64,000 nt of DNA from positions 4,142,001 through 4,206,000 of the forward strand of contig NZ_PGET01000001.1 in the NCBI RefSeq assembly GCF_002797975.1. Direction: 5' to 3'. Below the pieces are notes generated by a model. It saw only the letters and a list, made by a program, of their open reading frames with translations. It was not told the origin of the DNA and made no database searches. Origin of the DNA: [Clostridium] celerecrescens 18A. Lineage in GTDB: Bacteria; Bacillota; Clostridia; Lachnospirales; Lachnospiraceae. Positions 1-64,000 of this stretch are shown one piece after another. The position numbers and the translations under genes are program-made. How positions within the stretch are numbered: the first letter of the stretch is position 1; each line of letters opens with the position of its first letter.

Positions 1-405
1 CGTATGGTGACTTCCTTAAAGTTCATTCCCCTTGCAAGGCTTCAGTATATCTCCCTGGCAGTTAATGTAACAACTGCCACTACCAATACGGAACTTGCCA
101 TGAAAATTACCCAGGAAATCCAGAACCGGGGATCGGAAAACATATTCCGGTTTCGAATCCGCGGCATGAGGGACCCTGACATTTCCTTTGACTTAGAGAT
201 GCTTTCCACCCGTTTTAAGATCATGGAAATCATTGACGAATCTGAACCTCAGTATGATTTTCCCGCATTGTTTGCCGAACATCCCAGCGACATGATCGGT
301 TTCTTTATCCAGGCCCTTCAGAAACCAGAGATGAGCCCTGTGGAAAAAAAGGCCCTTCATTACGGCATCAACGCATTGCTTCGAACAACGGACGAAAGGA
401 GCTGA
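1..405 (+). CDS. C-terminal end of an SbcD/YhaO-type DNA exonuclease subunit (partial)
   Basis: The frame is open to the first base of the window, so the true start and the metallophosphoesterase motifs lie outside it. What remains is about 134 residues with no catalytic motif. The assignment rests mostly on context: it ends 4 bases before an SbcC/YhaN-like ATPase, the usual partner of an SbcD/YhaO nuclease, and the final part resembles the accessory C-terminal domain of that family. The SD for the next gene (GAAAGGAG) lies inside its last codons, so the two are probably translationally coupled. An internal Met at base 4 is not the start. Confidence 0.6.
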   Translation, partial: RMVTSLKFIPLARLQYISLAVNVTTATTNTELAMKITQEIQNRGSENIFRFRIRGMRDPDISFDLEMLSTRFKIMEIIDESEPQYDFPALFAEHPSDMIGFFIQALQKPEMSPVEKKALHYGINALLRTTDERS

Positions 406-409
406 CCCC

Positions 410-2272
410 ATGAAAATAATTGATATCTATATCAATGGCTTTGGGAAATTCCATGGCAGAAACCTTACCTTCCGGGATGGGCTAAACATTGTATATGGGA
501 AAAATGAGGCCGGAAAATCCACCATCCATACGTTCATCCGGGGAATGCTTTTCGGTATTGAACGCCAGAGAGGCCGTGCATCCCGGAATGATCTTTACAC
601 AAAATTCGAGCCTTGGGAAAACAGCGGTACTTATGAGGGGCAGATACGGCTGGAGCATAAGGATCACATTTACCGGATCGAACGCACCTTCCAGAAGAAT
701 AAAAAAGAGTTTAAGATCGTAGATGAAACTGCCGGACGGGAAATAGAACCGACTAAGGCATTTTTAGATGACTTATTATGCGGTTTAAGCGAATCGGCAT
801 ACATTAACACCGTCAGTATCGGCCAGCTTAAAAGCGCTACCGATGAGGGCATGGTTTCCGAACTTAAAAATTACATAGCCAACTTAAACACCACGGGAAA
901 CCTGGCCCTTAATATCACAAAGGCGGCCGCCTTTTTAAAATCACAGAAAAAGGAGCTGGAATCCCAGATGGTTCCGGAAGCGGCCCGGACTTATACCTCG
1001 TTATTAAGCGAAATCCGCAACACAGAAAAGGAAATCTCATCTCCGGAGTATGAAAACCAGATTCAGGAATACCATAAGCTCCGCTCCCATATCAGGGTAT
1101 CCATGGAGGAACAGCAAAAGGAAAAGGAAGAACTTCTTCAAAAAGCCGCAAGGGGCAGGCAGGTACTGAACAGCAACCAGTTTTCCGACCAGGCATCTAT
1201 TAACGCCTGTCAGGCAAAGGCCCAGGAAAATTATGATGAATATATGGAAGCCAGGGCGGCCTGCAATAAAAAACCGAGAAAGATCTTTTCTGTCCTTTCC
1301 CTGGTCATAGCCACCTTGCTGTTATGCGGCACGGGAGTGCTTTATTATCTGGGAGAAGCAAATTATTTCACCGCTTACTATGGACTTGACCTCCTCCTTT
1401 TGCTGGGTGTTTTTATCGGAACCGCCACGATCTTCTACCTGATCGGCCTGATCCTGTTTTTACGGTTAAGGCACAGCCAAAAGGACATGGAAATGAGCGC
1501 CAAGATTTTGCAGGAGATCCTGTCCAGGCATTTGGGAAATACTGAGATATCTTCAGATTCGATCCGTGCATTCCAGACAAAGATGGCAGAGTTCACCCGC
1601 TTATGCTCAGCGGTAGCCAAATCGGAAGCCGTCATCACTCAAAAAGCGAAAGAAATTGAGGATCTTTCAAAAAAGCAGGAAAATTGCGGGGAATCCATTG
1701 AAAAGCAGCAGAAAAGCCAGTGGGAGCTGGAGAAAAAGCTGGAGCACTTATCAAGCTGCAAAACCCAGGCAGAAGGACTTAAGCACATCCTGGCAGAGAA
1801 CGACCGGATCCGGGAAGAAATATCCGCCATTGACTTAGCACTGGAAACTATGACCAGCCTTTCCTCCTCTATCCGTGATTCCTTTGGCCTGTATTTAAAT
1901 AAAACAGCCTCTGACCTTATTGCCGGAATCACAGGGGGAATCTATACCAGTATGAGCGTAGATGAGAACCTGAATGTATTTTTGAATACAAAAACCAAAC
2001 TGGTTCCTTTAGAGCAAGTCAGCAGCGGCACCATGGACCAGGTTTATCTGGCCCTTCGATTGGCAGCTGCCACCTTGATTCAGGATGGCACCCAACGGAT
2101 GCCATTCATATTTGATGACAGTTTTGTACTATATGATGATGACAGGCTCCGGACTGCTTTAAGATGGCTGGTGAACACTTACTCCGACCAGGTTATTATC
2201 TTCACCTGCCATCAGAGAGAGGCCCAGATGCTGACCGCGAACTTAATCCCGTATCACCTGATAGAAATTTAA
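410..2272 (+). CDS. SbcC/YhaN-like AAA family ATPase with a central membrane-spanning segment
   Basis: A 620-residue ABC/SMC-type ATPase. Walker A is GKNEAGKST (residues 30-38), the ABC signature is near VSSGTMDQ (about 536-543), and Walker B is IFDDSF (about 565-570), with long coiled coils between. Residues about 290-352 hold two or three strongly hydrophobic stretches, as in clostridial and bacillar YhaN proteins, suggesting membrane attachment. The family pairs with an SbcD/YhaO nuclease in DNA end processing; the partner's end lies 4 bases upstream. It is shorter than Bacillus YhaN (over 900 residues), mainly in the coiled coil. No frameshift is seen. The specific role in this organism is inferred. 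Confidence 0.8.
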   Translation: MKIIDIYINGFGKFHGRNLTFRDGLNIVYGKNEAGKSTIHTFIRGMLFGIERQRGRASRNDLYTKFEPWENSGTYEGQIRLEHKDHIYRIERTFQKNKKEFKIVDETAGREIEPTKAFLDDLLCGLSESAYINTVSIGQLKSATDEGMVSELKNYIANLNTTGNLALNITKAAAFLKSQKKELESQMVPEAARTYTSLLSEIRNTEKEISSPEYENQIQEYHKLRSHIRVSMEEQQKEKEELLQKAARGRQVLNSNQFSDQASINACQAKAQENYDEYMEARAACNKKPRKIFSVLSLVIATLLLCGTGVLYYLGEANYFTAYYGLDLLLLLGVFIGTATIFYLIGLILFLRLRHSQKDMEMSAKILQEILSRHLGNTEISSDSIRAFQTKMAEFTRLCSAVAKSEAVITQKAKEIEDLSKKQENCGESIEKQQKSQWELEKKLEHLSSCKTQAEGLKHILAENDRIREEISAIDLALETMTSLSSSIRDSFGLYLNKTASDLIAGITGGIYTSMSVDENLNVFLNTKTKLVPLEQVSSGTMDQVYLALRLAAATLIQDGTQRMPFIFDDSFVLYDDDRLRTALRWLVNTYSDQVIIFTCHQREAQMLTANLIPYHLIEI

Positions 2273-2291
2273 CCTCATGATAATGTTCCAA

Positions 2292-2338
2292 TAAAAAAGA
2301 CTGTTATGACGGCTTTTAAGCCTCATGACAGTCTTTTT
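2292..2338. terminator. Bidirectional terminator between yhaN-like gene and brnQ
   Basis: AAAAAGACTGT pairs with ACAGTCTTTTT around a 20-odd-base loop. A-run and T-run flank the stem on both strands, so it can serve both convergent genes. Confidence 0.75.
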
Positions 2339-2348
2339 ACGATTACTC

Positions 2349-3659
2349 CTATGATCTGTTCCTATCCCCGGCAAAACCGGCCAAAACGCCAGCCAGAAGC
2401 CCTACAATAGCCGGCCCGATCCAGCCAAGTCCCATATCATAAAGGGGAAGCATAGAAAGCCCGGGATTCAAAAAGCTAAGACCTGCCTGTTCCAGGGACA
2501 GAAGCACACTGGTGATTCCTGTGAGGCTAATGGAACAGACATAAACAGCCTTCCACTTCCTTCCGTCCGGAAAACCAAAGGACAGCAGAATGAGGACAAT
2601 GGCTATGGGGTAAATAGCATTTAACACCGGTACAGAGACCTCTAATATCCTGGTAAGGCCAATATTGGAGATTACCAGACTCACCAATGCGAAAATAAAT
2701 GCCCAGACACGGTATCCCACGTTGGGAACAATGGTGCAGAAATACTTGCTGCAGCAGCTGATAAGGCCGATGCAGGTGTTTAAACAGGCGATGAAAAAAA
2801 TGGCGGCCAGCATCACAAGCCCCCCATTGCCATACAAAAAACGTACCGCTTGGTTTAAGGTCTGAGCTCCGTTTTCTCCCAGCCCCATTGCGCCGCCGGT
2901 GACGGCTCCCACATGGGCCAGAGCACTGTATACCATTAAAAGAACGCCTCCTGCAACGAAACCGGCCTGAATGGTTTCCTTTACGACGGAAGCTTCCTGC
3001 CGGATTCCCATTGCCTGAACATTCAATGAGATAATAATTCCAAAGTTCAAAGCAGCGATGGTATCCATGGTCAGATACCCTTCAAGAAATCCTTTTACAA
3101 ATGGGTTGGACCCATAGGTCTTTGACGGAATCCCGTAAGGGCCTGCCGGATGGACAACACTGCCTGCAAATATCACCACGATCAGGGCCAAAAGGCAGGG
3201 AGTCATTATCTTACCCAGACGGTCTGTCAACTTATCCGGCTTCAAAGACACGACAAAGGCAATGGTAAAGAATACGGCGGAATAAAGGAACTGGGTGAGC
3301 GCTCCCGAGCTCCCTTCTTTTATAAAGGGGACCACCGCCATCTCAAAGGAGGTGCTGGAAGTTCTGGGAATTGCAAGACACGGCCCAATGGATAAGTAAA
3401 TGAGCAGTGTAAAAATAAATGCAAATCTGGGATGAACATGGCCAGCCAGCTTATTTAAGCCGCCGGACTTAGCCACTGCAACCACACCAAGAACCGGAAA
3501 CCCGATGGCTGTCACCGCAAAGCCTGCCATGGCAATCCAGATATTCGTACCTGCGGATGCACCCAAATAGGGCGGAAAAATCAGATTTCCCGCCCCAAAA
3601 AACATGGAGAAAAGTGTAAGGCCTACTAAGACCAGTTTCTGCTTCGGTAATCGTTCCAT
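2349..3659 (-). CDS. brnQ: Branched-chain amino acid transport carrier BrnQ (LIVCS family)
   Basis: A 436-residue, highly hydrophobic protein with about 12 membrane segments. The N-terminus contains the FFGAGNLIFPPYLG stretch typical of the LIVCS family of sodium- or proton-coupled Leu/Ile/Val symporters. It would import branched-chain amino acids across the inner membrane. It lies 9 bases after prs on the same strand, so the two may be co-transcribed although their functions are unrelated. Length matches the family. No T-box or other leader can fit in the short gap. Confidence 0.93.
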   Translation of the reverse strand: MERLPKQKLVLVGLTLFSMFFGAGNLIFPPYLGASAGTNIWIAMAGFAVTAIGFPVLGVVAVAKSGGLNKLAGHVHPRFAFIFTLLIYLSIGPCLAIPRTSSTSFEMAVVPFIKEGSSGALTQFLYSAVFFTIAFVVSLKPDKLTDRLGKIMTPCLLALIVVIFAGSVVHPAGPYGIPSKTYGSNPFVKGFLEGYLTMDTIAALNFGIIISLNVQAMGIRQEASVVKETIQAGFVAGGVLLMVYSALAHVGAVTGGAMGLGENGAQTLNQAVRFLYGNGGLVMLAAIFFIACLNTCIGLISCCSKYFCTIVPNVGYRVWAFIFALVSLVISNIGLTRILEVSVPVLNAIYPIAIVLILLSFGFPDGRKWKAVYVCSISLTGITSVLLSLEQAGLSFLNPGLSMLPLYDMGLGWIGPAIVGLLAGVLAGFAGDRNRS

Positions 3660-3668
3660 ATGCCCGTT

Positions 3669-4847
3669 TTACCTGTCACCTGCGCGATAACGCTCAAGAA
3701 GCCGGTTAATTCTTTTCGTTGGATTTAAAAGCTCGCTTAAAGAGGCGTCATGGTTTAAATTATCTATGATAAGCGCAATATATTTACTCATATCAACATT
3801 GATATAGTATGGTCTGGATAAGAGATCAGGGGTCTGATAGACCAGATTGGTTGTAAGGATCCTGTCAATAAATCCATTCTCATAATATTCATCAAACTTT
3901 GCAAGACCATTGGTAAAAAGGCCAAAGGTGGAGCAAACGAATACTTTCCTGGCTTTTCTTCTCTTAAGCTCCTTCGCTACATCAAGCATGCTTTCTCCGG
4001 AAGAAATCATGTCGTCAACAATGATCACATCCTTGCCTTCTACGCTGCTTCCCAGAAATTCGTGAGCAACAATGGGATTGCGTCCATTCACGATCTGAGT
4101 ATAATCCCTGCGTTTATAGAACATACCCATGTCAAGGCCAAGAACATTGGCAAAGAATACAGCACGTCCCATGCCTCCCTCATCCGGGCTGATGACCATC
4201 ATATTGTCACTGTCAATATCCAGCTCTTTCTCTTCCTTCAGCAGGTACTTGATAAACTGGTAAATAGGCTGTACAGTCTCAAAGCCCTTTAAAGGAATCG
4301 CATTCTGTACTCTCGGGTCATGAGCATCAAAGGTTATGATGTTCTCAACTCCCATATTCACCAACTCCCGTAGGGCCAGCGCACAGTCTAAGGATTCCCT
4401 GCTGGATCTCTTATGCTGTCTGCTTTCGTATAAGAATGGCATGATCACATTGATGCGGCGGGCTTTTCCTGCCGATGCTGCAATAAGGCGCTTCAAATCC
4501 TGGAAATGATCATCAGGGGACATATGATTGGTCATTCCGCACAGGGAATAAGTAAGGCTGTAATTACACACATCCACCATGAAATAAAGGTCATCACCCC
4601 GTACCGATTCCTGCAGGGTACCCTTTGCTTCGCCGGATCCGAATCTTGGCGTGCTGCCTCCGATAATATAGGAATCTCTCTGATAACCGGAAAAAGCGAT
4701 GGTTGACTTATGTTCGCTCTCCCGCTCCTGTCTCCATGACACCAGGTAGTCATTGACCTTATCTCCCAGCTCCTTGCAGCTTTTTAACGGTATCAGACCC
4801 AGTGGACCTACCGGAATGGTTTCTATCGTCTTTTCTTCGTAAAGCAT
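3669..4847 (-). CDS. prs: Ribose-phosphate pyrophosphokinase (PRPP synthetase)
   Basis: Makes PRPP from ribose 5-phosphate and ATP for nucleotide, His and Trp synthesis. The PRPP loop VIIVDDMISSGES (about residues 272-284) is clear. SRQHKRSSRES and FDAHDPRVQNAI correspond to the ATP- and pyrophosphate-binding regions of Prs. At about 392 residues it is longer than the classic 315-residue enzyme, as in a clostridial subgroup. The frame extends to a TTG at 4862, but those five codons are the SD itself (GGAGGAGAG), so ATG at 4847 is chosen. Confidence 0.9.
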   Translation of the reverse strand: MLYEEKTIETIPVGPLGLIPLKSCKELGDKVNDYLVSWRQERESEHKSTIAFSGYQRDSYIIGGSTPRFGSGEAKGTLQESVRGDDLYFMVDVCNYSLTYSLCGMTNHMSPDDHFQDLKRLIAASAGKARRINVIMPFLYESRQHKRSSRESLDCALALRELVNMGVENIITFDAHDPRVQNAIPLKGFETVQPIYQFIKYLLKEEKELDIDSDNMMVISPDEGGMGRAVFFANVLGLDMGMFYKRRDYTQIVNGRNPIVAHEFLGSSVEGKDVIIVDDMISSGESMLDVAKELKRRKARKVFVCSTFGLFTNGLAKFDEYYENGFIDRILTTNLVYQTPDLLSRPYYINVDMSKYIALIIDNLNHDASLSELLNPTKRINRLLERYRAGDR

Positions 4848-5092
4848 TCTTCTCTCCTCCAACGTATCCTAATACAACGCAACGGTTCTTTTATAACATT
4901 ATGTGCGGAAATAGTCAAGTTAATCGATGCATTTAGGACTCTTTATCTCTCATTGTAACCTTTGAAAGAACTTGATGCAACTGTTAATTTCTTACGTTTA
5001 TAATCCAGTACAATGCTCCAGGATATCCTCATAATAGATGTTATTCCGCATAAAATGTATTATGTACCCAATAAATACAGGGAGGATTTATC

Positions 5093-6766
5093 TTGTTAAA
5101 AATTTTGGATAATAATTATTATGACTTAATAATTAGTAATACCCTGGTTCCTTCCTATGATACTGGAAATAATATCACCTTTTTAGATATAAGGGATTCT
5201 CTTCTGCACGTACCTGTCACTACCGTTGATCCCTGTGATTTAGGCCGTCATCCCTATAACAGTTTTCCCTTCCTCTACACACCGACCGCTACGACCAGCC
5301 TGGAAAAATCAGGCATCACAACCGTACAGAGAAATCCTTTTCTGGCTCTGTTTGGAAGAGGCGTTCTGGTGGCTGTCGTTGATACCGGAATTGACTATAC
5401 TCATCCTGCATTTAAATATAATGATGGAACCTCGCGCATCTTCTCCATATGGGACCAGACAGTGCAGACAGGTACGGTCCCCGATACCTTTACATTTGGT
5501 TCTGAATACAGCAGGGATCAAATCAACGCCGCATTGAGTTCAGAGGATCCCCTGGCCCTTGTCCCCACAACGGACCCCGTCGGACATGGAACGGCCATAG
5601 CCAGTGTTTTAGCCGGTACCCCGAATGAGGCCGAATCCTTCAGTGGTGTCGTACCTCAAGCTGATCTAGTAATCATCAAATTGAAGGAAGCAAAACAAAA
5701 CTTAAAAAATATCTTTTTTGTTCCGGAAAGCACTCTCTGCTATCAGGAATCCGATATCATACTTGGCATCCGTTATGCGTTTTCTATTTCAGAACGGTTT
5801 AACCGTCCTCTTGTGGTATGCGTTGCTTTAGGAAGCAGCCAGGGCGGCCATGACGGCAGAGCCTCCATTGACAGCTATATTGATTACCTCACCTTGCTGC
5901 CAGGAATCGATATCTGCGTTTCCGCCGGAAACGAAGGAAACAATCAGAGGCACTACTTTAACTCCACTAATGCTGCTCCTTACTATAATGATTTTGAACT
6001 AAGAGTAGGGGCCAATGATAAAATGCTCTCCATGGAGATCTGGTCATACGCACCGGCAAGGCTATCCGTAGATATCTCTTCTCCGAACCGAGAATCCACA
6101 CAGCCTGTTTTTCCTACCTTCAATCAATGCAGAAGGTTCAGTTTTATATTTAACGAGACAGTCATCTATGTCAACAACTTCATATTTGAGGAAGCAAATG
6201 GAGATCAACTCATCCTGCTGCGTTTTAACAACCTCATTCCCGGAATCTGGTACCTGCGGGTACAGAATATTGAAAGTGAAGGCTTTGCTTTTCATTCCTG
6301 GCTGCCTTCTGGTGATTTGATTTCAAGAGATACATATTTTCTCAATTCAAACCCTGATACTACCATAACCTCTCCTGGAAATGGAAGGCATCAGCTGACG
6401 GTGACCGCTTATAACGATGCGACAAACAGCATCCTGCCGGAATCCAGCAGAGGCTACACAAGAATCGGTGAGATCAAGCCTGATCTGGCCGCACCAGGCT
6501 TCGAGCTTACCTGTGCGGTTCGCGGAGGCCAATATGGAACGGTAACAGGTACCGGCGCGGCTACGGCGCATGCGGCCGGAATCGTTGCCATGGTGCTTGA
6601 ATGGGCCATTGTCAGAGGCAATTACCCCCGCATGACCGGAAATAATGTGAACCGTCTCTTAATTAGCGGTGCAGTACGCAGCAGCTCCTCTGTTTATCCA
6701 AATAACATTTGGGGATATGGGCAGGTGGAGGTAAACAGACTTTTTGAACGGCTTGCCAGCTTTTAA
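5093..6766 (+). CDS. Subtilisin-family (S8) protein lacking the catalytic serine; probable pseudoprotease
   Basis: A 557-residue protein with the S8 fold and no signal peptide, similar in size and layout to the clostridial Csp germination proteases. The Asp motif VVDTGID (D97) and His motif GHGTA (H165) are intact. The usual GTSxAxPH motif reads GTGAATAH, so the nucleophile is Gly at residue 488 (codon GGC at 6554). By family knowledge this should abolish proteolysis, as in Clostridioides difficile CspC, where the same position is Gly. The start is TTG, seven bases after a perfect GGAGG at 5081-5085. A germination or regulatory role is inference; no sleC or other csp gene is nearby. Confidence 0.85.
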   Translation: MLKILDNNYYDLIISNTLVPSYDTGNNITFLDIRDSLLHVPVTTVDPCDLGRHPYNSFPFLYTPTATTSLEKSGITTVQRNPFLALFGRGVLVAVVDTGIDYTHPAFKYNDGTSRIFSIWDQTVQTGTVPDTFTFGSEYSRDQINAALSSEDPLALVPTTDPVGHGTAIASVLAGTPNEAESFSGVVPQADLVIIKLKEAKQNLKNIFFVPESTLCYQESDIILGIRYAFSISERFNRPLVVCVALGSSQGGHDGRASIDSYIDYLTLLPGIDICVSAGNEGNNQRHYFNSTNAAPYYNDFELRVGANDKMLSMEIWSYAPARLSVDISSPNRESTQPVFPTFNQCRRFSFIFNETVIYVNNFIFEEANGDQLILLRFNNLIPGIWYLRVQNIESEGFAFHSWLPSGDLISRDTYFLNSNPDTTITSPGNGRHQLTVTAYNDATNSILPESSRGYTRIGEIKPDLAAPGFELTCAVRGGQYGTVTGTGAATAHAAGIVAMVLEWAIVRGNYPRMTGNNVNRLLISGAVRSSSSVYPNNIWGYGQVEVNRLFERLASF

Positions 6767-6786
6767 AGACCTCAGAAAACATAGAA

Positions 6787-6829
6787 AATCCAGGAGCCCG
6801 ATAAATAAAAGGGCTTCCTGGTTTTTTAT
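6787..6829. terminator. Terminator after the S8 pseudoprotease, shared with dnaC
   Basis: CCAGGAGCCC pairs with GGGCTTCCTGG (one bulge), followed by TTTTTTATT on the plus strand. The dnaC stop codon lies in the T-run. Confidence 0.7.
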
Positions 6830-7818
6830 TTATTGATATGTTTCTTTCTGATGCGTATATCGTCTCCATAAAGGGGGATCACCGTATAGCGGCTGATCAG
6901 CCTTGATGTCACACGTTCTGTGTACCGGTCCCTCAGCTCATTTATGGGATGGTTTGTAGAAATAATCGTGGACCTGGTAGAATTAAGCCGTTCGTTGATG
7001 CAGTAAAACAATTCGGAAGATGTAAAGCTGTTATTAAGCTCTGTGCCCAGATCATCAATGATCAGAAGGTCGCAGTCCAGAATATAATGGTACATCCCTT
7101 TCATATCTTCTTCATCCTGGTAATCGAAGCGGTTTTTTGAAAACACCTCAAATAAGTCATTGGCCGATAAGTATATCACGGAATAATACCGGTCAATTAA
7201 CTCCTTGGCGATGCAGTTTGTTAAGAACGTTTTACCGACTCCTGTAGGGCCTGTAAAAAGCAGATTTTCATGTTCCCCGGAAAATCCCTTTACAAAGCTT
7301 TTGCAGGTCTCCACAACCTGTCCCATATACTGTCTGACGGTCCTGTTAAGAACCGGGACTACCCTGGTATCATCAAAGTATTCATAAGAAAATGTATGGA
7401 AATTTTCGACGGCAATAATCTGTTCAATGTTTGACTGCGCATAAAGATATTTCATTTCAGATTGGCGGAAACAGTGGCACTTGGTCCCATCTGCGTATCC
7501 GGTATCTTTACAATCCGGGCACCGGTAGCGCATCTCCATATAGTCCGCAGAATAACCGGCTGCCTTCAAAAGTACACTTTTCTGTTCTCTTAAGTCTGCA
7601 ATTTCATTCCTTAAGTCCTTAAGGGCTCCCTTGTCCCCTTCAAGCAGCCTGCGCGCACTGGCCACTGCACTGGTGCTGATGAAATCATCAAGCTCTTTAA
7701 TAACCGGAATCCTGCGGTATACTTCCGCAATCCGCTCTTCCTGTTCATGTCGGTTTTTAAACTGCTGCTGTCCATATGCCCGCATGATAGCATTGTACTG
7801 TGAATTGCTCAGCGCCAT
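6826..7818 (-). CDS. dnaC: Replicative helicase loader, DnaC/DnaI-type AAA+ ATPase
   Basis: About 330 residues. An N-terminal helical region is followed by a Cys-rich module (CPDCKDTGYADGTKCHC) typical of DnaI, then an AAA+ domain with Walker A GPTGVGKT (about 187-194) and Walker B LLIIDDLGTE. It loads the replicative helicase at origins and restart sites. An upstream in-frame ATG at 7830 is unlikely because the SD GGAGG lies between it and ATG 7818, which is preferred. It follows dnaD by 36 bases on the same strand, so a dnaD-dnaC operon is likely, equivalent to the primosome genes dnaD/dnaB-dnaI of Bacillus. Confidence 0.9.
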   Translation of the reverse strand: MALSNSQYNAIMRAYGQQQFKNRHEQEERIAEVYRRIPVIKELDDFISTSAVASARRLLEGDKGALKDLRNEIADLREQKSVLLKAAGYSADYMEMRYRCPDCKDTGYADGTKCHCFRQSEMKYLYAQSNIEQIIAVENFHTFSYEYFDDTRVVPVLNRTVRQYMGQVVETCKSFVKGFSGEHENLLFTGPTGVGKTFLTNCIAKELIDRYYSVIYLSANDLFEVFSKNRFDYQDEEDMKGMYHYILDCDLLIIDDLGTELNNSFTSSELFYCINERLNSTRSTIISTNHPINELRDRYTERVTSRLISRYTVIPLYGDDIRIRKKHINK

Positions 7819-7854
7819 AATTACCTCCATTCATCCTGCTGACCTTATGTAATA

Positions 7855-8898
7855 TTACTGCCGTTCCGTTAATTGCTTTAAAACAAGGGCATCATAATCA
7901 ATCTCTCTTTGAGGGAAATTCTGAAACTGGTTCTGTCCTCTTCTCCCCTTAGTGCCTTGAGCCTGTTTATTATCACCGTTTTTTCCTGTTTTATGTTCTC
8001 CGCTTCTCATTCGGTCCGCATACTGTTCGTCCAGCTTTTTGATCTCCTCCATGGAGCGTACACCGGCTTTTTTCCAGCCCTCTAATATTTTGTCCGCATA
8101 CTGAAAGCTGGGCGCATGAGTGGCCGCCAGTGTCCGGTTACAGGCTTCAACAACCAGCTCCCTGGCAAATCCATAGGCGCGGAACCACCTGTCTATGAAG
8201 TCCTTCTCAAGATCTCCGGGTTTCCTGTCATTTAATCCAAAGGCTTTCATAACTGCAAAGGAATCCTTGGTAAAGGTAAGGGCAAAGCTCTTGGCATCCT
8301 CCACGGTCCGGAACCCTTTTTCATGCCAGCTGATAGCCACCGTTTCAATATAACGGATGCTGCTGTGACCGCCTTGCACACAGTATTCTACCACGTATTC
8401 TAAAAGCTCAGCAGGCATGTGCAGGCCGTCATATAGATAGGCGAACACCTCACACTCCCTTTGGGTGAATACCTTATTCATGTATTTCTGGGCTATATAA
8501 AGAAGCTGAGAGAAATCCTCATCTCCGGCCAGACCGCTTATTTTTTCTGGGGAGTAGACCATACGGCGGCCGGATGGTGCCGGTTTCGCTTGTTCCTCTG
8601 CGATTATTCCGGAACAGGCTGTTTCTGATGCTGCTGGAGATACCGTCTGTTTTAATGGAACTTCCTCTTTGAGGACTCCGGCATTCTTCCAGTATGATAA
8701 GGCCCGCGATACATCTGCTTCTGTATGGTTTAACGCATCCGCGATCATAGAAATGGTGATTTCTTCTCCTTCATGGCGCATTAAATATAAATATTCTTTT
8801 ATGTATTCCCCATTGGCCGCAGCCATGTATTCGTCAATGAACTCATTGGTAATGACCGTAACGTTGATCTTGAAACTGCTTTTAATATTCAATGTCAT
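7855..8898 (-). CDS. dnaD: DnaD-domain primosome protein
   Basis: About 347 residues. The N-terminal winged-helix region (DALNHTEADVSRALSYWKNAG) and two C-terminal DnaD modules with the conserved W-x3-Y/F pattern (RWFRAYGFARELVVEAC) mark the DnaD/DnaB-like family used in replication initiation and restart. The C-terminus is basic and low complexity (KTGKNGDNKQAQGTKGRR). The open frame continues upstream to 9021 through a dispersed structured repeat; the real start is ATG 8898, after AGGTGAGGG. A DnaA-box cluster and the repeat lie directly upstream. Confidence 0.88.
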   Translation of the reverse strand: MTLNIKSSFKINVTVITNEFIDEYMAAANGEYIKEYLYLMRHEGEEITISMIADALNHTEADVSRALSYWKNAGVLKEEVPLKQTVSPAASETACSGIIAEEQAKPAPSGRRMVYSPEKISGLAGDEDFSQLLYIAQKYMNKVFTQRECEVFAYLYDGLHMPAELLEYVVEYCVQGGHSSIRYIETVAISWHEKGFRTVEDAKSFALTFTKDSFAVMKAFGLNDRKPGDLEKDFIDRWFRAYGFARELVVEACNRTLAATHAPSFQYADKILEGWKKAGVRSMEEIKKLDEQYADRMRSGEHKTGKNGDNKQAQGTKGRRGQNQFQNFPQREIDYDALVLKQLTERQ

Positions 8899-8922
8899 AA
8901 CCCTCACCTTTTTTATATAGCC

Positions 8923-9058
8923 AGTCCGCAGTGCAGCGAGAGAAGCCTGTGGCTTCTCTCGCTCACGGACTTTCGCCCTATGAAATAGGCCATGGGAAGA
9001 TTTTCCTATGTGCAAGCACAACGAAAATTTCCCGTGCCCTATTTCGCACTGCTCATTG
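8923..9058 (-). repeat. Structured dispersed repeat, copy 1 (5' leader of dnaD)
   Basis: 136 bp, about 80% identical to 37728-37864 outside one hairpin. An outer stem pairs 8928-8934 (GCAGTGC) with 9046-9052. Hairpin A is a perfect 13-bp stem (8935-8947 with 8951-8963). Hairpin B is a long nested stem closed by GAAATAGG (8982-8989) with CCTATTTC (9038-9045), containing GGGAA/TTCCC and GTGC/GCAC. It ends 24 bases before the dnaD start. Function is unknown; it could be a cis-acting RNA leader or a small mobile repeat. Confidence 0.8.
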
Positions 9059-9107
9059 CTTTCGTGAATATCATACCACAGGTCGTATCAAAAGAAAATA
9101 GCCGTAG

Positions 9108-9306
9108 TTATCCACCATATGAATTGTGGATAATGTGGATAATGTGGAAACCAGGTATACATAAATAGAATTTCTCCTCCGAATCATGTCGATTTGCTGA
9201 TAAAACCGAGATTTTTTAAATTGTTAGACTATAAATTATGTAAATTAAAAAATCCACATAGCTTCTTAACATAAAATGTTGAAAACTATGTGGATAATGT
9301 GGATAA
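9108..9306. promoter_or_regulatory. Cluster of DnaA boxes upstream of dnaD-dnaC
   Basis: Four perfect DnaA boxes (TTATCCACA, read on the minus strand) sit at 9125-9133, 9134-9142, 9289-9297 and 9298-9306, as two head-to-tail pairs. A near match, TTATCCACC, is at 9108-9116, and further partial matches are near 9143 and 9253. The roughly 145 bases between the pairs are very A+T-rich. The region lies between the murC stop and dnaD. Likely roles are DnaA-dependent control of the primosome operon or DnaA titration; an origin is possible but unsupported. Confidence 0.75.
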
Positions 9307-10686
9307 CTATAAGCCTAAAAGCTTTTCTCCCACTTTTACGATATCTCCGGCCCCCATAGTTATCAACAAATCACCGTGTATACAATTTTCTAAAATAAAT
9401 GTCTCAATCTCATCAAACGATGAAAAATAATGGGCTTTAACGCCTCTTTGTTCGATTCTCTCTGCAATATCCCTGGAACTGATTCCTAAATCATCCGCTT
9501 CACGGGCCGCATAGATGTCCGCCAGAATCACCTCATCCGCCAGAGACAGTGCCTCTGCAAAATCATCCAGAAATGCTTTTGTCCTGGTATACGTATGAGG
9601 CTGGAATGCCACCCACAGCTTTTTATGGGGATAATGCTTTGCCGTTTCCAGAGTTGCCCTGATTTCCTGGGGATGGTGAGCATAATCATCAATAATGGTA
9701 ATGCCAGACAGTTCTCCCTTTTTTTCAAAACGCCGGTTAGTGCCTGTAAAACGCTTCAGGCCTTTTTTAATCAGCTCCAAACCGATTCCCAGCTCCGTAC
9801 AAACGGCTGCAGCTGCCAGGGAATTATACACATTATGCTCTCCCGGAACTCCAAGAGTTACGGTTTCCACAATATTTCCGTCCACCTTTAAATCATAAGT
9901 AGCCCTTGCTAAATCGTCAAAACGGATGGCTTCGGCCTGATATCTGCTTCCCGGTTCCTTTCCATATGTAATCACATTACATGGAAGTCCCTGGGTAATC
10001 TCCTCCCTGCTCTCTATGTCATTGTTTATCACCAGGGAGCCGTTTGGGGGAAGCTTTTCGGCAAACAAGCGAAAAGAGTGGCGGATATCCTTAATATCTT
10101 TAAAGAAATCCAGATGATCTGCCTCTATATTCAGGATCACCTCCATGGTAGGGAAAAAAGACAGAAAGCTATTGGTATATTCGCAGGCTTCTGTTACAAA
10201 CAGACTTGGGCCTCCTACCCGGATATTGCCGCCAATGGAGTTTAAGATTCCGCCTACCGATATGGTGGGGTCTGTCTCAGCTGCCAAAAGAATCTCAGTG
10301 ATCATAGATGTGGTGGTTGTCTTTCCGTGGGTTCCTGATACGGCTATGGAATTTTCATAATTTTTCATCATCTGTCCAAGGAGTTCTGCTCGGCTTAGTA
10401 TGGGAAGCCCTTTTTCTTTAGCCCTTGCAAATTCCGGATTATCGGAATGGACCGCAGCGGTATAGACAACCACGTCAATTCCTTCTCTAATATTTTCTGC
10501 CCGCTGTCCATATGCGATCGCTGCACCCTTTGTCTCTAAATGGCGTGTCAGCTCTGATTTTTGGGAATCTGACCCAGTAACGGTAAATCCCTCGTCAATG
10601 AGAATTTCCGCCAAACCGCTCATGCTGATTCCGCCTATTCCAATAAAATGAATTGCCTCTGGTTTATGAAAATCAATTTGATACAT
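9307..10686 (-). CDS. murC: UDP-N-acetylmuramate--L-alanine ligase
   Basis: A 459-residue Mur ligase that adds the first amino acid to UDP-MurNAc in the cytoplasm. The N-terminus IHFIGIGGISMSGLAEIL is the MurC UDP-binding glycine motif, SGTHGKTTTT (about 117-126) is the ATP loop, and TNRRFEKKG and DDYAHHPQEI are conserved MurC stretches. Length is standard. It is a lone cell-wall gene here; the stop codon abuts the last DnaA box. Confidence 0.96.
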   Translation of the reverse strand: MYQIDFHKPEAIHFIGIGGISMSGLAEILIDEGFTVTGSDSQKSELTRHLETKGAAIAYGQRAENIREGIDVVVYTAAVHSDNPEFARAKEKGLPILSRAELLGQMMKNYENSIAVSGTHGKTTTTSMITEILLAAETDPTISVGGILNSIGGNIRVGGPSLFVTEACEYTNSFLSFFPTMEVILNIEADHLDFFKDIKDIRHSFRLFAEKLPPNGSLVINNDIESREEITQGLPCNVITYGKEPGSRYQAEAIRFDDLARATYDLKVDGNIVETVTLGVPGEHNVYNSLAAAAVCTELGIGLELIKKGLKRFTGTNRRFEKKGELSGITIIDDYAHHPQEIRATLETAKHYPHKKLWVAFQPHTYTRTKAFLDDFAEALSLADEVILADIYAAREADDLGISSRDIAERIEQRGVKAHYFSSFDEIETFILENCIHGDLLITMGAGDIVKVGEKLLGL

Positions 10687-10796
10687 GCTTTTTCCATCCT
10701 TAATTTTGTTTTCTGTAATAATGAATGCCTTCCTTTACTGTGTCCTTTCTTATTATATAAGAAAGCACAGAGAAAATCTACAATTTAATTATAATC

Positions 10797-10842
10797 AAAA
10801 AATATGCACCTTACAGATTTTATGTTCTGTAAAGTGCATTTT
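10797..10842 (-). terminator. Terminator downstream of the SWQG-repeat protein gene
   Basis: ATGCAC-CTTACAGA pairs with TCTGTAA-AGTGCAT around TTTTATGT, followed on the minus strand by ATATTTTTT. It ends the gene whose stop codon is at 10855. Confidence 0.7.
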
Positions 10843-10854
10843 ATGACACAGTCC

Positions 10855-11739
10855 TTATGATCCCAAGGCAATCTTTGGCATCTCTTCCACCATGTTGCCG
10901 CTGCTTACCTGCGGCATTCCTATTGCAGATACCATCAGATAAAGCATCTCCTTATAGCTTCGGAAAGGCTGCTCCACCCTGCCTTCCCGCCAGTAAATAA
11001 TACCCTGCCATGTAGAATGTTCACGAAACATGACTTTTATTGAAAAAGTTGCAGTTTGCCCGCCTCTTCTGCACATGGAACAGGCTTCATTGGAAATCAG
11101 ACGTCCATACTTGACTCCATACTTTGGAATTTTTTCCTTAGAAGCCCTAATATCCATAAAACTTCCCAGGGTTCCTGCCAGATCAGCCAGAACATCGTGC
11201 CTTTCTGTCAGGTCAGCAGGAATATTTTGATAATTTCCCATGATCCGTCCGGATTCATAATCATCAATGGCCACATGAAAGGAATTCATTGGTTCCCCTT
11301 CTTGTCCCATCAGGAAGTCACCTCTTAACATTTTGTTCATTAAGAGTATTAATTGAAGCATGCTTTCAAATGACTCCTGCCTGTCTCCATCCTCCCAATG
11401 GATTAACCCCTGCCAGCTGGCATGGTAACGATACTGTACATATATGCGGAAGGTACTACGTTTTCCCTTTCGTTCTTTCTCTTTGCTGATCCGCGTCACA
11501 AAATCTGGAGGATTTGTCCCGGGAAAGTGACGCATTTGAAATGTCTGTTTTGGACAACTCATGGAATCAAATATACGGTCCATATTTAAAATCATCTCCA
11601 GCATACTGCCGTATTGGATCCCCTGAGAATCATCACAATGAAACATAACCCCCTTAACGCTCCAATTGTCGCATTCATCCACTGCTACAGTGATATACCG
11701 GTCGGTACCGCGAACTACACTCACTCTTCCTTTTGTCAT
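10855..11739 (-). CDS. Uncharacterised three-repeat SWQG protein (Lachnospiraceae type)
   Basis: A soluble protein of about 294 residues that I cannot name. It contains three diverged copies of a roughly 43-residue unit, at about 15-58, 97-138 and 232-274. The unit has the form F-x-I-x-V-x-F-R, then H-x-S-WQG-x-I-x-W, about eight residues, F-x-S, and a hydrophobic helix ML-x-L-I. The first copy reads DNWSVKGVMFH instead of SWQG. A Cys pair (CSMC) precedes the third copy. No signal peptide or membrane segment is seen. Start ATG 11739 is preferred for GGTGGA five bases upstream; ATG 11754 is possible. It is monocistronic, with its own terminator. Confidence 0.7.
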   Translation of the reverse strand: MTKGRVSVVRGTDRYITVAVDECDNWSVKGVMFHCDDSQGIQYGSMLEMILNMDRIFDSMSCPKQTFQMRHFPGTNPPDFVTRISKEKERKGKRSTFRIYVQYRYHASWQGLIHWEDGDRQESFESMLQLILLMNKMLRGDFLMGQEGEPMNSFHVAIDDYESGRIMGNYQNIPADLTERHDVLADLAGTLGSFMDIRASKEKIPKYGVKYGRLISNEACSMCRRGGQTATFSIKVMFREHSTWQGIIYWREGRVEQPFRSYKEMLYLMVSAIGMPQVSSGNMVEEMPKIALGS

Positions 11740-11970
11740 AATTTCCACCATCATCCTTGTGTTATGATATAATTATAAATAAAGGCGGTTACATTTTGGT
11801 CACATTTTCCATTTATATAACGATTGTAACCTGCCTTTTATGGAATACTTTTGCTATCGTATAAAAAAGAAAGCTTATTCAGGATGCTTATTACAAAACA
11901 CCTGAACAAGCTCAAAAGTAGCTCTTAAATGCATGAAGCTAAGCTGCGGCACCGTAAAATTACATGGTCT

Positions 11971-12477
11971 TTATTTATCCGACTGGAAACGCCCGAATAT
12001 TACATGCCTATAATTGTTCAGCACACCAAGCAGTATGTTGCCAAGGATTCCAATTACAAGAATTTCTCCTATCCCCACTGTCAGCATCGCATACCAGATA
12101 AAATCCTCTGAGCCGTAAGCGTACCGCAGAACCCATGGGATGATAATGGTATTTGCCAAAATCGGCGGAAGGCATACCAGCCACCTGTTTTTCCGAAGCT
12201 TATAGGAACCGATAGCTCCGATCAGGGTTGCAAGACTTCCTAATATCACATCCAGGGTTGCAGCTCCGCATAATAAATTTGACAGGAAGCAGCCAATGAA
12301 CAGTCCAGGAATTGCTGCCGGAGTAAAAAATGGCAGAATACAGAGGATCTCTGAAATTCTAAACTGGATGGGGCCGAAGCTGATTGGTGCGAAAACCATG
12401 GTCAGCACAGTGTAGACTGCAGCAATCGCCGCTGAAAAAACCATAAAATAGGTTTTTTCTGAAGTTTTGTAATGCAT
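11971..12477 (-). CDS. queT: QueT-family queuosine precursor (preQ1) transporter
   Basis: About 168 residues with five or six membrane segments. The N-terminal region AVYTVLTMVFAPISFGPIQF is characteristic of the QueT family, predicted importers of queuosine precursors, probably the S component of an ECF transporter. The ECF ATPases and T protein are not nearby and would be shared. ATG 12477 is eight bases after AGGAG; the in-frame ATG at 12483 is only two bases from it and unlikely. A structured leader lies immediately upstream. Confidence 0.85.
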   Translation of the reverse strand: MHYKTSEKTYFMVFSAAIAAVYTVLTMVFAPISFGPIQFRISEILCILPFFTPAAIPGLFIGCFLSNLLCGAATLDVILGSLATLIGAIGSYKLRKNRWLVCLPPILANTIIIPWVLRYAYGSEDFIWYAMLTVGIGEILVIGILGNILLGVLNNYRHVIFGRFQSDK

Positions 12478-12485
12478 ATTCATTT

Positions 12486-12582
12486 CTCCTTTAGTTTTGT
12501 TTTAGGTGTGGAAGGTCTCGAACACACCGGTCGTTGAATGCAGTGGGCCTTGATATGTAGGAAAATCAAGGGGTCTGCGACC
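12486..12582 (-). promoter_or_regulatory. Structured leader of queT; candidate preQ1-class riboswitch
   Basis: Read on the minus strand there are three features: GGTCG (12578-12582) pairing with CGACC (12529-12533); within it CCTTGAT paired with ATCAAGG (12548-12554 with 12565-12571); and then GGTGTG (12523-12528) with CACACC (12505-12510) closing a 12-base loop. An A-rich tail, ACAAAACTAAAAGGAG, follows and contains the SD. A short hairpin plus an A-rich tail reaching the SD is the layout of preQ1-I aptamers and fits the gene. The exact consensus was not confirmed. Confidence 0.45.
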
Positions 12583-12714
12583 TTATTGCATAAAAAAGTG
12601 TAGCACAAAATACGTTAAAAGGCAAGTAATGACCCAAAATTTGTAACGGAAATTGTCCATTTTGCGAAGAATGTATTGAAGCAATTATGGATGATATAAA
12701 AAAGTTAAATTATA

Positions 12715-12743
12715 TTGACATATTTTAATTTAAGGCATATGAT
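12715..12743 (+). promoter_or_regulatory. Promoter of the ars operon
   Basis: TTGACA (12715-12720), a 17-base spacer and TATGAT (12738-12743): a near-perfect sigma-A promoter 35 bases before the arsR start. Confidence 0.8.
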
Positions 12744-12748
12744 AATAT

Positions 12749-12764
12749 ATAGAAAATATTCTAT
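12749..12764 (+). promoter_or_regulatory. Candidate ArsR operator O1
   Basis: Perfect inverted repeat ATAGAA-N4-TTCTAT directly after the -10 box, covering the transcription start. Binding here would block initiation; this is the expected place for ArsR autorepression. Confidence 0.6.
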
Positions 12765-12777
12765 GTGAGGTTGTACT

Positions 12778-13095
12778 ATGGAAGAAAAATACATTCAGAA
12801 CGCTAAAGTTCTAAAGGCGTTGTCCGATCCAAAACGATTACGCATTGTTGATATGCTTTCTTGCGGAGAGCTTTGTGCCTGCAAGATTTTAGAAAAGTTT
12901 CATATCACCCAACCGACCCTATCCCATGATATGAGAGTCTTAATAGACTCTGGTTTGGTAAAAGCAAGGCCGGAAGGCAAATGGATATATTATTCATTAA
13001 ATGAGGAACGCCTAAACGCTTTTTATCAGCAGTTAGGAGAGATATTCACTTCAGACCCTGATTGCATATGCTATCGTAAAGGTGGTGATATATAG
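12778..13095 (+). CDS. arsR: ArsR-family arsenite-responsive repressor
   Basis: A 105-residue winged-helix protein. The metal-site motif ELCACKIL (ELCxC-type, residues about 31-38) in the recognition-helix region is the As(III)/Sb(III) sensor of ArsR. An extra pair of Cys sits at the C-terminus (DCICY). It would release the operator when arsenite binds. It is the first gene of arsR-acr3-arsD-arsA-arsC. The start follows GTGAGG. Base composition is more A+T-rich than in neighbouring housekeeping genes, consistent with acquisition of the operon, but no mobility gene is present. Confidence 0.93.
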   Translation: MEEKYIQNAKVLKALSDPKRLRIVDMLSCGELCACKILEKFHITQPTLSHDMRVLIDSGLVKARPEGKWIYYSLNEERLNAFYQQLGEIFTSDPDCICYRKGGDI

Positions 13096-13171
13096 ATGCA
13101 TTACTGTCACCGCACTGTCGGTGTCATATTCCCTAGTGGAAATTTGGCACCGATAAAAAAATTGTCGTAAT

Positions 13172-13187
13172 ATAGAAAAAATTCAAT
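13172..13187 (+). promoter_or_regulatory. Degenerate second ArsR-like site before acr3
   Basis: ATAGAA-N4-TTCAAT, same half-site and spacing as the site at 12749 with one mismatch, 20 bases before the acr3 start. It may be an internal operator; no clear -35/-10 pair is seen with it. Confidence 0.35.
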
Positions 13188-13206
13188 ATGACAGGAGCAT
13201 AATTAT

Positions 13207-14277
13207 ATGAAATCTGAAAAACAAACAGATATAGGCTTTTTTCAAAAATATCTTACCGTATGGGTTATTCTCTGTATGGTGATAGGCGTATTAACAGGAA
13301 AGTTTCTGCCAGCTATTCCCGCCTTTATGAATCAGTTTGAGTATGCAAAAGTTTCTATACCCATGGCCATTTTAATCTGGCTAATGATTTACCCTATGAT
13401 GATGAAAGTAGATTTTCAAAGTATTAAAAATGTTGGCAAAAATCCCAAAGGACTGTTTGTCACATGGGTTACTAACTGGTTTATTAAGCCATTTACCATG
13501 TATGCAATCGCTTCACTGTTTTTCTTTGTGATTTTCAGAGCATTCATCTCGCCGGATTTGGCAACGGAATATCTGGCAGGCGCAGTACTTTTAGGAGCTG
13601 CGCCTTGTACTGCGATGGTTTTTGTGTGGAGCAGTTTAACGAAAGGGAATCCCGCTTATACCGTGGTACAGGTAGCAACCAACGACCTTATTATTTTAGT
13701 AGCCTTTGTTCCTATTGTAAAATTCTTGCTTGGCGTTTCCAATGTCGCTGTGCCGTGGGATACACTGATTTTATCAGTGGTGCTGTTTGTTGTAATTCCA
13801 CTGGCAGGTGGAATGCTGACTCGAACATTGGTAATTAAAAAGAAAGGTTCCGTTTATTTCGACAATACATTTATCAAAAAATTTGATGGCGTTACAATGG
13901 TGGGACTATTATTAACATTGATACTGGTTTTTGCATTTCAAGGCGAAACCATAATCCGCAATCCTCTCCACATTGTTTTAATCGCTGTTCCTCTGATTAT
14001 TCAGACGTTCCTTATTTTCTTTATCGCTTACTTTGCCGCCCGACTGCTGAAACTGCCCTACTCCATTTCCGCACCAGCCGGTATGATCGGCGCATCTAAC
14101 TTCTTTGAACTCGCTGTTGCTGTGGCAATCGCCCTGTTCGGCACCAGCTCTGCCGCTGCGCTTGCTACTACCGTTGGGGTCTTGACCGAAGTGCCCGTCA
14201 TGTTAATATTAGTAAAAATAGCAAACAGTACACAAACATGGTTTCCAAAGGAGAAAAGAAACAGAGACTCCCAGTGA
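13207..14277 (+). CDS. acr3: Arsenite efflux transporter, ACR3 family
   Basis: A 356-residue membrane protein with about ten helices. The GAAPCTAMVFVWS stretch (about residues 136-148) contains the conserved Cys needed for arsenite transport in ACR3 proteins. It extrudes As(III) across the cytoplasmic membrane, here probably boosted by the ArsA ATPase encoded two genes on. It follows arsR after a 111-base gap holding an inverted repeat. Often labelled arsB, but the sequence is of the ACR3/BASS type, not ArsB. Confidence 0.93.
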   Translation: MKSEKQTDIGFFQKYLTVWVILCMVIGVLTGKFLPAIPAFMNQFEYAKVSIPMAILIWLMIYPMMMKVDFQSIKNVGKNPKGLFVTWVTNWFIKPFTMYAIASLFFFVIFRAFISPDLATEYLAGAVLLGAAPCTAMVFVWSSLTKGNPAYTVVQVATNDLIILVAFVPIVKFLLGVSNVAVPWDTLILSVVLFVVIPLAGGMLTRTLVIKKKGSVYFDNTFIKKFDGVTMVGLLLTLILVFAFQGETIIRNPLHIVLIAVPLIIQTFLIFFIAYFAARLLKLPYSISAPAGMIGASNFFELAVAVAIALFGTSSAAALATTVGVLTEVPVMLILVKIANSTQTWFPKEKRNRDSQ

Positions 14278-14365
14278 TAGACTCTCCTGCACGCTGCCTG
14301 TTAATCCGGAACGCTTCTTCACGAGACGCGATTCTAAAATAAATTCAATGAAAGAAGGTAACTTT

Positions 14366-14743
14366 ATGAAAACAATGCAAATTTTTGAACCTGCTATGTG
14401 CTGCTCGACTGGACTTTGCGGAGTAGGGGTTGACCCCGAACTGCTTCGTATCTCTACTGTACTTGATACGTTGAAAAAGCATGGCGTAACCGTTGATCGT
14501 TTTAATCTTAACAGTGCACCAATGGAGTTTGTGAATAATAAGGCGGTGAATGACTTCATCAACGAAAAAGGGCCAGACGAATTGCCCGTTACCGTGATGG
14601 ACGGAAAAATCGTTTTGACCGGCAAATACCCCACAAATGCGGAATTTACAGAGTGGTTGGGCCTGCCTGCCAATCTGCTGGGAAAACCAGCGGAAAAAGC
14701 GCAGGGAAACGAAGGCTGCTGCTGCAAAGGAGGCTGCTGCTAA
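14366..14743 (+). CDS. arsD: Arsenite metallochaperone ArsD
   Basis: About 125 residues, a thioredoxin-like fold. The N-terminal CCSTGLCG (vicinal Cys and a third Cys at about 12, 13 and 18) is the As(III)-binding site that hands arsenite to ArsA. A second Cys cluster, GCCCKGGCC, ends the protein, as in many ArsD proteins. Start ATG 14366 follows AGAAGG by seven bases; an ATG at 14348 overlaps the SD and is rejected. The stop codon is one base before the arsA GTG start, so the pair is coupled. Confidence 0.93.
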   Translation: MKTMQIFEPAMCCSTGLCGVGVDPELLRISTVLDTLKKHGVTVDRFNLNSAPMEFVNNKAVNDFINEKGPDELPVTVMDGKIVLTGKYPTNAEFTEWLGLPANLLGKPAEKAQGNEGCCCKGGCC

Positions 14744-14744
14744 A

Positions 14745-16481
14745 GTGAATTTATTTGACCCTTGTACTATCAAGCTTACAAAGTATCTCTTCTATACAGG
14801 CAAGGGCGGCGTGGGAAAAACCAGCGTTGCCTGCGCCACCGCTGTATCACTGGCAGACAACGGAAAACGAGTGATGTTAATCAGTACCGACCCGGCATCT
14901 AATTTGCAGGACGTCTTTTCCATGGAGTTAACAAATAAGGGGACTCCGATTCCCGACGTGCCTAATTTGGTAGTGGCGAATCTCGACCCAATTAAGGCGG
15001 CTGCTGAATATCGGGAAAGCGTCATTGCCCCCTTTCGCGGCAAACTTCCTGGAGCGGTTCTCGCCAACATGGAGGAACAGCTTTCTGGCTCCTGCACCGT
15101 GGAGATTGCGGCGTTTAATGAATTTTCAAATTTTATCACAGATGATAAGATACAGCAGGAATATGACCATATTATTTTTGACACCGCACCCACGGGCCAC
15201 ACTCTGCGCATGCTCCAGCTCCCGTCCGCATGGAGTAACTTTATCAGCGAGAGCACTCATGGTGCGTCCTGTTTGGGTCAGCTTTCCGGTTTGGAAAGCA
15301 AAAAGGCGATTTACAAGCAGGCTGTGGAAACTCTGGCAGATGGGAACCTGACCACATTAATCCTTGTTACACGCCCCGAGACAGCACCGTTTAAAGAAGC
15401 AGCACGGGCTTTTGGAGAACTTTCTTCACTAGGGGTTCTCAATCAAATGCTGGTTATCAATGGTGTACTGACGGAACACAGCGACTCACTTTCTTCCAAC
15501 CTGTATGAGAAGCAGCAGACCGCACTTCATGCAATGCCGGAAAGTCTGCAAACGCTTCCGCTCCATATGGTGCCCTTACGTGCCTATAACGTCACAGGAC
15601 TTGAAAATGTGCGTGCCTTACTGAATACTGACTATGTAACTGTACACAATGAAACGCTGAACTCAGTTCATGTTCCTGCGTTAAATCATGTGATCGACGA
15701 ACTGGCAGCAAGCGGCAAGCGCGTTATTTTCACGATGGGCAAAGGCGGCGTTGGAAAAACTACTGTTGCCGCGGCTGTGGCGTTGGGCCTTGCAAAGCGT
15801 GGGAAAAAAGTTCATCTTACAACAACCGACCCCGCCGCACATCTGAAATTTGTACTGGACGAAAACTTCGGCGTTTCTATGAGCCATATCGATGAAGCCG
15901 AAGAACTGAAAAAATACCAGTCTGAAGTGCTTCATAAAGCTCGTTCGTCTGGTATGAGCGATGGGGATATTGCCTATGTTGAGGAAGATTTGCGTTCTCC
16001 CTGTACACAGGAAATTGCTGTGTTTCGTGCCTTTGCAGAAATAGTAGATAAAGCTGACAATCAGGTAGTTGTAATTGATACAGCACCTACCGGTCATACC
16101 CTGCTTTTGCTGGAATCCACTCAAAGTTACAATCATGAGATTCAGCGAACAAAAGGTGAAATCCCCGAATCAGTGAAGAAGCTTCTGCCAAGGCTGAAGT
16201 CTGATGAAACCGAAGTTCTAATTGTGACCCTGCCCGAAGCGACACCTGTTTATGAGGCATTGCGTTTGGAAGACGATCTGAAGCGGGCAGGTATATCCGC
16301 TCAGTGGTGGATTATTAATCAATCCCTGTACGGTACGGATACCACCAATCCCATGTTGGCAGCAAAGGCAGCAAATGAGGTCGAATGGCTTAATCGTGTT
16401 GATAAACATGCTGGCGGTAAATTTGCATTAATTGGATGGAGTGCTGATGAAATCAAAGGTGACCGTTTGTTAATGCTTTGA
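14745..16481 (+). CDS. arsA: Arsenite-translocating ATPase ArsA
   Basis: About 578 residues, made of two homologous halves, each with a deviant Walker A (GKGGVGKTS, then GKGGVGKTT) and the signature DTAPTGHT. Cys in GSCTVEIAAF, GASCLGQL and SPCTQEIAVF match the metalloid-binding Cys of ArsA. It receives As(III) from ArsD and drives the efflux pump. GTG 14745 is chosen, 11 bases after AAGGAGG; the frame runs back to 14637 inside arsD, giving a low-complexity Ala-rich extension that is an overlap artefact. Confidence 0.95.
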   Translation: MNLFDPCTIKLTKYLFYTGKGGVGKTSVACATAVSLADNGKRVMLISTDPASNLQDVFSMELTNKGTPIPDVPNLVVANLDPIKAAAEYRESVIAPFRGKLPGAVLANMEEQLSGSCTVEIAAFNEFSNFITDDKIQQEYDHIIFDTAPTGHTLRMLQLPSAWSNFISESTHGASCLGQLSGLESKKAIYKQAVETLADGNLTTLILVTRPETAPFKEAARAFGELSSLGVLNQMLVINGVLTEHSDSLSSNLYEKQQTALHAMPESLQTLPLHMVPLRAYNVTGLENVRALLNTDYVTVHNETLNSVHVPALNHVIDELAASGKRVIFTMGKGGVGKTTVAAAVALGLAKRGKKVHLTTTDPAAHLKFVLDENFGVSMSHIDEAEELKKYQSEVLHKARSSGMSDGDIAYVEEDLRSPCTQEIAVFRAFAEIVDKADNQVVVIDTAPTGHTLLLLESTQSYNHEIQRTKGEIPESVKKLLPRLKSDETEVLIVTLPEATPVYEALRLEDDLKRAGISAQWWIINQSLYGTDTTNPMLAAKAANEVEWLNRVDKHAGGKFALIGWSADEIKGDRLLML

Positions 16482-16494
16482 AAGGACGGATGAT

Positions 16495-16887
16495 ATGGTA
16501 AAGGCAGCATTTATTTGTGTTCATAATTCTTGCCGCAGTCAAATTGCAGAGGCATTAGGCCGCCATCTTGCAGGTGATGTTATGGAGTGCTATTCGGCAG
16601 GGACAGAAACCAAGCCTCAAATCAACCAGGACGCAGTGCGCCTAATGAAACAGCTTTACAATATTGATATGGAGGCAATGCAATATAGCAAACTCTTATC
16701 AGAAATTCCGCCCGTGGATATTGTGGTGACGATGGGATGCAACGTACAATGCCCATTCCTGCCATGTAAGCGTCGTGAGGATTGGGGACTAAGCGACCCA
16801 ACAGGCAAGAGCGATCAGGATTTTATCGAAACAATCTGTGTTATTGAATCAAAAATCAGAGATTTGGCAAATGAATTAAGACGATAG
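16495..16887 (+). CDS. arsC: Arsenate reductase, thioredoxin-coupled low-molecular-weight phosphatase type
   Basis: A 130-residue protein. CVHNSCRSQ (residues 8-16) is the C-x5-R phosphatase loop with the nucleophilic Cys. The redox pair lies in GCNVQCPFLPC, and DWGLSDPTG supplies the general acid Asp. It reduces As(V) to As(III), which ArsD, ArsA and Acr3 then export. Last gene of the operon, followed by a strong terminator. Confidence 0.94.
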   Translation: MVKAAFICVHNSCRSQIAEALGRHLAGDVMECYSAGTETKPQINQDAVRLMKQLYNIDMEAMQYSKLLSEIPPVDIVVTMGCNVQCPFLPCKRREDWGLSDPTGKSDQDFIETICVIESKIRDLANELRR

Positions 16888-16889
16888 GT

Positions 16890-16925
16890 AATACCGCCGT
16901 TGACTATAATCAACGGCGGTATTTA
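16890..16925 (+). terminator. Terminator of the ars operon
   Basis: AATACCGCCGTTGA and TCAACGGCGGTATT form a perfect 14-bp stem around a six-base loop, three bases after the arsC stop. Confidence 0.85.
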
Positions 16926-17050
16926 ACGTATATTAAATAAGAAAAGGCATTAAACCCGTAAATACTTTTCTGCCGGGACCAGCCTTACTGATGATATCAA
17001 GTAATCTTTATTGTCTAATGACAATTTGCATCATATCGTAGAAAAGGAAT

Positions 17051-17079
17051 TAGACATTTTTCCCAACATAAAGTATACT
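17051..17079 (+). promoter_or_regulatory. Promoter of the first chemoreceptor gene
   Basis: TAGACA (17051-17056), 17-base spacer, TATACT (17074-17079). A seven-base hairpin (AATTCGC with GCGAATT) follows in the short leader. No sigma-D-type (TAAA/GCCGATAA) motif was found. Confidence 0.55.
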
Positions 17080-17120
17080 TAAATTCGCAGCCTTAAGCGA
17101 ATTACAAAGGAGAAGTGATT

Positions 17121-19088
17121 ATGAAAAGTATAAAAACAAAAATACTGCTTAGCATGGCTTTGACAGTATTTATTTCCCTGGGTGCAGTGGGTGGTACCAG
17201 TATTTATCTAAACTATTCCAGCATGATCGGAACCATGAACCAGACCATGACGGAACTGGCACGCACCGCCTCACAGCGAGTTTCCAAAGAACTGGATATT
17301 TATAAAAATATCGCCAATGAGGTCGGCAGCATTGACCGTCTTTCAAGCCCGGGAACCAGCGTGGCAGATAAAAAAGCCATCATGGACCAGAAGGCAAAAA
17401 CCTATGACTTTCAGCGGGGAAACATACTGGGAGCAGACGGAGTCAGCTTATTTGATGGAAAAGACTATTCTGACCGGGACTATTTCCAAAAATCCCTAAA
17501 GGGCGAGACAGTGGTATCCGATCCCTTAATCAGTAAGATCACAGGACAGCTTACCATTATAATTTCCGCCCCATTGTGGGATAAGGGAATTCCGGATTCC
17601 AAAGTAGTAGGCGTCGTGTACTTTGTCCCTACTGAGACTTTTTTAAATGACATCGTTGGCAGCATAAAGATAAGCAAAGGAAGCAGTTCGTACATACTGA
17701 ACAGAAGCGGCGGTATCATTGCCGATGTGGATATGGAGAAAGTAACCAATGTGACAAATACCCAGGAGCTCGCAAAGACAGATCCCGGTTTGGCCGCCCT
17801 TGCTGCTCTTGAAAAAGGAATGACTGAAGGAAATAGTGGCTTTGGCCGTTACAACAAGGGTGGTGTAAACGAATTCCTGGCTTATGCACCCATTGAAGGG
17901 ACTGACGGCTGGAGCTTCGGCCTCAAAGCTCCCATGACGGACTTTATGGGAGCGACCATAACCGGAATCATCATTTCGGTAATACTGCTCATCACAGCAT
18001 TGACTGTGTCCGGAATCATATCCGTTGTCCTAGCTGGAAAAATCGGAAATCCAGTAAATGCCTGTGCCGAACGCTTAAAAAGACTGGTACAGGGTGATCT
18101 GGAATCTCCGGTTCCTGTAATCAACAACCAGGATGAAACCGGTGTGCTGGCAGGAGCTACCCGGGAACTGGTGGACAGTTTAAAAATGATTATCGGAGAT
18201 GTGGATCATATTCTCAATGAGATGGCAGAAGGCAGCTTAACGGTTTCTTCCAGCTGCGAATCCGCCTATGTAGGAGGATTTGGCGGGATTCTTCAGGCCA
18301 TGACCCAGTTACAGTACAGGCTCAGAGATACTCTTTTAAGGATCAGCCAGTCCTCTGAGGAGGTAGCCTCCGGTGCGGAACAGGTATCCGCAGGGGCGCA
18401 GGCGCTCTCCCAGGGAGCAACTGAGCAAGCCAGTTCCGTAGAAGAGCTGGTGGCTACCATAAGCCTTATTTCTTCTCATGTGGATTTAAATGCCAAGAAT
18501 GCAGAAGAAGCCACTCTCCAGGCAAAGGAGACTTCAGCCCAGCTGGAAAACGGAAAAGAACAGATGAAGAGAATGACCGATGCGATGAACGAAATCAATC
18601 ATACCTCCAGTGAAATCGGTAAAATCATAAAAACCATCGAAGACATCGCCTACCAGACCAATATCCTGGCTTTAAATGCAGCGGTTGAAGCCGCCCGTGC
18701 CGGAGAGGCCGGAAAGGGCTTTGCCGTCGTTGCCGATGAAGTGCGTAGTCTTGCATCAAAAAGCGCAGAAGCCTCAAGAAACACCGCTTTCCTCATAGAA
18801 AGCTCTGCCCAGTCGGTAGAGAAGGGAACGGGAATCGCTGGTGAAACAGCGGATTCTCTGGAACGGATCGCAGCTTCTTCCGAAAAGATGGCTTCCTTGA
18901 TATATGATATCGCCGAAGCCTCCCAGGAACAGGCAAGCTCCATTGCCCATGTAGCACTGGGAATCGACCAGATATCCGGCGTTGTGCAGACCAACTCCGC
19001 TACGGCGGAAGAGAGTGCGGCCACCAGCGAAGAGCTCTCCAGCCAGGCCCAGATTTTAAATGGCCTGATGGATCAGTTCCGGTTCTAA
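17121..19088 (+). CDS. Methyl-accepting chemotaxis protein with periplasmic dCache-like sensor
   Basis: About 655 residues. TM1 is at about 8-30, then a 240-residue extracellular sensor whose sequence ([27 protein letters not shown]) fits a double-Cache domain. TM2 is at about 280-302, followed by HAMP and a cytoplasmic MA signalling domain with the invariant hairpin tip [20 protein letters not shown]. It signals ligand binding to CheA/CheW. ATG 17121 is eight bases after GGAG; the in-frame GTG at 17115 is too near. No che gene is adjacent; a second receptor gene follows. Confidence 0.92.
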
Positions 19089-19096
19089 TTCATATA

Positions 19097-19165
19097 AAAC
19101 CGCTTCATAATGAATGATGAATGGCAAATTAATAATCATCATTCATTATGAAGCGGTATTATTTT
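19097..19165 (+). terminator. Terminator-like long inverted repeat after the first chemoreceptor
   Basis: A perfect 22-bp stem (19099-19120 with 19136-19157) around a 15-base loop, followed by ATTATTTTAT. It is longer than usual terminators. The remaining gap to 19318 holds a short minus-strand fragment (see findings) and no gene. Confidence 0.65.
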
Positions 19166-19317
19166 ATACAGATTATTCTTCCAGCTCAAGGGCCATCCCT
19201 TTATCAGAAAGAATGATCCTATATATTCCTTCCTGTCCGGAATTGATGACTTTTCATTAACCTCCTTTTTTTCTTTATCCTTATTGAAGTAAATTTTGCA
19301 CGTAACCATCTACTATA

Positions 19318-19346
19318 TTGACTAAAACGGGAAAGATAACTATAAT
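19318..19346 (+). promoter_or_regulatory. Promoter of the second chemoreceptor gene
   Basis: TTGACT (19318-19323), 17-base spacer, TATAAT (19341-19346). This implies a leader of about 140 bases before the SD. Confidence 0.65.
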
Positions 19347-19492
19347 TATTAGTAATTCCATATTCAGGAAATTTAAGAAAAGATATAATATTAAATTATT
19401 ATGAAATATTATGTCAAATCCGACATTTATCCAAAAATTCATGGAACAAACGTATTATGGCAAAATAAATTCAAACCATGGAGGAACATTGT

Positions 19493-21172
19493 ATGTTAAA
19501 AAAACGAAAGGTTGGAAACCGGCTGCTTGCTGCATTTCTCATCGTTGTATTGTTTTCAGGTTTAGCCGGAACCATCGGAATTCTGCTCATTCGGACCGTT
19601 AATGAGAAATATCATACTGAATTGCAGGATTATGGATTTGCCCAGGGTGATATCGGAAGCCTGGGACAGGCGTTTCAGGCTCACCGCGCAACAATTTTAT
19701 ACATAATTTTTTCGGAAGATCCTACTGAAACTGCCAATCAGAAGGAGAACCTAAACAAACAGATTGAAGTGATAAACGAGAAAATGGAACTGGTACAGGG
19801 GCTGATGAAGACATCCTCGGAAAAGGAACTTTACAACAAGCTAACAGAAAAGATGATATCCTATGAGGCGGTCCGAAGCCATACCATTGAGCTTGCAGCA
19901 ACTTCTCCCAAGGAGGCCATGACTACGTTTCGAAGCCAGGCAGCTCCCCTGGCAGCGGAGATTGCTGATACGATCAATACCATGCTGTCAGATAAGTCAA
20001 CAACCGGTGATTCAAGGTCTGTCGATCTCTCCCGTCTGACCTCCATATTCATCGCAATTATGGGCATCATTATACTCATTTCCATTGTTACATCCGTTAT
20101 CATTGCAATCGCCATTACAAGAGGGATCACCCGCCCCATTGACGAACTGAAAGCGGTTGCAGACCGGATGGCCCAGGGAGATTTAAAATGCCTTCTGGAA
20201 TATCGATCAGAAGATGAACTTGGACATCTCGCAGACAGCATGAGGACGATGATGGGGCGTTTATCCTACTATATGGATTATATCTCTTCCACCACAAGCC
20301 AGATGGCTCAGGGAAATTTTGATATTCCTCATGACCCTGAGGAATTTAAAGGGGAGTTCCGTTCCATACAGCTCGCCATACAGAATCTTACTGATTCCTT
20401 AAATGATGTCATGGCTAAAATAACCCAGTCCTCAGACCAGGTGGCCTCAGGAGCTGAACAGGTGGCAAGCAGCGCTCAGGCGTTAAGCCAGGGTGCGACC
20501 GAACAGGCATCCTCTATTGAAGAGCTGGCTGCTACCATCAATGATATTTCCAATAACATAAACCATAATGCAGAGAATGCAAAGGAAACAAACCAGCATG
20601 TGAGCAATACCGCATCAGAGCTGGAATATGGTAAAACTCAGATGCAGGATCTGACAAATGCCATGGAGGATATCAGCAATGCATCCTCAGAAATCGGAAA
20701 GGTAATCAAAACCATAGAGGACATTGCCTTCCAGACCAATATCCTGGCTCTTAATGCAGCCGTAGAAGCAGCAAGAGCAGGAGAGGCCGGAAAGGGTTTT
20801 GCAGTTGTGGCAGACGAAGTCCGCAACCTGGCCAATAAAAGCCAGGAAGCTTCAAAAAATACTACAGCATTAATTGAGCATACCCTGGCTTCCATTGAGG
20901 CTGGAAATCATATTGCCAAGGAGACTGCAAAATCCATAGAACGCATTGTCCAGTCTTCCAAAACAGCAGCAGACTTAGCATACCAGATATCCTCGGCATC
21001 AAAGGATCAGGCATATGCAGTTGCCCAGGTAACTCAGGGAATCGATCAGATATCAAGCGTGATTCAAACAAATTCCGCCACATCAGAGGAAAGTGCCGCA
21101 GCAAGTCAGGAAATGGCCGGACAGGCTCAGATACTTAAGCTTTTAATTGGAAAGTTTCAGTTAAAAGTCTAA
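19493..21172 (+). CDS. Methyl-accepting chemotaxis protein with four-helix-bundle sensor
   Basis: About 559 residues. TM1 (11-33), an extracellular all-helical region of about 150 residues fitting the 4HB_MCP family, TM2 (about 187-210, rich in Ile/Val), HAMP ([20 protein letters not shown]) and an MA domain with the conserved tip [20 protein letters not shown]. Its signalling half closely matches that of the receptor encoded upstream, while the sensors are unrelated. The start at 19493 is eight bases after GGAGG; an ATG at 19478 precedes that SD and is rejected. Confidence 0.92.
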
Positions 21173-21176
21173 AATA

Positions 21177-21228
21177 AAAAAAGGTGTCCAGAAGTCGAAA
21201 TTATACTTTTGAGACACCTTTTAAATTT
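21177..21228. terminator. Terminator between the second chemoreceptor and aroK
   Basis: AAAAGGTGTC pairs with GACACCTTTT, with A- and T-runs on the two sides; can act in both directions for the convergent genes. Confidence 0.75.
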
Positions 21229-21261
21229 TCGTAAATATTCAGGCTGATTCAAAAACGACAA

Positions 21262-21789
21262 TTATGTAGTCAGACCGAACCGTTCCTCCATAATCGCTCT
21301 TAGCCTGTCAACCGTCATTCCTGCATCAAGGCCGTTTTCATCAATGGTTATGTCGGCATATTTTTCATAATAAGGAACCCGTTCCTCATATAAGTCTCTT
21401 AAGGTCATTCCATCCTTTAAGACGACACCCCGGTCTACCAGATTTCCCAGCCGTTCTTCCACGCTTTCATAGCTAAGCTTTAAATAAACCACTGTACTGA
21501 TCTCTTTTAAATGCTCCATAGCCTCTTTTCCATAGATCACGCTTCCGCCCGGTGCTATGACGCTATGACGGACATTAAGGCCGGCATTGATCCTGTTTTC
21601 CACAGCCAGGAACCCGTCCTGGCCCTCTTTTTCAATAATTTCCTTTAAAAGGCGGCCTTCCTGCTCCTGGATTACAATGTCCACGTCCACAAAAGAATAT
21701 CCTAGGCGTTTTGCCAGCAAAACGCCTACTGTGCTTTTACCGGAAGCCGGCATACCGATCAGCGTAATGTTATTAAGCTTACTCGTCAT
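21262..21789 (-). CDS. aroK: Shikimate kinase
   Basis: A 175-residue P-loop kinase: GMPASGKSTVG (about 12-22), the DVD shikimate-binding Asp pair (YSFVDVDIVI), ENR-type Arg and the APGGSV motif. It phosphorylates shikimate in aromatic amino acid synthesis. Its ATG overlaps the flavin reductase stop by four bases (ATGA), so it is translationally coupled as the third gene of ppaC-flavin reductase-aroK. No other aro gene is nearby. Confidence 0.92.
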   Translation of the reverse strand: MTSKLNNITLIGMPASGKSTVGVLLAKRLGYSFVDVDIVIQEQEGRLLKEIIEKEGQDGFLAVENRINAGLNVRHSVIAPGGSVIYGKEAMEHLKEISTVVYLKLSYESVEERLGNLVDRGVVLKDGMTLRDLYEERVPYYEKYADITIDENGLDAGMTVDRLRAIMEERFGLTT

Positions 21790-22442
21790 TTGTTTTTCCT
21801 CCTGCCCATCGGCTTTTTTCCTGCCTTTTTCACAGAATAACCGAAACTTCCAAGCTTTTTCCCCAGTTCAAAATATTCCCCATGAGAATAGGAGATAAGT
21901 CCTGCCTCATTAAGGTGGAACTTCCCTTTTTCATCCATGTACCGGCTGTTTACGGTCACGCCAACCACCTCAGCCAAAAACAGGTCATGGCTTCCCAGGG
22001 GCTTGATTTCCACAACTCTGCAGGCTAAATTCACCGGGCATTCCTCTATTCCGGGTGCATTTACATGTTCCAGGGAACAAGGTGTCAGCCTCATTTGTGC
22101 AAATTTATCCACCTCCCTGCCGGACTTCACCCCGCAGTAATCGGCAGCCCGCACCAGATCCTTTGTCACCAGATTTACCACAAACTCTCTGGTTTCTTTT
22201 ATGATCTTATAGGAATGCCGTTCCGGGCGGATGGATATGGACAGCATGGCCGGGGTGGAGCATATGGTTCCCGCCCATGCCACAGTAATGATATTGGGTT
22301 TTTCCCCTTCCCTCTGGCAGCTCACCATAACCGCAGGAACCGGGTAAAGCATGTTACCAGGCTTCCAGGTAACCCTGCTGTTTTTTATGGTCTTTATATT
22401 TTCATTTGCTTTTCTATATTCATTGGTTTCTTTTTTCTTCAT
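21786..22442 (-). CDS. Flavin reductase-like FMN-binding protein
   Basis: About 218 residues of the flavin reductase-like split-barrel family, with WKPGNMLYPVPAVMVSC near the N-terminus and TVAWAGTICSTPAMLSISI, the usual FMN-pocket region. The family comprises FMN-binding NAD(P)H oxidoreductases or electron carriers of anaerobes; the substrate cannot be read from sequence. ATG 22442 is nine bases after AGGAGG. The frame runs ten codons further upstream into ppaC, which is rejected. Middle gene of the ppaC-aroK cluster. Confidence 0.85.
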   Translation of the reverse strand: MKKKETNEYRKANENIKTIKNSRVTWKPGNMLYPVPAVMVSCQREGEKPNIITVAWAGTICSTPAMLSISIRPERHSYKIIKETREFVVNLVTKDLVRAADYCGVKSGREVDKFAQMRLTPCSLEHVNAPGIEECPVNLACRVVEIKPLGSHDLFLAEVVGVTVNSRYMDEKGKFHLNEAGLISYSHGEYFELGKKLGSFGYSVKKAGKKPMGRRKNK

Positions 22443-22455
22443 TGATGACAGCCTC

Positions 22456-24126
22456 CTATTCCTGAACCGCAAGCATAATGCCAGGAATCAGCTGTTTCTT
22501 TCTGGATACCACGCCTGGAAGACTTACGATATGGTCTTCTGCCGTCCCTTCCTCTTCCTCTGCACGGAAAGCACCGAGAACCATCTGCTTTGCTCCCTGA
22601 CCCTCACATAACAATACCGTAGATTCTGTCAGAATGTTGGTAAGCATGAAAAACATCATGTCTACGCCATGCTCTTTTCTTGCTTTTTTCATGTAAGGAG
22701 GCATCCGGTCCTTCAGTTCTTCCAGTTCGCTGGCGTTTAAGGAGCTGATCTGTCCGACTCCAAAGGACACTTTGCCAAGTGTGAATTTTTTAAAATCCTG
22801 ATAAAAGATCTCTCCATCCGTCTTACCCTTTAGGTTACTTCCTGCCGCGAACATGGAGGAAGCGTATTTCTCCACCTGGATCCCTGCGATATCCGCAAGG
22901 ACAAGAGCTGCCTTTTTATCAGACTCCGTACAGGTAGGGGAACGGAATAAAAGAGTATCCGAGATAATGGCGCTGCACAGAAGGCCCGCAATCTTCGGTT
23001 CGATTTCTATGTTATTTTCCATAAACATCTGATATACGATGGTAGCTGTACAGCCTACCGGCTGATTACGGAAGAATACAGGAGAAATAGTTTCTACGGT
23101 TCCGAGCCTGTGATGATCAATGATCTCCAGGATTTCCGCACTTTCCATGCCTTCCACTGCCTGGGTTTTCTCATTATGGTCTACCAGAATCAGGCGTTTT
23201 CCCTTTGCACCGAGCAAATTCCGGCGGGAAATCATTCCCATGTATTTTCCATCCTTATCAAGAATCGGGAAATCCCGGTGGCGCTTACTTGCCATGACAT
23301 CTTTTATTTCATCAATATAATCGTCTTCATCAAAGGAAATCAACCCTTCGGTGGTCATGAAATAGCTGATAGGAATGCTCTGATTTACCAGACGGGCTGC
23401 CGTATATGTGTCATAAGGGGTGGTCATGACTGTGCAGCCACGCTCCTGAGCCAGCTTTTTGATCGTCATGGATACCGCTGCACCTTCGCATACAATGATG
23501 CAGGCCGCTTCCATCTCGATAGCACATAGCTGGGATTCATAACGGTTCCCCAGGATCACTAAGTCACCCTTGGAAATGTAATATTCCATCATATCAGGAT
23601 TGGCCGCTGCGATAAGGACCTTGCCATGATTGAAATATTCGCTCTTTCCACCAACTACCATGGCTCCTTCTAAGGTTTCCACAATATTTTCATACTGGGT
23701 ATTTGCCTTTGATAAAATGCTGCTGTCATAAACGTTCATATAGGACTTGGCAATATCACCTACCGTGATCAGTCCTTCCAGCATCCCATCCTCAGTTACC
23801 GTAGGAATGGTGACAACATTTGCTTCCTGCATCAGTTTCCAGGCCTTTTTTAAGGACAGGTTTTTCTTTACACCCTTTGTTTTACGAATATCGATATCAC
23901 GGACCTGTGTCTTCACATTTTCCACAAGCTCCGGCGCTTCCACTTCAAAGTAATGGAGCACGAATTGTGTCTCCTCGTTGACGTGACCAGCCCTACCTGG
24001 CTGATATTCTTCTCCGGTCAGCTTTCTTTTTAAATTTGCATAACAGATGGCAGAACAGATGGAATCTGTATCTGGATTTTTATGGCCTATTACGATAGTT
24101 TTTCTGTTCTTATAATTCTCTCCCAT
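22456..24126 (-). CDS. ppaC: Family II manganese-dependent inorganic pyrophosphatase with CBS and DRTGG domains
   Basis: A 556-residue DHH enzyme. The motifs GHKNPDTDSICS (about 14-25), VDHN and IDHHRLG hold the metal ligands. Between the first and second comes a regulatory insert of about 250 residues: CBS half, DRTGG domain, CBS half. In known CBS-PPases these bind AMP, ADP or ApnA and control activity. It hydrolyses cytoplasmic PPi. Length and insert fit the clostridial CBS-DRTGG type. First gene of a three-gene minus-strand cluster. Confidence 0.92.
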   Translation of the reverse strand: MGENYKNRKTIVIGHKNPDTDSICSAICYANLKRKLTGEEYQPGRAGHVNEETQFVLHYFEVEAPELVENVKTQVRDIDIRKTKGVKKNLSLKKAWKLMQEANVVTIPTVTEDGMLEGLITVGDIAKSYMNVYDSSILSKANTQYENIVETLEGAMVVGGKSEYFNHGKVLIAAANPDMMEYYISKGDLVILGNRYESQLCAIEMEAACIIVCEGAAVSMTIKKLAQERGCTVMTTPYDTYTAARLVNQSIPISYFMTTEGLISFDEDDYIDEIKDVMASKRHRDFPILDKDGKYMGMISRRNLLGAKGKRLILVDHNEKTQAVEGMESAEILEIIDHHRLGTVETISPVFFRNQPVGCTATIVYQMFMENNIEIEPKIAGLLCSAIISDTLLFRSPTCTESDKKAALVLADIAGIQVEKYASSMFAAGSNLKGKTDGEIFYQDFKKFTLGKVSFGVGQISSLNASELEELKDRMPPYMKKARKEHGVDMMFFMLTNILTESTVLLCEGQGAKQMVLGAFRAEEEEGTAEDHIVSLPGVVSRKKQLIPGIMLAVQE

Positions 24127-24404
24127 ACTTTCCTCCTTTTTTCATAATGTGTTTACAGGTCGTTCATATTCCGTTCATATATATTTTTTATACTAAATAC
24201 ATAGAAAATATATGAGTCAAATTGATTTAATCGTCAAATTGCACATAGATTTTTCATAATTGCCCCGATTGCCTGTCAATCGGGGTCTCCTCATTTTATG
24301 AGGCTTTTTCTTTGTGAAGTATTCCCATTATATCATAATTTAGTAAATTGTAAATAAGAGGGCGGGGCGTTATAGCCATTGACGAACTTAAAAACCAGAA
24401 AACA
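24127..24404. other. Intergenic region upstream of ppaC with two hairpins
   Basis: No coding sequence seen. It holds CCCCGATTG/CAATCGGGG (24263-24271 with 24277-24285) followed by CCTCAT/ATGAGG (24289-24294 with 24298-24303) and a T-rich tract. Only the plus strand has the T-run, so it resembles a plus-strand terminator although no plus-strand gene lies before it. On the minus strand it would lie far upstream of ppaC. No clear ppaC promoter was found. Confidence 0.4.
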
Positions 24405-24460
24405 AAAGAAAGAGGGAGGAAGAGATGTTATAAAAACATCCTTCCTCCCATTGCTTTTCT
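24405..24460 (-). terminator. Terminator of the DUF5107-TPR gene
   Basis: On the minus strand GGGAGGAAG-GATGTTTT pairs with AACATC-TCTTCCTCCC, followed by TTTCTTTTGTTTTC. It starts just after the stop at 24470. Confidence 0.75.
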
Positions 24461-24469
24461 GTCTCCATC

Positions 24470-27400
24470 TTATATCATATTTATATACCGGATTGCGTTT
24501 AAATGGGCATTATCCAGCTTTATAGTCTCCATGAAAGCTTCCTTCGCCCCCTTTCTATCTCCAAGCCCCATTTTTCCAAGCCCTATAAGATAGTTGCAAT
24601 GGGCCTTGTTTTTCTTATCCAGGTCATCTTCATAAATCAGGAAATCGGGCAGGGATACTGCGAAATATTCGATCTTCATGTTATCAAACATATGCTGCTC
24701 TCCGTAATCCAGCAGTTTATAGAACCTGGACCTGGCCTCCACCGGTTTTCCCAGCTTTTCCTTAGCCAGACCCTGGTAATAAATCATATCCGCAGGCTGG
24801 TCATTGTAATACATCATGCCTGCCGGTTCCTCCGTTCCTACACTGGCCGCCTCATAACAGGCTCTTGCTGCCTCAGTCTTTCCCAGATTCTCCATGACCG
24901 CACCCAGATAATAATTGATATGATTGTCCTTTGTTCCTTCTAACTTTCCTTCTCCCAGATTCTCCGGATATTTCAGGGCCTTTGTCAGGTATTCTTCTGC
25001 CCTGCCCCATTCCTTTGCATCCATGGCCTGCCTGGCCAGCTCCACAAGAGAGACTACATACTGGGCAGTTACCTTCCCTTCCCCGCCTTCCCAAGGATGG
25101 AATTTATAGCTCATAATGAATTCATAAGCCTCTCCGTAATGTCCCAATAGATTTAAAAGTGTTGCATATTCAATCATCAGATCGTCACGCTTCATAAATA
25201 CATCTCTGGCAGCTTCATATTTTTCCAGACGTTCTGCTGCAGGCATATCCAGCTTTTTATAAAGCTGATCCAATTCCAGAAAGATCCTTGCATCGGCCGG
25301 ATTCAGACGATAGGCCTTTTCCATGGCCTCTTTTGCCCTTTCCCTGTCCTTTTCCTTGTTGTAATAAGCCAGTGATAAATTTCTCCACACAGTTGGGAAC
25401 CGGGGATTTAACCGGGCGGACTGCTCCCAATAAGAAAGGGCAGTACGGTACTGAAGCTTATCATAATATAAATTTCCCAGATAATAATTGGCGTTGGCTC
25501 CTTCCGGATTCCTTTCCGCCGCAAACCTAAGCACTGAGATGTCCTCCAGCTTATTGGGGAAACAGTAATCCGTGCTGCACCCCTCCGCCTGCTTTAAAGC
25601 CTCTTTTAAAGTTTCTGATCCGTCTTTTCCCATAAGCATCAGATAGTAGGCTTTATAGTAATAGAGCATGGGCCATTTGCCGGAACACTGGTCCAGGGTC
25701 TGGACGGCAGCTTCGTATGCACCGAATTCCGCATAATGTCTGGCTGCCATTAAGTAGTTTTCGTGATAGCCTCTGGCCAGCCGGCTTATCTCCAGACGGA
25801 TTTCCTCCTGACGTCCTGGCTCCAGATATGCTGCTTCCAAACGGGATATATAGTCAAAGGAGTCCACCTTCAAATTCTCCACAATAAGAGCTCTGGCTTC
25901 TGCCGTCCTGGTCAGCCGGCGCAGGAGATAGACGTTTAAGGCTCTGGCCTTTACATTATGTGAATTTCTCACCAGTCCCTTTTCTACAAATTCCAGTGCA
26001 CTTTCATAATTTCCTCTCATGGATTCGATGCAGGAAAGATAATAAAAGCTCATTTCCTGCTGCTCACCTGACCACGTTGCCTTATAAAAAGCATCAAAGG
26101 CTTTCTCAATCTTTCCCTGATACAAAAGTGCCAGGCCCAGATTGTAATAAGGCTCAGAGTCATAAGGGTTGGGATTTTTCCGCACAGCCCGTTTTAACGC
26201 CATCCTGAAATACTCCTCCGCCTCCTCAAAGCAGCCTCTGCGCATAAGCAGGGAGCCATAGGCATTATTGATGCGGATATCTTCAGGATCCCTTTTTAAG
26301 CCCTCTATGTAATAAGGATCCGGTCTGTAAGTCGCATGGCGGTACTGCTCGATATGAAGCCCGGTAAGATACAACTCTTCATTTGTCATGATCTTTTCCG
26401 GATCATCGGCTGCTTTTGCAGGGCTTGGAAGCTTTGGAACCTCCTTCTTTAAGGGGGTATAGGAAACCAGCTCTCTATCGCCGGAAAGCACTTTAAAAGT
26501 CAGCCTTGTCTCATCCTCCACTCCGGTATGCAGCGTCTTTTCATAAGTATGGACAGGAGAAAGAAGGGTGGTTTCATCTAGAAGTGTCTCCTTGCCGTAA
26601 GTCAGCAGAATCCTCGCATCAGGATACTCCTGGGTTCCGTATGCAGCAATATGGATCTCACTTTCCCTTGTCTCTAAGTTTATGACGGCGTGAATGGAGG
26701 CGTTTTTCACGGGGCCAACGGCTTTATAAGGCATGAAATACTGGGTAAAGGTTTTTTCCTCCATTGGCTTTAACCAAGTGAAATCCGGCTGATTATCCGT
26801 GTAAACACCGGTCATCAGCTCAATGTAAGGTCCGTCCTCATCGGTAAGATTCCGGTCCCAGGCCTTTCCGAAATCCCCGCAGCCCCAGGTCCACTGCTTT
26901 TTTCCTGGCGAAATGTGATGGTCTGCCACATGAAGGATTCCCGCTCCCACCTGGTAATCATAGCCGCCTACAAAATTAAATTCACTTTTTTCAGCCATGT
27001 AAGAGGTCGGTACCGGAATATTCTTATAACGGGAAATATCAATGCCTTCACTGTAGTCATGCTTATAATAGACTCCCGTTGCAATGGGAAAACGGGATAC
27101 ATCCCTTTTTCCGTGATCCATAACAGCATGGACATCCGGCGGGAAGATGGACTGAGTGTGATCATTGACCGGAACCGCCGGGTTTGCCCACCATAAAAAG
27201 GTCTGGGGCATTGGCGTGGGGTTGTAAAGCTGGCCCTTTATCTCGATATAAGCTTTTCCGGGATGCAGGGTGAAGCTGGCCTCCCCCTTGGTTCCGTACA
27301 TCTGGTCCACATCGCAGATCCGGCAGGTTTTAGAACCATCCTCATGTTCTATCAGCATATAGTCCACAGGAGAATAAGTGGTCGGCCGGTGGTGCTGGGG

Positions 27401-27757
27401 CCAGTTAAATTCAATCCCGCCGCTGATCCAAGGTCCGCAGAGCCCTACCAGGGCAGGCTTTATGACGTGGTTGTAATAGACGAAATCATATTGATTCGTT
27501 TTGTCAAAGGCCCGCTGGATTCTTCCTCCAAGCTCCGGGAGTATCATTACCTTCAAGTATTCATTTTCCAGCCAGACTGCCTGATAGGCTTTGTCCGTCC
27601 TGGTATCATGGATCTTCTCAATGGTAGGGTAAGGGTAGATTTTTCCCGAGCTTCCCTGATAAACACGGCTTTCCAGGAACATCGGATTTTTATCTGCTTC
27701 CCCCACCTCATAAGTGGGTATGACAATGGACTCCTCCCATATTTTTACTGCTTCCAT
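24470..27757 (-). CDS. DUF5107 and tetratricopeptide-repeat protein
   Basis: A 1095-residue cytoplasmic protein. Residues about 30-360 form the DUF5107 domain: ENEYLKVMILPELGGRIQRA and GGIEFNWPQHHRPTTYSP recall the galactose mutarotase-like beta-sandwich. From about 460 onward come many TPR units (NNAYGSLLMRRGCFEEAEEY, EPYYNLGLALLYQGKIEKAF). The function is not established. The family is often found beside carbohydrate genes, and here it diverges from an AraC regulator and lies near a sugar ABC transporter and a true mutarotase. A sugar- or glycan-binding or modifying role is inferred. The start follows AAAGGAGG. Confidence 0.8.
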   Translation of the reverse strand: MEAVKIWEESIVIPTYEVGEADKNPMFLESRVYQGSSGKIYPYPTIEKIHDTRTDKAYQAVWLENEYLKVMILPELGGRIQRAFDKTNQYDFVYYNHVIKPALVGLCGPWISGGIEFNWPQHHRPTTYSPVDYMLIEHEDGSKTCRICDVDQMYGTKGEASFTLHPGKAYIEIKGQLYNPTPMPQTFLWWANPAVPVNDHTQSIFPPDVHAVMDHGKRDVSRFPIATGVYYKHDYSEGIDISRYKNIPVPTSYMAEKSEFNFVGGYDYQVGAGILHVADHHISPGKKQWTWGCGDFGKAWDRNLTDEDGPYIELMTGVYTDNQPDFTWLKPMEEKTFTQYFMPYKAVGPVKNASIHAVINLETRESEIHIAAYGTQEYPDARILLTYGKETLLDETTLLSPVHTYEKTLHTGVEDETRLTFKVLSGDRELVSYTPLKKEVPKLPSPAKAADDPEKIMTNEELYLTGLHIEQYRHATYRPDPYYIEGLKRDPEDIRINNAYGSLLMRRGCFEEAEEYFRMALKRAVRKNPNPYDSEPYYNLGLALLYQGKIEKAFDAFYKATWSGEQQEMSFYYLSCIESMRGNYESALEFVEKGLVRNSHNVKARALNVYLLRRLTRTAEARALIVENLKVDSFDYISRLEAAYLEPGRQEEIRLEISRLARGYHENYLMAARHYAEFGAYEAAVQTLDQCSGKWPMLYYYKAYYLMLMGKDGSETLKEALKQAEGCSTDYCFPNKLEDISVLRFAAERNPEGANANYYLGNLYYDKLQYRTALSYWEQSARLNPRFPTVWRNLSLAYYNKEKDRERAKEAMEKAYRLNPADARIFLELDQLYKKLDMPAAERLEKYEAARDVFMKRDDLMIEYATLLNLLGHYGEAYEFIMSYKFHPWEGGEGKVTAQYVVSLVELARQAMDAKEWGRAEEYLTKALKYPENLGEGKLEGTKDNHINYYLGAVMENLGKTEAARACYEAASVGTEEPAGMMYYNDQPADMIYYQGLAKEKLGKPVEARSRFYKLLDYGEQHMFDNMKIEYFAVSLPDFLIYEDDLDKKNKAHCNYLIGLGKMGLGDRKGAKEAFMETIKLDNAHLNAIRYINMI

Positions 27758-27825
27758 TCTTAGACCTCCTTTTAAGTTCTTGCCTATACTATATAATCTT
27801 TTATCATGGTTTTCATTAGCTTTAG

Positions 27826-27853
27826 TTGCTTACTAGTTTATAAAAATTGCTCT
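27826..27853 (+). promoter_or_regulatory. Candidate AraC-type operator, site 1 (regulator/DUF5107 intergenic)
   Basis: TTGCTTA at 27826 and TTGCTCT at 27847, 21 bp apart in direct repeat. The second half-site ends seven bases before the -35 of the regulator gene. AAAAATTGCTCT is shared exactly with the sites at 32523-32550 and 32706-32733. Confidence 0.65.
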
Positions 27854-27860
27854 AATTAAA

Positions 27861-27889
27861 TTGACGAATTTCCGTTTATTCTCTATAAT
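27861..27889 (+). promoter_or_regulatory. Promoter of the AraC-type regulator gene
   Basis: TTGACG (27861-27866), 17-base spacer, TATAAT (27884-27889), 29 bases before the ATG. Confidence 0.75.
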
Positions 27890-27918
27890 GGTTTCATAAA
27901 AGAAAGGAGGGCCCATAT

Positions 27919-28767
27919 ATGCTGTCTACAGAACGAGGGGTCATCTCAGGGTCAGACTATTATGTTTATACGCCCAGTGCCCAGGCTGAAAGAATTTTCT
28001 TATATCCCGTTAACATGGGACTTTTCCGGTACGAACCCGGATATTCCCTTCACCGGAATTCTTATGACAGCTTCCTCATCATGTTCATCCGGAGAGGAGA
28101 ATGCCAGGTCGAGACAGGCGGACGAGTCTTTCATGCCGTTGAAGGGCAGGTAGTGATACTAAACTGCTTTGAGCCACACGCCTACTGGACGACAACGGGC
28201 TGGGAAGCAGAATGGATCCATTTTGACGGCTTAGGTGCGGCAGGATATTATGAGGCAATCCTGGATGGCGGCCCTCCGGTCATTACCCTGAGGGATACCT
28301 ACCGCCTGGAAAAATATCTGCATAAAATTTATCTGCAGTTTCGGGAGTGTTATTCCATCAAAGAGGCCTGGCTGAACAATTACATTGTTAATATTCTAAC
28401 GGAGCTTTTGGTCAACAGGGACTTTGAGCATTCAGAAAACGTCTCTTCCAGCATCATTGAGGACACCATTGCTTACATCAACGAACATCTAACCGATCCC
28501 CTTACTCTGAAGGACCTGGCGGATCAGGCTTCCTTAAGTCCCTTTTACTTCAGCCGGCTGTTTAAAAAGGAATCCGGATTTTCGCCTCATGAATATGTGA
28601 TCGCAGCCAGGGTCAACAATGCCAAGTTCCTTTTAAAGTCCCTGGACATCTCCATCAAGGACATCTGCTTCAGCACAGGCTTTACCAGTGAAAGCAGCTT
28701 TTGCACCACCTTTAAAAAAGTCACGGGAATCACGCCTTCCGAATACCGTTTCTCTATCAGGAACTGA
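27919..28767 (+). CDS. AraC-family transcriptional regulator with cupin-like sensor
   Basis: A 282-residue protein. The N-terminal half is the AraC arabinose-binding/cupin type (YSLHRNSYDSFLIMFIRRGE, EGQVVILNCFEPHAYW). The C-terminal about 100 residues hold two helix-turn-helix units (LTLKDLADQASLSPFYFSRL and IKDICFSTGFTSESSFCTTF) ending in GITPSEYR. It is likely a sugar-responsive activator. It diverges from the DUF5107 gene. A repeated motif at its own promoter and in front of the transporter and galM suggests the target set. Strong GGAGGG SD. Confidence 0.92.
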   Translation: MLSTERGVISGSDYYVYTPSAQAERIFLYPVNMGLFRYEPGYSLHRNSYDSFLIMFIRRGECQVETGGRVFHAVEGQVVILNCFEPHAYWTTTGWEAEWIHFDGLGAAGYYEAILDGGPPVITLRDTYRLEKYLHKIYLQFRECYSIKEAWLNNYIVNILTELLVNRDFEHSENVSSSIIEDTIAYINEHLTDPLTLKDLADQASLSPFYFSRLFKKESGFSPHEYVIAARVNNAKFLLKSLDISIKDICFSTGFTSESSFCTTFKKVTGITPSEYRFSIRN

Positions 28768-28770
28768 AAA

Positions 28771-28806
28771 AAAGAGCCCCTGCATTGCAGAGGCTGCTTT
28801 TTTTCA
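28771..28806 (+). terminator. Terminator after the AraC-type regulator
   Basis: AGCC(C)CTGCA pairs with TGCAG(A)GGCT, followed by TTTTTTTT; also flanked by an A-run, so it can serve the convergent binding-protein gene. Confidence 0.75.
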
Positions 28807-28822
28807 TCACCGGGCAATCGGT

Positions 28823-29881
28823 TTATTCCGCTGCTTTCCCCATCACTTCCTTGTAATTTTCAGGGGTAACGATCACCGCGTCTACGGCTGTCTCTATAGG
28901 AACCTCTTTTCCGCTGATAACATCGTATAAAACATTGACCGAGCCTGCTCCTACCGAATCAGAGGAGAAATAGGCTGCTGCCTTCATGCAGGTTCCGTCG
29001 GCTCCCTTGTTGTTCCACTCATCCTTTGCCATATAAGCTCCAAGGCCTACTGCAGTTGCATTGGCATCTAATCCTGCGCTTTCCAAAGCACGGACAGCAC
29101 CGATCGTACCTTCCTCATTGGCTCCTGTCACCAGCCACTTCTTGATTTCCGGATGGGCAGTGATGACTGATGTAGCAGCTACATTTCCCTTATCTGTAGT
29201 CCCGTCATGATCAGCTTTGAAAATCCTCTCTTCCGGAAAATCAGGGCAAACTTCCGTAAACTTGTCGAGTTCTCCTTCTGCCCTGGGAACGCAGGAGGAA
29301 ACCGTATCCATGGTCAGAATCATCAACCCACATTCCGGATCTCCTGCCAGATTATTTTTATTTGCATAATCCGCCAGCCACTGGCCATTGGCCTGTCCGA
29401 TCACATAAGCATTAATGCCCACCCATGGAGCGATCTTTTCTCCAGAATCCGTCTGGAGCGCATCATCGGCCGATACAATTGGGATGCCAGCTTCCTTGCA
29501 TTTATCAACTACGGCCTGAGACATGGTCTGGTCTGGGATACAGGTAACGATTCCCTTTGCCTTATTTGCGATGGCATTGTCAATGGCCTTTAAGTATTCT
29601 TCCGGATTCATTTTTGCATCCACATAGATAAATTCATCGCCCTTTTCTTCCACTGCCTTCTGGGCCGCTGCCCCTTCGTCAATGAACCATGTCTGATCCC
29701 CGGCTTTGTAGATTCCATAAACGACACCCTTTGCCCCTGCTTCCGTCTGGGTCCCGCCTGTTGTTGTCTCTGCCGTACCTGCTGTCGTGGTCTCCGCCGG
29801 CTTTTCATCGTCAAATCCACTGCAGGCTGTTAACCCCATTGCCATTGCTGCTGCCAAAATAATCGCTGCTGTTTTTTTCAT
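28823..29881 (-). CDS. Sugar ABC transporter substrate-binding lipoprotein, AraF-like
   Basis: A 352-residue periplasmic-binding-type lipoprotein: signal peptide with lipobox LTAC (Cys20), then a Thr-rich linker (about 30-45) and a type I (pentose/hexose) fold. Segments such as CIPDQTMSQAVVDKCKEAG and the KKWLVTGANEEGTIGAVRAL stretch recall E. coli AraF, so an L-arabinose- or galactose-like sugar is plausible, not proven. Last gene of the ATPase-permease-binding protein set, 66 bases after the permease, with its own SD. A lone TTGCTCT half-site lies at 29907. Confidence 0.85.
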   Translation of the reverse strand: MKKTAAIILAAAMAMGLTACSGFDDEKPAETTTAGTAETTTGGTQTEAGAKGVVYGIYKAGDQTWFIDEGAAAQKAVEEKGDEFIYVDAKMNPEEYLKAIDNAIANKAKGIVTCIPDQTMSQAVVDKCKEAGIPIVSADDALQTDSGEKIAPWVGINAYVIGQANGQWLADYANKNNLAGDPECGLMILTMDTVSSCVPRAEGELDKFTEVCPDFPEERIFKADHDGTTDKGNVAATSVITAHPEIKKWLVTGANEEGTIGAVRALESAGLDANATAVGLGAYMAKDEWNNKGADGTCMKAAAYFSSDSVGAGSVNVLYDVISGKEVPIETAVDAVIVTPENYKEVMGKAAE

Positions 29882-29947
29882 GATTTAAACCCTCCTGTTT
29901 TAATTTTTGCTCTATCTTCAGAAAACCTGACGGTTTCCCTTGGAACG

Positions 29948-30934
29948 TTATAAATTCTTCATGGATGCTGCCAGTAAATCCCGCTCTCTTTTCTGCTTTC
30001 TTAAATAGTCTGTTGCCAGGGCGAATAAGAGAAGCCCTCCCTTTGCCACAAACTGCCAGAAGCTGGGGACATTTACCATAGTTAGACCTGTATTAAAGGA
30101 CTGGATCAGTATGATACCAAGGATGGTTCCTCCCATATTTCCAACTCCGCCGATGAACGATACTCCGCCCAGGATAACCGCCGTAATTGCGTCAAATTCC
30201 AGGTTCACATTAGCCGCCGGCTGGCCGGAATTCATACGGGCCGCGAAGATGACTCCGCCGATGGAGCAGAGGATTCCCATCATTACATAGCAGGTGGTAA
30301 TGATCCGTTTGGGGTTTAATCCTGCTAGTCTGGCAGCTTCCATGCTGCCGCCGATGGCATATACGCTTCTTCCGAATTTCGTTTTGGAAAGAATGATGCC
30401 AAAGATAATGATACAGACTACCATGATCCATACGGAAAGGGGAATGTTTAAGATCCTTGCTTTTCCCAGGATTAGAAAGGTCCTGTTGCTGATGGAAACC
30501 GGCTTTCCGCCGCATATGATATAGGCAAAGCCTCTGATAATGGACTGGGTCACCAGGGTTGCAATAAAGGCCTCCAGATGAATCCGGTTCACCATAAAGG
30601 AATTGAAAAATCCGATGAGGATCCCGCAGCCAATGGTAAGAATCAGCGCAACCCCGAAAGGAACTCCCTTGCCTACTAAAAGAGCCGCCATAACACCGGA
30701 AAACGCAGCCACAGAGCCGGGGGACAAGTCATTCTGCCCTGCAATGATTAAATATGTATGGCCCACAGCCACCAGCCCTACAAGGGAAGCTGCCACCAGA
30801 ATATTAATTAAGTTCGTAACCGAAAGAAAGTTCTTATTCAGAGAGGTAAAAAGCCCAAATACCACCACGATTGCCGCAAGCAGTACGATCTTGTCACCAT
30901 TTATTTTGATTCTGCTTTTCTTATTTGTTCCCAT
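29948..30934 (-). CDS. Sugar ABC transporter permease, AraH/RbsC family
   Basis: A 328-residue inner-membrane permease with about eight to ten helices. The Gly/Ala-rich GQNDLSPGSVAAFSGVMAAL and the EAA-like GLNPKRIITTCYVMMGILCS are typical of the RbsC/AraH family, which forms a homodimeric channel. The start codon overlaps the ATPase stop by one base (TAATG), so the two are tightly coupled. Confidence 0.92.
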   Translation of the reverse strand: MGTNKKSRIKINGDKIVLLAAIVVVFGLFTSLNKNFLSVTNLINILVAASLVGLVAVGHTYLIIAGQNDLSPGSVAAFSGVMAALLVGKGVPFGVALILTIGCGILIGFFNSFMVNRIHLEAFIATLVTQSIIRGFAYIICGGKPVSISNRTFLILGKARILNIPLSVWIMVVCIIIFGIILSKTKFGRSVYAIGGSMEAARLAGLNPKRIITTCYVMMGILCSIGGVIFAARMNSGQPAANVNLEFDAITAVILGGVSFIGGVGNMGGTILGIILIQSFNTGLTMVNVPSFWQFVAKGGLLLFALATDYLRKQKRERDLLAASMKNL

Positions 30935-32439
30935 TATTCCTGTACCTCCCCAATCATACCCAGACTCAGAAGCTTGCTTTCGGTCGCTTCCTCCGCCGCT
31001 ATTTCTCCTGTGATTCTCAGTGATTTCATGACAATGATCCGGTCCGACAGACCGATCACCTCAGGAAGCTCGGAGGATATCAGAATGATCCCCAGCCCTT
31101 CCTTGGCAAACTTACAGATCATATGATAGAATTCTGATTTGGCGCCTACGTCAATTCCCTTGGTTGGCTCATCCAGGATGAGCACCTTTGGATTCGTGCT
31201 GATCCAGCGGGCCACAATACATTTCTGTTGGTTTCCGCCGGAAAGCTCCACGATCTTTTTGTCAGGAGACGGAGTCTTGATCTTAAAATCCTGGATTCCC
31301 TTTTGTGCCAGCTCCTCTTCCTTCTCCCCGTTTACAAACCCAAGCCTGTTGGAATTGGTATCCAGCATGGCGATGTTCATATTATCGCTGACGCTTAAAT
31401 TCGAAAGGATCCCCTGAAGCTTCCGGTCCTCCGGAACGAGAACAATCCCATGCTCCATTGCTTCGTGAGGAGAGCGGTTGCGTATTTTCTTCCCTTCCAG
31501 ATAAATCTCACCGCCTTTTACCTCGTCAGCTCCAATGATGGCTCTCATAAGCTCCGTCCTTCCAGCCCCTACAAGGCCGGAAAAGCCTAACACCTCTCCT
31601 TTTCGCAGTACAAAGGAATTCTCTTTCACATAGTCCGAGGATAAGTTTTTCACCTCCAGAAGTACATCTCCAATCACTTTATTCCTGTCTAAGCTTCTAT
31701 AAATATCTCCCAGGTCACGGCCCACCATCATGAGGATCAACTCCGCTTCCGGCACCGTTCCAGTCTCCACCGTGGCCACGTAGCGTCCGTCTTTAAAAAT
31801 CGCCACCTTATCCGTAATCCTCCGAAGCTCGTCCATGCGGTGGGATACATAGATGATGATCTTCCCCTCTTCCTTTAACTTCCCGATGATCCTGAATAGA
31901 GATTCGATCTCCGAATCCGACAGGGAGGCCGTAGGCTCGTCAAAGCAGATCACCTTTAGATTTTCTCTGGAATAGGCCTTCATAATCTCCACCATCTGCT
32001 GATAGGCAATACTTAAATCCTTTACCTTAGTGGCTGGACTGATGGGAAGGCCAAAATCCTCTATGATTTTTGCAGTCATCTCATTCGCCCTGCGGATGTC
32101 GATGAATCCCAGCCTGCTCACAGGCATTCTCCCCAGATAAATATTCTCCGCCACGGATAATTCCAATAGGATCTGCCGCTCCTGGTATATGACGGAAATC
32201 CCTTCCTCAATGGCCTCATGAGGTGACTGAAAATGCTTTTGGGCTCCATCCAGTAGATATTTTCCTGCGGTAGGCTGGTAATCTCCATTGAGTACCTTTA
32301 ACAAGGTGGACTTACCAGCCCCGTTTTCCCCTAAAAATGCCAGAACCTCCCCGGAATACGCCTGAAAGGATACCTGGTCCAACGCCTTTACTCCGGGAAA
32401 ATATTTGGATATATTCTGGAATTCCAATACGCTCCCCAT
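30934..32439 (-). CDS. Sugar ABC transporter ATP-binding protein, AraG/RbsA/MglA type
   Basis: A 501-residue double ABC protein. The first cassette has Walker A GENGAGKST and signature LSIAYQQMVEI; the second has the degenerate GLVGAGRTE and signature LSGGNQQK with Walker B VLILDEPT. This two-cassette design is specific to pentose/hexose CUT2 transporters. It energises uptake by the permease and binding protein encoded downstream. First gene of the operon; an AraC-type operator pair lies in the region upstream. Confidence 0.93.
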   Translation of the reverse strand: MGSVLEFQNISKYFPGVKALDQVSFQAYSGEVLAFLGENGAGKSTLLKVLNGDYQPTAGKYLLDGAQKHFQSPHEAIEEGISVIYQERQILLELSVAENIYLGRMPVSRLGFIDIRRANEMTAKIIEDFGLPISPATKVKDLSIAYQQMVEIMKAYSRENLKVICFDEPTASLSDSEIESLFRIIGKLKEEGKIIIYVSHRMDELRRITDKVAIFKDGRYVATVETGTVPEAELILMMVGRDLGDIYRSLDRNKVIGDVLLEVKNLSSDYVKENSFVLRKGEVLGFSGLVGAGRTELMRAIIGADEVKGGEIYLEGKKIRNRSPHEAMEHGIVLVPEDRKLQGILSNLSVSDNMNIAMLDTNSNRLGFVNGEKEEELAQKGIQDFKIKTPSPDKKIVELSGGNQQKCIVARWISTNPKVLILDEPTKGIDVGAKSEFYHMICKFAKEGLGIILISSELPEVIGLSDRIIVMKSLRITGEIAAEEATESKLLSLGMIGEVQE

Positions 32440-32522
32440 GTCTTACCTCCTCTTTTTTATTCCAGCTTTATGTTTTAATAAGTTCATTATATCATCGAAC
32501 CAAAATTCATCATTATGTAGGT

Positions 32523-32550
32523 TTGCTCTATCATTGCGAAAAATTGCTCT
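32523..32550. promoter_or_regulatory. Candidate AraC-type operator, site 2 (transporter/galM region)
   Basis: TTGCTCT at 32523 and again at 32544, exactly 21 bp apart. With site 3 it shares TTGCTCT-N-TCATT-N2-GAAAAATTGCTCTC. On the minus strand the transporter -10 (TATAAT, about 32491-32496) lies downstream with a poor -35, as expected for an activated promoter. Confidence 0.65.
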
Positions 32551-32705
32551 CATTTATTACTGACCCTCCTTTCAATCTGACGAAACGGCTTACCTGCGTT
32601 CAAAATTTTGCCATCAATCCTCTTTTTTACCACAAATTGCACCGAGGCTCTCTTACCGTATCTGTTCTTACAGCCTGTTAATTATCCGGATCCCATTGCT
32701 TTCTC

Positions 32706-32733
32706 TTGCTCTGTCATTTTGAAAAATTGCTCT
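32706..32733. promoter_or_regulatory. Candidate AraC-type operator, site 3 (upstream of galM)
   Basis: TTGCTCT at 32706 and 32727, again 21 bp apart with the same inner TCATT-N2-GAAAAA. A possible galM -10 (TATACT, 32772-32777) follows with no recognisable -35. The rest of the 360-base divergent gap (32440-32799) holds no gene. Confidence 0.65.
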
Positions 32734-32799
32734 CCTGTTTTTTTGCCCTTTCCCTTTCATGGACAAATCTTTATACTGGTTCTATTGGAGGACATGCGT

Positions 32800-33897
32800 A
32801 TGAAAATCAAAACCAGAGAATTATGGAATCAGGCGGGAACCGCTTATACGGTTTATGATATGAGCACCAGCCTGGGCATGACGGTTTCCATAACAGCGCT
32901 TGGTGCGGCCATTCAACGGATTTCCATAAGAGATGAAAGCGGCAGGGATCAGCCAGTCACCCTGGGCTTTGAGAATATGGAACCATATGAAAGCTGTATC
33001 TGCTATGCAGGAGCCACCCTTGGGCCTAATGCCGGAAGAATTGGAGAAGCCTTACTTCCTGTTGGACCACAGATATGCCGGCTTTCAAAAAATGACGGGA
33101 AAAACCAGCTCCACGGAGGGTTAAATAACTTATCAGCCAGACTCTGGCAGGTAACTTCTGTGGACTCAGGCCTGGAATCGGCCTCCATCCTATTGACTGC
33201 AGTCCAGCCTGACGGCCTGGATGGGTATCCGGGCAACAGGATCTATCACGTCAGATATACCCTGGAAGACACTAACTGGCTTACCATAGAATATACCGCA
33301 GTGACGGACGCTCCTACCTATATCAACATGTCCAACCACACCTACTGGAATCTTTCCGGTGATTTTTCTGTCTCCGGATTAGAACAGGAGATCCAGATAT
33401 TTGCAAATAACGTGTGCATAAATAATAAGGACCATCTGCCGGCCGATATCATTCCCGCCGCGGATACCGTTTTTGATTTCCGGTCCTCCAGGCAGATTCT
33501 ATCCCTAATCCATTCTGTTAAAAGCCCTGTCTGCAAGGAGCAGCTTTCCATTGAAAAGGGATACAATAACGCCTACATCCTTAATAGAAATCAGTCGTTC
33601 CGTCCGCTGCGGTCTGCAAAACGGCATGCAGAGATTAATAAGGCCTGCATCCTGCGGGATCGGAGGACCGGACGAACCATGAAAGTAATGACGGATGCAC
33701 CCTCCCTGGTTTTGTATTCTGGAGGATTTTTGCCCTATGGAATGACTTTGTGCGGCGGTACACCCTCCTCCGCCTCTTGCGCCATTGCACTGGAGGCACA
33801 GGATATTCCTGATGTAATGCATCTGCTGCCCGGCAATTACCGGCTCACTACCCCGGAACAGCCGTTTTTCAGGACCATCCGGTACCATATTTCATAG
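32800..33897 (+). CDS. galM: Aldose 1-epimerase (mutarotase), GalM family
   Basis: A 365-residue GalM-fold enzyme interconverting alpha and beta sugar anomers. NMSNHTYWNLSGD carries the catalytic His, and ALEAQDIPD the catalytic Glu. The N-terminal GAAIQRISIRDESG and GATLGPNAGRI are family landmarks. ATG 32800 is eight bases after GGAGG; the open frame running back to 32608 crosses the operator region and is rejected. It diverges from the sugar transporter, and shares its candidate operators, so it likely acts on the imported sugar. Confidence 0.9.
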   Translation: MKIKTRELWNQAGTAYTVYDMSTSLGMTVSITALGAAIQRISIRDESGRDQPVTLGFENMEPYESCICYAGATLGPNAGRIGEALLPVGPQICRLSKNDGKNQLHGGLNNLSARLWQVTSVDSGLESASILLTAVQPDGLDGYPGNRIYHVRYTLEDTNWLTIEYTAVTDAPTYINMSNHTYWNLSGDFSVSGLEQEIQIFANNVCINNKDHLPADIIPAADTVFDFRSSRQILSLIHSVKSPVCKEQLSIEKGYNNAYILNRNQSFRPLRSAKRHAEINKACILRDRRTGRTMKVMTDAPSLVLYSGGFLPYGMTLCGGTPSSASCAIALEAQDIPDVMHLLPGNYRLTTPEQPFFRTIRYHIS

Positions 33898-33915
33898 TTA
33901 AAAGCTTCATCCCTC

Positions 33916-33943
33916 TTGCCATACTCTCTTTGTTTATTATAAT
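33916..33943 (+). promoter_or_regulatory. Promoter of the Fnr-like regulator gene
   Basis: TTGCCA (33916-33921), 16-base spacer, TATAAT (33938-33943). Confidence 0.5.
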
Positions 33944-33986
33944 ATAATTATCCATATAATAGTCAAATACCCGAAAGGAGAATGGC

Positions 33987-34676
33987 ATGGAACTTAAGTG
34001 TAGTTGCTGCAATAGATTGTGCACTTCAAAAATCCCTCTTTTTGAGCCCCTTTCTATAGAGGAGCAGAAGGAACTGATATCAAGGGCCCGGCATCTGGAT
34101 TACAAAAGAGGGGAAACGGTTTTTCATGAGTATGATCCGGCAGATAAAATACTGGTCATTCGTTACGGAAAGGTTAAGATCAGCCGCTATTCCCTGGAAG
34201 GAAAAGAATACGTTCTTGATATACTGGCAGAAGGCGATATCTATGGAGAGCAGAACATATTCGGCGGAAAAACCCTTGAAGCAAATGCCATTGCCCTGGG
34301 AGAATGCGGAGTATGTCTTATCTCCTTGACGGATATTCAGGAACTTATATTAAAAAAACCTGAAATCGGAGTCAAACTATTGAACGTGGTAGGAAAGAAG
34401 CTGTCAATCGCAAATGAGCTGGTGCAGCTATTATCTGTCAACGATGCCAAGGCCCGTATCGCTGGTTTTCTTTTATTCAGAAGCAGCCGGATCAAGGGGG
34501 AAACCATCGAATTGACCAGAGACGATATATCCGCTTATATTAATGTCAGAAGAGAAACCATAAGCAGAAAGCTCGGAGAACTCCGCAAAGAGGGCGCCAT
34601 TGAGTTAGAAGGAAATCGTAAGATCCACGTCAGAAACAAAGATATTTTAAGAGATGTTTTTGAAAATGAAACATAA
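33987..34676 (+). CDS. Crp/Fnr-family regulator with N-terminal cysteine cluster
   Basis: A 229-residue protein: N-terminal Cys cluster (C5, C7, C8, C12), a cyclic-nucleotide-type beta-roll, dimer helix and a C-terminal HTH (LTRDDISAYINVRRETISRK). Two more Cys sit at about 107 and 110. The number and place of Cys fit an Fnr-like redox, NO or oxygen sensor, perhaps with an Fe-S cluster; this is inferred. It lies upstream of ric-fprA, whose promoter has an Fnr-type box. RGETVFHEYD recalls the phosphate-binding region but lacks a clear cAMP site. Confidence 0.88.
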   Translation: MELKCSCCNRLCTSKIPLFEPLSIEEQKELISRARHLDYKRGETVFHEYDPADKILVIRYGKVKISRYSLEGKEYVLDILAEGDIYGEQNIFGGKTLEANAIALGECGVCLISLTDIQELILKKPEIGVKLLNVVGKKLSIANELVQLLSVNDAKARIAGFLLFRSSRIKGETIELTRDDISAYINVRRETISRKLGELRKEGAIELEGNRKIHVRNKDILRDVFENET

Positions 34677-34698
34677 AAAATAAAAATTATAAAAATAA

Positions 34699-34710
34699 TG
34701 ATCTAAATCA
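34699..34710 (+). promoter_or_regulatory. Fnr-type operator upstream of ric-fprA
   Basis: Perfect palindrome TGAT-CTAA-ATCA. With the -10 box TATACT at 34734-34739 the start would be near 34746, which puts the box centre at about -41.5, the classical class II activator position. The -35 region is poor (CATTTT). Confidence 0.7.
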
Positions 34711-34803
34711 CATTTTTTATTCTCTTTTCCGGATATACTGGCCTTACAAACAAAAACAAATGTTTCTGATAAAACATAGAATTCAGAAAAGAGGAGAAGA
34801 ACC

Positions 34804-35502
34804 ATGATTACAGGTAAAATGAAAGTAACCGATGTGGTTAAGGCCTATCCGGAAGCAGTTGAGATCTTTAATGATTTTCATATTGATTATTGCTGCGGCG
34901 GAAAGGATGTCTTGGAAGAGGCCATACAGAAGCTGGGAATCGAATCAAAGAGCTTTATCGATCTGCTGAATAAAAAAATTGTGAATCAGCCTCAAAAGTC
35001 AAATAAGGGACAGGTGCTGGCTGTGGAACGGCTGACGGAAATGGAAGTTCCCGACCTTATTGATTATATTATTGAAACCCATCATTCGAAAGAAAGAATC
35101 CTGCTGGCGGAAATCGATGAGCTGATCAACAAGGTCTTACTGGCTCATTACGAACACCATCAAGCACAGCTTGTTCCCTTACACGGGCTATTTTCAGACT
35201 TGAGAAAGGAGCTCCAGGAACATTTCGCAAAGGAAGAAAAGCTTATTTTCCCCTATATGAAAAAAAGCTATGCAGGTGATAGGAACGCCGGATATGTGAA
35301 GGATTTAGAGGATGAACATGAAGCAGCCGGAACCCTGATAAAAGAAATCACTGCCTGCACCAATGATTTTACCGCGCCGGAAGATGGCTGTGCTTCTTAC
35401 CGCCTGGCATTTAAAAAGCTTCAGGAGCTGATTAATGATGTGTATATTCACATATTTACTGAAAACTCACTGCTGTTTCCAAAATATGAAGGAGGAAATT
35501 GA
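34804..35502 (+). CDS. ric: Iron-sulfur cluster repair di-iron protein (Ric/ScdA/YtfE)
   Basis: A 232-residue protein. The N-terminal ScdA domain ends with DYCCGG (residues about 29-34), and a hemerythrin-like domain supplies His/Glu ligands (ETHHSKE, HYEHH, LQEHFAKEE, EDEHEAAG, HIFTENSLLFP). It repairs Fe-S clusters damaged by NO or oxidants. Its stop overlaps the start region of fprA, so the two form a nitrosative/oxidative defence operon with an Fnr-type box. Confidence 0.93.
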   Translation: MITGKMKVTDVVKAYPEAVEIFNDFHIDYCCGGKDVLEEAIQKLGIESKSFIDLLNKKIVNQPQKSNKGQVLAVERLTEMEVPDLIDYIIETHHSKERILLAEIDELINKVLLAHYEHHQAQLVPLHGLFSDLRKELQEHFAKEEKLIFPYMKKSYAGDRNAGYVKDLEDEHEAAGTLIKEITACTNDFTAPEDGCASYRLAFKKLQELINDVYIHIFTENSLLFPKYEGGN

Positions 35503-35504
35503 TT

Positions 35505-36692
35505 ATGAAAAAACTTGTGAAAAATAATGTATATTGGGTAGGAATCATGGATTGGGAGCTGGAATCCTTTCATGGAGCGGATTACTCCATTAATCATGGC
35601 TCAAGCCAGAACGCCTATTTAATCAGAGAAGAAAAGACAGTACTTATCGACACGGTCTGGAAGCCCCATTCCACGGAATTTATAGATAATCTGGAAAAAG
35701 AGATTGATTTAAAGGAAATTGATTTTATTGTTGCCAACCACGGAGAAGTGGATCACAGCGGTTCCCTTCCTGCATTGATGGAGAAGATACCTGGTACACC
35801 TATTTACTGTACGGCAAACGGGGTGAAATCACTTACCGGTCAGTATCACCATCCGGAATGGAATTATCAGGTGGTGAAGACCGGGGATTTCATTGACATT
35901 GGAAATGGGAAGAAGCTGGTCTTTGTGGAAATGAAAATGCTCCACTGGCCTGACAGCATGGCTACTTACCTGACAGGGGATAATATCCTCTTTTCCAATG
36001 ACGCTTTTGGCCAGCATTTTGCTGTGGAGGAATTATTTAATGACAAGGCTGACCAGTGCAGGCTTTGGGAGGAGGCTATCAAATATTATGCCAATATTCT
36101 GACTCCGTTTTCTCCTCTTGTGAAAAAGAAAATTGAGGAAATACAAGGTTTAAACCTGCCCATCGATATTATTGCTACCAGCCACGGTTCCATCTGGAGG
36201 GAGAATCCTTTGCAGATCGTGGAAAAATATTATGAATGGTCACAGAATTATCAGGAGGATCAAATCACCATTGTTTATGATACGATGTGGGATGGGACCA
36301 AACAGCTGGCCCACAAGATCAGTGCCGAAATTGCACGGATTTCCCCGGATACCAGGGTGAAGATTTATAATATTTCCAAGGTAAATAAGAACGATATTAT
36401 GACAGAGGTGTTTAAATCAAAAGCAATTGCACTTGGCTCCCCAACCGTAGGGGGCAGCATCCTTTCTTCTGTGGGCGGATGGCTTGATTTCCTGAAGGAA
36501 CTTAAGTATAAGGGCAAAAAGGCGGCAGTGTTCGGATGTTATGGCTGGAGCGGAGAGGGAACAAAGGTCCTTCGGGAACGGCTGACTGATGCCGGATTCT
36601 CGGTGGTGGATACGGAAGCCAAGTGCCTTTGGAATCCGGAAGAAGAGGACTTTCATAAGGCGGCGGAGGTTGCGAAGGCGCTTTGCCAGTAA
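35505..36692 (+). CDS. fprA: Flavodiiron protein FprA (NO/oxygen reductase)
   Basis: About 395 residues. The metallo-beta-lactamase-like domain carries the di-iron ligands (HGEVDHSG, LHWPDSM, SNDAFGQH, TSHGSIWR), and a C-terminal flavodoxin domain binds FMN (VYDTMWDGTKQLA, FGCYGWSGEG). Such enzymes reduce O2 to water or NO to N2O in anaerobes. ATG 35505 follows GGAGG by nine bases; a TTG at 35499 is rejected. It lies two bases after the ric stop and would need a rubredoxin-type donor encoded elsewhere. Confidence 0.94.
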   Translation: MKKLVKNNVYWVGIMDWELESFHGADYSINHGSSQNAYLIREEKTVLIDTVWKPHSTEFIDNLEKEIDLKEIDFIVANHGEVDHSGSLPALMEKIPGTPIYCTANGVKSLTGQYHHPEWNYQVVKTGDFIDIGNGKKLVFVEMKMLHWPDSMATYLTGDNILFSNDAFGQHFAVEELFNDKADQCRLWEEAIKYYANILTPFSPLVKKKIEEIQGLNLPIDIIATSHGSIWRENPLQIVEKYYEWSQNYQEDQITIVYDTMWDGTKQLAHKISAEIARISPDTRVKIYNISKVNKNDIMTEVFKSKAIALGSPTVGGSILSSVGGWLDFLKELKYKGKKAAVFGCYGWSGEGTKVLRERLTDAGFSVVDTEAKCLWNPEEEDFHKAAEVAKALCQ

Positions 36693-36701
36693 TGTTTGTT
36701 T

Positions 36702-36748
36702 TAGTGAATATAAAAAGAGGCGGATTCGAAAGAATCCGCCTCTTCACT
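36702..36748. terminator. Bidirectional terminator between fprA and glk
   Basis: AAGAGGCGGATTC and GAATCCGCCTCTT form a perfect 13-bp stem with GAAA loop; outer AGTGA and TCACT also pair. Confidence 0.85.
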
Positions 36749-36749
36749 C

Positions 36750-37694
36750 TTAATCCAGGATCAGCCTTGCTGCTCCATAAATTCCTGCATCATTTCCCAG
36801 CTTCGCCAGGACGATTCCGCTCTTATTTTTAGAAATCGGTGAGTACTTGTCAAAATGTTTATATAGTATATCAATTAAGAAGGATCCGGCTTTTGAAACG
36901 CCGCCCCCAATAACAAAGACTTCTGGGTCTGTTACCATGGAAATCTGGGCCAGGGCAAGACCCAGGTAATGGCCCACTACTTCCATAACCTCACAGGCCA
37001 GTGCGTCCCCTTCCTTGGCAGCATCCAGCACATCCTTTGCCGTTACGTTGTCTCCATATGTCCTTAAAACGGATGGGGTATCTTTTGCAGCCATTTTTCT
37101 CCTGGCTTCTCTTGCTATGCCTGTTGCGCTGGCAATCTGCTCCACGCAGCCTACGCCTCCGCAATTACAGCTTTCTGTTTCATCGTCACGGATATGGACA
37201 TGACCGATCTCCCCGGCCAGGCCATGCTTTCCGGCAACGATCTTCTGATCGATGATCACGCCGCCGCCTACTCCGGTGCCAAGGGTGACCATAACGATAT
37301 CATCATAGCCTTTTCCGCCTCCCTGCCACATCTCTCCAAGTGCTGCAACATTGGCATCATTGCCGCTTTTTACTGGGATGCCGTGAAGCATTTCACTCAG
37401 TTCTTTTTCTGGATACATATCACGCCAGCCTAAGTTTACGCAGACTTCTACATATCCGCTGGGCATGACTGGGCCTGGGACTCCCATGCCTGCACCTTTT
37501 ACCTCTTCCAGAGGAATATTTAGCTCTTTAAGGGTTTTAAGTATGGAAGCGGCGGTGTCGCTTAGGATGTGTTTTCCGCCTTCTTCCTGTCTGGTGGGAA
37601 CTTCCCACTTATGGATGAGCTCTCCTGTTATTTCAAATATTCCGATTTTTACAGATGTACCGCCAACATCTACACCGACACATTTCATTCCCAT
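36750..37694 (-). CDS. glk: ROK-family glucokinase
   Basis: A 314-residue sugar kinase. GVDVGGTSVKIGIF is the ATP-binding phosphate loop, GNDANVAALGE the sugar site with catalytic Asp, LGTGVGGG the second phosphate loop, and CNCGGVGCVEQ the ROK zinc motif. It makes glucose 6-phosphate for glycolysis. ATG 37694 follows AAGGAG. The frame runs upstream to 37826 through the second copy of the structured repeat and gives a false N-terminus nearly identical to that seen before dnaD. It lies downstream of tkt on the same strand. Confidence 0.92.
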   Translation of the reverse strand: MGMKCVGVDVGGTSVKIGIFEITGELIHKWEVPTRQEEGGKHILSDTAASILKTLKELNIPLEEVKGAGMGVPGPVMPSGYVEVCVNLGWRDMYPEKELSEMLHGIPVKSGNDANVAALGEMWQGGGKGYDDIVMVTLGTGVGGGVIIDQKIVAGKHGLAGEIGHVHIRDDETESCNCGGVGCVEQIASATGIAREARRKMAAKDTPSVLRTYGDNVTAKDVLDAAKEGDALACEVMEVVGHYLGLALAQISMVTDPEVFVIGGGVSKAGSFLIDILYKHFDKYSPISKNKSGIVLAKLGNDAGIYGAARLILD

Positions 37695-37727
37695 TTTACA
37701 TACACTCCTTTTTACTTTCGTAACGTA

Positions 37728-37864
37728 AGTCCGCAGTGAAGCTGGTAAAACCGCATGTTTTACCAGCTCACGGGCATTCGCCCTATGAAATAGGCCATGA
37801 GAAGATTTTCTTATGTGCAGGCACAACGAAAACTTTCTCCTGTCCTATTTCTCACTGCTCATTG
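37728..37864 (-). repeat. Structured dispersed repeat, copy 2 (5' leader of glk)
   Basis: 137 bp, matching 8923-9058. The outer stem pairs 37733-37739 (GCAGTGA) with 37852-37858; in copy 1 the last pair is C-G rather than A-T. Hairpin A is a perfect 12-bp stem (37740-37751 with 37757-37768) of quite different sequence from copy 1. Hairpin B keeps GAAATAGG/CCTATTTC and has GAGAA/TTCTC in place of GGGAA/TTCCC. It sits between the tkt stop and glk, ending 33 bases before the glk start. Confidence 0.8.
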
Positions 37865-37865
37865 T

Positions 37866-39845
37866 TTAGATGGATTTTGCAGCCTCTGCTACTTTCTCTG
37901 CTGTGAATCCGAAATGTTCAAATAAAAGATTTGCAGGACCGCTGGCACCGAAGCCCTTCATGGTCACATACGTTCCATCCAGGCCTACATATTTGCCCCA
38001 GCCGAAATCACTTAATGCTTCTACTGCCACTCGCTTGCGGACGGCTTTTGGAAGAACGGATTCCTTATACTCTTCGGTCTGTTCCTCGAACAGATCCATA
38101 CAAGGCATGGAAACCACACGTACCTTTTTGTCGGCAAGAAGCTTCTTCGCATTGACTGCCAGCTCCACCTCGGAACCGCTTGCAATCAGAATGATCTCAG
38201 GTGTGCCTTCACAGTCATCGATTACATAGCCTCCTTTTAAGGCTTCCTTGCTGCTTCCCGGCATAGGTGTTAAGTTCTGTCTTGTAAGAACAAGAGCGGT
38301 AGGGGTTTTCTTAGAGGTCAGTGCAGAATACCAGGCTGCTGCTGTCTCTGTCTCATCACAGGGACGGAACACATGGAAATTAGGCATTGCCCTTAACATG
38401 GCAAGCTGTTCAATCGGTTCATGGGTTGGTCCATCCTCTCCAACGCCGATGCTGTCATGGGTAAATACAAAGGTCAGCGGAACGCCCATTAACGAGGACA
38501 AGCGTGCCATTGGCTTTGTATAATCGCTAAATACGAAAAAGGTTGCTATATAGGTGCGAAGGCCTCCGTGAAGCATCATTCCGTTTCCGATCGCGGTCAT
38601 GCCAAGCTCTCTTACGCCAAAATGCAGGTTGCGGCCGCCGCCGTTTTCCTTTGAAAAATCACCCATATCGGACATGTTGGTCTTATTGGAAGGAGCAAGG
38701 TCTGCAGAACCGCCGATTAAGTTTGGCATATAAGTCTTTAAACGGTTTAAAACCTGTCCGGATAAATTCCTGGTCGCATCTGCCTTTTCAGACCGTTTCC
38801 AGAAGTCTCCGCATTTTTCAATGGCCTTTTCTCCTGCATCCGGGTCATGGTATGCATTCCAAAGTTCTTCCATATCAGGATACTCCTGGCAGTATGCTGC
38901 AAACATTACATTCCATGCCGCTTCTGTTTCTGCCTTATCCTCTGCGATCTTCTGATAATGGCTGTACACTTCTTCAGGAACATAGAATGGCTCCATGGAA
39001 GGCCAGCCTAAGTTTTCCTTCAGAGCTGTCACATTGTCAGCTCCCAGAGGCTCTCCGTGAGCACTGGCTTTTCCCTGCTTAGCAGGACAGCCATAGCCGA
39101 TCTGGGTCTTGATGGTAATAAAGGAGGGATGTTCCGTATCTGCTTTCGCTTCTTCAAGAGCTCGTCCAATGGCTTCTAGATCGTTTCCATCCTCAACGGT
39201 AATGGTCTGGAAATGGAAGGCTTCCATGCGCTTTTTCACATCCTCAGTGAATGCGATGTCCGTGCTCCCTTCAATGGAGATCTGGTTGGAGTCATAAAGA
39301 ACGATTAATTTTCCCAGGCCAAGGGTACCAGCCAGAGAAAATACCTCAGAGGAAATACCTTCCATCATACATCCATCTCCGCCCAGTACATAGGTGTAAT
39401 GGTCAACAACCGGATAATTCTCTTTGTTGAATACGGATGACAGATGTTTCTCGGCAATAGCCATACCAACTGCCATACCCATACCTGCACCCAAAGGTCC
39501 TGTGGTAGCTTCCACGCCTACGGTATGACCATACTCCGGATGTCCTGGAGTCTTGGAGCCATGCTGGCGGAAATTCATTACATCCTCTTTTGATAAATTC
39601 CCATAGCCAAATAAATGGAGCAGGGAATACAAAAGCATGGAACCATGACCTCCGGATAAAATAAAGCGGTCTCTGTTGGCCCAGTCCGGATCTGCCGGAT
39701 TGTGGTTCATGTGGTTTGCCCATAATTCATACGCTGCTGATGCGCAGCCTAAGGGAAGTCCCGGATGTCCGGAATTGGCTTTTTGGATGGCATCCGCTGA
39801 TAGGACACGGATTGCATTGACTGACATGGTATCGATGTTGCTCAT
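37866..39845 (-). CDS. tkt: Transketolase
   Basis: A 659-residue thiamine diphosphate enzyme of the pentose phosphate pathway, in one piece (not the split form common in some clostridia). Thiamine-binding GDGCMMEG (about 153-160) with IVLYDSNQISIEG, pyrimidine-domain FVFTHDSIGVGEDGPTHEP and sugar-phosphate residues SGSEVEL are visible. The start overlaps the DUF5711 stop by four bases. A structured repeat lies just after the stop codon, before glk. Confidence 0.95.
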   Translation of the reverse strand: MSNIDTMSVNAIRVLSADAIQKANSGHPGLPLGCASAAYELWANHMNHNPADPDWANRDRFILSGGHGSMLLYSLLHLFGYGNLSKEDVMNFRQHGSKTPGHPEYGHTVGVEATTGPLGAGMGMAVGMAIAEKHLSSVFNKENYPVVDHYTYVLGGDGCMMEGISSEVFSLAGTLGLGKLIVLYDSNQISIEGSTDIAFTEDVKKRMEAFHFQTITVEDGNDLEAIGRALEEAKADTEHPSFITIKTQIGYGCPAKQGKASAHGEPLGADNVTALKENLGWPSMEPFYVPEEVYSHYQKIAEDKAETEAAWNVMFAAYCQEYPDMEELWNAYHDPDAGEKAIEKCGDFWKRSEKADATRNLSGQVLNRLKTYMPNLIGGSADLAPSNKTNMSDMGDFSKENGGGRNLHFGVRELGMTAIGNGMMLHGGLRTYIATFFVFSDYTKPMARLSSLMGVPLTFVFTHDSIGVGEDGPTHEPIEQLAMLRAMPNFHVFRPCDETETAAAWYSALTSKKTPTALVLTRQNLTPMPGSSKEALKGGYVIDDCEGTPEIILIASGSEVELAVNAKKLLADKKVRVVSMPCMDLFEEQTEEYKESVLPKAVRKRVAVEALSDFGWGKYVGLDGTYVTMKGFGASGPANLLFEHFGFTAEKVAEAAKSI

Positions 39846-41116
39846 TGGTATTGTCCTCCTATTTGTAATCTTATTTCTTTCATGTTTTGGGTGCCGGTTA
39901 CGATCAGAGTATTGGGGAACCTGCCGTTTCGAATCTTAGATATCGGAAAATCAAATGTCCCGGCAAACTTAAGCCTTCCGGACATGTTATAGACTCTGCA
40001 AGAATCTTCATTATACAAAATTACATGGTCCCCGTCAATATCCGCATGGGTGTACTGATATTGGAAACCTTTGGAAAATACAAGATTCCCATTGGGCTTG
40101 TACACATCCAGCCGGTAGGGATTTTCTCCTTCCGGGTTGTTTACAATAAGCCCAACATATTTTTCCGAATAGAACACACTCCTTATCTCCTCTTCCACAG
40201 CTACCTGCCGGATCAGCTCCGGAGAAAGCTCATTCTTAGTGGAATAAAAAGAAACGCTGTTGTCAGCAAAGGCACAGGAGTATGTATCGTCAAGGAACTG
40301 GACCTGGGCGACAAGGGAAGAATCATAAGGCTCATCAAAACCGCCCACCAGTCTGTCAGGAACGCTTTTGCCGATTTCCGCAAAATTGTGGAAAGCCACC
40401 CTGCCGTTTAACGTTCCGTTTTTCAAATATGCATATGCACCGATCAGCTGGGTGCCATCAGGAGACAGGCTGATATCCACTGGATAACCGGAATCCCCTC
40501 CTAAAAGTGCCTTGATCTTTACATCAAGGGCGCTTCCATCCCTCTTAAAGAAATAAATATAATTTGATGTGGAGTCCTCCAGGATCGCGGCCACCACTCC
40601 GTAAGAGGACACCGTTGCTTTCACTACAGGAAGCACCGTGGTCGCTATACCAGTATTTCCTGATTTATCAAAGATATAAATGGAATTTCCCTGCTGGTCC
40701 GCAATAGCTGCATAATTCCCATTTACACATGCCCTGGGAGATTTCATTTCATAGCTTTGTATCCAGACCTCTTTCCCCTGGGAATCCAGATAGGAGGCAC
40801 CGTCCTTGCTGTATTTTAACACATTGGAACCAAAGCTAAGATATCCCACATAGCTTCCCTCATTCATATCTTTACTCCAGGATACGCCATATTGGGTATA
40901 CTGATAATGGGTAAAATATTCATAAACACCTATGGCTCCTGTTATAAGCACCAAAAACAGCACCAGCGCAATTCTGATCCTTCTTTTTTTCACCCTGGCG
41001 AGGGCTTTTTTTATGATCTCCTGGCTGTCTGCACCCTCCTGAGGAGAAGATGAAACAATCTGCCGCCGAAGCTGGTTTTTTTTAATCTCTCGATTCATAG
41101 AGTTCCTGTCAATCAT
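39842..41116 (-). CDS. DUF5711-family membrane-anchored protein
   Basis: About 424 residues: a basic cytoplasmic N-terminus (KKRRIRIALVLFL), one TM helix at about 47-66, and a large extracellular domain with repeated beta-type blades (SYLDSQGKEVWIQ, IYIFDKSGNTGIA, RLDVYKPNGNLVFS) suggesting a beta-propeller. Function is unknown; the family is common in Lachnospiraceae. ATG 41116 follows GGGAG by eight bases; TTG at 41131 is rejected. It overlaps the transketolase start (ATGA), so it is co-translated with it. Confidence 0.75.
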   Translation of the reverse strand: MIDRNSMNREIKKNQLRRQIVSSSPQEGADSQEIIKKALARVKKRRIRIALVLFLVLITGAIGVYEYFTHYQYTQYGVSWSKDMNEGSYVGYLSFGSNVLKYSKDGASYLDSQGKEVWIQSYEMKSPRACVNGNYAAIADQQGNSIYIFDKSGNTGIATTVLPVVKATVSSYGVVAAILEDSTSNYIYFFKRDGSALDVKIKALLGGDSGYPVDISLSPDGTQLIGAYAYLKNGTLNGRVAFHNFAEIGKSVPDRLVGGFDEPYDSSLVAQVQFLDDTYSCAFADNSVSFYSTKNELSPELIRQVAVEEEIRSVFYSEKYVGLIVNNPEGENPYRLDVYKPNGNLVFSKGFQYQYTHADIDGDHVILYNEDSCRVYNMSGRLKFAGTFDFPISKIRNGRFPNTLIVTGTQNMKEIRLQIGGQYQ

Positions 41117-41189
41117 GCTCTTTTCTCCCAAAAATGCCCATATATACTGGTAGTATACATCATTTCAGGAATAAACGCATTATATTTTT

Positions 41190-42404
41190 CTATGGAAGAA
41201 GTAATTTCTGGCCGGCTACAATCTTATTTTCATCATCCAGCCCGTTAAGCTCACAGATTTCTTTTAATTTATTTACCGTATGGTATTCGGCGATACAGAT
41301 GCCGTAAAGGGTTTCTCCCTCTTGTACTACATGAACCCGCGGAGTGGCCTTTGCAGACGCCTCTGTTTCCTGAACGGCTGGCTGAGTTGCTGCCTGTGTC
41401 GCCGCCTGTGTCGCCGCCGGAGTCTCCTGGGGCATTGTTTCCGCTGCTTTGCTCTCCGCCATGGTCTCCGCCTGGGATTGTTCCGGCATTGTTTCAGACA
41501 TGGTCTCCTTACTTACTGCAGTGGTAGGATAAACGCCTCCCTCAGCCTCTTCCACGACTACCTTGGATTCGCCGTTACTTCCTTTTTCCGTGCCTTTTTT
41601 CCCAATTAAAATCTGTTCCGCCTTTGCCGGGATGGCCGATGCGATCACACTTTCCATACTCCGCATCCGTTCATAGTTGTTAAACATAACAATTCCGCCA
41701 GCTAATATGACGATTGACATGGCCATACACATGCCCCGGAGAAGCCCTACCGTCTGATGCCGGTCCGTAACTTCCACCTTATGCTCGTCCATCCGCTTGC
41801 GGAATTCTTCGATTACCTTATCATTTGTATCGGTTTCGATACGTTTTACATCCTTTCGCAGCACCATATAGTCCTGCATCATCTGATTACGCTCATAATA
41901 AATGCTGTATCCTTTAAGCCTGTAAAATCCGTCCTCCGAAGTTATGTAAACTGTTTCGTCGCCCTCAGCTCCACTGCTTAAATACATCAGCCTGTTGGGT
42001 CCCCCAAAATATTGAATATGCTGTTTCCAATAATTGATAGGACTTAGATCATCTCCCGGCCTGCCGCACAAAAACCAGCCCTGTATGGACCGCTTTGGAA
42101 AAAGCTGCTCCATATTCCGATAGGCCCTTTTCCAGGACAGCTCTGAAAACACTACCCGGCCTCCGGCCTCCGTCACATCCTCCATTTCCAAAGCTCCGTC
42201 AATGAAGATATATGGCGTTCCGTCATTAAATTCCATGCCGCCTAACAGAAGACCAACCCGGAGTTCTTGTCCACCCGCAGGATACAGACGTTTCAAATAC
42301 GTATTTACATAATCTTCCATATACAATTTTACAATCTGATCCCTTTCCCCGATCTGCCTTATATTCTTCGGCAGCTTCGGGAACGGATTATATAATTCAC
42401 CCAT
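41190..42404 (-). CDS. Membrane-anchored LysM protein with a degenerate MPN/JAB-like N-terminal domain
   Basis: A 404-residue protein. Residues about 45-165 resemble an MPN/JAB fold: hydrophobic strand RVGLLLGG, an early Glu (ALEME), then QGWFLCGRPGDDLSPIN (108-124), which aligns with the JAMM pattern GW-Y-HSH-PG-LS-x2-D but has LCG where the metal-binding His pair belongs. A TM helix (about 222-245) follows, then a low-complexity Thr/Ala/Glu-rich linker with ATQ repeats, and a C-terminal LysM (about 357-404). The MPN idea is my pattern match. A spore or cell-envelope role is possible, as yyaC is upstream. Confidence 0.7.
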   Translation of the reverse strand: MGELYNPFPKLPKNIRQIGERDQIVKLYMEDYVNTYLKRLYPAGGQELRVGLLLGGMEFNDGTPYIFIDGALEMEDVTEAGGRVVFSELSWKRAYRNMEQLFPKRSIQGWFLCGRPGDDLSPINYWKQHIQYFGGPNRLMYLSSGAEGDETVYITSEDGFYRLKGYSIYYERNQMMQDYMVLRKDVKRIETDTNDKVIEEFRKRMDEHKVEVTDRHQTVGLLRGMCMAMSIVILAGGIVMFNNYERMRSMESVIASAIPAKAEQILIGKKGTEKGSNGESKVVVEEAEGGVYPTTAVSKETMSETMPEQSQAETMAESKAAETMPQETPAATQAATQAATQPAVQETEASAKATPRVHVVQEGETLYGICIAEYHTVNKLKEICELNGLDDENKIVAGQKLLLP

Positions 42405-42466
42405 TGGCTCACCTCGCTATTCTTTTTAATCCAATGAATCATAGCATGTAATGGGTGAAAATCGTG

Positions 42467-43117
42467 TCAAAGCAGGGCAGTGTTTTCCCATAACTTTTCG
42501 ACAAGATAAATACTATAGCTGATGCAGTCAGCCATGCGCATAACAACGGAAAGCCGGATGCTCTGCAGCATCAGAGGGTCATAATTTCCACAGCTCCCTA
42601 CGATCCCGGTAATAAAAATATCTCCTACGGCACGAAGCTCCTTGCTGACACCAAGGCCTGGCTTTAACGCTCCTTTTCCCAGTGTTACATAGCCGATATG
42701 CTCCATACTCCCGACAGAAGCATCCACTGCCACCACTACATGATTCGGATAACGAAGCTTTAAAATGGTCTGGTAAGTATCCAGATTCATGGCATGGACC
42801 GGACGTTCCAGTGTTCCCAGAATTTCTAAATATTCCAGCTCCTTTTCCTTCAGCTTATAGCCAATGAGCGGTCCAAGACTGTCTCCCGTAGAGCGGTCGG
42901 TTCCAATGCACAAAAACAGCACTCCTGCCACCTTTCCGTTTTCCTGCTCCATTCGTATCATGTCGTAAAGCCTGGAAGCAAACTCCTCTGCCTGGAATAC
43001 CTGCTTTGTATCATAATAAAAAACGTCCCGGTTTCCGCGGATCGCAATTCTTTCCCATAATTTCATAATATCCTGCCTTGCTGTCCATATTTTCTCTGTT
43101 CTATTATAAGCCGCCAT
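42467..43117 (-). CDS. yyaC: YyaC-family sporulation protein (GPR-like)
   Basis: A 216-residue protein of the putative sporulation protein YyaC family, related in fold to the germination protease GPR. The conserved GVLFLCIGTDRSTGDSLGPL (65-84), HAMNLDTY and VAVDASVG motifs are present; the Asp residues are thought catalytic in the family. ATG at 43117 gives a longer N-terminus; an internal Met (MKLWERIAI, about 43063) is an alternative. It supports a spore-forming host. Confidence 0.85.
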   Translation of the reverse strand: MAAYNRTEKIWTARQDIMKLWERIAIRGNRDVFYYDTKQVFQAEEFASRLYDMIRMEQENGKVAGVLFLCIGTDRSTGDSLGPLIGYKLKEKELEYLEILGTLERPVHAMNLDTYQTILKLRYPNHVVVAVDASVGSMEHIGYVTLGKGALKPGLGVSKELRAVGDIFITGIVGSCGNYDPLMLQSIRLSVVMRMADCISYSIYLVEKLWENTALL

Positions 43118-43189
43118 TTATGGAATTATTCATTTACAGGGACATGAAATATCATTAGAAAATTGCCTTCATGAAGGGGATTATATTAA

Positions 43190-43236
43190 AAAAGGTGCAG
43201 GAAAAAGGCAAACAAACACTTTTATCCTGCACCTTG
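43190..43236 (-). terminator. Terminator of the coiled-coil membrane protein gene
   Basis: AAGGTGCAGGA and TCCTGCACCTT form an 11-bp stem, followed on the minus strand by TTTTTTAAT. Confidence 0.8.
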
Positions 43237-43239
43237 ATT

Positions 43240-44331
43240 TTATTCTTTAAGACTCTTATAAAGAGTTTTTGCTTCACTGATGGAGGAAGCCTTGCCCATC
43301 CGGATTATATCTGCCAGTTCATCAAGCCTATCCGGAACCATAAATTCTTTTCCAATATAAGACGCATAGTTATCATTGATAAACAGGGTCTGCTCCTTTA
43401 CCCTGATTTCCGCCTCACTGGCATTAGCTGCTGCCGCTTCATATTCTTCCTCAAGCTTTGCAATCTTTTCCCTGCTGTTGCCGGCAATCTCATCGGACAG
43501 GATGGTCTTTGTCACTTTATCAAAGGTATTTAAGGCTTCCCGCTTCTTATCGGCAATATTGGATAAGTCCTGATCGATCCGTGCGATCTCATCATCGTAT
43601 TTCTCCAGATTGTATACAGCTTCATCACGGTCTCTTTTTATGGAGTGGACGATAACCTTGATCTTTCGTTTGTTGGACTTCATAAGGTCTCTGATGGACC
43701 TTCCTTTTCTTAATGCGCTCTGATGCCTTACCTTGGTAAGATTATTGATGAGGATGTAAATGCCCCCAAAAAACAAGATGGCCGCAAAGTAAATCCCCAT
43801 GAGATAAAAAGGAGATTTCTCCGGAAGCAGCAGATAGATCCCGCAGGGGATTGCAAGAAAGAACAAGAAAATATTTAAAAGCAGCACAAGGAACTCAGAA
43901 AATCCCCTGGGAAGATACAGAGCATAATACCAGCCGCTTTTACAAAGACCTGGAACCCGGTCCTGCTGGAAAACTGACTTCATCTGCAGCATTAGCTCCC
44001 GGTTGTTTGCCTTAAGCTCTGCCGTTTCCTCTTGGATCCGTTCCCTGACTCCCTGGGTTTTCGCCTTCTCCCGCTTACCTCTCATCCGTTTTAAGCGGTC
44101 CTGTTCCCTGGCTATTTCCTTGTCATAGGTGTCGTTAATTTCCTCGATCCGTTTCTTAACCGTAAGGCTGATGGTATCTGTCACAGCCTTCCTTTCTGCA
44201 TCCAGTTCCTTCTCCAGACGTTTCTCCTCCAGCCGGAACTTTTCCAATAAACTCCTGCTTGCAGATAGCTCCTGAACGGCCCTGCAGGCCTCTCCAAGAA
44301 AACCAACCTGATCTGTTATGGGTTGCGCCAT
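43240..44331 (-). CDS. Coiled-coil protein with central membrane hairpin, unknown function
   Basis: A 363-residue protein with a symmetric plan: N-terminal charged coiled coil (about 25-120), two TM helices (about 145-175 and 182-205), then a second coiled coil (about 215-320) rich in Glu/Lys/Arg. No enzyme motif is seen. The plan suggests a membrane-associated scaffold with both coils in the cytoplasm. It stands alone with its own terminator. I do not recognise a named family. Confidence 0.65.
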   Translation of the reverse strand: MAQPITDQVGFLGEACRAVQELSASRSLLEKFRLEEKRLEKELDAERKAVTDTISLTVKKRIEEINDTYDKEIAREQDRLKRMRGKREKAKTQGVRERIQEETAELKANNRELMLQMKSVFQQDRVPGLCKSGWYYALYLPRGFSEFLVLLLNIFLFFLAIPCGIYLLLPEKSPFYLMGIYFAAILFFGGIYILINNLTKVRHQSALRKGRSIRDLMKSNKRKIKVIVHSIKRDRDEAVYNLEKYDDEIARIDQDLSNIADKKREALNTFDKVTKTILSDEIAGNSREKIAKLEEEYEAAAANASEAEIRVKEQTLFINDNYASYIGKEFMVPDRLDELADIIRMGKASSISEAKTLYKSLKE

Positions 44332-44500
44332 CTTAAGTCTTCCTCCTTCGGTTTTTCCTACAAAGATTCTATCATATTTTTCATTGTTTTACAATGTCCG
44401 CCAATTTCCTTCTTGCCTTTTTCTGTGCAATAATGCTATAATCGTTGCATTATAAAAGCAACTGATGGCATCCCCTTATTTTAGAAAGGAAAATTCGTTT

Positions 44501-44767
44501 ATGTTTCGCATGTGGGCAAAAATAATGAAAGATACCAGGATCATGAAAGACACCGTCATCTGCATCTCCGACTACAGCCTTTCCAGAACTACTATGGTCT
44601 TTCAGGCGCTTGACGACATCTGCCTCCAGTTCGATCTTGGAAAGCCTATGTGGCTTGATGCTACCATCCATGAATTTCAAAAACATTCCAAGGCCCGGTT
44701 TACCCAGGATAATTTTATAGAGCACATTGATTTTGATTTTCTTGAAATTCAGGTCATAGAAGAATAA
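44501..44767 (+). CDS. Small conserved protein of unknown function
   Basis: An 88-residue protein (MFRMWAKIMKD...), acidic at the C-terminus. Its pattern, a basic N-terminus then KDTVICISD, ALDDICLQFDL, WLD(A/S)TI-EF-KHSKARF-QDNFI and DFDFLEIQVIEE, is one I associate with a small protein common in Lachnospiraceae genomes, with no known role. The start is ten bases after AAAGGA; an ATG-less extension to 44465 precedes that SD. A terminator follows. Confidence 0.7.
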   Translation: MFRMWAKIMKDTRIMKDTVICISDYSLSRTTMVFQALDDICLQFDLGKPMWLDATIHEFQKHSKARFTQDNFIEHIDFDFLEIQVIEE

Positions 44768-44793
44768 GTGAAAGAAGTGTTTGTACACCATAT

Positions 44794-44826
44794 GGCATAG
44801 TCAGTTTTGACTATGCCGGTTTTGTA
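44794..44826 (+). terminator. Terminator of the small conserved protein gene
   Basis: GGCATAGTCA and TGACTATGCC form a perfect 10-bp stem with a four-base loop, followed by GGTTTTGT. Confidence 0.8.
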
Positions 44827-44898
44827 TAGTTTTTAGCAAAGGTTACGAGCAGATTGATTCTGTCATTCTGCATGGTTCTTCTCCTATCCTGGCTAAGT

Positions 44899-45453
44899 TT
44901 AGTTTGTATTCTTCAATGCCGCTATATTGCGGATTCCGTAAAGAACAAGAGAAACAAACATCATAATGATGCAAATTGCTATAAGCATATCCGATAATAT
45001 CCCGGGAATGTCATTCCATATCACATGAAGGATCATCATGGCATAAAGCAGAATAGTGGCTGCTTTTCCATGCCAATTGGCCCCAAAAACCTGCCCCGTA
45101 TTCCGGATCACCAAAAAGCCTGTGATTGCTGCAAATATCTCTTTCAGAATCAGAAGAACAAGCGGCGCCATCATAAAGGGGAAGCGGGTGACAAGGCAAA
45201 AGAGCATCGCCCCCTGGGTCAGCTTATCAGCTATTGGGTCTAATACCTTACCCAAATTGCTGATCATTTGAAAACGTCTTGCAATAAAACCATCCACAAC
45301 ATCTGTCAGGCCAGACAGAATCAGAAGGCTTCCTGTCCATAAATAATCCTGCTTCACGTAGTATAGCCAGACAAGAAGCGGTATCATGCATATGCGCAAG
45401 ACGGAAAGCATATTGGGGATTGTCAGGATCCTGTTTTGGGGTTCTCGATTCAT
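44899..45453 (-). CDS. pgsA: CDP-alcohol phosphatidyltransferase, probably PgsA
   Basis: A 184-residue membrane enzyme with about five helices and the CDP-alcohol motif D-x2-DG-x2-AR-x8-G-x3-D-x3-D (from DVVDGFIARRF to LDPIAD). It likely makes phosphatidylglycerol phosphate from CDP-diacylglycerol; cardiolipin synthase of the same superfamily is the alternative. It lies 24 bases after a MarR gene on the same strand, unusual for a housekeeping pgsA, so this may be a second, regulated copy. Confidence 0.82.
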   Translation of the reverse strand: MNREPQNRILTIPNMLSVLRICMIPLLVWLYYVKQDYLWTGSLLILSGLTDVVDGFIARRFQMISNLGKVLDPIADKLTQGAMLFCLVTRFPFMMAPLVLLILKEIFAAITGFLVIRNTGQVFGANWHGKAATILLYAMMILHVIWNDIPGILSDMLIAICIIMMFVSLVLYGIRNIAALKNTN

Positions 45454-45477
45454 AATTCTCCTTTCTGCTTTGTTTCA

Positions 45478-45921
45478 TTACTCCATATTTATTTCTTCAC
45501 GCAAAAGGGTGATGTACTTCCCCATCAATGCGATGAATGTCTTAAGCTCCTCCTCCGTCATCTTTTCAATGGCTCTCGTTTCCGCTTCATATATATGCAG
45601 TACCTTATTTTCACCAAACGCTTTTCCTGCTTCGGAAAGACGGATGATTTTCCGGTTGCGTGTTCCAGGAACTGTTTCCAGAAATACATAGCCTTTTTTT
45701 GTTAGATTTGCAATTACGGAGTTGACAGTCTGTTTCGGCAAAGACCATATATCACAGATGTTTTGCTGGGAATACTCACCTCCCAAAACCAGAAGGGCAT
45801 ACCATACCCAAAGTTCACTGTCAGAAATTCCGTATTTTAAAGCAGCATTGCGATAGATGGCTGTAAGTTCCTTTTCCTGTTGGTTTAAAATTCCTTGTTG
45901 CTTTTTGATCTGTTCATTCAT
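45478..45921 (-). CDS. MarR-family transcriptional regulator
   Basis: A 147-residue winged-helix protein: helices around LWVWYALLVLGGEYSQQNIC, recognition region WSLPKQTVNSVIANLTKKG and wing VPGTRNRKIIRLSEAG. Likely an autorepressor that also controls the phosphatidyltransferase encoded 24 bases downstream. A near-perfect 22-bp palindrome lies 22 bases before its start. Its inducer is not evident. Confidence 0.9.
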   Translation of the reverse strand: MNEQIKKQQGILNQQEKELTAIYRNAALKYGISDSELWVWYALLVLGGEYSQQNICDIWSLPKQTVNSVIANLTKKGYVFLETVPGTRNRKIIRLSEAGKAFGENKVLHIYEAETRAIEKMTEEELKTFIALMGKYITLLREEINME

Positions 45922-45942
45922 TCCAGAATCTCCTCTATCATA

Positions 45943-45964
45943 AAGTATCCGATATCGGACACTT
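45943..45964 (-). promoter_or_regulatory. Candidate MarR operator
   Basis: AAGT-A-TCCGATATCGGA-C-ACTT: a 22-bp palindrome with one mismatched pair, overlapping the region where the marR promoter should be (TATGAT at 45937-45942 on the minus strand is a possible -10). Confidence 0.7.
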
Positions 45965-46011
45965 AAAGATTAGTCTGAAATCAGATCCTTGTCAAGCAGA
46001 TTTAATAAATT

Positions 46012-46058
46012 CCCAAAAAATGCTGTTCCTTTCGCACAATCACGAAGAAACAGCATCT
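46012..46058 (-). terminator. Terminator of the LacI-type regulator gene
   Basis: ATGCTGTT (46020-46027) pairs with AACAGCAT (46049-46056); on the minus strand TTTTTT follows. Confidence 0.75.
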
Positions 46059-46082
46059 TGAAAGAGCTGGCAGCCTTTAATT

Positions 46083-47099
<1,017 letters not shown>

Positions 47100-47197
47100 T
47101 TATATTGTCCTCATTTTATCATATCTGAATTTGTGCCGCAACTATCATCATACGTCTGTCACAATATCAGATTTGTTATAGTCCGGCCTTGTTTCCA

Positions 47198-47839
47198 TCA
47201 AGACTCTACGATTCTCAGCAGATCGGAGAATGTGTTTAATTGATAGGTTGCTATATTGCAGGAGATCCCATCTCCAATTGCCCCGCAGTCCATATTTCCA
47301 GCTTTGGCCGCCTCTAATCCGGCTTTGGCATCTTCTACCACAAGGCAGTCTTTCGGGTCCTCTGAAAGGAACCTGGCTGCTTTTAGAAACACTTCCGGGT
47401 CAGGCTTGGAATTAGTAATATTATTTCCGTCAGAAATAGCATCAAAATTCCCATAAAGGCCAAGACGCTCTAAGATAAATCCTGCATTCTTACTGGAAGA
47501 GCCAATGCCAAGCTTCAGCCCTTTTAAGCGGAGGGCATCCAGTGTTGCCTTTACTTCGCCGGATAGATCCTTCGGGCTCATATGCTTCAATAATTCCTTA
47601 TAGATTTCATTTTTCTTTTCTGCCAGAAACGTCTTTTCTTCCTGGTTTAAGTTCCCGTGATAATTCTCTAAAATGATCTCAAGACTTTCCATGCGGCTAA
47701 TTCCCCGCAACCGGTTATTGATTTCTTCATCAAAATAAACGTCAAGTTCATCTGCGACCTGCTTCCATGCCTGATAATGGTATCTGTCCGTATGACAGAT
47801 CACCCCATCCAAATCAAAAATAACTGCTTTATATTTCAT
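47198..47839 (-). CDS. pgmB: Beta-phosphoglucomutase
   Basis: A 213-residue HAD phosphatase-fold enzyme. Nucleophile Asp9 and acid/base Asp11 lie in FDLDGVI; HTDRYHYQAWK, RLRGISRMESL and GSSSKNA are typical PgmB substrate and phosphate sites. It turns beta-glucose 1-phosphate into glucose 6-phosphate, the expected next step after an inverting GH65 phosphorylase, which is encoded in the same operon. Confidence 0.93.
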   Translation of the reverse strand: MKYKAVIFDLDGVICHTDRYHYQAWKQVADELDVYFDEEINNRLRGISRMESLEIILENYHGNLNQEEKTFLAEKKNEIYKELLKHMSPKDLSGEVKATLDALRLKGLKLGIGSSSKNAGFILERLGLYGNFDAISDGNNITNSKPDPEVFLKAARFLSEDPKDCLVVEDAKAGLEAAKAGNMDCGAIGDGISCNIATYQLNTFSDLLRIVES

Positions 47840-47851
47840 AAGGAATTCCTC

Positions 47852-48712
47852 CTATTCTACTTGTCCGGCTTCTGAAAGATTTGATATTACAACTGCTCCC
47901 AAGATGATCAAGCTGCCCGCCAACATACGGGGAGTGACAATTTCCCCAAGAATCATAATAGAAAACAGTGTTCCAAATACGGATTCCAGGGACAGAATAA
48001 TAGCCGCTTTTGTTTCATCTACATATTTCTGGCTTGTGGTCTGAAGCAGGTAGCATACCGTTGTGCTGATCACTCCTAAATAAAGAACGCTTAATATTCC
48101 TTTCCCAGTCACGTGAAATTGTGTCTCTCCAAAAGCCATTAAGCTGATGATAGATAAAAAGAATGCGGTTATCATCTGAATAAAGTTCAATACAGTCGCT
48201 CGGTATTTCTTTACAAATTCACTTGTAAGGAATATTTGAAATGCAAACCCAACAGCGCAAATAAGAGTCAGTCCGTCCCCAATACCTAATGAAAAATTTC
48301 GGTCTAATGACAGAAGGGCCACACCTGCTATGGACATCACTGCCCCGGCAATCCCTCTTGCTCCTATCTTCTTTCTTAAGATAAGAAATGAAATAAACGG
48401 AACAATCACCACATTTAAAGCTGTTAAAAAAGCATTTTTAGAGGGTGTGGTGTATTGAAGCCCCACAATCTGAAATGCAAATCCGGCAAAGAGGGCGAGT
48501 CCCATGAGCCCCCCTGCCTTTACTTCTGATTTTGTGATTCCTTTTAAGGAACGGATGCTGATCAGCCCCATTAAAATAGTTCCTAATAGAAACCGGACCG
48601 CCATAATCTGAAATGGTCTCATACTCTCCAGAGCCATGTCGCTGGCAACAAAGCCGCCGCCCCATATGATGGTTACTAAGATAAGCCCCCCGATAGCAAG
48701 CCTCTTTTTCAT
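47852..48712 (-). CDS. DMT-superfamily (EamA) transporter
   Basis: About 286 residues with ten TM helices in two EamA repeats (TIIWGGGFVASDMALESM; TKAAIILSLESVFGTLFSI). DMT proteins are mostly metabolite or sugar exporters; the substrate is unknown. It lies 13 bases after the GH65 gene and 12 before pgmB, so it is embedded in the glycoside operon, an unusual place. ATG 48712 follows AGAGG; ATG 48718 is less likely. Confidence 0.85.
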   Translation of the reverse strand: MKKRLAIGGLILVTIIWGGGFVASDMALESMRPFQIMAVRFLLGTILMGLISIRSLKGITKSEVKAGGLMGLALFAGFAFQIVGLQYTTPSKNAFLTALNVVIVPFISFLILRKKIGARGIAGAVMSIAGVALLSLDRNFSLGIGDGLTLICAVGFAFQIFLTSEFVKKYRATVLNFIQMITAFFLSIISLMAFGETQFHVTGKGILSVLYLGVISTTVCYLLQTTSQKYVDETKAAIILSLESVFGTLFSIMILGEIVTPRMLAGSLIILGAVVISNLSEAGQVE

Positions 48713-48725
48713 GAACATATCCTCT

Positions 48726-51047
48726 CTATTCCCTGGATGCCTTTATGATCTGCCCATTCACCTTCACTTCCAGGGTTTCCCCGTCCAGTACCTTCACTAA
48801 GACGCTGTTATCCCTGCTGATGGTGATCTTTAACCAGGAATTCAGGTAGTGGAGGCTAAAGTCCAGTCCCTCCCATTCCTTTGGCATGTGAGGGCAAACA
48901 GTCAGCATACCGTCTTCCCCAATGGAAACTCCGGCAAATCCAAATACCACGGTCTGCCATACTCCTCCGGTATTGGCAGCGTGAATCCCTTCCCTTGTGT
49001 TTTTCTGTAAGTTCAGCAAATCCAGGAAAGCGGCTCTTTTCAGATACCGGTACGCCTTGGAATCGTCTCCTACCTTTAATCCCATAACAGAGTAAATGCT
49101 TGGGCTTAAAGAAGATCCATGCAGGGTACGTTTCTCATAATACTCGTAATTTTGACTTATCTCATCTTCTGAAAATTCTTCACCCATTAAGTGAAGAAGC
49201 ATGACCACATCCGCCTGCTTAATTATCTGTGTCTGTCTTGCCTTCTTGGTCTTTAGGGCTTCCGGACGAATAGGCCAGTCATTTTCGTCGTATTTTTCAA
49301 TTACCACATCATCCAGCTTAAAGTAACCTTCAAACTGCTCTAAAAGGCTCGTGCCTTCTTTTCTCGGTAGGTACATCTTATCCTGAACGATCTCCCAATA
49401 TTTGATTTCTCCGTCCGTTAACCCTGTTTTCCGGATTATCCTATCATATTCTTTGGCGTGCTCCTTCTTAAGGGTATCAATTAAGGTAATCACATAGCGC
49501 AGATTCCATTTCGCTAAATAATTGGTATAGAGATTGTTATTTACCGGTTCATGCCATTCATCAGGACCGGTTACCTGGTTAATCTCATAGCGGTCCTTTT
49601 CTGCGATATACTCACACCGGCTGGCCCAAAACCTTGCTGTTTCTGTTAAAATCTCCATTCCCTGATTCAGTAAAAAATCTTTGTCTCTGGTTATTTTCAC
49701 ATAATTATAAATGCCATAAGCAACTGCTGCCGACACGTGATGCTCATAAACAGCTACATAACAGCGGTAACAGGAACCATCCGGCTCAATGGTCCAATCA
49801 GGGCACTGCTCTGTGCCGTCATCTGCAGATTCCCATGGATATTGCGCTCCTTTATAGCCGTTTTTCCTGGCATTTTTCCTTGCTGCTTCCAGCAGATGAT
49901 ACCGGTAGGATTCCAGATTTCTTGCCGTTTCAGGGAAAATGTATGCAAAAAAGGGAAGCATGAAAATTTCCGTATCCCAAAAGGCATGGCCGCCGTATTC
50001 TTCGCCGGAAAGGAGCTTTGCGCCCACATTGACTGTTGCATCTCTCTCATTGCCCGTGCTCATTAAATGGAAAATATTAAAACGGACTGCCCGGTCCAGC
50101 TCAAAGTCACCTGCTATACGGATATCCGCGGATTTCCACATCTCCTCATATACCGCCCTATGGGCTGCAAGCTCTTCTTCAAAACCTGTTTCCAAAAACC
50201 CATCTATTTCATCTTTTACCAACCCATGAAGTGCATATCTGGCTGCATCTCGTTCTGTATACATGGATACATATTTTATGATTTCTATGGTTTCCCCTTC
50301 CACAGCATCAAAATCACCAAACTCCACCCCTTGTTCCCCAAAGGCGTGGAACATTCGGTTTTTCAGTATTCCCCTGTTATTTTTATAGGCTTCGATGCGG
50401 CATCCGGATCCTATATGAAGGTGATTGTCCCTGGTCGCAACTTCCATATAAATACCGTCTTTATCCAGCGCTTCATTTGCTGTCATATATGTATGTTTTA
50501 CTTTAAAGCGAGGGGCATCATAGAAGTTAATAATCGTACCGTCAATGATATTTTCCACTTCTATGATTCCGCTGTAATTTAACGGTGTGACATATAGTTT
50601 AATTCCCATGCGATGTACATTGGCACGGCTCACAAACCGGATTCCTTCCACCAGGGTTTCTCTTCCCTTTTTATCCCGCAATATATAACTTTTTGCAAGA
50701 AGGGCCTGTTTCATATCAAGGACTCTGGTAAAATTAAGAATCTGGCAGTTTTCTATTCCAATCAGCTCTTTTTCAATGGTAAGCTTTATCCCAAGCCAAT
50801 TGGGAAGAGCAGCAAGCTCCCTCATAAAGGTTTCTGACTTATCAAATACACCATTAATATATAAATAGGGGAGGGTTATTTTCCCGCCTTCTTCATAACT
50901 TCCCCTGATTCCCAGATAACCATTGGATAAACTGAATAAACTTTCATATTTCAGATTATCTTCCGGTTCATATTCCGGCTGAAGAATCAGCCAGTCATCG
51001 GAGCTTAATATCTCTTTTAATTTCTCTGAAAATCTCTCTTTTATCAT
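48726..51047 (-). CDS. Glycoside hydrolase family 65 phosphorylase
   Basis: A 773-residue enzyme of the maltose/kojibiose/trehalose phosphorylase family: N-terminal beta-sandwich (SLSNGYLGIRGSYEEGG), an (alpha/alpha)6 barrel with HAFWDTEIFMLPFF, and the general acid Glu (about E497) in TGPDEWHEPVNNN. Known members usually have Tyr where this one has Trp. It phosphorolyses an alpha-glucoside to beta-glucose 1-phosphate; pgmB in the operon supports this. The disaccharide cannot be told from sequence. Confidence 0.9.
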   Translation of the reverse strand: MIKERFSEKLKEILSSDDWLILQPEYEPEDNLKYESLFSLSNGYLGIRGSYEEGGKITLPYLYINGVFDKSETFMRELAALPNWLGIKLTIEKELIGIENCQILNFTRVLDMKQALLAKSYILRDKKGRETLVEGIRFVSRANVHRMGIKLYVTPLNYSGIIEVENIIDGTIINFYDAPRFKVKHTYMTANEALDKDGIYMEVATRDNHLHIGSGCRIEAYKNNRGILKNRMFHAFGEQGVEFGDFDAVEGETIEIIKYVSMYTERDAARYALHGLVKDEIDGFLETGFEEELAAHRAVYEEMWKSADIRIAGDFELDRAVRFNIFHLMSTGNERDATVNVGAKLLSGEEYGGHAFWDTEIFMLPFFAYIFPETARNLESYRYHLLEAARKNARKNGYKGAQYPWESADDGTEQCPDWTIEPDGSCYRCYVAVYEHHVSAAVAYGIYNYVKITRDKDFLLNQGMEILTETARFWASRCEYIAEKDRYEINQVTGPDEWHEPVNNNLYTNYLAKWNLRYVITLIDTLKKEHAKEYDRIIRKTGLTDGEIKYWEIVQDKMYLPRKEGTSLLEQFEGYFKLDDVVIEKYDENDWPIRPEALKTKKARQTQIIKQADVVMLLHLMGEEFSEDEISQNYEYYEKRTLHGSSLSPSIYSVMGLKVGDDSKAYRYLKRAAFLDLLNLQKNTREGIHAANTGGVWQTVVFGFAGVSIGEDGMLTVCPHMPKEWEGLDFSLHYLNSWLKITISRDNSVLVKVLDGETLEVKVNGQIIKASRE

Positions 51048-51072
51048 TCTTCGGCTGCTCCTTTATTTCTTT

Positions 51073-54090
<3,018 letters not shown>

Positions 54091-54103
54091 CTACAAATAT
54101 ATA

Positions 54104-54151
54104 GCCGGGAAGAAAACAGTGCATCGATGCACATGAAATACTTAACCCGGC
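54104..54151 (-). promoter_or_regulatory. Nested palindrome between permease and lacZ
   Basis: A perfect 14-bp palindrome GTGCATCGATGCAC (54119-54132) inside a GCCGGG/CCCGGC stem (54104-54109 with 54146-54151). No T-run, so not a simple terminator; it may be a processing or binding site. Confidence 0.5.
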
Positions 54152-54159
54152 CGCTCTTT

Positions 54160-54981
54160 CTATTTAATAGAACCACTTGTCCCTTCTACAATATACTTTT
54201 GCGCAAAAATAAATATAATAATTGGCGGGATAATCATAATGATTGTAATACAAAGCATAGGAATAATCCGTGTGCTGTGAACTCCCTTAAAGGTTGCAAG
54301 ACCTAAAGCAAGTGTATATTTACTTCTGTCGTGAAGGAAAATCAATGGTCCAAGATAATCATTCCACACCGTAATCATATTTAAGACGCCTACCAGAATG
54401 AGGGAAGGCTTTAAGATCGGCATGAAAATCTTCCAATAAATCTGAAATGCATTGGCACCGTCAATTCGCGCTGCCTCTTCAAAGTCCCTCGGAACCCCCA
54501 TTAAGAATTGCCTCATTAAGAAAATATAGTAGGCAGAACCAAACCATGCCGGCACAACCAGCGGTTTTAATGTATTAATCCAGCCAAATAAATTAAATTC
54601 CATATATTGAGGAATCATGGTAACATCCCATGGAATCATCATAGTTGAAAGCAAAATCATAAATAACAGGCTTTTTCCTTTAAATTCAAACCTTGCAAAG
54701 CCATAGGCCACCAAGGAACAGGAAAGGATCTGCCCGGCAGTCGTCATAACCGTAATGATAATTGAATTTTTTAAGTATGTACCAAAGGGCTGTGATTCCC
54801 ATGCATTTTTAAAGTTTTCAAACAGCCATTTGGAAGGGAATAGCCGGGGCGGATAGGCAATGGCTTCTGCTTCCGTCTTAAAGGCAGTAAAAAACATATA
54901 AATAAAAGGTGCAAGAAAGTAAACTGCAACAACAGTCAGAAGAGTATAGATAATTACTTTTGACTTCATGGACATTTTCAT
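54160..54981 (-). CDS. Carbohydrate ABC transporter permease, MalG family
   Basis: A 273-residue permease with six TM helices and the EAA loop EEAARIDGANAFQIYWKI near residue 180. Typical CUT1 (oligosaccharide) inner-membrane subunit. It partners the MalF-type protein encoded directly upstream, whose stop overlaps its start by one base (TAATG). No ATPase gene is present in the operon. Confidence 0.93.
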   Translation of the reverse strand: MKMSMKSKVIIYTLLTVVAVYFLAPFIYMFFTAFKTEAEAIAYPPRLFPSKWLFENFKNAWESQPFGTYLKNSIIITVMTTAGQILSCSLVAYGFARFEFKGKSLLFMILLSTMMIPWDVTMIPQYMEFNLFGWINTLKPLVVPAWFGSAYYIFLMRQFLMGVPRDFEEAARIDGANAFQIYWKIFMPILKPSLILVGVLNMITVWNDYLGPLIFLHDRSKYTLALGLATFKGVHSTRIIPMLCITIIMIIPPIIIFIFAQKYIVEGTSGSIK

Positions 54982-55901
54982 TATTTTTTACCTCCCCTTT
55001 TCTTCTTTCCATTCTTTGCTTCCGTTTCATAGAATACCCATGTAGAAGAAGACTTAAAGATTAAAGCCGTCAGAACTAATATAATAATAAACATCACCCA
55101 TGCATTGGCGCTTGCATAACCCAGCTTATGGTGCTTAAACGCATTGTTATAGGTATAAAGCCCATAGAAATAGGTTGATTTTAACGGTCCGCCCCCGGTC
55201 AGCAGCATGACCAGCGTCACCTGCTGGAAAGAACTGATAACAGAAGTAATTAAATTGAACAAAATGGTAGGTGTAATAATCGGCAGCGTTATACTGAAAA
55301 ACTGTCTTGCCGGACTGGCTCCGTCTAAAGATGATGCTTCATATAAATCAATTGATATGTTCTTAATATCTGTGTAAAAAATAAGCATCATCGTTCCTAC
55401 ACCAAAAGCACTGGCTAAAATAACTGCAAGCAGTGCCCAGGCAGGGTCTACCAGCCACCTGGGGCCTTTAATCCCCAGTAAGGATAATAAATAATTCAAT
55501 ACGCCATAGTCCCCATTTAAAATCCAGCCCCATATTATCGATACCGCAACACCGGAAATAACTGCCGGTATATAGAAAATCGTACGGTACATTTTTACGC
55601 CGTTTACCGGCTGTGTGATTAGCATAGCAAGGAACAGCGCAATCGCCATATTAAGCGGTACAAAAATCGCTGCATATTTCAAGCTGATTGTCAGGGACTT
55701 CCAGAACTGAGTATCTTTTGTAAACATCTCAGTATAATTGCCGAACCCCTTAAATACCGGATCAGACGTCAATGGCCAGTCAAAAAAGCTCATGCCCAGG
55801 GACAGAATAAGCGGTCCGATTGTAAATACTAAAAACCCAATAATCCACGGAGTAATGAAGAAATATGGAGTTGCATTCCTTATAAACTTTTTTTGCTTCA
55901 T
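54981..55901 (-). CDS. Carbohydrate ABC transporter permease, MalF family
   Basis: A 306-residue permease with six TM helices and EAA loop YEASSLDGASPARQFFSI. CUT1 family, imports oligosaccharides together with the MalG-like subunit and the binding lipoprotein. The basic C-terminus ends KKKRGGKK. Preceded by a 10-bp stem hairpin that separates it from the binding-protein gene. Confidence 0.93.
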   Translation of the reverse strand: MKQKKFIRNATPYFFITPWIIGFLVFTIGPLILSLGMSFFDWPLTSDPVFKGFGNYTEMFTKDTQFWKSLTISLKYAAIFVPLNMAIALFLAMLITQPVNGVKMYRTIFYIPAVISGVAVSIIWGWILNGDYGVLNYLLSLLGIKGPRWLVDPAWALLAVILASAFGVGTMMLIFYTDIKNISIDLYEASSLDGASPARQFFSITLPIITPTILFNLITSVISSFQQVTLVMLLTGGGPLKSTYFYGLYTYNNAFKHHKLGYASANAWVMFIIILVLTALIFKSSSTWVFYETEAKNGKKKRGGKK

Positions 55902-55946
55902 AGCGTTTCTCCCATTAAGCTGATTCTTTTTCGTAGCCCCTTAGAG

Positions 55947-55988
55947 GAATCTGGCTATCTGGCGGCGATTCAACAGACAGCCAGATTC
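55947..55988 (-). terminator. Intercistronic hairpin between binding protein and permease genes
   Basis: GAATCTGGCT and AGCCAGATTC, a 10-bp perfect stem, with no T-run after it. Typical of sites that stabilise the binding-protein message or let only part of transcription through. Confidence 0.6.
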
Positions 55989-56005
55989 TTCTTTCCTATT
56001 TTGTT

Positions 56006-57244
56006 TTACTGCTGTGCCGCACTGTTCAATACTTCCGGTACGCTCTGAAGAGAACTTGGATTAAATAATTCTTCAAAGGATAAGGACAGGTTTTCTGATA
56101 ATTCAGACCACTCTTTCATGATAAAGCTTGCAGAAGTATAACCTTTGCTTTGTTCAAGCATTAAGTAGAATGGTGCATATTCCGGCTGATCCATAATCTT
56201 TTCAGATTCTACAACACTGCTAAGTACCGGTAATTCCAGTCCAATACGCGCTTTATTGGATTCCTCATTGGTCCAGAATTTCACAAATTCCCATGCCGCT
56301 TCTTTATTCTTGCTGTCTTTTGAAATGGAGATACCGGAAGAACTTAAAATACTGACAGAATCTTTTCCTGCACTGGCAAAAGCAGGAATCGCAACAACGC
56401 CGTAGTTTAAACCATCTTCTTTCAGGGAATTAATGGACCACGCACCATAAACATACATTGCTACTGCTCCGGAACGGAATTCATCGGTTCCGCTTTTTTC
56501 CGTTGCAACTGCATATCCGTCTTTCTCCATATCCTGGAACATCTGAAATACTTCCTCTGATTCTTTGGAATTAATATTTCCCTCCAGCTTACCCTCATTG
56601 TCACAATACGCTGCTCCATTGCTCCATAAGTACATCTCAAAATCATATGGATCCGGCTTCATCGGGAATGCAAAGCCTTTTGCAGAAGTTTTTTCAGATA
56701 TGGTCTTTGCCGCTTGCTGCAGATCATCCCATGTCCAATCATTGGTCGGCTCAGGAATTCCTGCCTCCTGGAATAAATCCTTATTATAGAACAAGGTGTG
56801 TGTCGTAAATCCGATCGGAATACCATATATCTGTCCAGCCATGGAATTGTAATTCCATAAGGTATCATAGAAATTAGCTTTATATGCTTCCCCTTCTTTT
56901 TCAATGAAGCTATCCAGCGGTTCTAACCCCTGATAATACGCCGGGTAATTCCACATATACATCACATCGGGTGTATCCCCGGATCCCATGCCTGCGCTGA
57001 TTTTTGTATCAAAATCTTTTCCATAGGCTTCCAGAGCTACTTCAATGTCTTCATGTGCCGCATTAAACTTATCCACCAGTTCCTGCTGGCGGTCTACATC
57101 TTCTGCCACATCCCAGGATGCAAAACGGATTTTAGTTTTTCCGCCTTTTGCTGTATCCTGATTCGTTTTACTCCCGCCGCATCCACTTAATACAGTTACG
57201 ACTGTCAGAGATAACATACATAATGCTGCCAACTTTCTTTTCAT
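56006..57244 (-). CDS. Carbohydrate ABC transporter substrate-binding lipoprotein
   Basis: A 412-residue CUT1-type binding protein. The signal peptide MKRKLAALCMLSLTVVTVLS is followed by lipobox Cys in SGCGG, and the mature part has the extracellular solute-binding family 1 pattern (FASWDVAEDVDRQQELVDKF, DVMYMWNYPAYYQGLEPLDS). It captures an oligosaccharide for the two permeases. ATG 57244 follows GAGGAGG; the upstream extension to 57394 crosses the promoter and is rejected. First gene of the eight-gene region. Confidence 0.92.
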   Translation of the reverse strand: MKRKLAALCMLSLTVVTVLSGCGGSKTNQDTAKGGKTKIRFASWDVAEDVDRQQELVDKFNAAHEDIEVALEAYGKDFDTKISAGMGSGDTPDVMYMWNYPAYYQGLEPLDSFIEKEGEAYKANFYDTLWNYNSMAGQIYGIPIGFTTHTLFYNKDLFQEAGIPEPTNDWTWDDLQQAAKTISEKTSAKGFAFPMKPDPYDFEMYLWSNGAAYCDNEGKLEGNINSKESEEVFQMFQDMEKDGYAVATEKSGTDEFRSGAVAMYVYGAWSINSLKEDGLNYGVVAIPAFASAGKDSVSILSSSGISISKDSKNKEAAWEFVKFWTNEESNKARIGLELPVLSSVVESEKIMDQPEYAPFYLMLEQSKGYTSASFIMKEWSELSENLSLSFEELFNPSSLQSVPEVLNSAAQQ

Positions 57245-57274
57245 AAAAATACCTCCTCTTTTTTCGATAAAATC

Positions 57275-57303
57275 ATTATATAATTTACTAAGTAATTTTT
57301 CAA
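57275..57303 (-). promoter_or_regulatory. Operon promoter with a palindrome in its spacer (candidate LacI operator)
   Basis: On the minus strand TTGAAA, 17-base spacer, TATAAT. The spacer contains the palindrome TTACT-T-AGTAA (57285-57295). A second inverted repeat, AGTAAAA-N10-TTTTACT, lies further upstream near 57425-57452. Placement between -35 and -10 suits a LacI-family repressor. Confidence 0.65.
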
Positions 57304-57420
57304 TGTTTTTAGTTGAATCCTCGTATTTTCTTCTATTTTTAACATTTTTCTTATACATTATTTGTGCACAATTACCTATTTTTATAATTAACACTTACCG
57401 TTTTAATTTTTTAAAAATAA

Positions 57421-57819
57421 TGGACCAGTAAAACTTTACCTTATTTTACTAATACTTATAGGCAAGGCTCTAAACTTTCTTCATATAGTTATGGTATGGG
57501 CAATGAATGTTCTGGGGCTTGTGATTATGTCCTAACGGAATGATACAACAGCCGAATAACGAGAATTACTTAATGGTACCAAATCCAAATTCGTGTGCTT
57601 TTTAGTATAAGAATTTATTGTGGATTTGGCATAGCAAAGTACTATTTGGATTTTTCCAGAAAAGATTTAGGTTAATGGGATTTGAAAAGAATTAACAGAC
57701 CATACAGAATTGTACGAAAAGTGCAGTTAAGAATTTTTTGCAATGGTAAATTAGATAATGGCAGTTATAAACGAATGAATGCCGCTTTCACATAGAGATA
57801 AACTAAAAATATTTATAAA
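57421..57819. other. Gene-free A+T-rich region between two operons
   Basis: No open frame of note on either strand. It contains AGTAAAA/TTTTACT (start) and a loose inverted repeat CCAAATCCA/TGGATTTGG (about 57582-57632). I see no RNA gene or mobile-element relic. Confidence 0.4.
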
Positions 57820-57877
57820 AGGCAAAGGCAGAAGCTATTTGGCATATCCTGCCGCTTCAAATGCCTTTGCCTTTCTG
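57820..57877 (-). terminator. Terminator of the DUF6612-like lipoprotein gene
   Basis: AAAGGCAAAGGCA and TGCCTTTGCCTTT form a 13-bp stem with further pairing inside; TATAAATATTTTT follows on the minus strand. Confidence 0.65.
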
Positions 57878-57943
57878 AATGTTCCTTAATACTTCTTTAT
57901 TGGATATGAGCTAAAGAAAGTAACTTCTCATTATACAATCGAT

Positions 57944-58714
57944 TTACTGGTTCTCCATTGCGCTGGCATCGATTTCCGTATAACCCTCCAGATCCGGTGC
58001 TGTGACCTCAACAGCCTGACCGGGATTGTTGTAGGTGGAATCCGTATCCATAACCATAGCTATCGTCTCACCCTGAGTATTCATTTCAAGGGACATCTTG
58101 ATCTTTGAGTTTGTAAAATACCCTTCCTTATTGACCGTTGCTTCACCGCTTGCTTCTTTGATGGTGTAAGTTACGCCTTCCATATTGGTTCCTAGCTGTC
58201 CCATCATATCCTGTACATAGGCATCCATCTTTTCAGCATCAACCGTAAAGGTAAGGATCTGGTTATCTCCATCCTTCTTTGCCGTGATCTCCTTAAGATA
58301 AGAAGAATTTACGCTTGCACCCTCTGTGCTCTGCTTGACCTGTTTCATCATGGCATCTAAATCCATGGCGTATTTTACCTTCTGGCCCATGGAATCCATA
58401 TAATAATATCCGTTCTCATAATACATGAGTATATCCAGATTCTGGCCCATAAGTGAAGTGGTCCCCTTCGCCTGATATCTCATGTTCTCGGTGTTAATGT
58501 CCGCCATCTTCATATCAAGATCCATTTTGATATCTGTGGTTTCCTCTCCCTGGGTCATCTGCATGTTAACCACTGAGGTCACATCCATGGATGTCAGCTC
58601 CGACGTTTTTTTCGAGGCCTCATCATAAATAACCTTTGGATCCTTTTCCCCCTTGCAGGCAGTCAATGACAGGGCCGTAGCAACAGCAAGAAAAAGCATT
58701 AAATATTTTTTCAT
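57944..58714 (-). CDS. DUF6612-like lipoprotein
   Basis: A 256-residue lipoprotein: signal peptide, lipobox LTAC (Cys20), then a mature domain rich in Met, Thr and Asp with repeated beta-strands (TSVVNMQMTQGEETTDIKMD, KYAMDLDAMMKQV, KIKMSLEMNTQGE). The pattern fits DUF6612/LolA-like clostridial lipoproteins with a half-barrel fold. Function unknown. Single gene with its own terminator and SD AGGAGG. Confidence 0.75.
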   Translation of the reverse strand: MKKYLMLFLAVATALSLTACKGEKDPKVIYDEASKKTSELTSMDVTSVVNMQMTQGEETTDIKMDLDMKMADINTENMRYQAKGTTSLMGQNLDILMYYENGYYYMDSMGQKVKYAMDLDAMMKQVKQSTEGASVNSSYLKEITAKKDGDNQILTFTVDAEKMDAYVQDMMGQLGTNMEGVTYTIKEASGEATVNKEGYFTNSKIKMSLEMNTQGETIAMVMDTDSTYNNPGQAVEVTAPDLEGYTEIDASAMENQ

Positions 58715-58835
58715 ATCTTCCTCCTTTAATTATGTGTTTTTATCACGCATTATAAGTATACTATACTGCACCGTTATTTCATATCTAAGTTTTTCTTAAA
58801 TATCTCTTTATTGTTCCCAATTAAGCCAAAATATA

Positions 58836-58896
58836 TAAAAACGCCGGTATTCCGGCCCGACTTTCTTAAAAGTCTGAACCAGAACACCGGCGTTTC
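58836..58896 (-). terminator. Terminator of pgi
   Basis: AAACGCCGGT-TTC and GAA-ACCGGCGTTT, with an inner GACTT/AAGTC stem; TTTTTATATATTTT follows on the minus strand. Confidence 0.8.
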
Positions 58897-58907
58897 CCGC
58901 CAACTTC

Positions 58908-60254
58908 CTATAATCTCTTTAAGAGTTCCTCCCTTTCCTTCTCATATCCAGGTTTTCCAAGGAGTGCGAACATATTCTTTTTATAGCTTTCCACTCCCGG
59001 CTGGTTAAACGGATTTACGCCCAAAATATATCCGCTGATGCCGCATGCATATTCAAAGAAGTAGAACAGCTGTCCCAGGCTGTACTCATCCTGTCCGGGA
59101 ATCCTTACCATAAGATTTGGCACGTTTCCGTCGGTATGAGCCAGAATGGTTCCGTTCATAGCACTCTTATTTACAAAATCAACGCTCTTTCCTGCAAGAT
59201 AGTTCATACCATCGGTATCAACTGCTTCTTCCTTGAGGAGGATTTCCGCGGATGATTCCTCAACATCCAGCACGGTTTCAAACATAATTCTGGCCCCATC
59301 CTGAATAAACTGTCCCATAGAGTGCAAGTCTGTGGTCAAATCCACTGCGGCCGGAAAGATCCCTCTTTGATCTTTTCCTTCACTTTCTCCAAATAACTGC
59401 TTCCACCACTCGGAAACATAATGAAGGCTTGGCTCATAGTTTGCCACGATCTCCACCGTTTTCCCTTTCCGAAGCAGGATATTGCGCACAGCCGCATACT
59501 GAAGGGCGCCGTTTGACTCATAGGGCGCTTCCAGGGCTTCCATCCTGGCCGCCTCCGCACCTTCCATTAATTTATCAATATCAGCGCCGGATACTGCAAT
59601 CGGAAGAAGGCCGACTGCTGTAAGCACTGAGAAACGTCCCCCTACATCATCCGGAACCACGAAAGATTCATAGCCTTCCTCGTCAGCCAGATTCTTCAGA
59701 GCACCCCTTGCCTTATCCGTAGTGGCATAAATCCTTTTATTTGCCTCCTCACGGCCATATTTCTCAATCAGCATATCCTTAAATACCCGGAAAGCGATTG
59801 CCGGCTCTGTGGTGGTTCCTGATTTCGATATAATATTAACGGAGAAATCCTTTCCTTCCAGCACATCCTTTAAATCATGGATGTATTTGCTGCTGATGCT
59901 GTTTCCAACGAAATAAATCTCCGGAGTTTTACGTTTTCCTTTTGGCAATACATTGTAAAAGCTGTGGGATAAAAATTCTATGGCTGCCCTGGCTCCAAGA
60001 TAGGAACCGCCGATACCGATGACCAGCAGAACATCCGAATCATTTTGAATTTTCTCTGCTGCCATCTTTATTCTCTGGAATTCTTCCTTGTCATAATCTA
60101 CCGGAAGATCGATCCAACCTAAGAAATCACTGCCTGCACCAGACTTGTCCATCAGCACATTCTTTGCACACATTGCTGTGGCCTTCATATTCTCCATTTC
60201 CTCTGCTGATACAAATCCTGCTGCCCTGGAATAATCAAAAATTACATTTCCCAT
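58908..60254 (-). CDS. pgi: Glucose-6-phosphate isomerase
   Basis: A 448-residue two-SIS-domain isomerase converting glucose 6-phosphate to fructose 6-phosphate. [31 protein letters not shown], the signature [16 protein letters not shown], and the C-terminal [19 protein letters not shown] are present. ATG 60254 follows AAGGAG by about nine bases; the frame continues to 60308 and is trimmed. Size matches the short Gram-positive form. Confidence 0.95.
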
Positions 60255-60284
60255 TGCTAATATTCTCCTTTTCCTTCTATTCTC

Positions 60285-60375
60285 GCAAAGGCAGCGAGCC
60301 GAAGCCAAGCTCTCCTGACCTTGGCAACTGCCTGCGGGGCCAAATAGCCCTTCGCTTGCTATGGGTTATTTGACT
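60285..60375 (-). promoter_or_regulatory. Structured leader upstream of pgi
   Basis: Nested pairing GGCAG/CTGCC around GCCAAG/CTTGGC, then CAAATA-CCC/GGG-TATTTG. Lies 30-120 bases before the pgi start. No riboswitch family recognised. Confidence 0.4.
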
Positions 60376-60460
60376 TCAGGTTTCTGATCCCCTGCTTAGG
60401 AAAATTATACCACAGAATAGTTCTGAATGCGACATGATTTTCTTCCCGCCTTCCAAACGT

Positions 60461-61402
60461 TCATGTTAAATATTCCTGGAGAATTTCACCGATCAGCTTT
60501 AACTCATCAGGACTCAGGTCCTTTAACCAGTCCTCCCCCTGCCTGCCGCCCCGTTCTCTTTCCCTGCTGGCGGCAATCTGTTCCAGGCTCCGTTTTAAGT
60601 AATCCACATCCCTCCTGGAGTTCTTAAGGTCTGGCTGCGCCTGGCTTTCCGTTCTTTCGGGCACCTGCTCCGGGGCTTCAGAAAACACATCCATGGACTG
60701 TTTCTGGGTTCGGCTCCTTAAAGGTTTTTCTAAGGTCCCATTTCTTTGCCTTGCGCTTCTCCTGTCTGCCTTCTTGTCCTGCTCCGGCTCGACTTCTACT
60801 CCTCCCTTTGGTGACTGGGAATAAATGGATCTTATATTTTCACGGGTTTCCATATGAGGCCCCGACATTGCCTGTGAATCCTCTCTTTCCATATCCAACC
60901 GGTAAATCAACGTATTCTCCAGATAATTGTCCAGAGCCGCAAACAACTGCTGCCGCTTCTCCACAATTCCTGCGCCGTGGTCTACCAGAATCGTAAGCAG
61001 TCCGGCCATGATACCTGCAGAGCCATACAAGACTATGTAATATGAATCGGCTCGGAACCAGTAGGATGCAAATGCCGCCGCACCTCCTGCCAGAAAGCAC
61101 CAGAGTGTCATTTGGTTGGAAAATATATTCCAGCCGTGGAGTGTTACTCCCATATATTTAAAATCATACATCTGCCGTTCCAGATACGGCTTTACCTTTG
61201 GGATTCCCTGGTTTATCTGGTACGTGTTTTCCGTCTTCTGTTTAAATGCCCGAAGACTTTTGTTTTTAGTCAATGTAAGGTTATCTGATTCTTTGATCAA
61301 TCTTTTGTAGAGGTTACGTGTCAGCCATCTGGTGACAATGCCGATGCCGCACAGGGCTGCCAGTACGAATAGCGCCTTGCCTGTCTGTAAAAATTCCAGC
61401 AT
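60461..61402 (-). CDS. Uncharacterised membrane protein with charged cytoplasmic tail
   Basis: About 313 residues: TM1 at about 5-22, then two TM helices near 90-130 (LWCFLAGGAAAFASYWF; YIVLYGSAGIMAGLLTILVD), a linker and a very charged, low-complexity C-terminal half (KADRRSARQRNG, SLEQIAASRERERGG) that ends in a short helix LSPDELKLIGEILQEYL. No known domain. ATG 61402 follows GGGGAG; the upstream extension is rejected. Stands between pgi and mtnN on the same strand. Confidence 0.65.
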   Translation of the reverse strand: MLEFLQTGKALFVLAALCGIGIVTRWLTRNLYKRLIKESDNLTLTKNKSLRAFKQKTENTYQINQGIPKVKPYLERQMYDFKYMGVTLHGWNIFSNQMTLWCFLAGGAAAFASYWFRADSYYIVLYGSAGIMAGLLTILVDHGAGIVEKRQQLFAALDNYLENTLIYRLDMEREDSQAMSGPHMETRENIRSIYSQSPKGGVEVEPEQDKKADRRSARQRNGTLEKPLRSRTQKQSMDVFSEAPEQVPERTESQAQPDLKNSRRDVDYLKRSLEQIAASRERERGGRQGEDWLKDLSPDELKLIGEILQEYLT

Positions 61403-61529
61403 AATTATAACTCCCCTTTCTTTCCGGTTTCGACCGGTGATAGGTTTATTATAATCACCCAATTTCGCTTTGGGAAGATGAGAGAGCCTAGAATCGTTCG
61501 TCAAATCCTGTCAGGATTCGATTCTTAAC

Positions 61530-62228
61530 CTAATATGAATACCGTTCAGCTATGGCTAAAATAAGGTTCACAGAATGCTTAACCGCCTTCTCCTCAAACT
61601 CGCTATAGTCCATGTTTGCGCTGTCATCCGCCTTATCTGAAATGGCTCTGATGATGAGAAAAGGGATGTGGTTTAAGTACGCTGCCTGTGCGATCGCAGC
61701 CCCTTCCATTTCTGTACAATATCCCCCAAAGGTATCCCCTATCCACTGTTTTTTAACCTTATCAGAAATAAACTGGTCCCCTGAAACTACCCTTCCGACG
61801 AAAACTTCAATCTCAGGATTGACCTTCCTGCAGCACTCTTCAGCCAGATTCCGAAGCCTTTCATCTGCTTGAAAGGCAAATTCCTTCATCTGTGGAATCT
61901 GCCCTGCAGGGTATCCAAAGCCAGTAGCATCCATATCATGATGGACCGTATCTGTGGACAGCACCACATCTCCGATGTTGATTTCATTCTTTAAAGAGCC
62001 GGCGATTCCGGTATTGATGACCGCAGTCACATGGTAATGGTCGGCCAGAATCTGAGTACAGATCGCCGCGTTTACCTTGCCAATGCCAGAGCGAACCACT
62101 ACCGCTTCCTTTCCTTTTAAGATTCCTCTATAAAAATCCATTGCAGCGATGGTCTCTACCGTAACATCCTCCATGGCTTTTTTTACTTCTGCCACCTCTA
62201 CATCCATGGCCCCGATGATTCCTAACAT
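61530..62228 (-). CDS. mtnN: 5'-methylthioadenosine/S-adenosylhomocysteine nucleosidase
   Basis: A 232-residue nucleoside phosphorylase-fold enzyme cleaving MTA and SAH to adenine and a thioribose or ribosyl-homocysteine. MLGIIGAMDVEV at the start, GIGKVNAA, NTGIAGSL, the TEMEGAAIAQ motif with the base-binding Glu, and the catalytic Asp in RAISDKAD are visible. ATG 62228 follows AAGGAG; the ATG at 62246 lies before it. It serves methyl recycling and AI-2 precursor formation. Confidence 0.95.
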   Translation of the reverse strand: MLGIIGAMDVEVAEVKKAMEDVTVETIAAMDFYRGILKGKEAVVVRSGIGKVNAAICTQILADHYHVTAVINTGIAGSLKNEINIGDVVLSTDTVHHDMDATGFGYPAGQIPQMKEFAFQADERLRNLAEECCRKVNPEIEVFVGRVVSGDQFISDKVKKQWIGDTFGGYCTEMEGAAIAQAAYLNHIPFLIIRAISDKADDSANMDYSEFEEKAVKHSVNLILAIAERYSY

Positions 62229-62496
62229 AATTGTTCTCCTTTCCATTCATGCCCTGGTTTTCCGGACATAATAAGTACACTGCTACCTATTATAACAGTT
62301 TGTATTAAATTTGTCAGGAAAAACACATGGGAAATTCACTGGATTTCTTTGGACTTAGGGGCTGATCCTCCTATGAATCGCAGTTTGGGATGTCTGAATA
62401 ACTGCGGCTTGCAAAGAGCTATTGACATCCTTGCCCGGATTTCCTATAATTTTATAATCTGCTATGATGAAATTTTACAAATTGGAGGAATTTAAG

Positions 62497-62745
62497 TTGA
62501 AATATAAAACACGCGGCGTTTGTTCGCAGGAAATCAATTTTGAAGTAGAAGATAACAAACTGGTTAAAGTTCAGTTTGTAGGGGGCTGCTCCGGCAACAC
62601 CCAGGGCGTGTCCCGGCTGGTGGAAGGCATGGATGTAGACGAAGCAATCAAAAGGCTGGAAGGGATCCAGTGCGGCTTCAGACCCACCTCCTGCCCGGAT
62701 CAGCTTGCACAGGCATTAAAAAATTATAAAGAAACTCTGTCCTAA
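62497..62745 (+). CDS. TSCPD-domain protein (TIGR03905 type)
   Basis: An 82-residue protein starting at TTG 62497, eight bases after GGAGG (62484-62488), and reading KYKTRGVCSQEINF, the usual start of this family. It contains GGCSGNTQGVSRLVEGM and ends with the naming motif TSCPDQLA. The domain also forms the C-terminus of B12-dependent ribonucleotide reductases, where Cys may bind metal; the role of stand-alone versions is unknown. The in-frame ATG at 62464/62467 has no SD. Confidence 0.88.
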   Translation: MKYKTRGVCSQEINFEVEDNKLVKVQFVGGCSGNTQGVSRLVEGMDVDEAIKRLEGIQCGFRPTSCPDQLAQALKNYKETLS

Positions 62746-62846
62746 GGCTAAAATTTTACACACGTATTTACAAGATAATTCTGTAATGCTAGAATATCAT
62801 TAACGGAATTCCTGCTCTTATAAAGAAAATATGATGGGGGGATTAC

Positions 62847-63641
62847 ATGACAGAAGAAAGCAAGGGGCCAAAACCGCGGCGAATACAAAAAACAGATTTA
62901 AAGACACAGGTAGAAATAGAACTTCTGCATTTTATCAAACAGATGGACCTTTCGGTGAATAACAAGCTTCCGAGAGAGGAAGAGCTGTCCAGAATGCTTG
63001 GTGTCAGCCGCATCACGCTACGAAGTGTCCTGGACGACCTGTCTGCCAAGGGAATGATATTCCGAAGACATGGAAGAGGGACCTTTATTAATAACAGCTT
63101 TTTTGAAATGAAGGCCAGCTTTAATCCTGTCATGCATTTTGTGGACATGATAACCAACAGCGGCTATAAACCCAGAGTGGAAATGATTGACCACGGGATC
63201 ATCAAAGCAGACAGGGATGTGGCCGGCCACCTTGAAATTACAGAAGGCAGTCTGGTCCTTATTTGTGATAAGATATTCTATGCTGATAAACAAATCTGCG
63301 CCGTCACAAGGGATTACATCCCATACTCCTATCTTAATGGAGTGGATATGAAAGAGCTTGACAGCTTTGTTAATTCTGTGTTTTACTTCATGTTTAAGGC
63401 CACCGGGAAGAAGCTGGAATGGGATAAAGTAGAACTGAATGCAGTATACAGCAAGGACGTGGAACTATTAAACGGACTTATGGAACGCTTTGGCATCCCA
63501 CCAAAAGCATTTCTTCTTTTAAAGGGAATTAATTATGATGAAGATGGTACAGCCGCTGTATATGCCTGGGAGTATGTGGACACCACCATATTAAAATACA
63601 GTCAAATACGTAAGAGGCTTCTTCACTATGAGGAAATATAA
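62847..63641 (+). CDS. GntR-family regulator with UTRA domain (HutC type)
   Basis: A 264-residue protein: winged-helix DNA-binding domain at about 20-88 (KLPREEELSRMLGVSRITLR, RRHGRGTFI) and a C-terminal UTRA ligand domain (LVLICDKIFYADKQICAVTR, YAWEYVDTTILKY). The ligand and targets are unknown; neighbours give no clue. Start follows GGGGG. A terminator follows. Confidence 0.9.
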   Translation: MTEESKGPKPRRIQKTDLKTQVEIELLHFIKQMDLSVNNKLPREEELSRMLGVSRITLRSVLDDLSAKGMIFRRHGRGTFINNSFFEMKASFNPVMHFVDMITNSGYKPRVEMIDHGIIKADRDVAGHLEITEGSLVLICDKIFYADKQICAVTRDYIPYSYLNGVDMKELDSFVNSVFYFMFKATGKKLEWDKVELNAVYSKDVELLNGLMERFGIPPKAFLLLKGINYDEDGTAAVYAWEYVDTTILKYSQIRKRLLHYEEI

Positions 63642-63667
63642 GATATACAGCAGATACATAATAAACG

Positions 63668-63719
63668 CCCCGGAATGAAGGATTGGAAACACTCTTATTC
63701 CGGGTCACTTTATTTTTAT
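63668..63719 (+). terminator. Terminator after the GntR-type regulator
   Basis: CCCGGAAT-AAG pairs with CTT-ATTCCGGG (one bulge), then TTTATTTTTATT. Confidence 0.7.
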
Positions 63720-63799
63720 TCTTAAGGCTGATATCCAGGGCCTTTCTTTTCATCCTGCGATTAAAAACTATTCGTGTATAACGTCATACTGCCATTCGA

Positions 63800-63850
63800 T
63801 TGACGTAGTGGACTAAGTATGATATTCTTATTTTATGCCCCTATGGGTAT
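63800..63850 (+). promoter_or_regulatory. Promoter and candidate operator of the CsoR-like gene
   Basis: TTGACG (63800-63805), 17-base spacer, TATTCT (63823-63828). An imperfect palindrome follows at 63835-63850, AT-N-CCC-N-TA-N-GGG-N-AT, like copper-responsive CsoR sites, at about +1 to +16. Confidence 0.6.
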
Positions 63851-63864
63851 AAGGAGGTGGAAGA

Positions 63865-64000
63865 ATGCGCCAGTGTATGGATGCAGATAATCTACATCGT
63901 CGGTTAAATAAAATCATGGGTCAAATTAAGGCGATCGATAAAATGATCGATGAGGACATATCATGTGAGGATATACTTATTCAGGTCAATGCGGCCAAAG
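63865..64000 (+). CDS. CsoR/FrmR-family metal-sensing repressor (5' part only)
   Basis: Runs off the window end after 45 residues. The start follows AAGGAGG. HRRLNKIMGQIKAIDKMIDE then DISCEDIL carries the conserved first-helix Arg/Gln residues and the key Cys of the family (C34). The second ligand pair (His, Cys) would lie beyond the window, so copper (CsoR) versus other ligands cannot be settled; the CCC-TA-GGG operator favours CsoR. Confidence 0.85.
   Translation, partial: MRQCMDADNLHRRLNKIMGQIKAIDKMIDEDISCEDILIQVNAAK

Follow-up and report, generated by a model that had tools for sequence, protein, structure and literature searches.

The 64,000-nucleotide stretch of the [Clostridium] celerecrescens 18A genome analysed here (the window) carries two copies of an element of approximately 150 bp, which is probably a non-autonomous mobile element specifying a predicted four-way-junction RNA that acts in cis as a 5′ leader. 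Genome comparisons establish the insertion of the element, its position, its direction and the slow divergence of its core; the copies are dispersed, being cleanly absent from some loci in related species and decaying at others. A previous reading of the window from its sequence alone had proposed either a cis-acting leader or a small mobile repeat. The present analysis favours both together: the element is inserted and decays, and it is also placed as a leader, with 34 of 36 loci co-oriented with the next gene, and we infer that it is transcribed as such.

Both window copies, and the genes around them, lie on the minus strand, which corresponds to the RNA strand. Copy 1, before dnaD, occupies positions 8924..9059 (covariance model match G000:C1:4150924-4151059:-, 146 bits, G000 being the genome of this strain), and copy 2, between tkt and glk, positions 37729..37865 (G000:C1:4179729-4179865:-, 148 bits). 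These bounds are one base off those of the sequence-only reading, which had otherwise placed both copies correctly; the coordinates likewise place the start codons of dnaD and glk 24 and 33 nt away, and the stems it described were recovered by folding in both copies. Each copy, when folded alone, is predicted to form a four-way junction composed of an outer stem (P1), a long hairpin with a GUGCUUGCAC-type apex (P2), a short hairpin (P3) and a variable hairpin (P4). The predicted fold of copy 1 places the 5′ and 3′ strands of P1 at 9046..9052 and 8928..8934, P2 with its GUGCUUGCAC apex at 8982..9045, P3 at 8967..8978 and P4, the hairpin A of the earlier reading, at 8935..8963, while in copy 2 P2, P3 and P4 are predicted at 37787..37851, 37772..37783 and 37740..37768. 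The calculated fold energies are -75.7 kcal/mol (z -8.4) for copy 1 and -61.4 kcal/mol (z -7.9) for copy 2, and 0 of 200 shuffles were as stable as the native copy in either case. A pseudoknot between the 3′ CGGACT and the AGTCC of copy 1 was discarded, as AGTCC is not kept in other copies. The copies share 82% identity and are paralogs, so that the differences between them are not, by themselves, evidence of selection.

The conserved unit extends approximately 9 nt upstream of the bounds originally given, with the consensus TTCACGAAA. In copy 1 this 5′ lead (9060..9068) is kept across 37 loci and missing from the element-free allele of 17 genomes, and the predicted extended -10 box of dnaD (TGG-TATGAT) lies upstream at 9070..9078, TATGAT being likewise present in 17 of 17 element-free alleles. 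The degenerate lead of copy 2 (37866..37874), delimited by comparison of filled and element-free alleles, holds the tkt stop codon TAA (37866-37868). Downstream of the copies lie dnaD (7855..8898; TIGR01446 DnaD domain, above cut-off) and glk (ROK glucokinase, 36750..37694; TIGR00744, above cut-off), while tkt (37869..39365) precedes copy 2, its 3′ part matching TIGR00232 over 499 aa with 608 bits, below the full-length cut-off of 682 because the query is a fragment. An Rfam scan of the window returned 0 families at gathering score, a scan of both copies and their flanks returned 0 terminator-like sites, and a two-hexamer promoter scan detected nothing at either copy.

The sequence-only reading had recommended a covariance-model search of this genome and of other Lachnospiraceae, and had held that a single genome-wide pair would weaken a regulatory role; the search showed that the pair belongs to a dispersed family, of which G000 has 19 full-length copies. 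A blastn search of the genome returned 18 matches, far more than chance would give; two of them are antisense and fall within copies already counted, leaving 16 distinct copies, and the covariance model R1 was built from these 16 aligned to the RNA strand. In G000, R1 gave 34 matches, of which 19 score above 84 bits and are the full-length sense copies; 11 of the other 15 represent the palindromic P2 read on the opposite strand. Matches were found in 33 of 61 genomes (own included), with 24 of 25 in the genus, in 76 of 200 Lachnospiraceae genera (own included), and in three of 299 phylum-wide genomes, own included, all three from the family itself. Because no more than 9 to 54 candidates per genome were scored in these wide searches, their copy numbers are lower bounds, and antisense matches of the palindromic P2 remain among them. 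Four genomes of other Lachnospiraceae genera (G356, G341, G485 and G414) gave 12 to 15 matches each, with 16 candidates scored and antisense matches kept; hence, amplification seems to have occurred in other genera too. For the analysis of individual loci, 132 copies from eight of the 25 genus genomes (all 19 of G000, elsewhere those among the matches listed, down to ~89 bits) were grouped into 36 flank clusters, or 37 loci once one cluster had been divided manually; 14 clusters are represented in at least five genomes and 13 in one genome only.

Tandem arrangements were also observed. At L162 (1835-3055; G012:C1, ~4100170-4101390) an array of 8.7 units of 140 bp with 95% matches is present, each unit holding most of the element. 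At L068 and L301 (G023, L. xylanisolvens CP070896.1), a gene whose product ends ...MENQDY and looks CdaR-like by eye is followed directly by three partial copies in tandem, and a copy occupies this position in at least 12 genus genomes. Furthermore, short tandem repeats composed of the 3′ half of P4 and a CTGCGGACT-like sequence are located 3′ of the element at L146, L150 and L105.

The clearest case of insertion is the dnaD site, which is element-free in 17 other genomes of the genus, with no remnant in any of them. Six genomes are filled at this site (degenerate in G012), G014 retains a remnant, and the allele of G005 was not called. The distance between anchors is 169-175 bases in filled alleles, 73 in the G014 remnant and 23 in empty alleles, the latter consisting of TATGATA, approximately ten bases, AAAAAGGTGAGG and the start codon. 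The tkt-glk site is filled in three of 25 genomes, carries a remnant in four and is element-free in 18, and in the filled alleles the lead of the element supplies the tkt stop codon. With regard to the 3′ end of tkt, element-free alleles terminate in TTA TAA (16 of 18) or TTA TCA TAA (2 of 18), and the filled alleles of G000, G009 and G012 in ATC TAA, with the stop inside the lead and the last codons rewritten at insertion.

Element-free alleles were also recovered at L109, L112, L115, L138, L142, L149, L153, L157 and L168. When 14 further loci were compared, sister species that seemed to lack the element often proved to carry a remnant, and part of the apparent species-specificity thus reflects loss and not gain; indeed, remnants at L109 and L142 in other species imply that the element-free allele there may itself have arisen by loss. 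In these comparisons, the polarity of insertion is firm only where remnants are absent, as at dnaD. The frequency of decay indicates that the element is dispensable at many loci. In the remnants at L418 and L419 (G006 and G014), the whole structure between both P1 strands is deleted, a pattern expected of palindrome-mediated deletion.

The junctions are inconsistent, with host bases differing or missing at several loci. A target-site duplication was not apparent, as the flanks of the same copy were no more alike than shuffled pairs; at the best fixed offsets, 33-55 of 1000 shuffles matched the observed likeness, which is marginal, and other offsets pointed in the opposite direction. Transposases of the Y1 (REP/IS200-type) family were considered as the present mobiliser and rejected, since 0 matches were found in the two element-rich genomes G000 (19 fetched copies) and G009 (23), and the enzyme occurs in 20 of 25 genus genomes whatever their copy number. 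This absence is compatible with a past Y1 mobiliser that has since been lost.

The 5′ boundary of the element is often preceded by promoter-like sequence. When 37 loci were aligned at their 5′ ends, conservation began with TTCACG, a single base downstream of a hexamer resembling TATAAT. This box (matching at 5 or more of 6 positions) lies directly upstream at 22 of the 37 loci, as compared to a background of 2.2% in the flanks, and is separated from the lead by one base in 19 cases and by none in three. A TGn motif accompanies 17 of the 22 boxes, and TTGACA-like sequence at a spacing of 16-18 is enriched upstream of them (P about 1e-4); the dnaD copy itself has an extended -10 and a poor -35 (best 3 of 6). 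The box is also present in the element-free allele at all eight loci recovered (dnaD, L109, L115, L138, L142, L153, L157 and L168) of nine sought, L144 having given no alignment. In a wider set, a box was present in 36 of 94 matches (some Lacrimispora among them), these being what remained of 112 after 18 were dropped by hand (six antisense, two truncated, one from a duplicate contig and nine second or weak matches). The other 15 of the 37 loci, glk among them, lack a box of at least 5 of 6, and at ten of these 15 a co-oriented gene ends within 11 bases of the start of the element or runs into it. The alignments show an element that often sits directly behind a -10 box which element-free alleles share, or close behind a preceding stop codon.

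These promoter-like features lend themselves to another interpretation, in which the element is a multicopy trans-acting sRNA gene, each boxed copy having its own promoter and the adjacent gene being incidental. The extended -10 boxes and the -35 enrichment, together with the constant segments common to the copies, are in keeping with such a gene. However, 34 of 36 copies face the downstream gene, which would be unexpected for free-standing genes, in ten of the 15 box-less loci a co-oriented gene ends at most 11 bases before the element or extends into it, and no terminator-like site was seen at the two window copies scanned or at 14 others inspected by eye. We regard this interpretation as unlikely.

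The sequence-only reading had further argued that copies in either orientation, inside or behind genes and with no covariation, would favour a plain repeat. As to orientation, the next downstream gene is co-oriented at 34 of 36 loci; the gene pairs around the element are tandem in 22 cases to 1, and divergent rather than convergent by 12 to 1. In the wider set, a simple ORF rule, used for all neighbouring genes, placed a gene no more than 600 nt downstream of 81 of the 94 matches, and this gene is co-oriented in 67 cases and opposite in 14. The pattern expected of a plain repeat was not seen, although the ten box-less loci noted above lie close behind, or overlap, the preceding co-oriented gene.

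Seven downstream genes were checked against family models and the others were read by eye only. A DnaD-domain protein, a ROK glucokinase, FtsE, a xanthine PRTase, HisB and RsmD scored above cut-off, and the seventh, a precorrin-8X methylmutase-like protein, below it. A single functional regulon was rejected, as no theme unites these seven genes. This bears directly on the possibility of a classical leader regulon, in which an attenuator or riboswitch would impose one signal on all carrier genes. The 5′ leader position, the slow divergence of the unpaired segments and an asymmetric apex that is canonical in 106 of 132 copies would all suit a regulon of this kind. Against it stand the lack of a theme among the seven genes, the gain and loss of sites between species, and the 0 terminator-like sites at the two window copies, and we consider it quite unlikely.

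The sequence-only reading had called for covariation to be tested statistically, and paired changes proved far more frequent than in shuffled alignments. Across 112 matches from 99 loci, in an alignment (A3) that was fitted to the structure and includes six antisense rows, two-sided changes affect 1419 pair cells as compared to a shuffled mean of 377; 0 of 500 shuffles reach this value, and slid structures give 252-316. In the same family-wide alignment, 91% of cells pair, and 48 of 51 pairs exhibit a two-sided change (shuffled mean 40.1). Among orthologs (14 loci, all eight genomes), P2 has 344 double-compensated comparisons where shuffles give 85, P4 has 251 where they give 54, and P1 (8 vs 2.4) and P3 (12 vs 4.7) hardly vary and lie within the shuffle range.

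The paired changes had originally been taken as the mark of selection for structure; while the changes themselves are real, they are insufficient alone to support that claim, since the hairpins bear marks of template switching. P2 and P4 are near-perfect DNA palindromes, the tip of P2 is inverted in L028, and it has been made symmetric in L029 and L130. Template switching is reported to invert spacers and to repair arms (PMC8604942, PMC8794818), and RNA hairpins can arise and persist through it (PMC8794818). Switching at the DNA level may account for part of the paired-change signal, and covariation alone is not proof of selection on structure. The P4 loop was compared in those copies whose loop is three bases long (103 of 132): of 127 ortholog pairs that differ, 24 have loops that are exact reverse complements, and each of these 24 differs at all three bases (24 of the 58 pairs with three changes). 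The corresponding share across loci is 13.4% (490 of 3660), so that the ortholog figure is only modestly higher.

These marks also speak for a plain DNA repeat (MITE or REP-like), non-autonomous and devoid of RNA function, whose pairing would be maintained by template switching and whose position would reflect target choice. Element-free sites and decay, the inverted tip of L028 and the symmetric tips of L029 and L130, the reverse-complemented P4 loops (24 of 127) and the capacity of switching to create or maintain hairpins, as reported in PMC8794818, are all consistent with such a repeat. It is countered by the asymmetric apex, canonical in 106 of 132 copies even though switching would render it symmetric, by the 13.4% cross-locus share of reverse-complemented loops, and by the slow divergence of the unpaired core, which template switching does not explain. 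A repeat of this type is distinctly improbable.

The divergence of individual segments after insertion was measured as ortholog mismatches per pair-site at 14 loci, with four to six genomes each from six genomes used (15 loci qualified, one of which was dropped as it lacked a 137-nt reference). Mismatch is lowest in the core, at 2.4% in the inner lead, 2.6 and 4.1% in the P1 strands, 5.0% in J23, 4.9% in P3 and 3.2% in J34, followed by the apex (6.0%), the tail GGAC (7.4%) and the outer lead (7.6%). The arms of P2 and P4 reach 10.6-12.1% and the P4 loop 22.6%. The flank just downstream differs at 27.2%, as compared to 12.6% for the upstream flank and 9.6% for the promoter stretch; since the upstream values are only 9.6-12.6%, the contrast is sharp only between core and downstream flank, and modest relative to upstream sequence. 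At the level of single loci, P3 is lower than the downstream flank in 13 of 14, and the apex lower than the upstream flank in ten of 14. Gene conversion between paralogs was dismissed as the cause of the conserved constant parts because it is too rare (P2 in four, P4 in seven and the whole element in two of 115 cases). Slow core divergence combined with rare gene conversion makes the core RNA parts look selected where they have landed. As evidence of selection, the conserved asymmetric apex and the slow unpaired core carry more weight than covariation.

The sequence-only reading knew of no named family for the element. While no gathering-level match exists, Clostridiales-1 (RF01699) emerged as a sub-threshold relative. 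RF01699 gives 0 gathering matches in the window and scores 31.4 and 33.3 bits against copies of the element (own-genome best 36.2), where 48 bits are needed for gathering. With the genome search relaxed to E<=10, matches also appear in four of 14 control genomes, none of them over the cut-off. Weak Rfam matches to traJ-II and several microRNAs were set aside as being far below gathering. Copy L002 aligns to RF01699 over its full length (1-166), on the same strand, end to end and with the same order of stems, namely an outer stem around three hairpins: a long one with the GUGCUUGCAC apex, a short one and a third. The hairpin lengths and most of the sequence differ. Conversely, when R1 is run against 30 RF01699 loci, only three reach E<0.01, with position and strand as expected. 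RF01699 is found in 56 of 295 genomes of the order (41 above cut-off), with at least two matches in 43 of the 56 (nine candidates scored each), and is, like the element, multicopy and leader-placed, the downstream gene being co-oriented in 23 of 26 cases. These 26 are the loci with a downstream gene among the 28 of 30 used (L370 and L396 were left out); nine of the 28 have a box of at least 5 of 6 anywhere in ten offsets, a count with no background rate alongside, which does not establish for RF01699 the fixed -10 spacing seen at many loci of the element. We read the element from these alignments as a sister subfamily of Clostridiales-1 and not as a member of it.

Rfam types Clostridiales-1 as 'Gene; sRNA', and the table of Weinberg 2010 lists it as a probable RNA that is probably not cis-regulatory ('cis-reg: n'; PMC2864571). 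Both entries speak for the trans-acting sRNA gene considered above. Among the matches listed in a literature search for Clostridiales-1 or RF01699, neither mobility nor leader placement was mentioned.

For the preferred reading, a mobile element acting in cis from the 5′ leader, the following sequence of events may be envisaged. Insertion would, as a best guess, favour the DNA between -10 and +1, which is melted in the promoter open complex; access to the melted strand would explain sequence, spacing and direction at once. Alternatively, precise 5′ ends might have been selected from among other insertions. For copies behind stop codons, either the target would have to be less strict or the box would have been lost afterwards. 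Transcripts from the host promoter would then start at, or a few bases from, the element, thereby giving unrelated mRNAs the same compact structured 5′ end. This structured end would be kept for its action in cis, most simply protection of the mRNA 5′ end or the setting of translation. A more specific version, in which the element is targeted to transcription initiation, inserts in melted -10/+1 DNA, recaps unrelated mRNAs and belongs, as one branch, to a superfamily spanning the Lachnospirales and including Clostridiales-1, is possible, and we advance it tentatively.

Several known systems resemble parts of this scheme. REP/BIME and MITE-type repeats are short, palindromic, intergenic and non-coding, and they insert and decay, as does the element. 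In contrast to these repeats, the element has a fixed transcriptional direction, constrained unpaired segments, a fixed -10 spacing in many copies and no clear target duplication, with no Y1 transposase in G000 or G009. The leaders of ermC and aprE are stabilising structures at the mRNA 5′ end, where the element would likewise place a stable structure at or near that end; unlike them, it reuses one sequence family before many unrelated genes. Finally, the yeast retrotransposon Ty3 inserts at the transcription start sites of Pol III genes, an analogy for the -10/+1 targeting reading only.

These findings suggest that the element and the related Rfam family, catalogued as an 'sRNA gene', are both dispersed elements which reside in 5′ leaders and are oriented with transcription. 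Insertion targeted to the -10/+1 region, if true, would be an unusual target choice in bacteria. Furthermore, the filled, element-free and decayed alleles of closely related species provide a natural experiment in which selection on RNA structure may be weighed against mutation by template switching.
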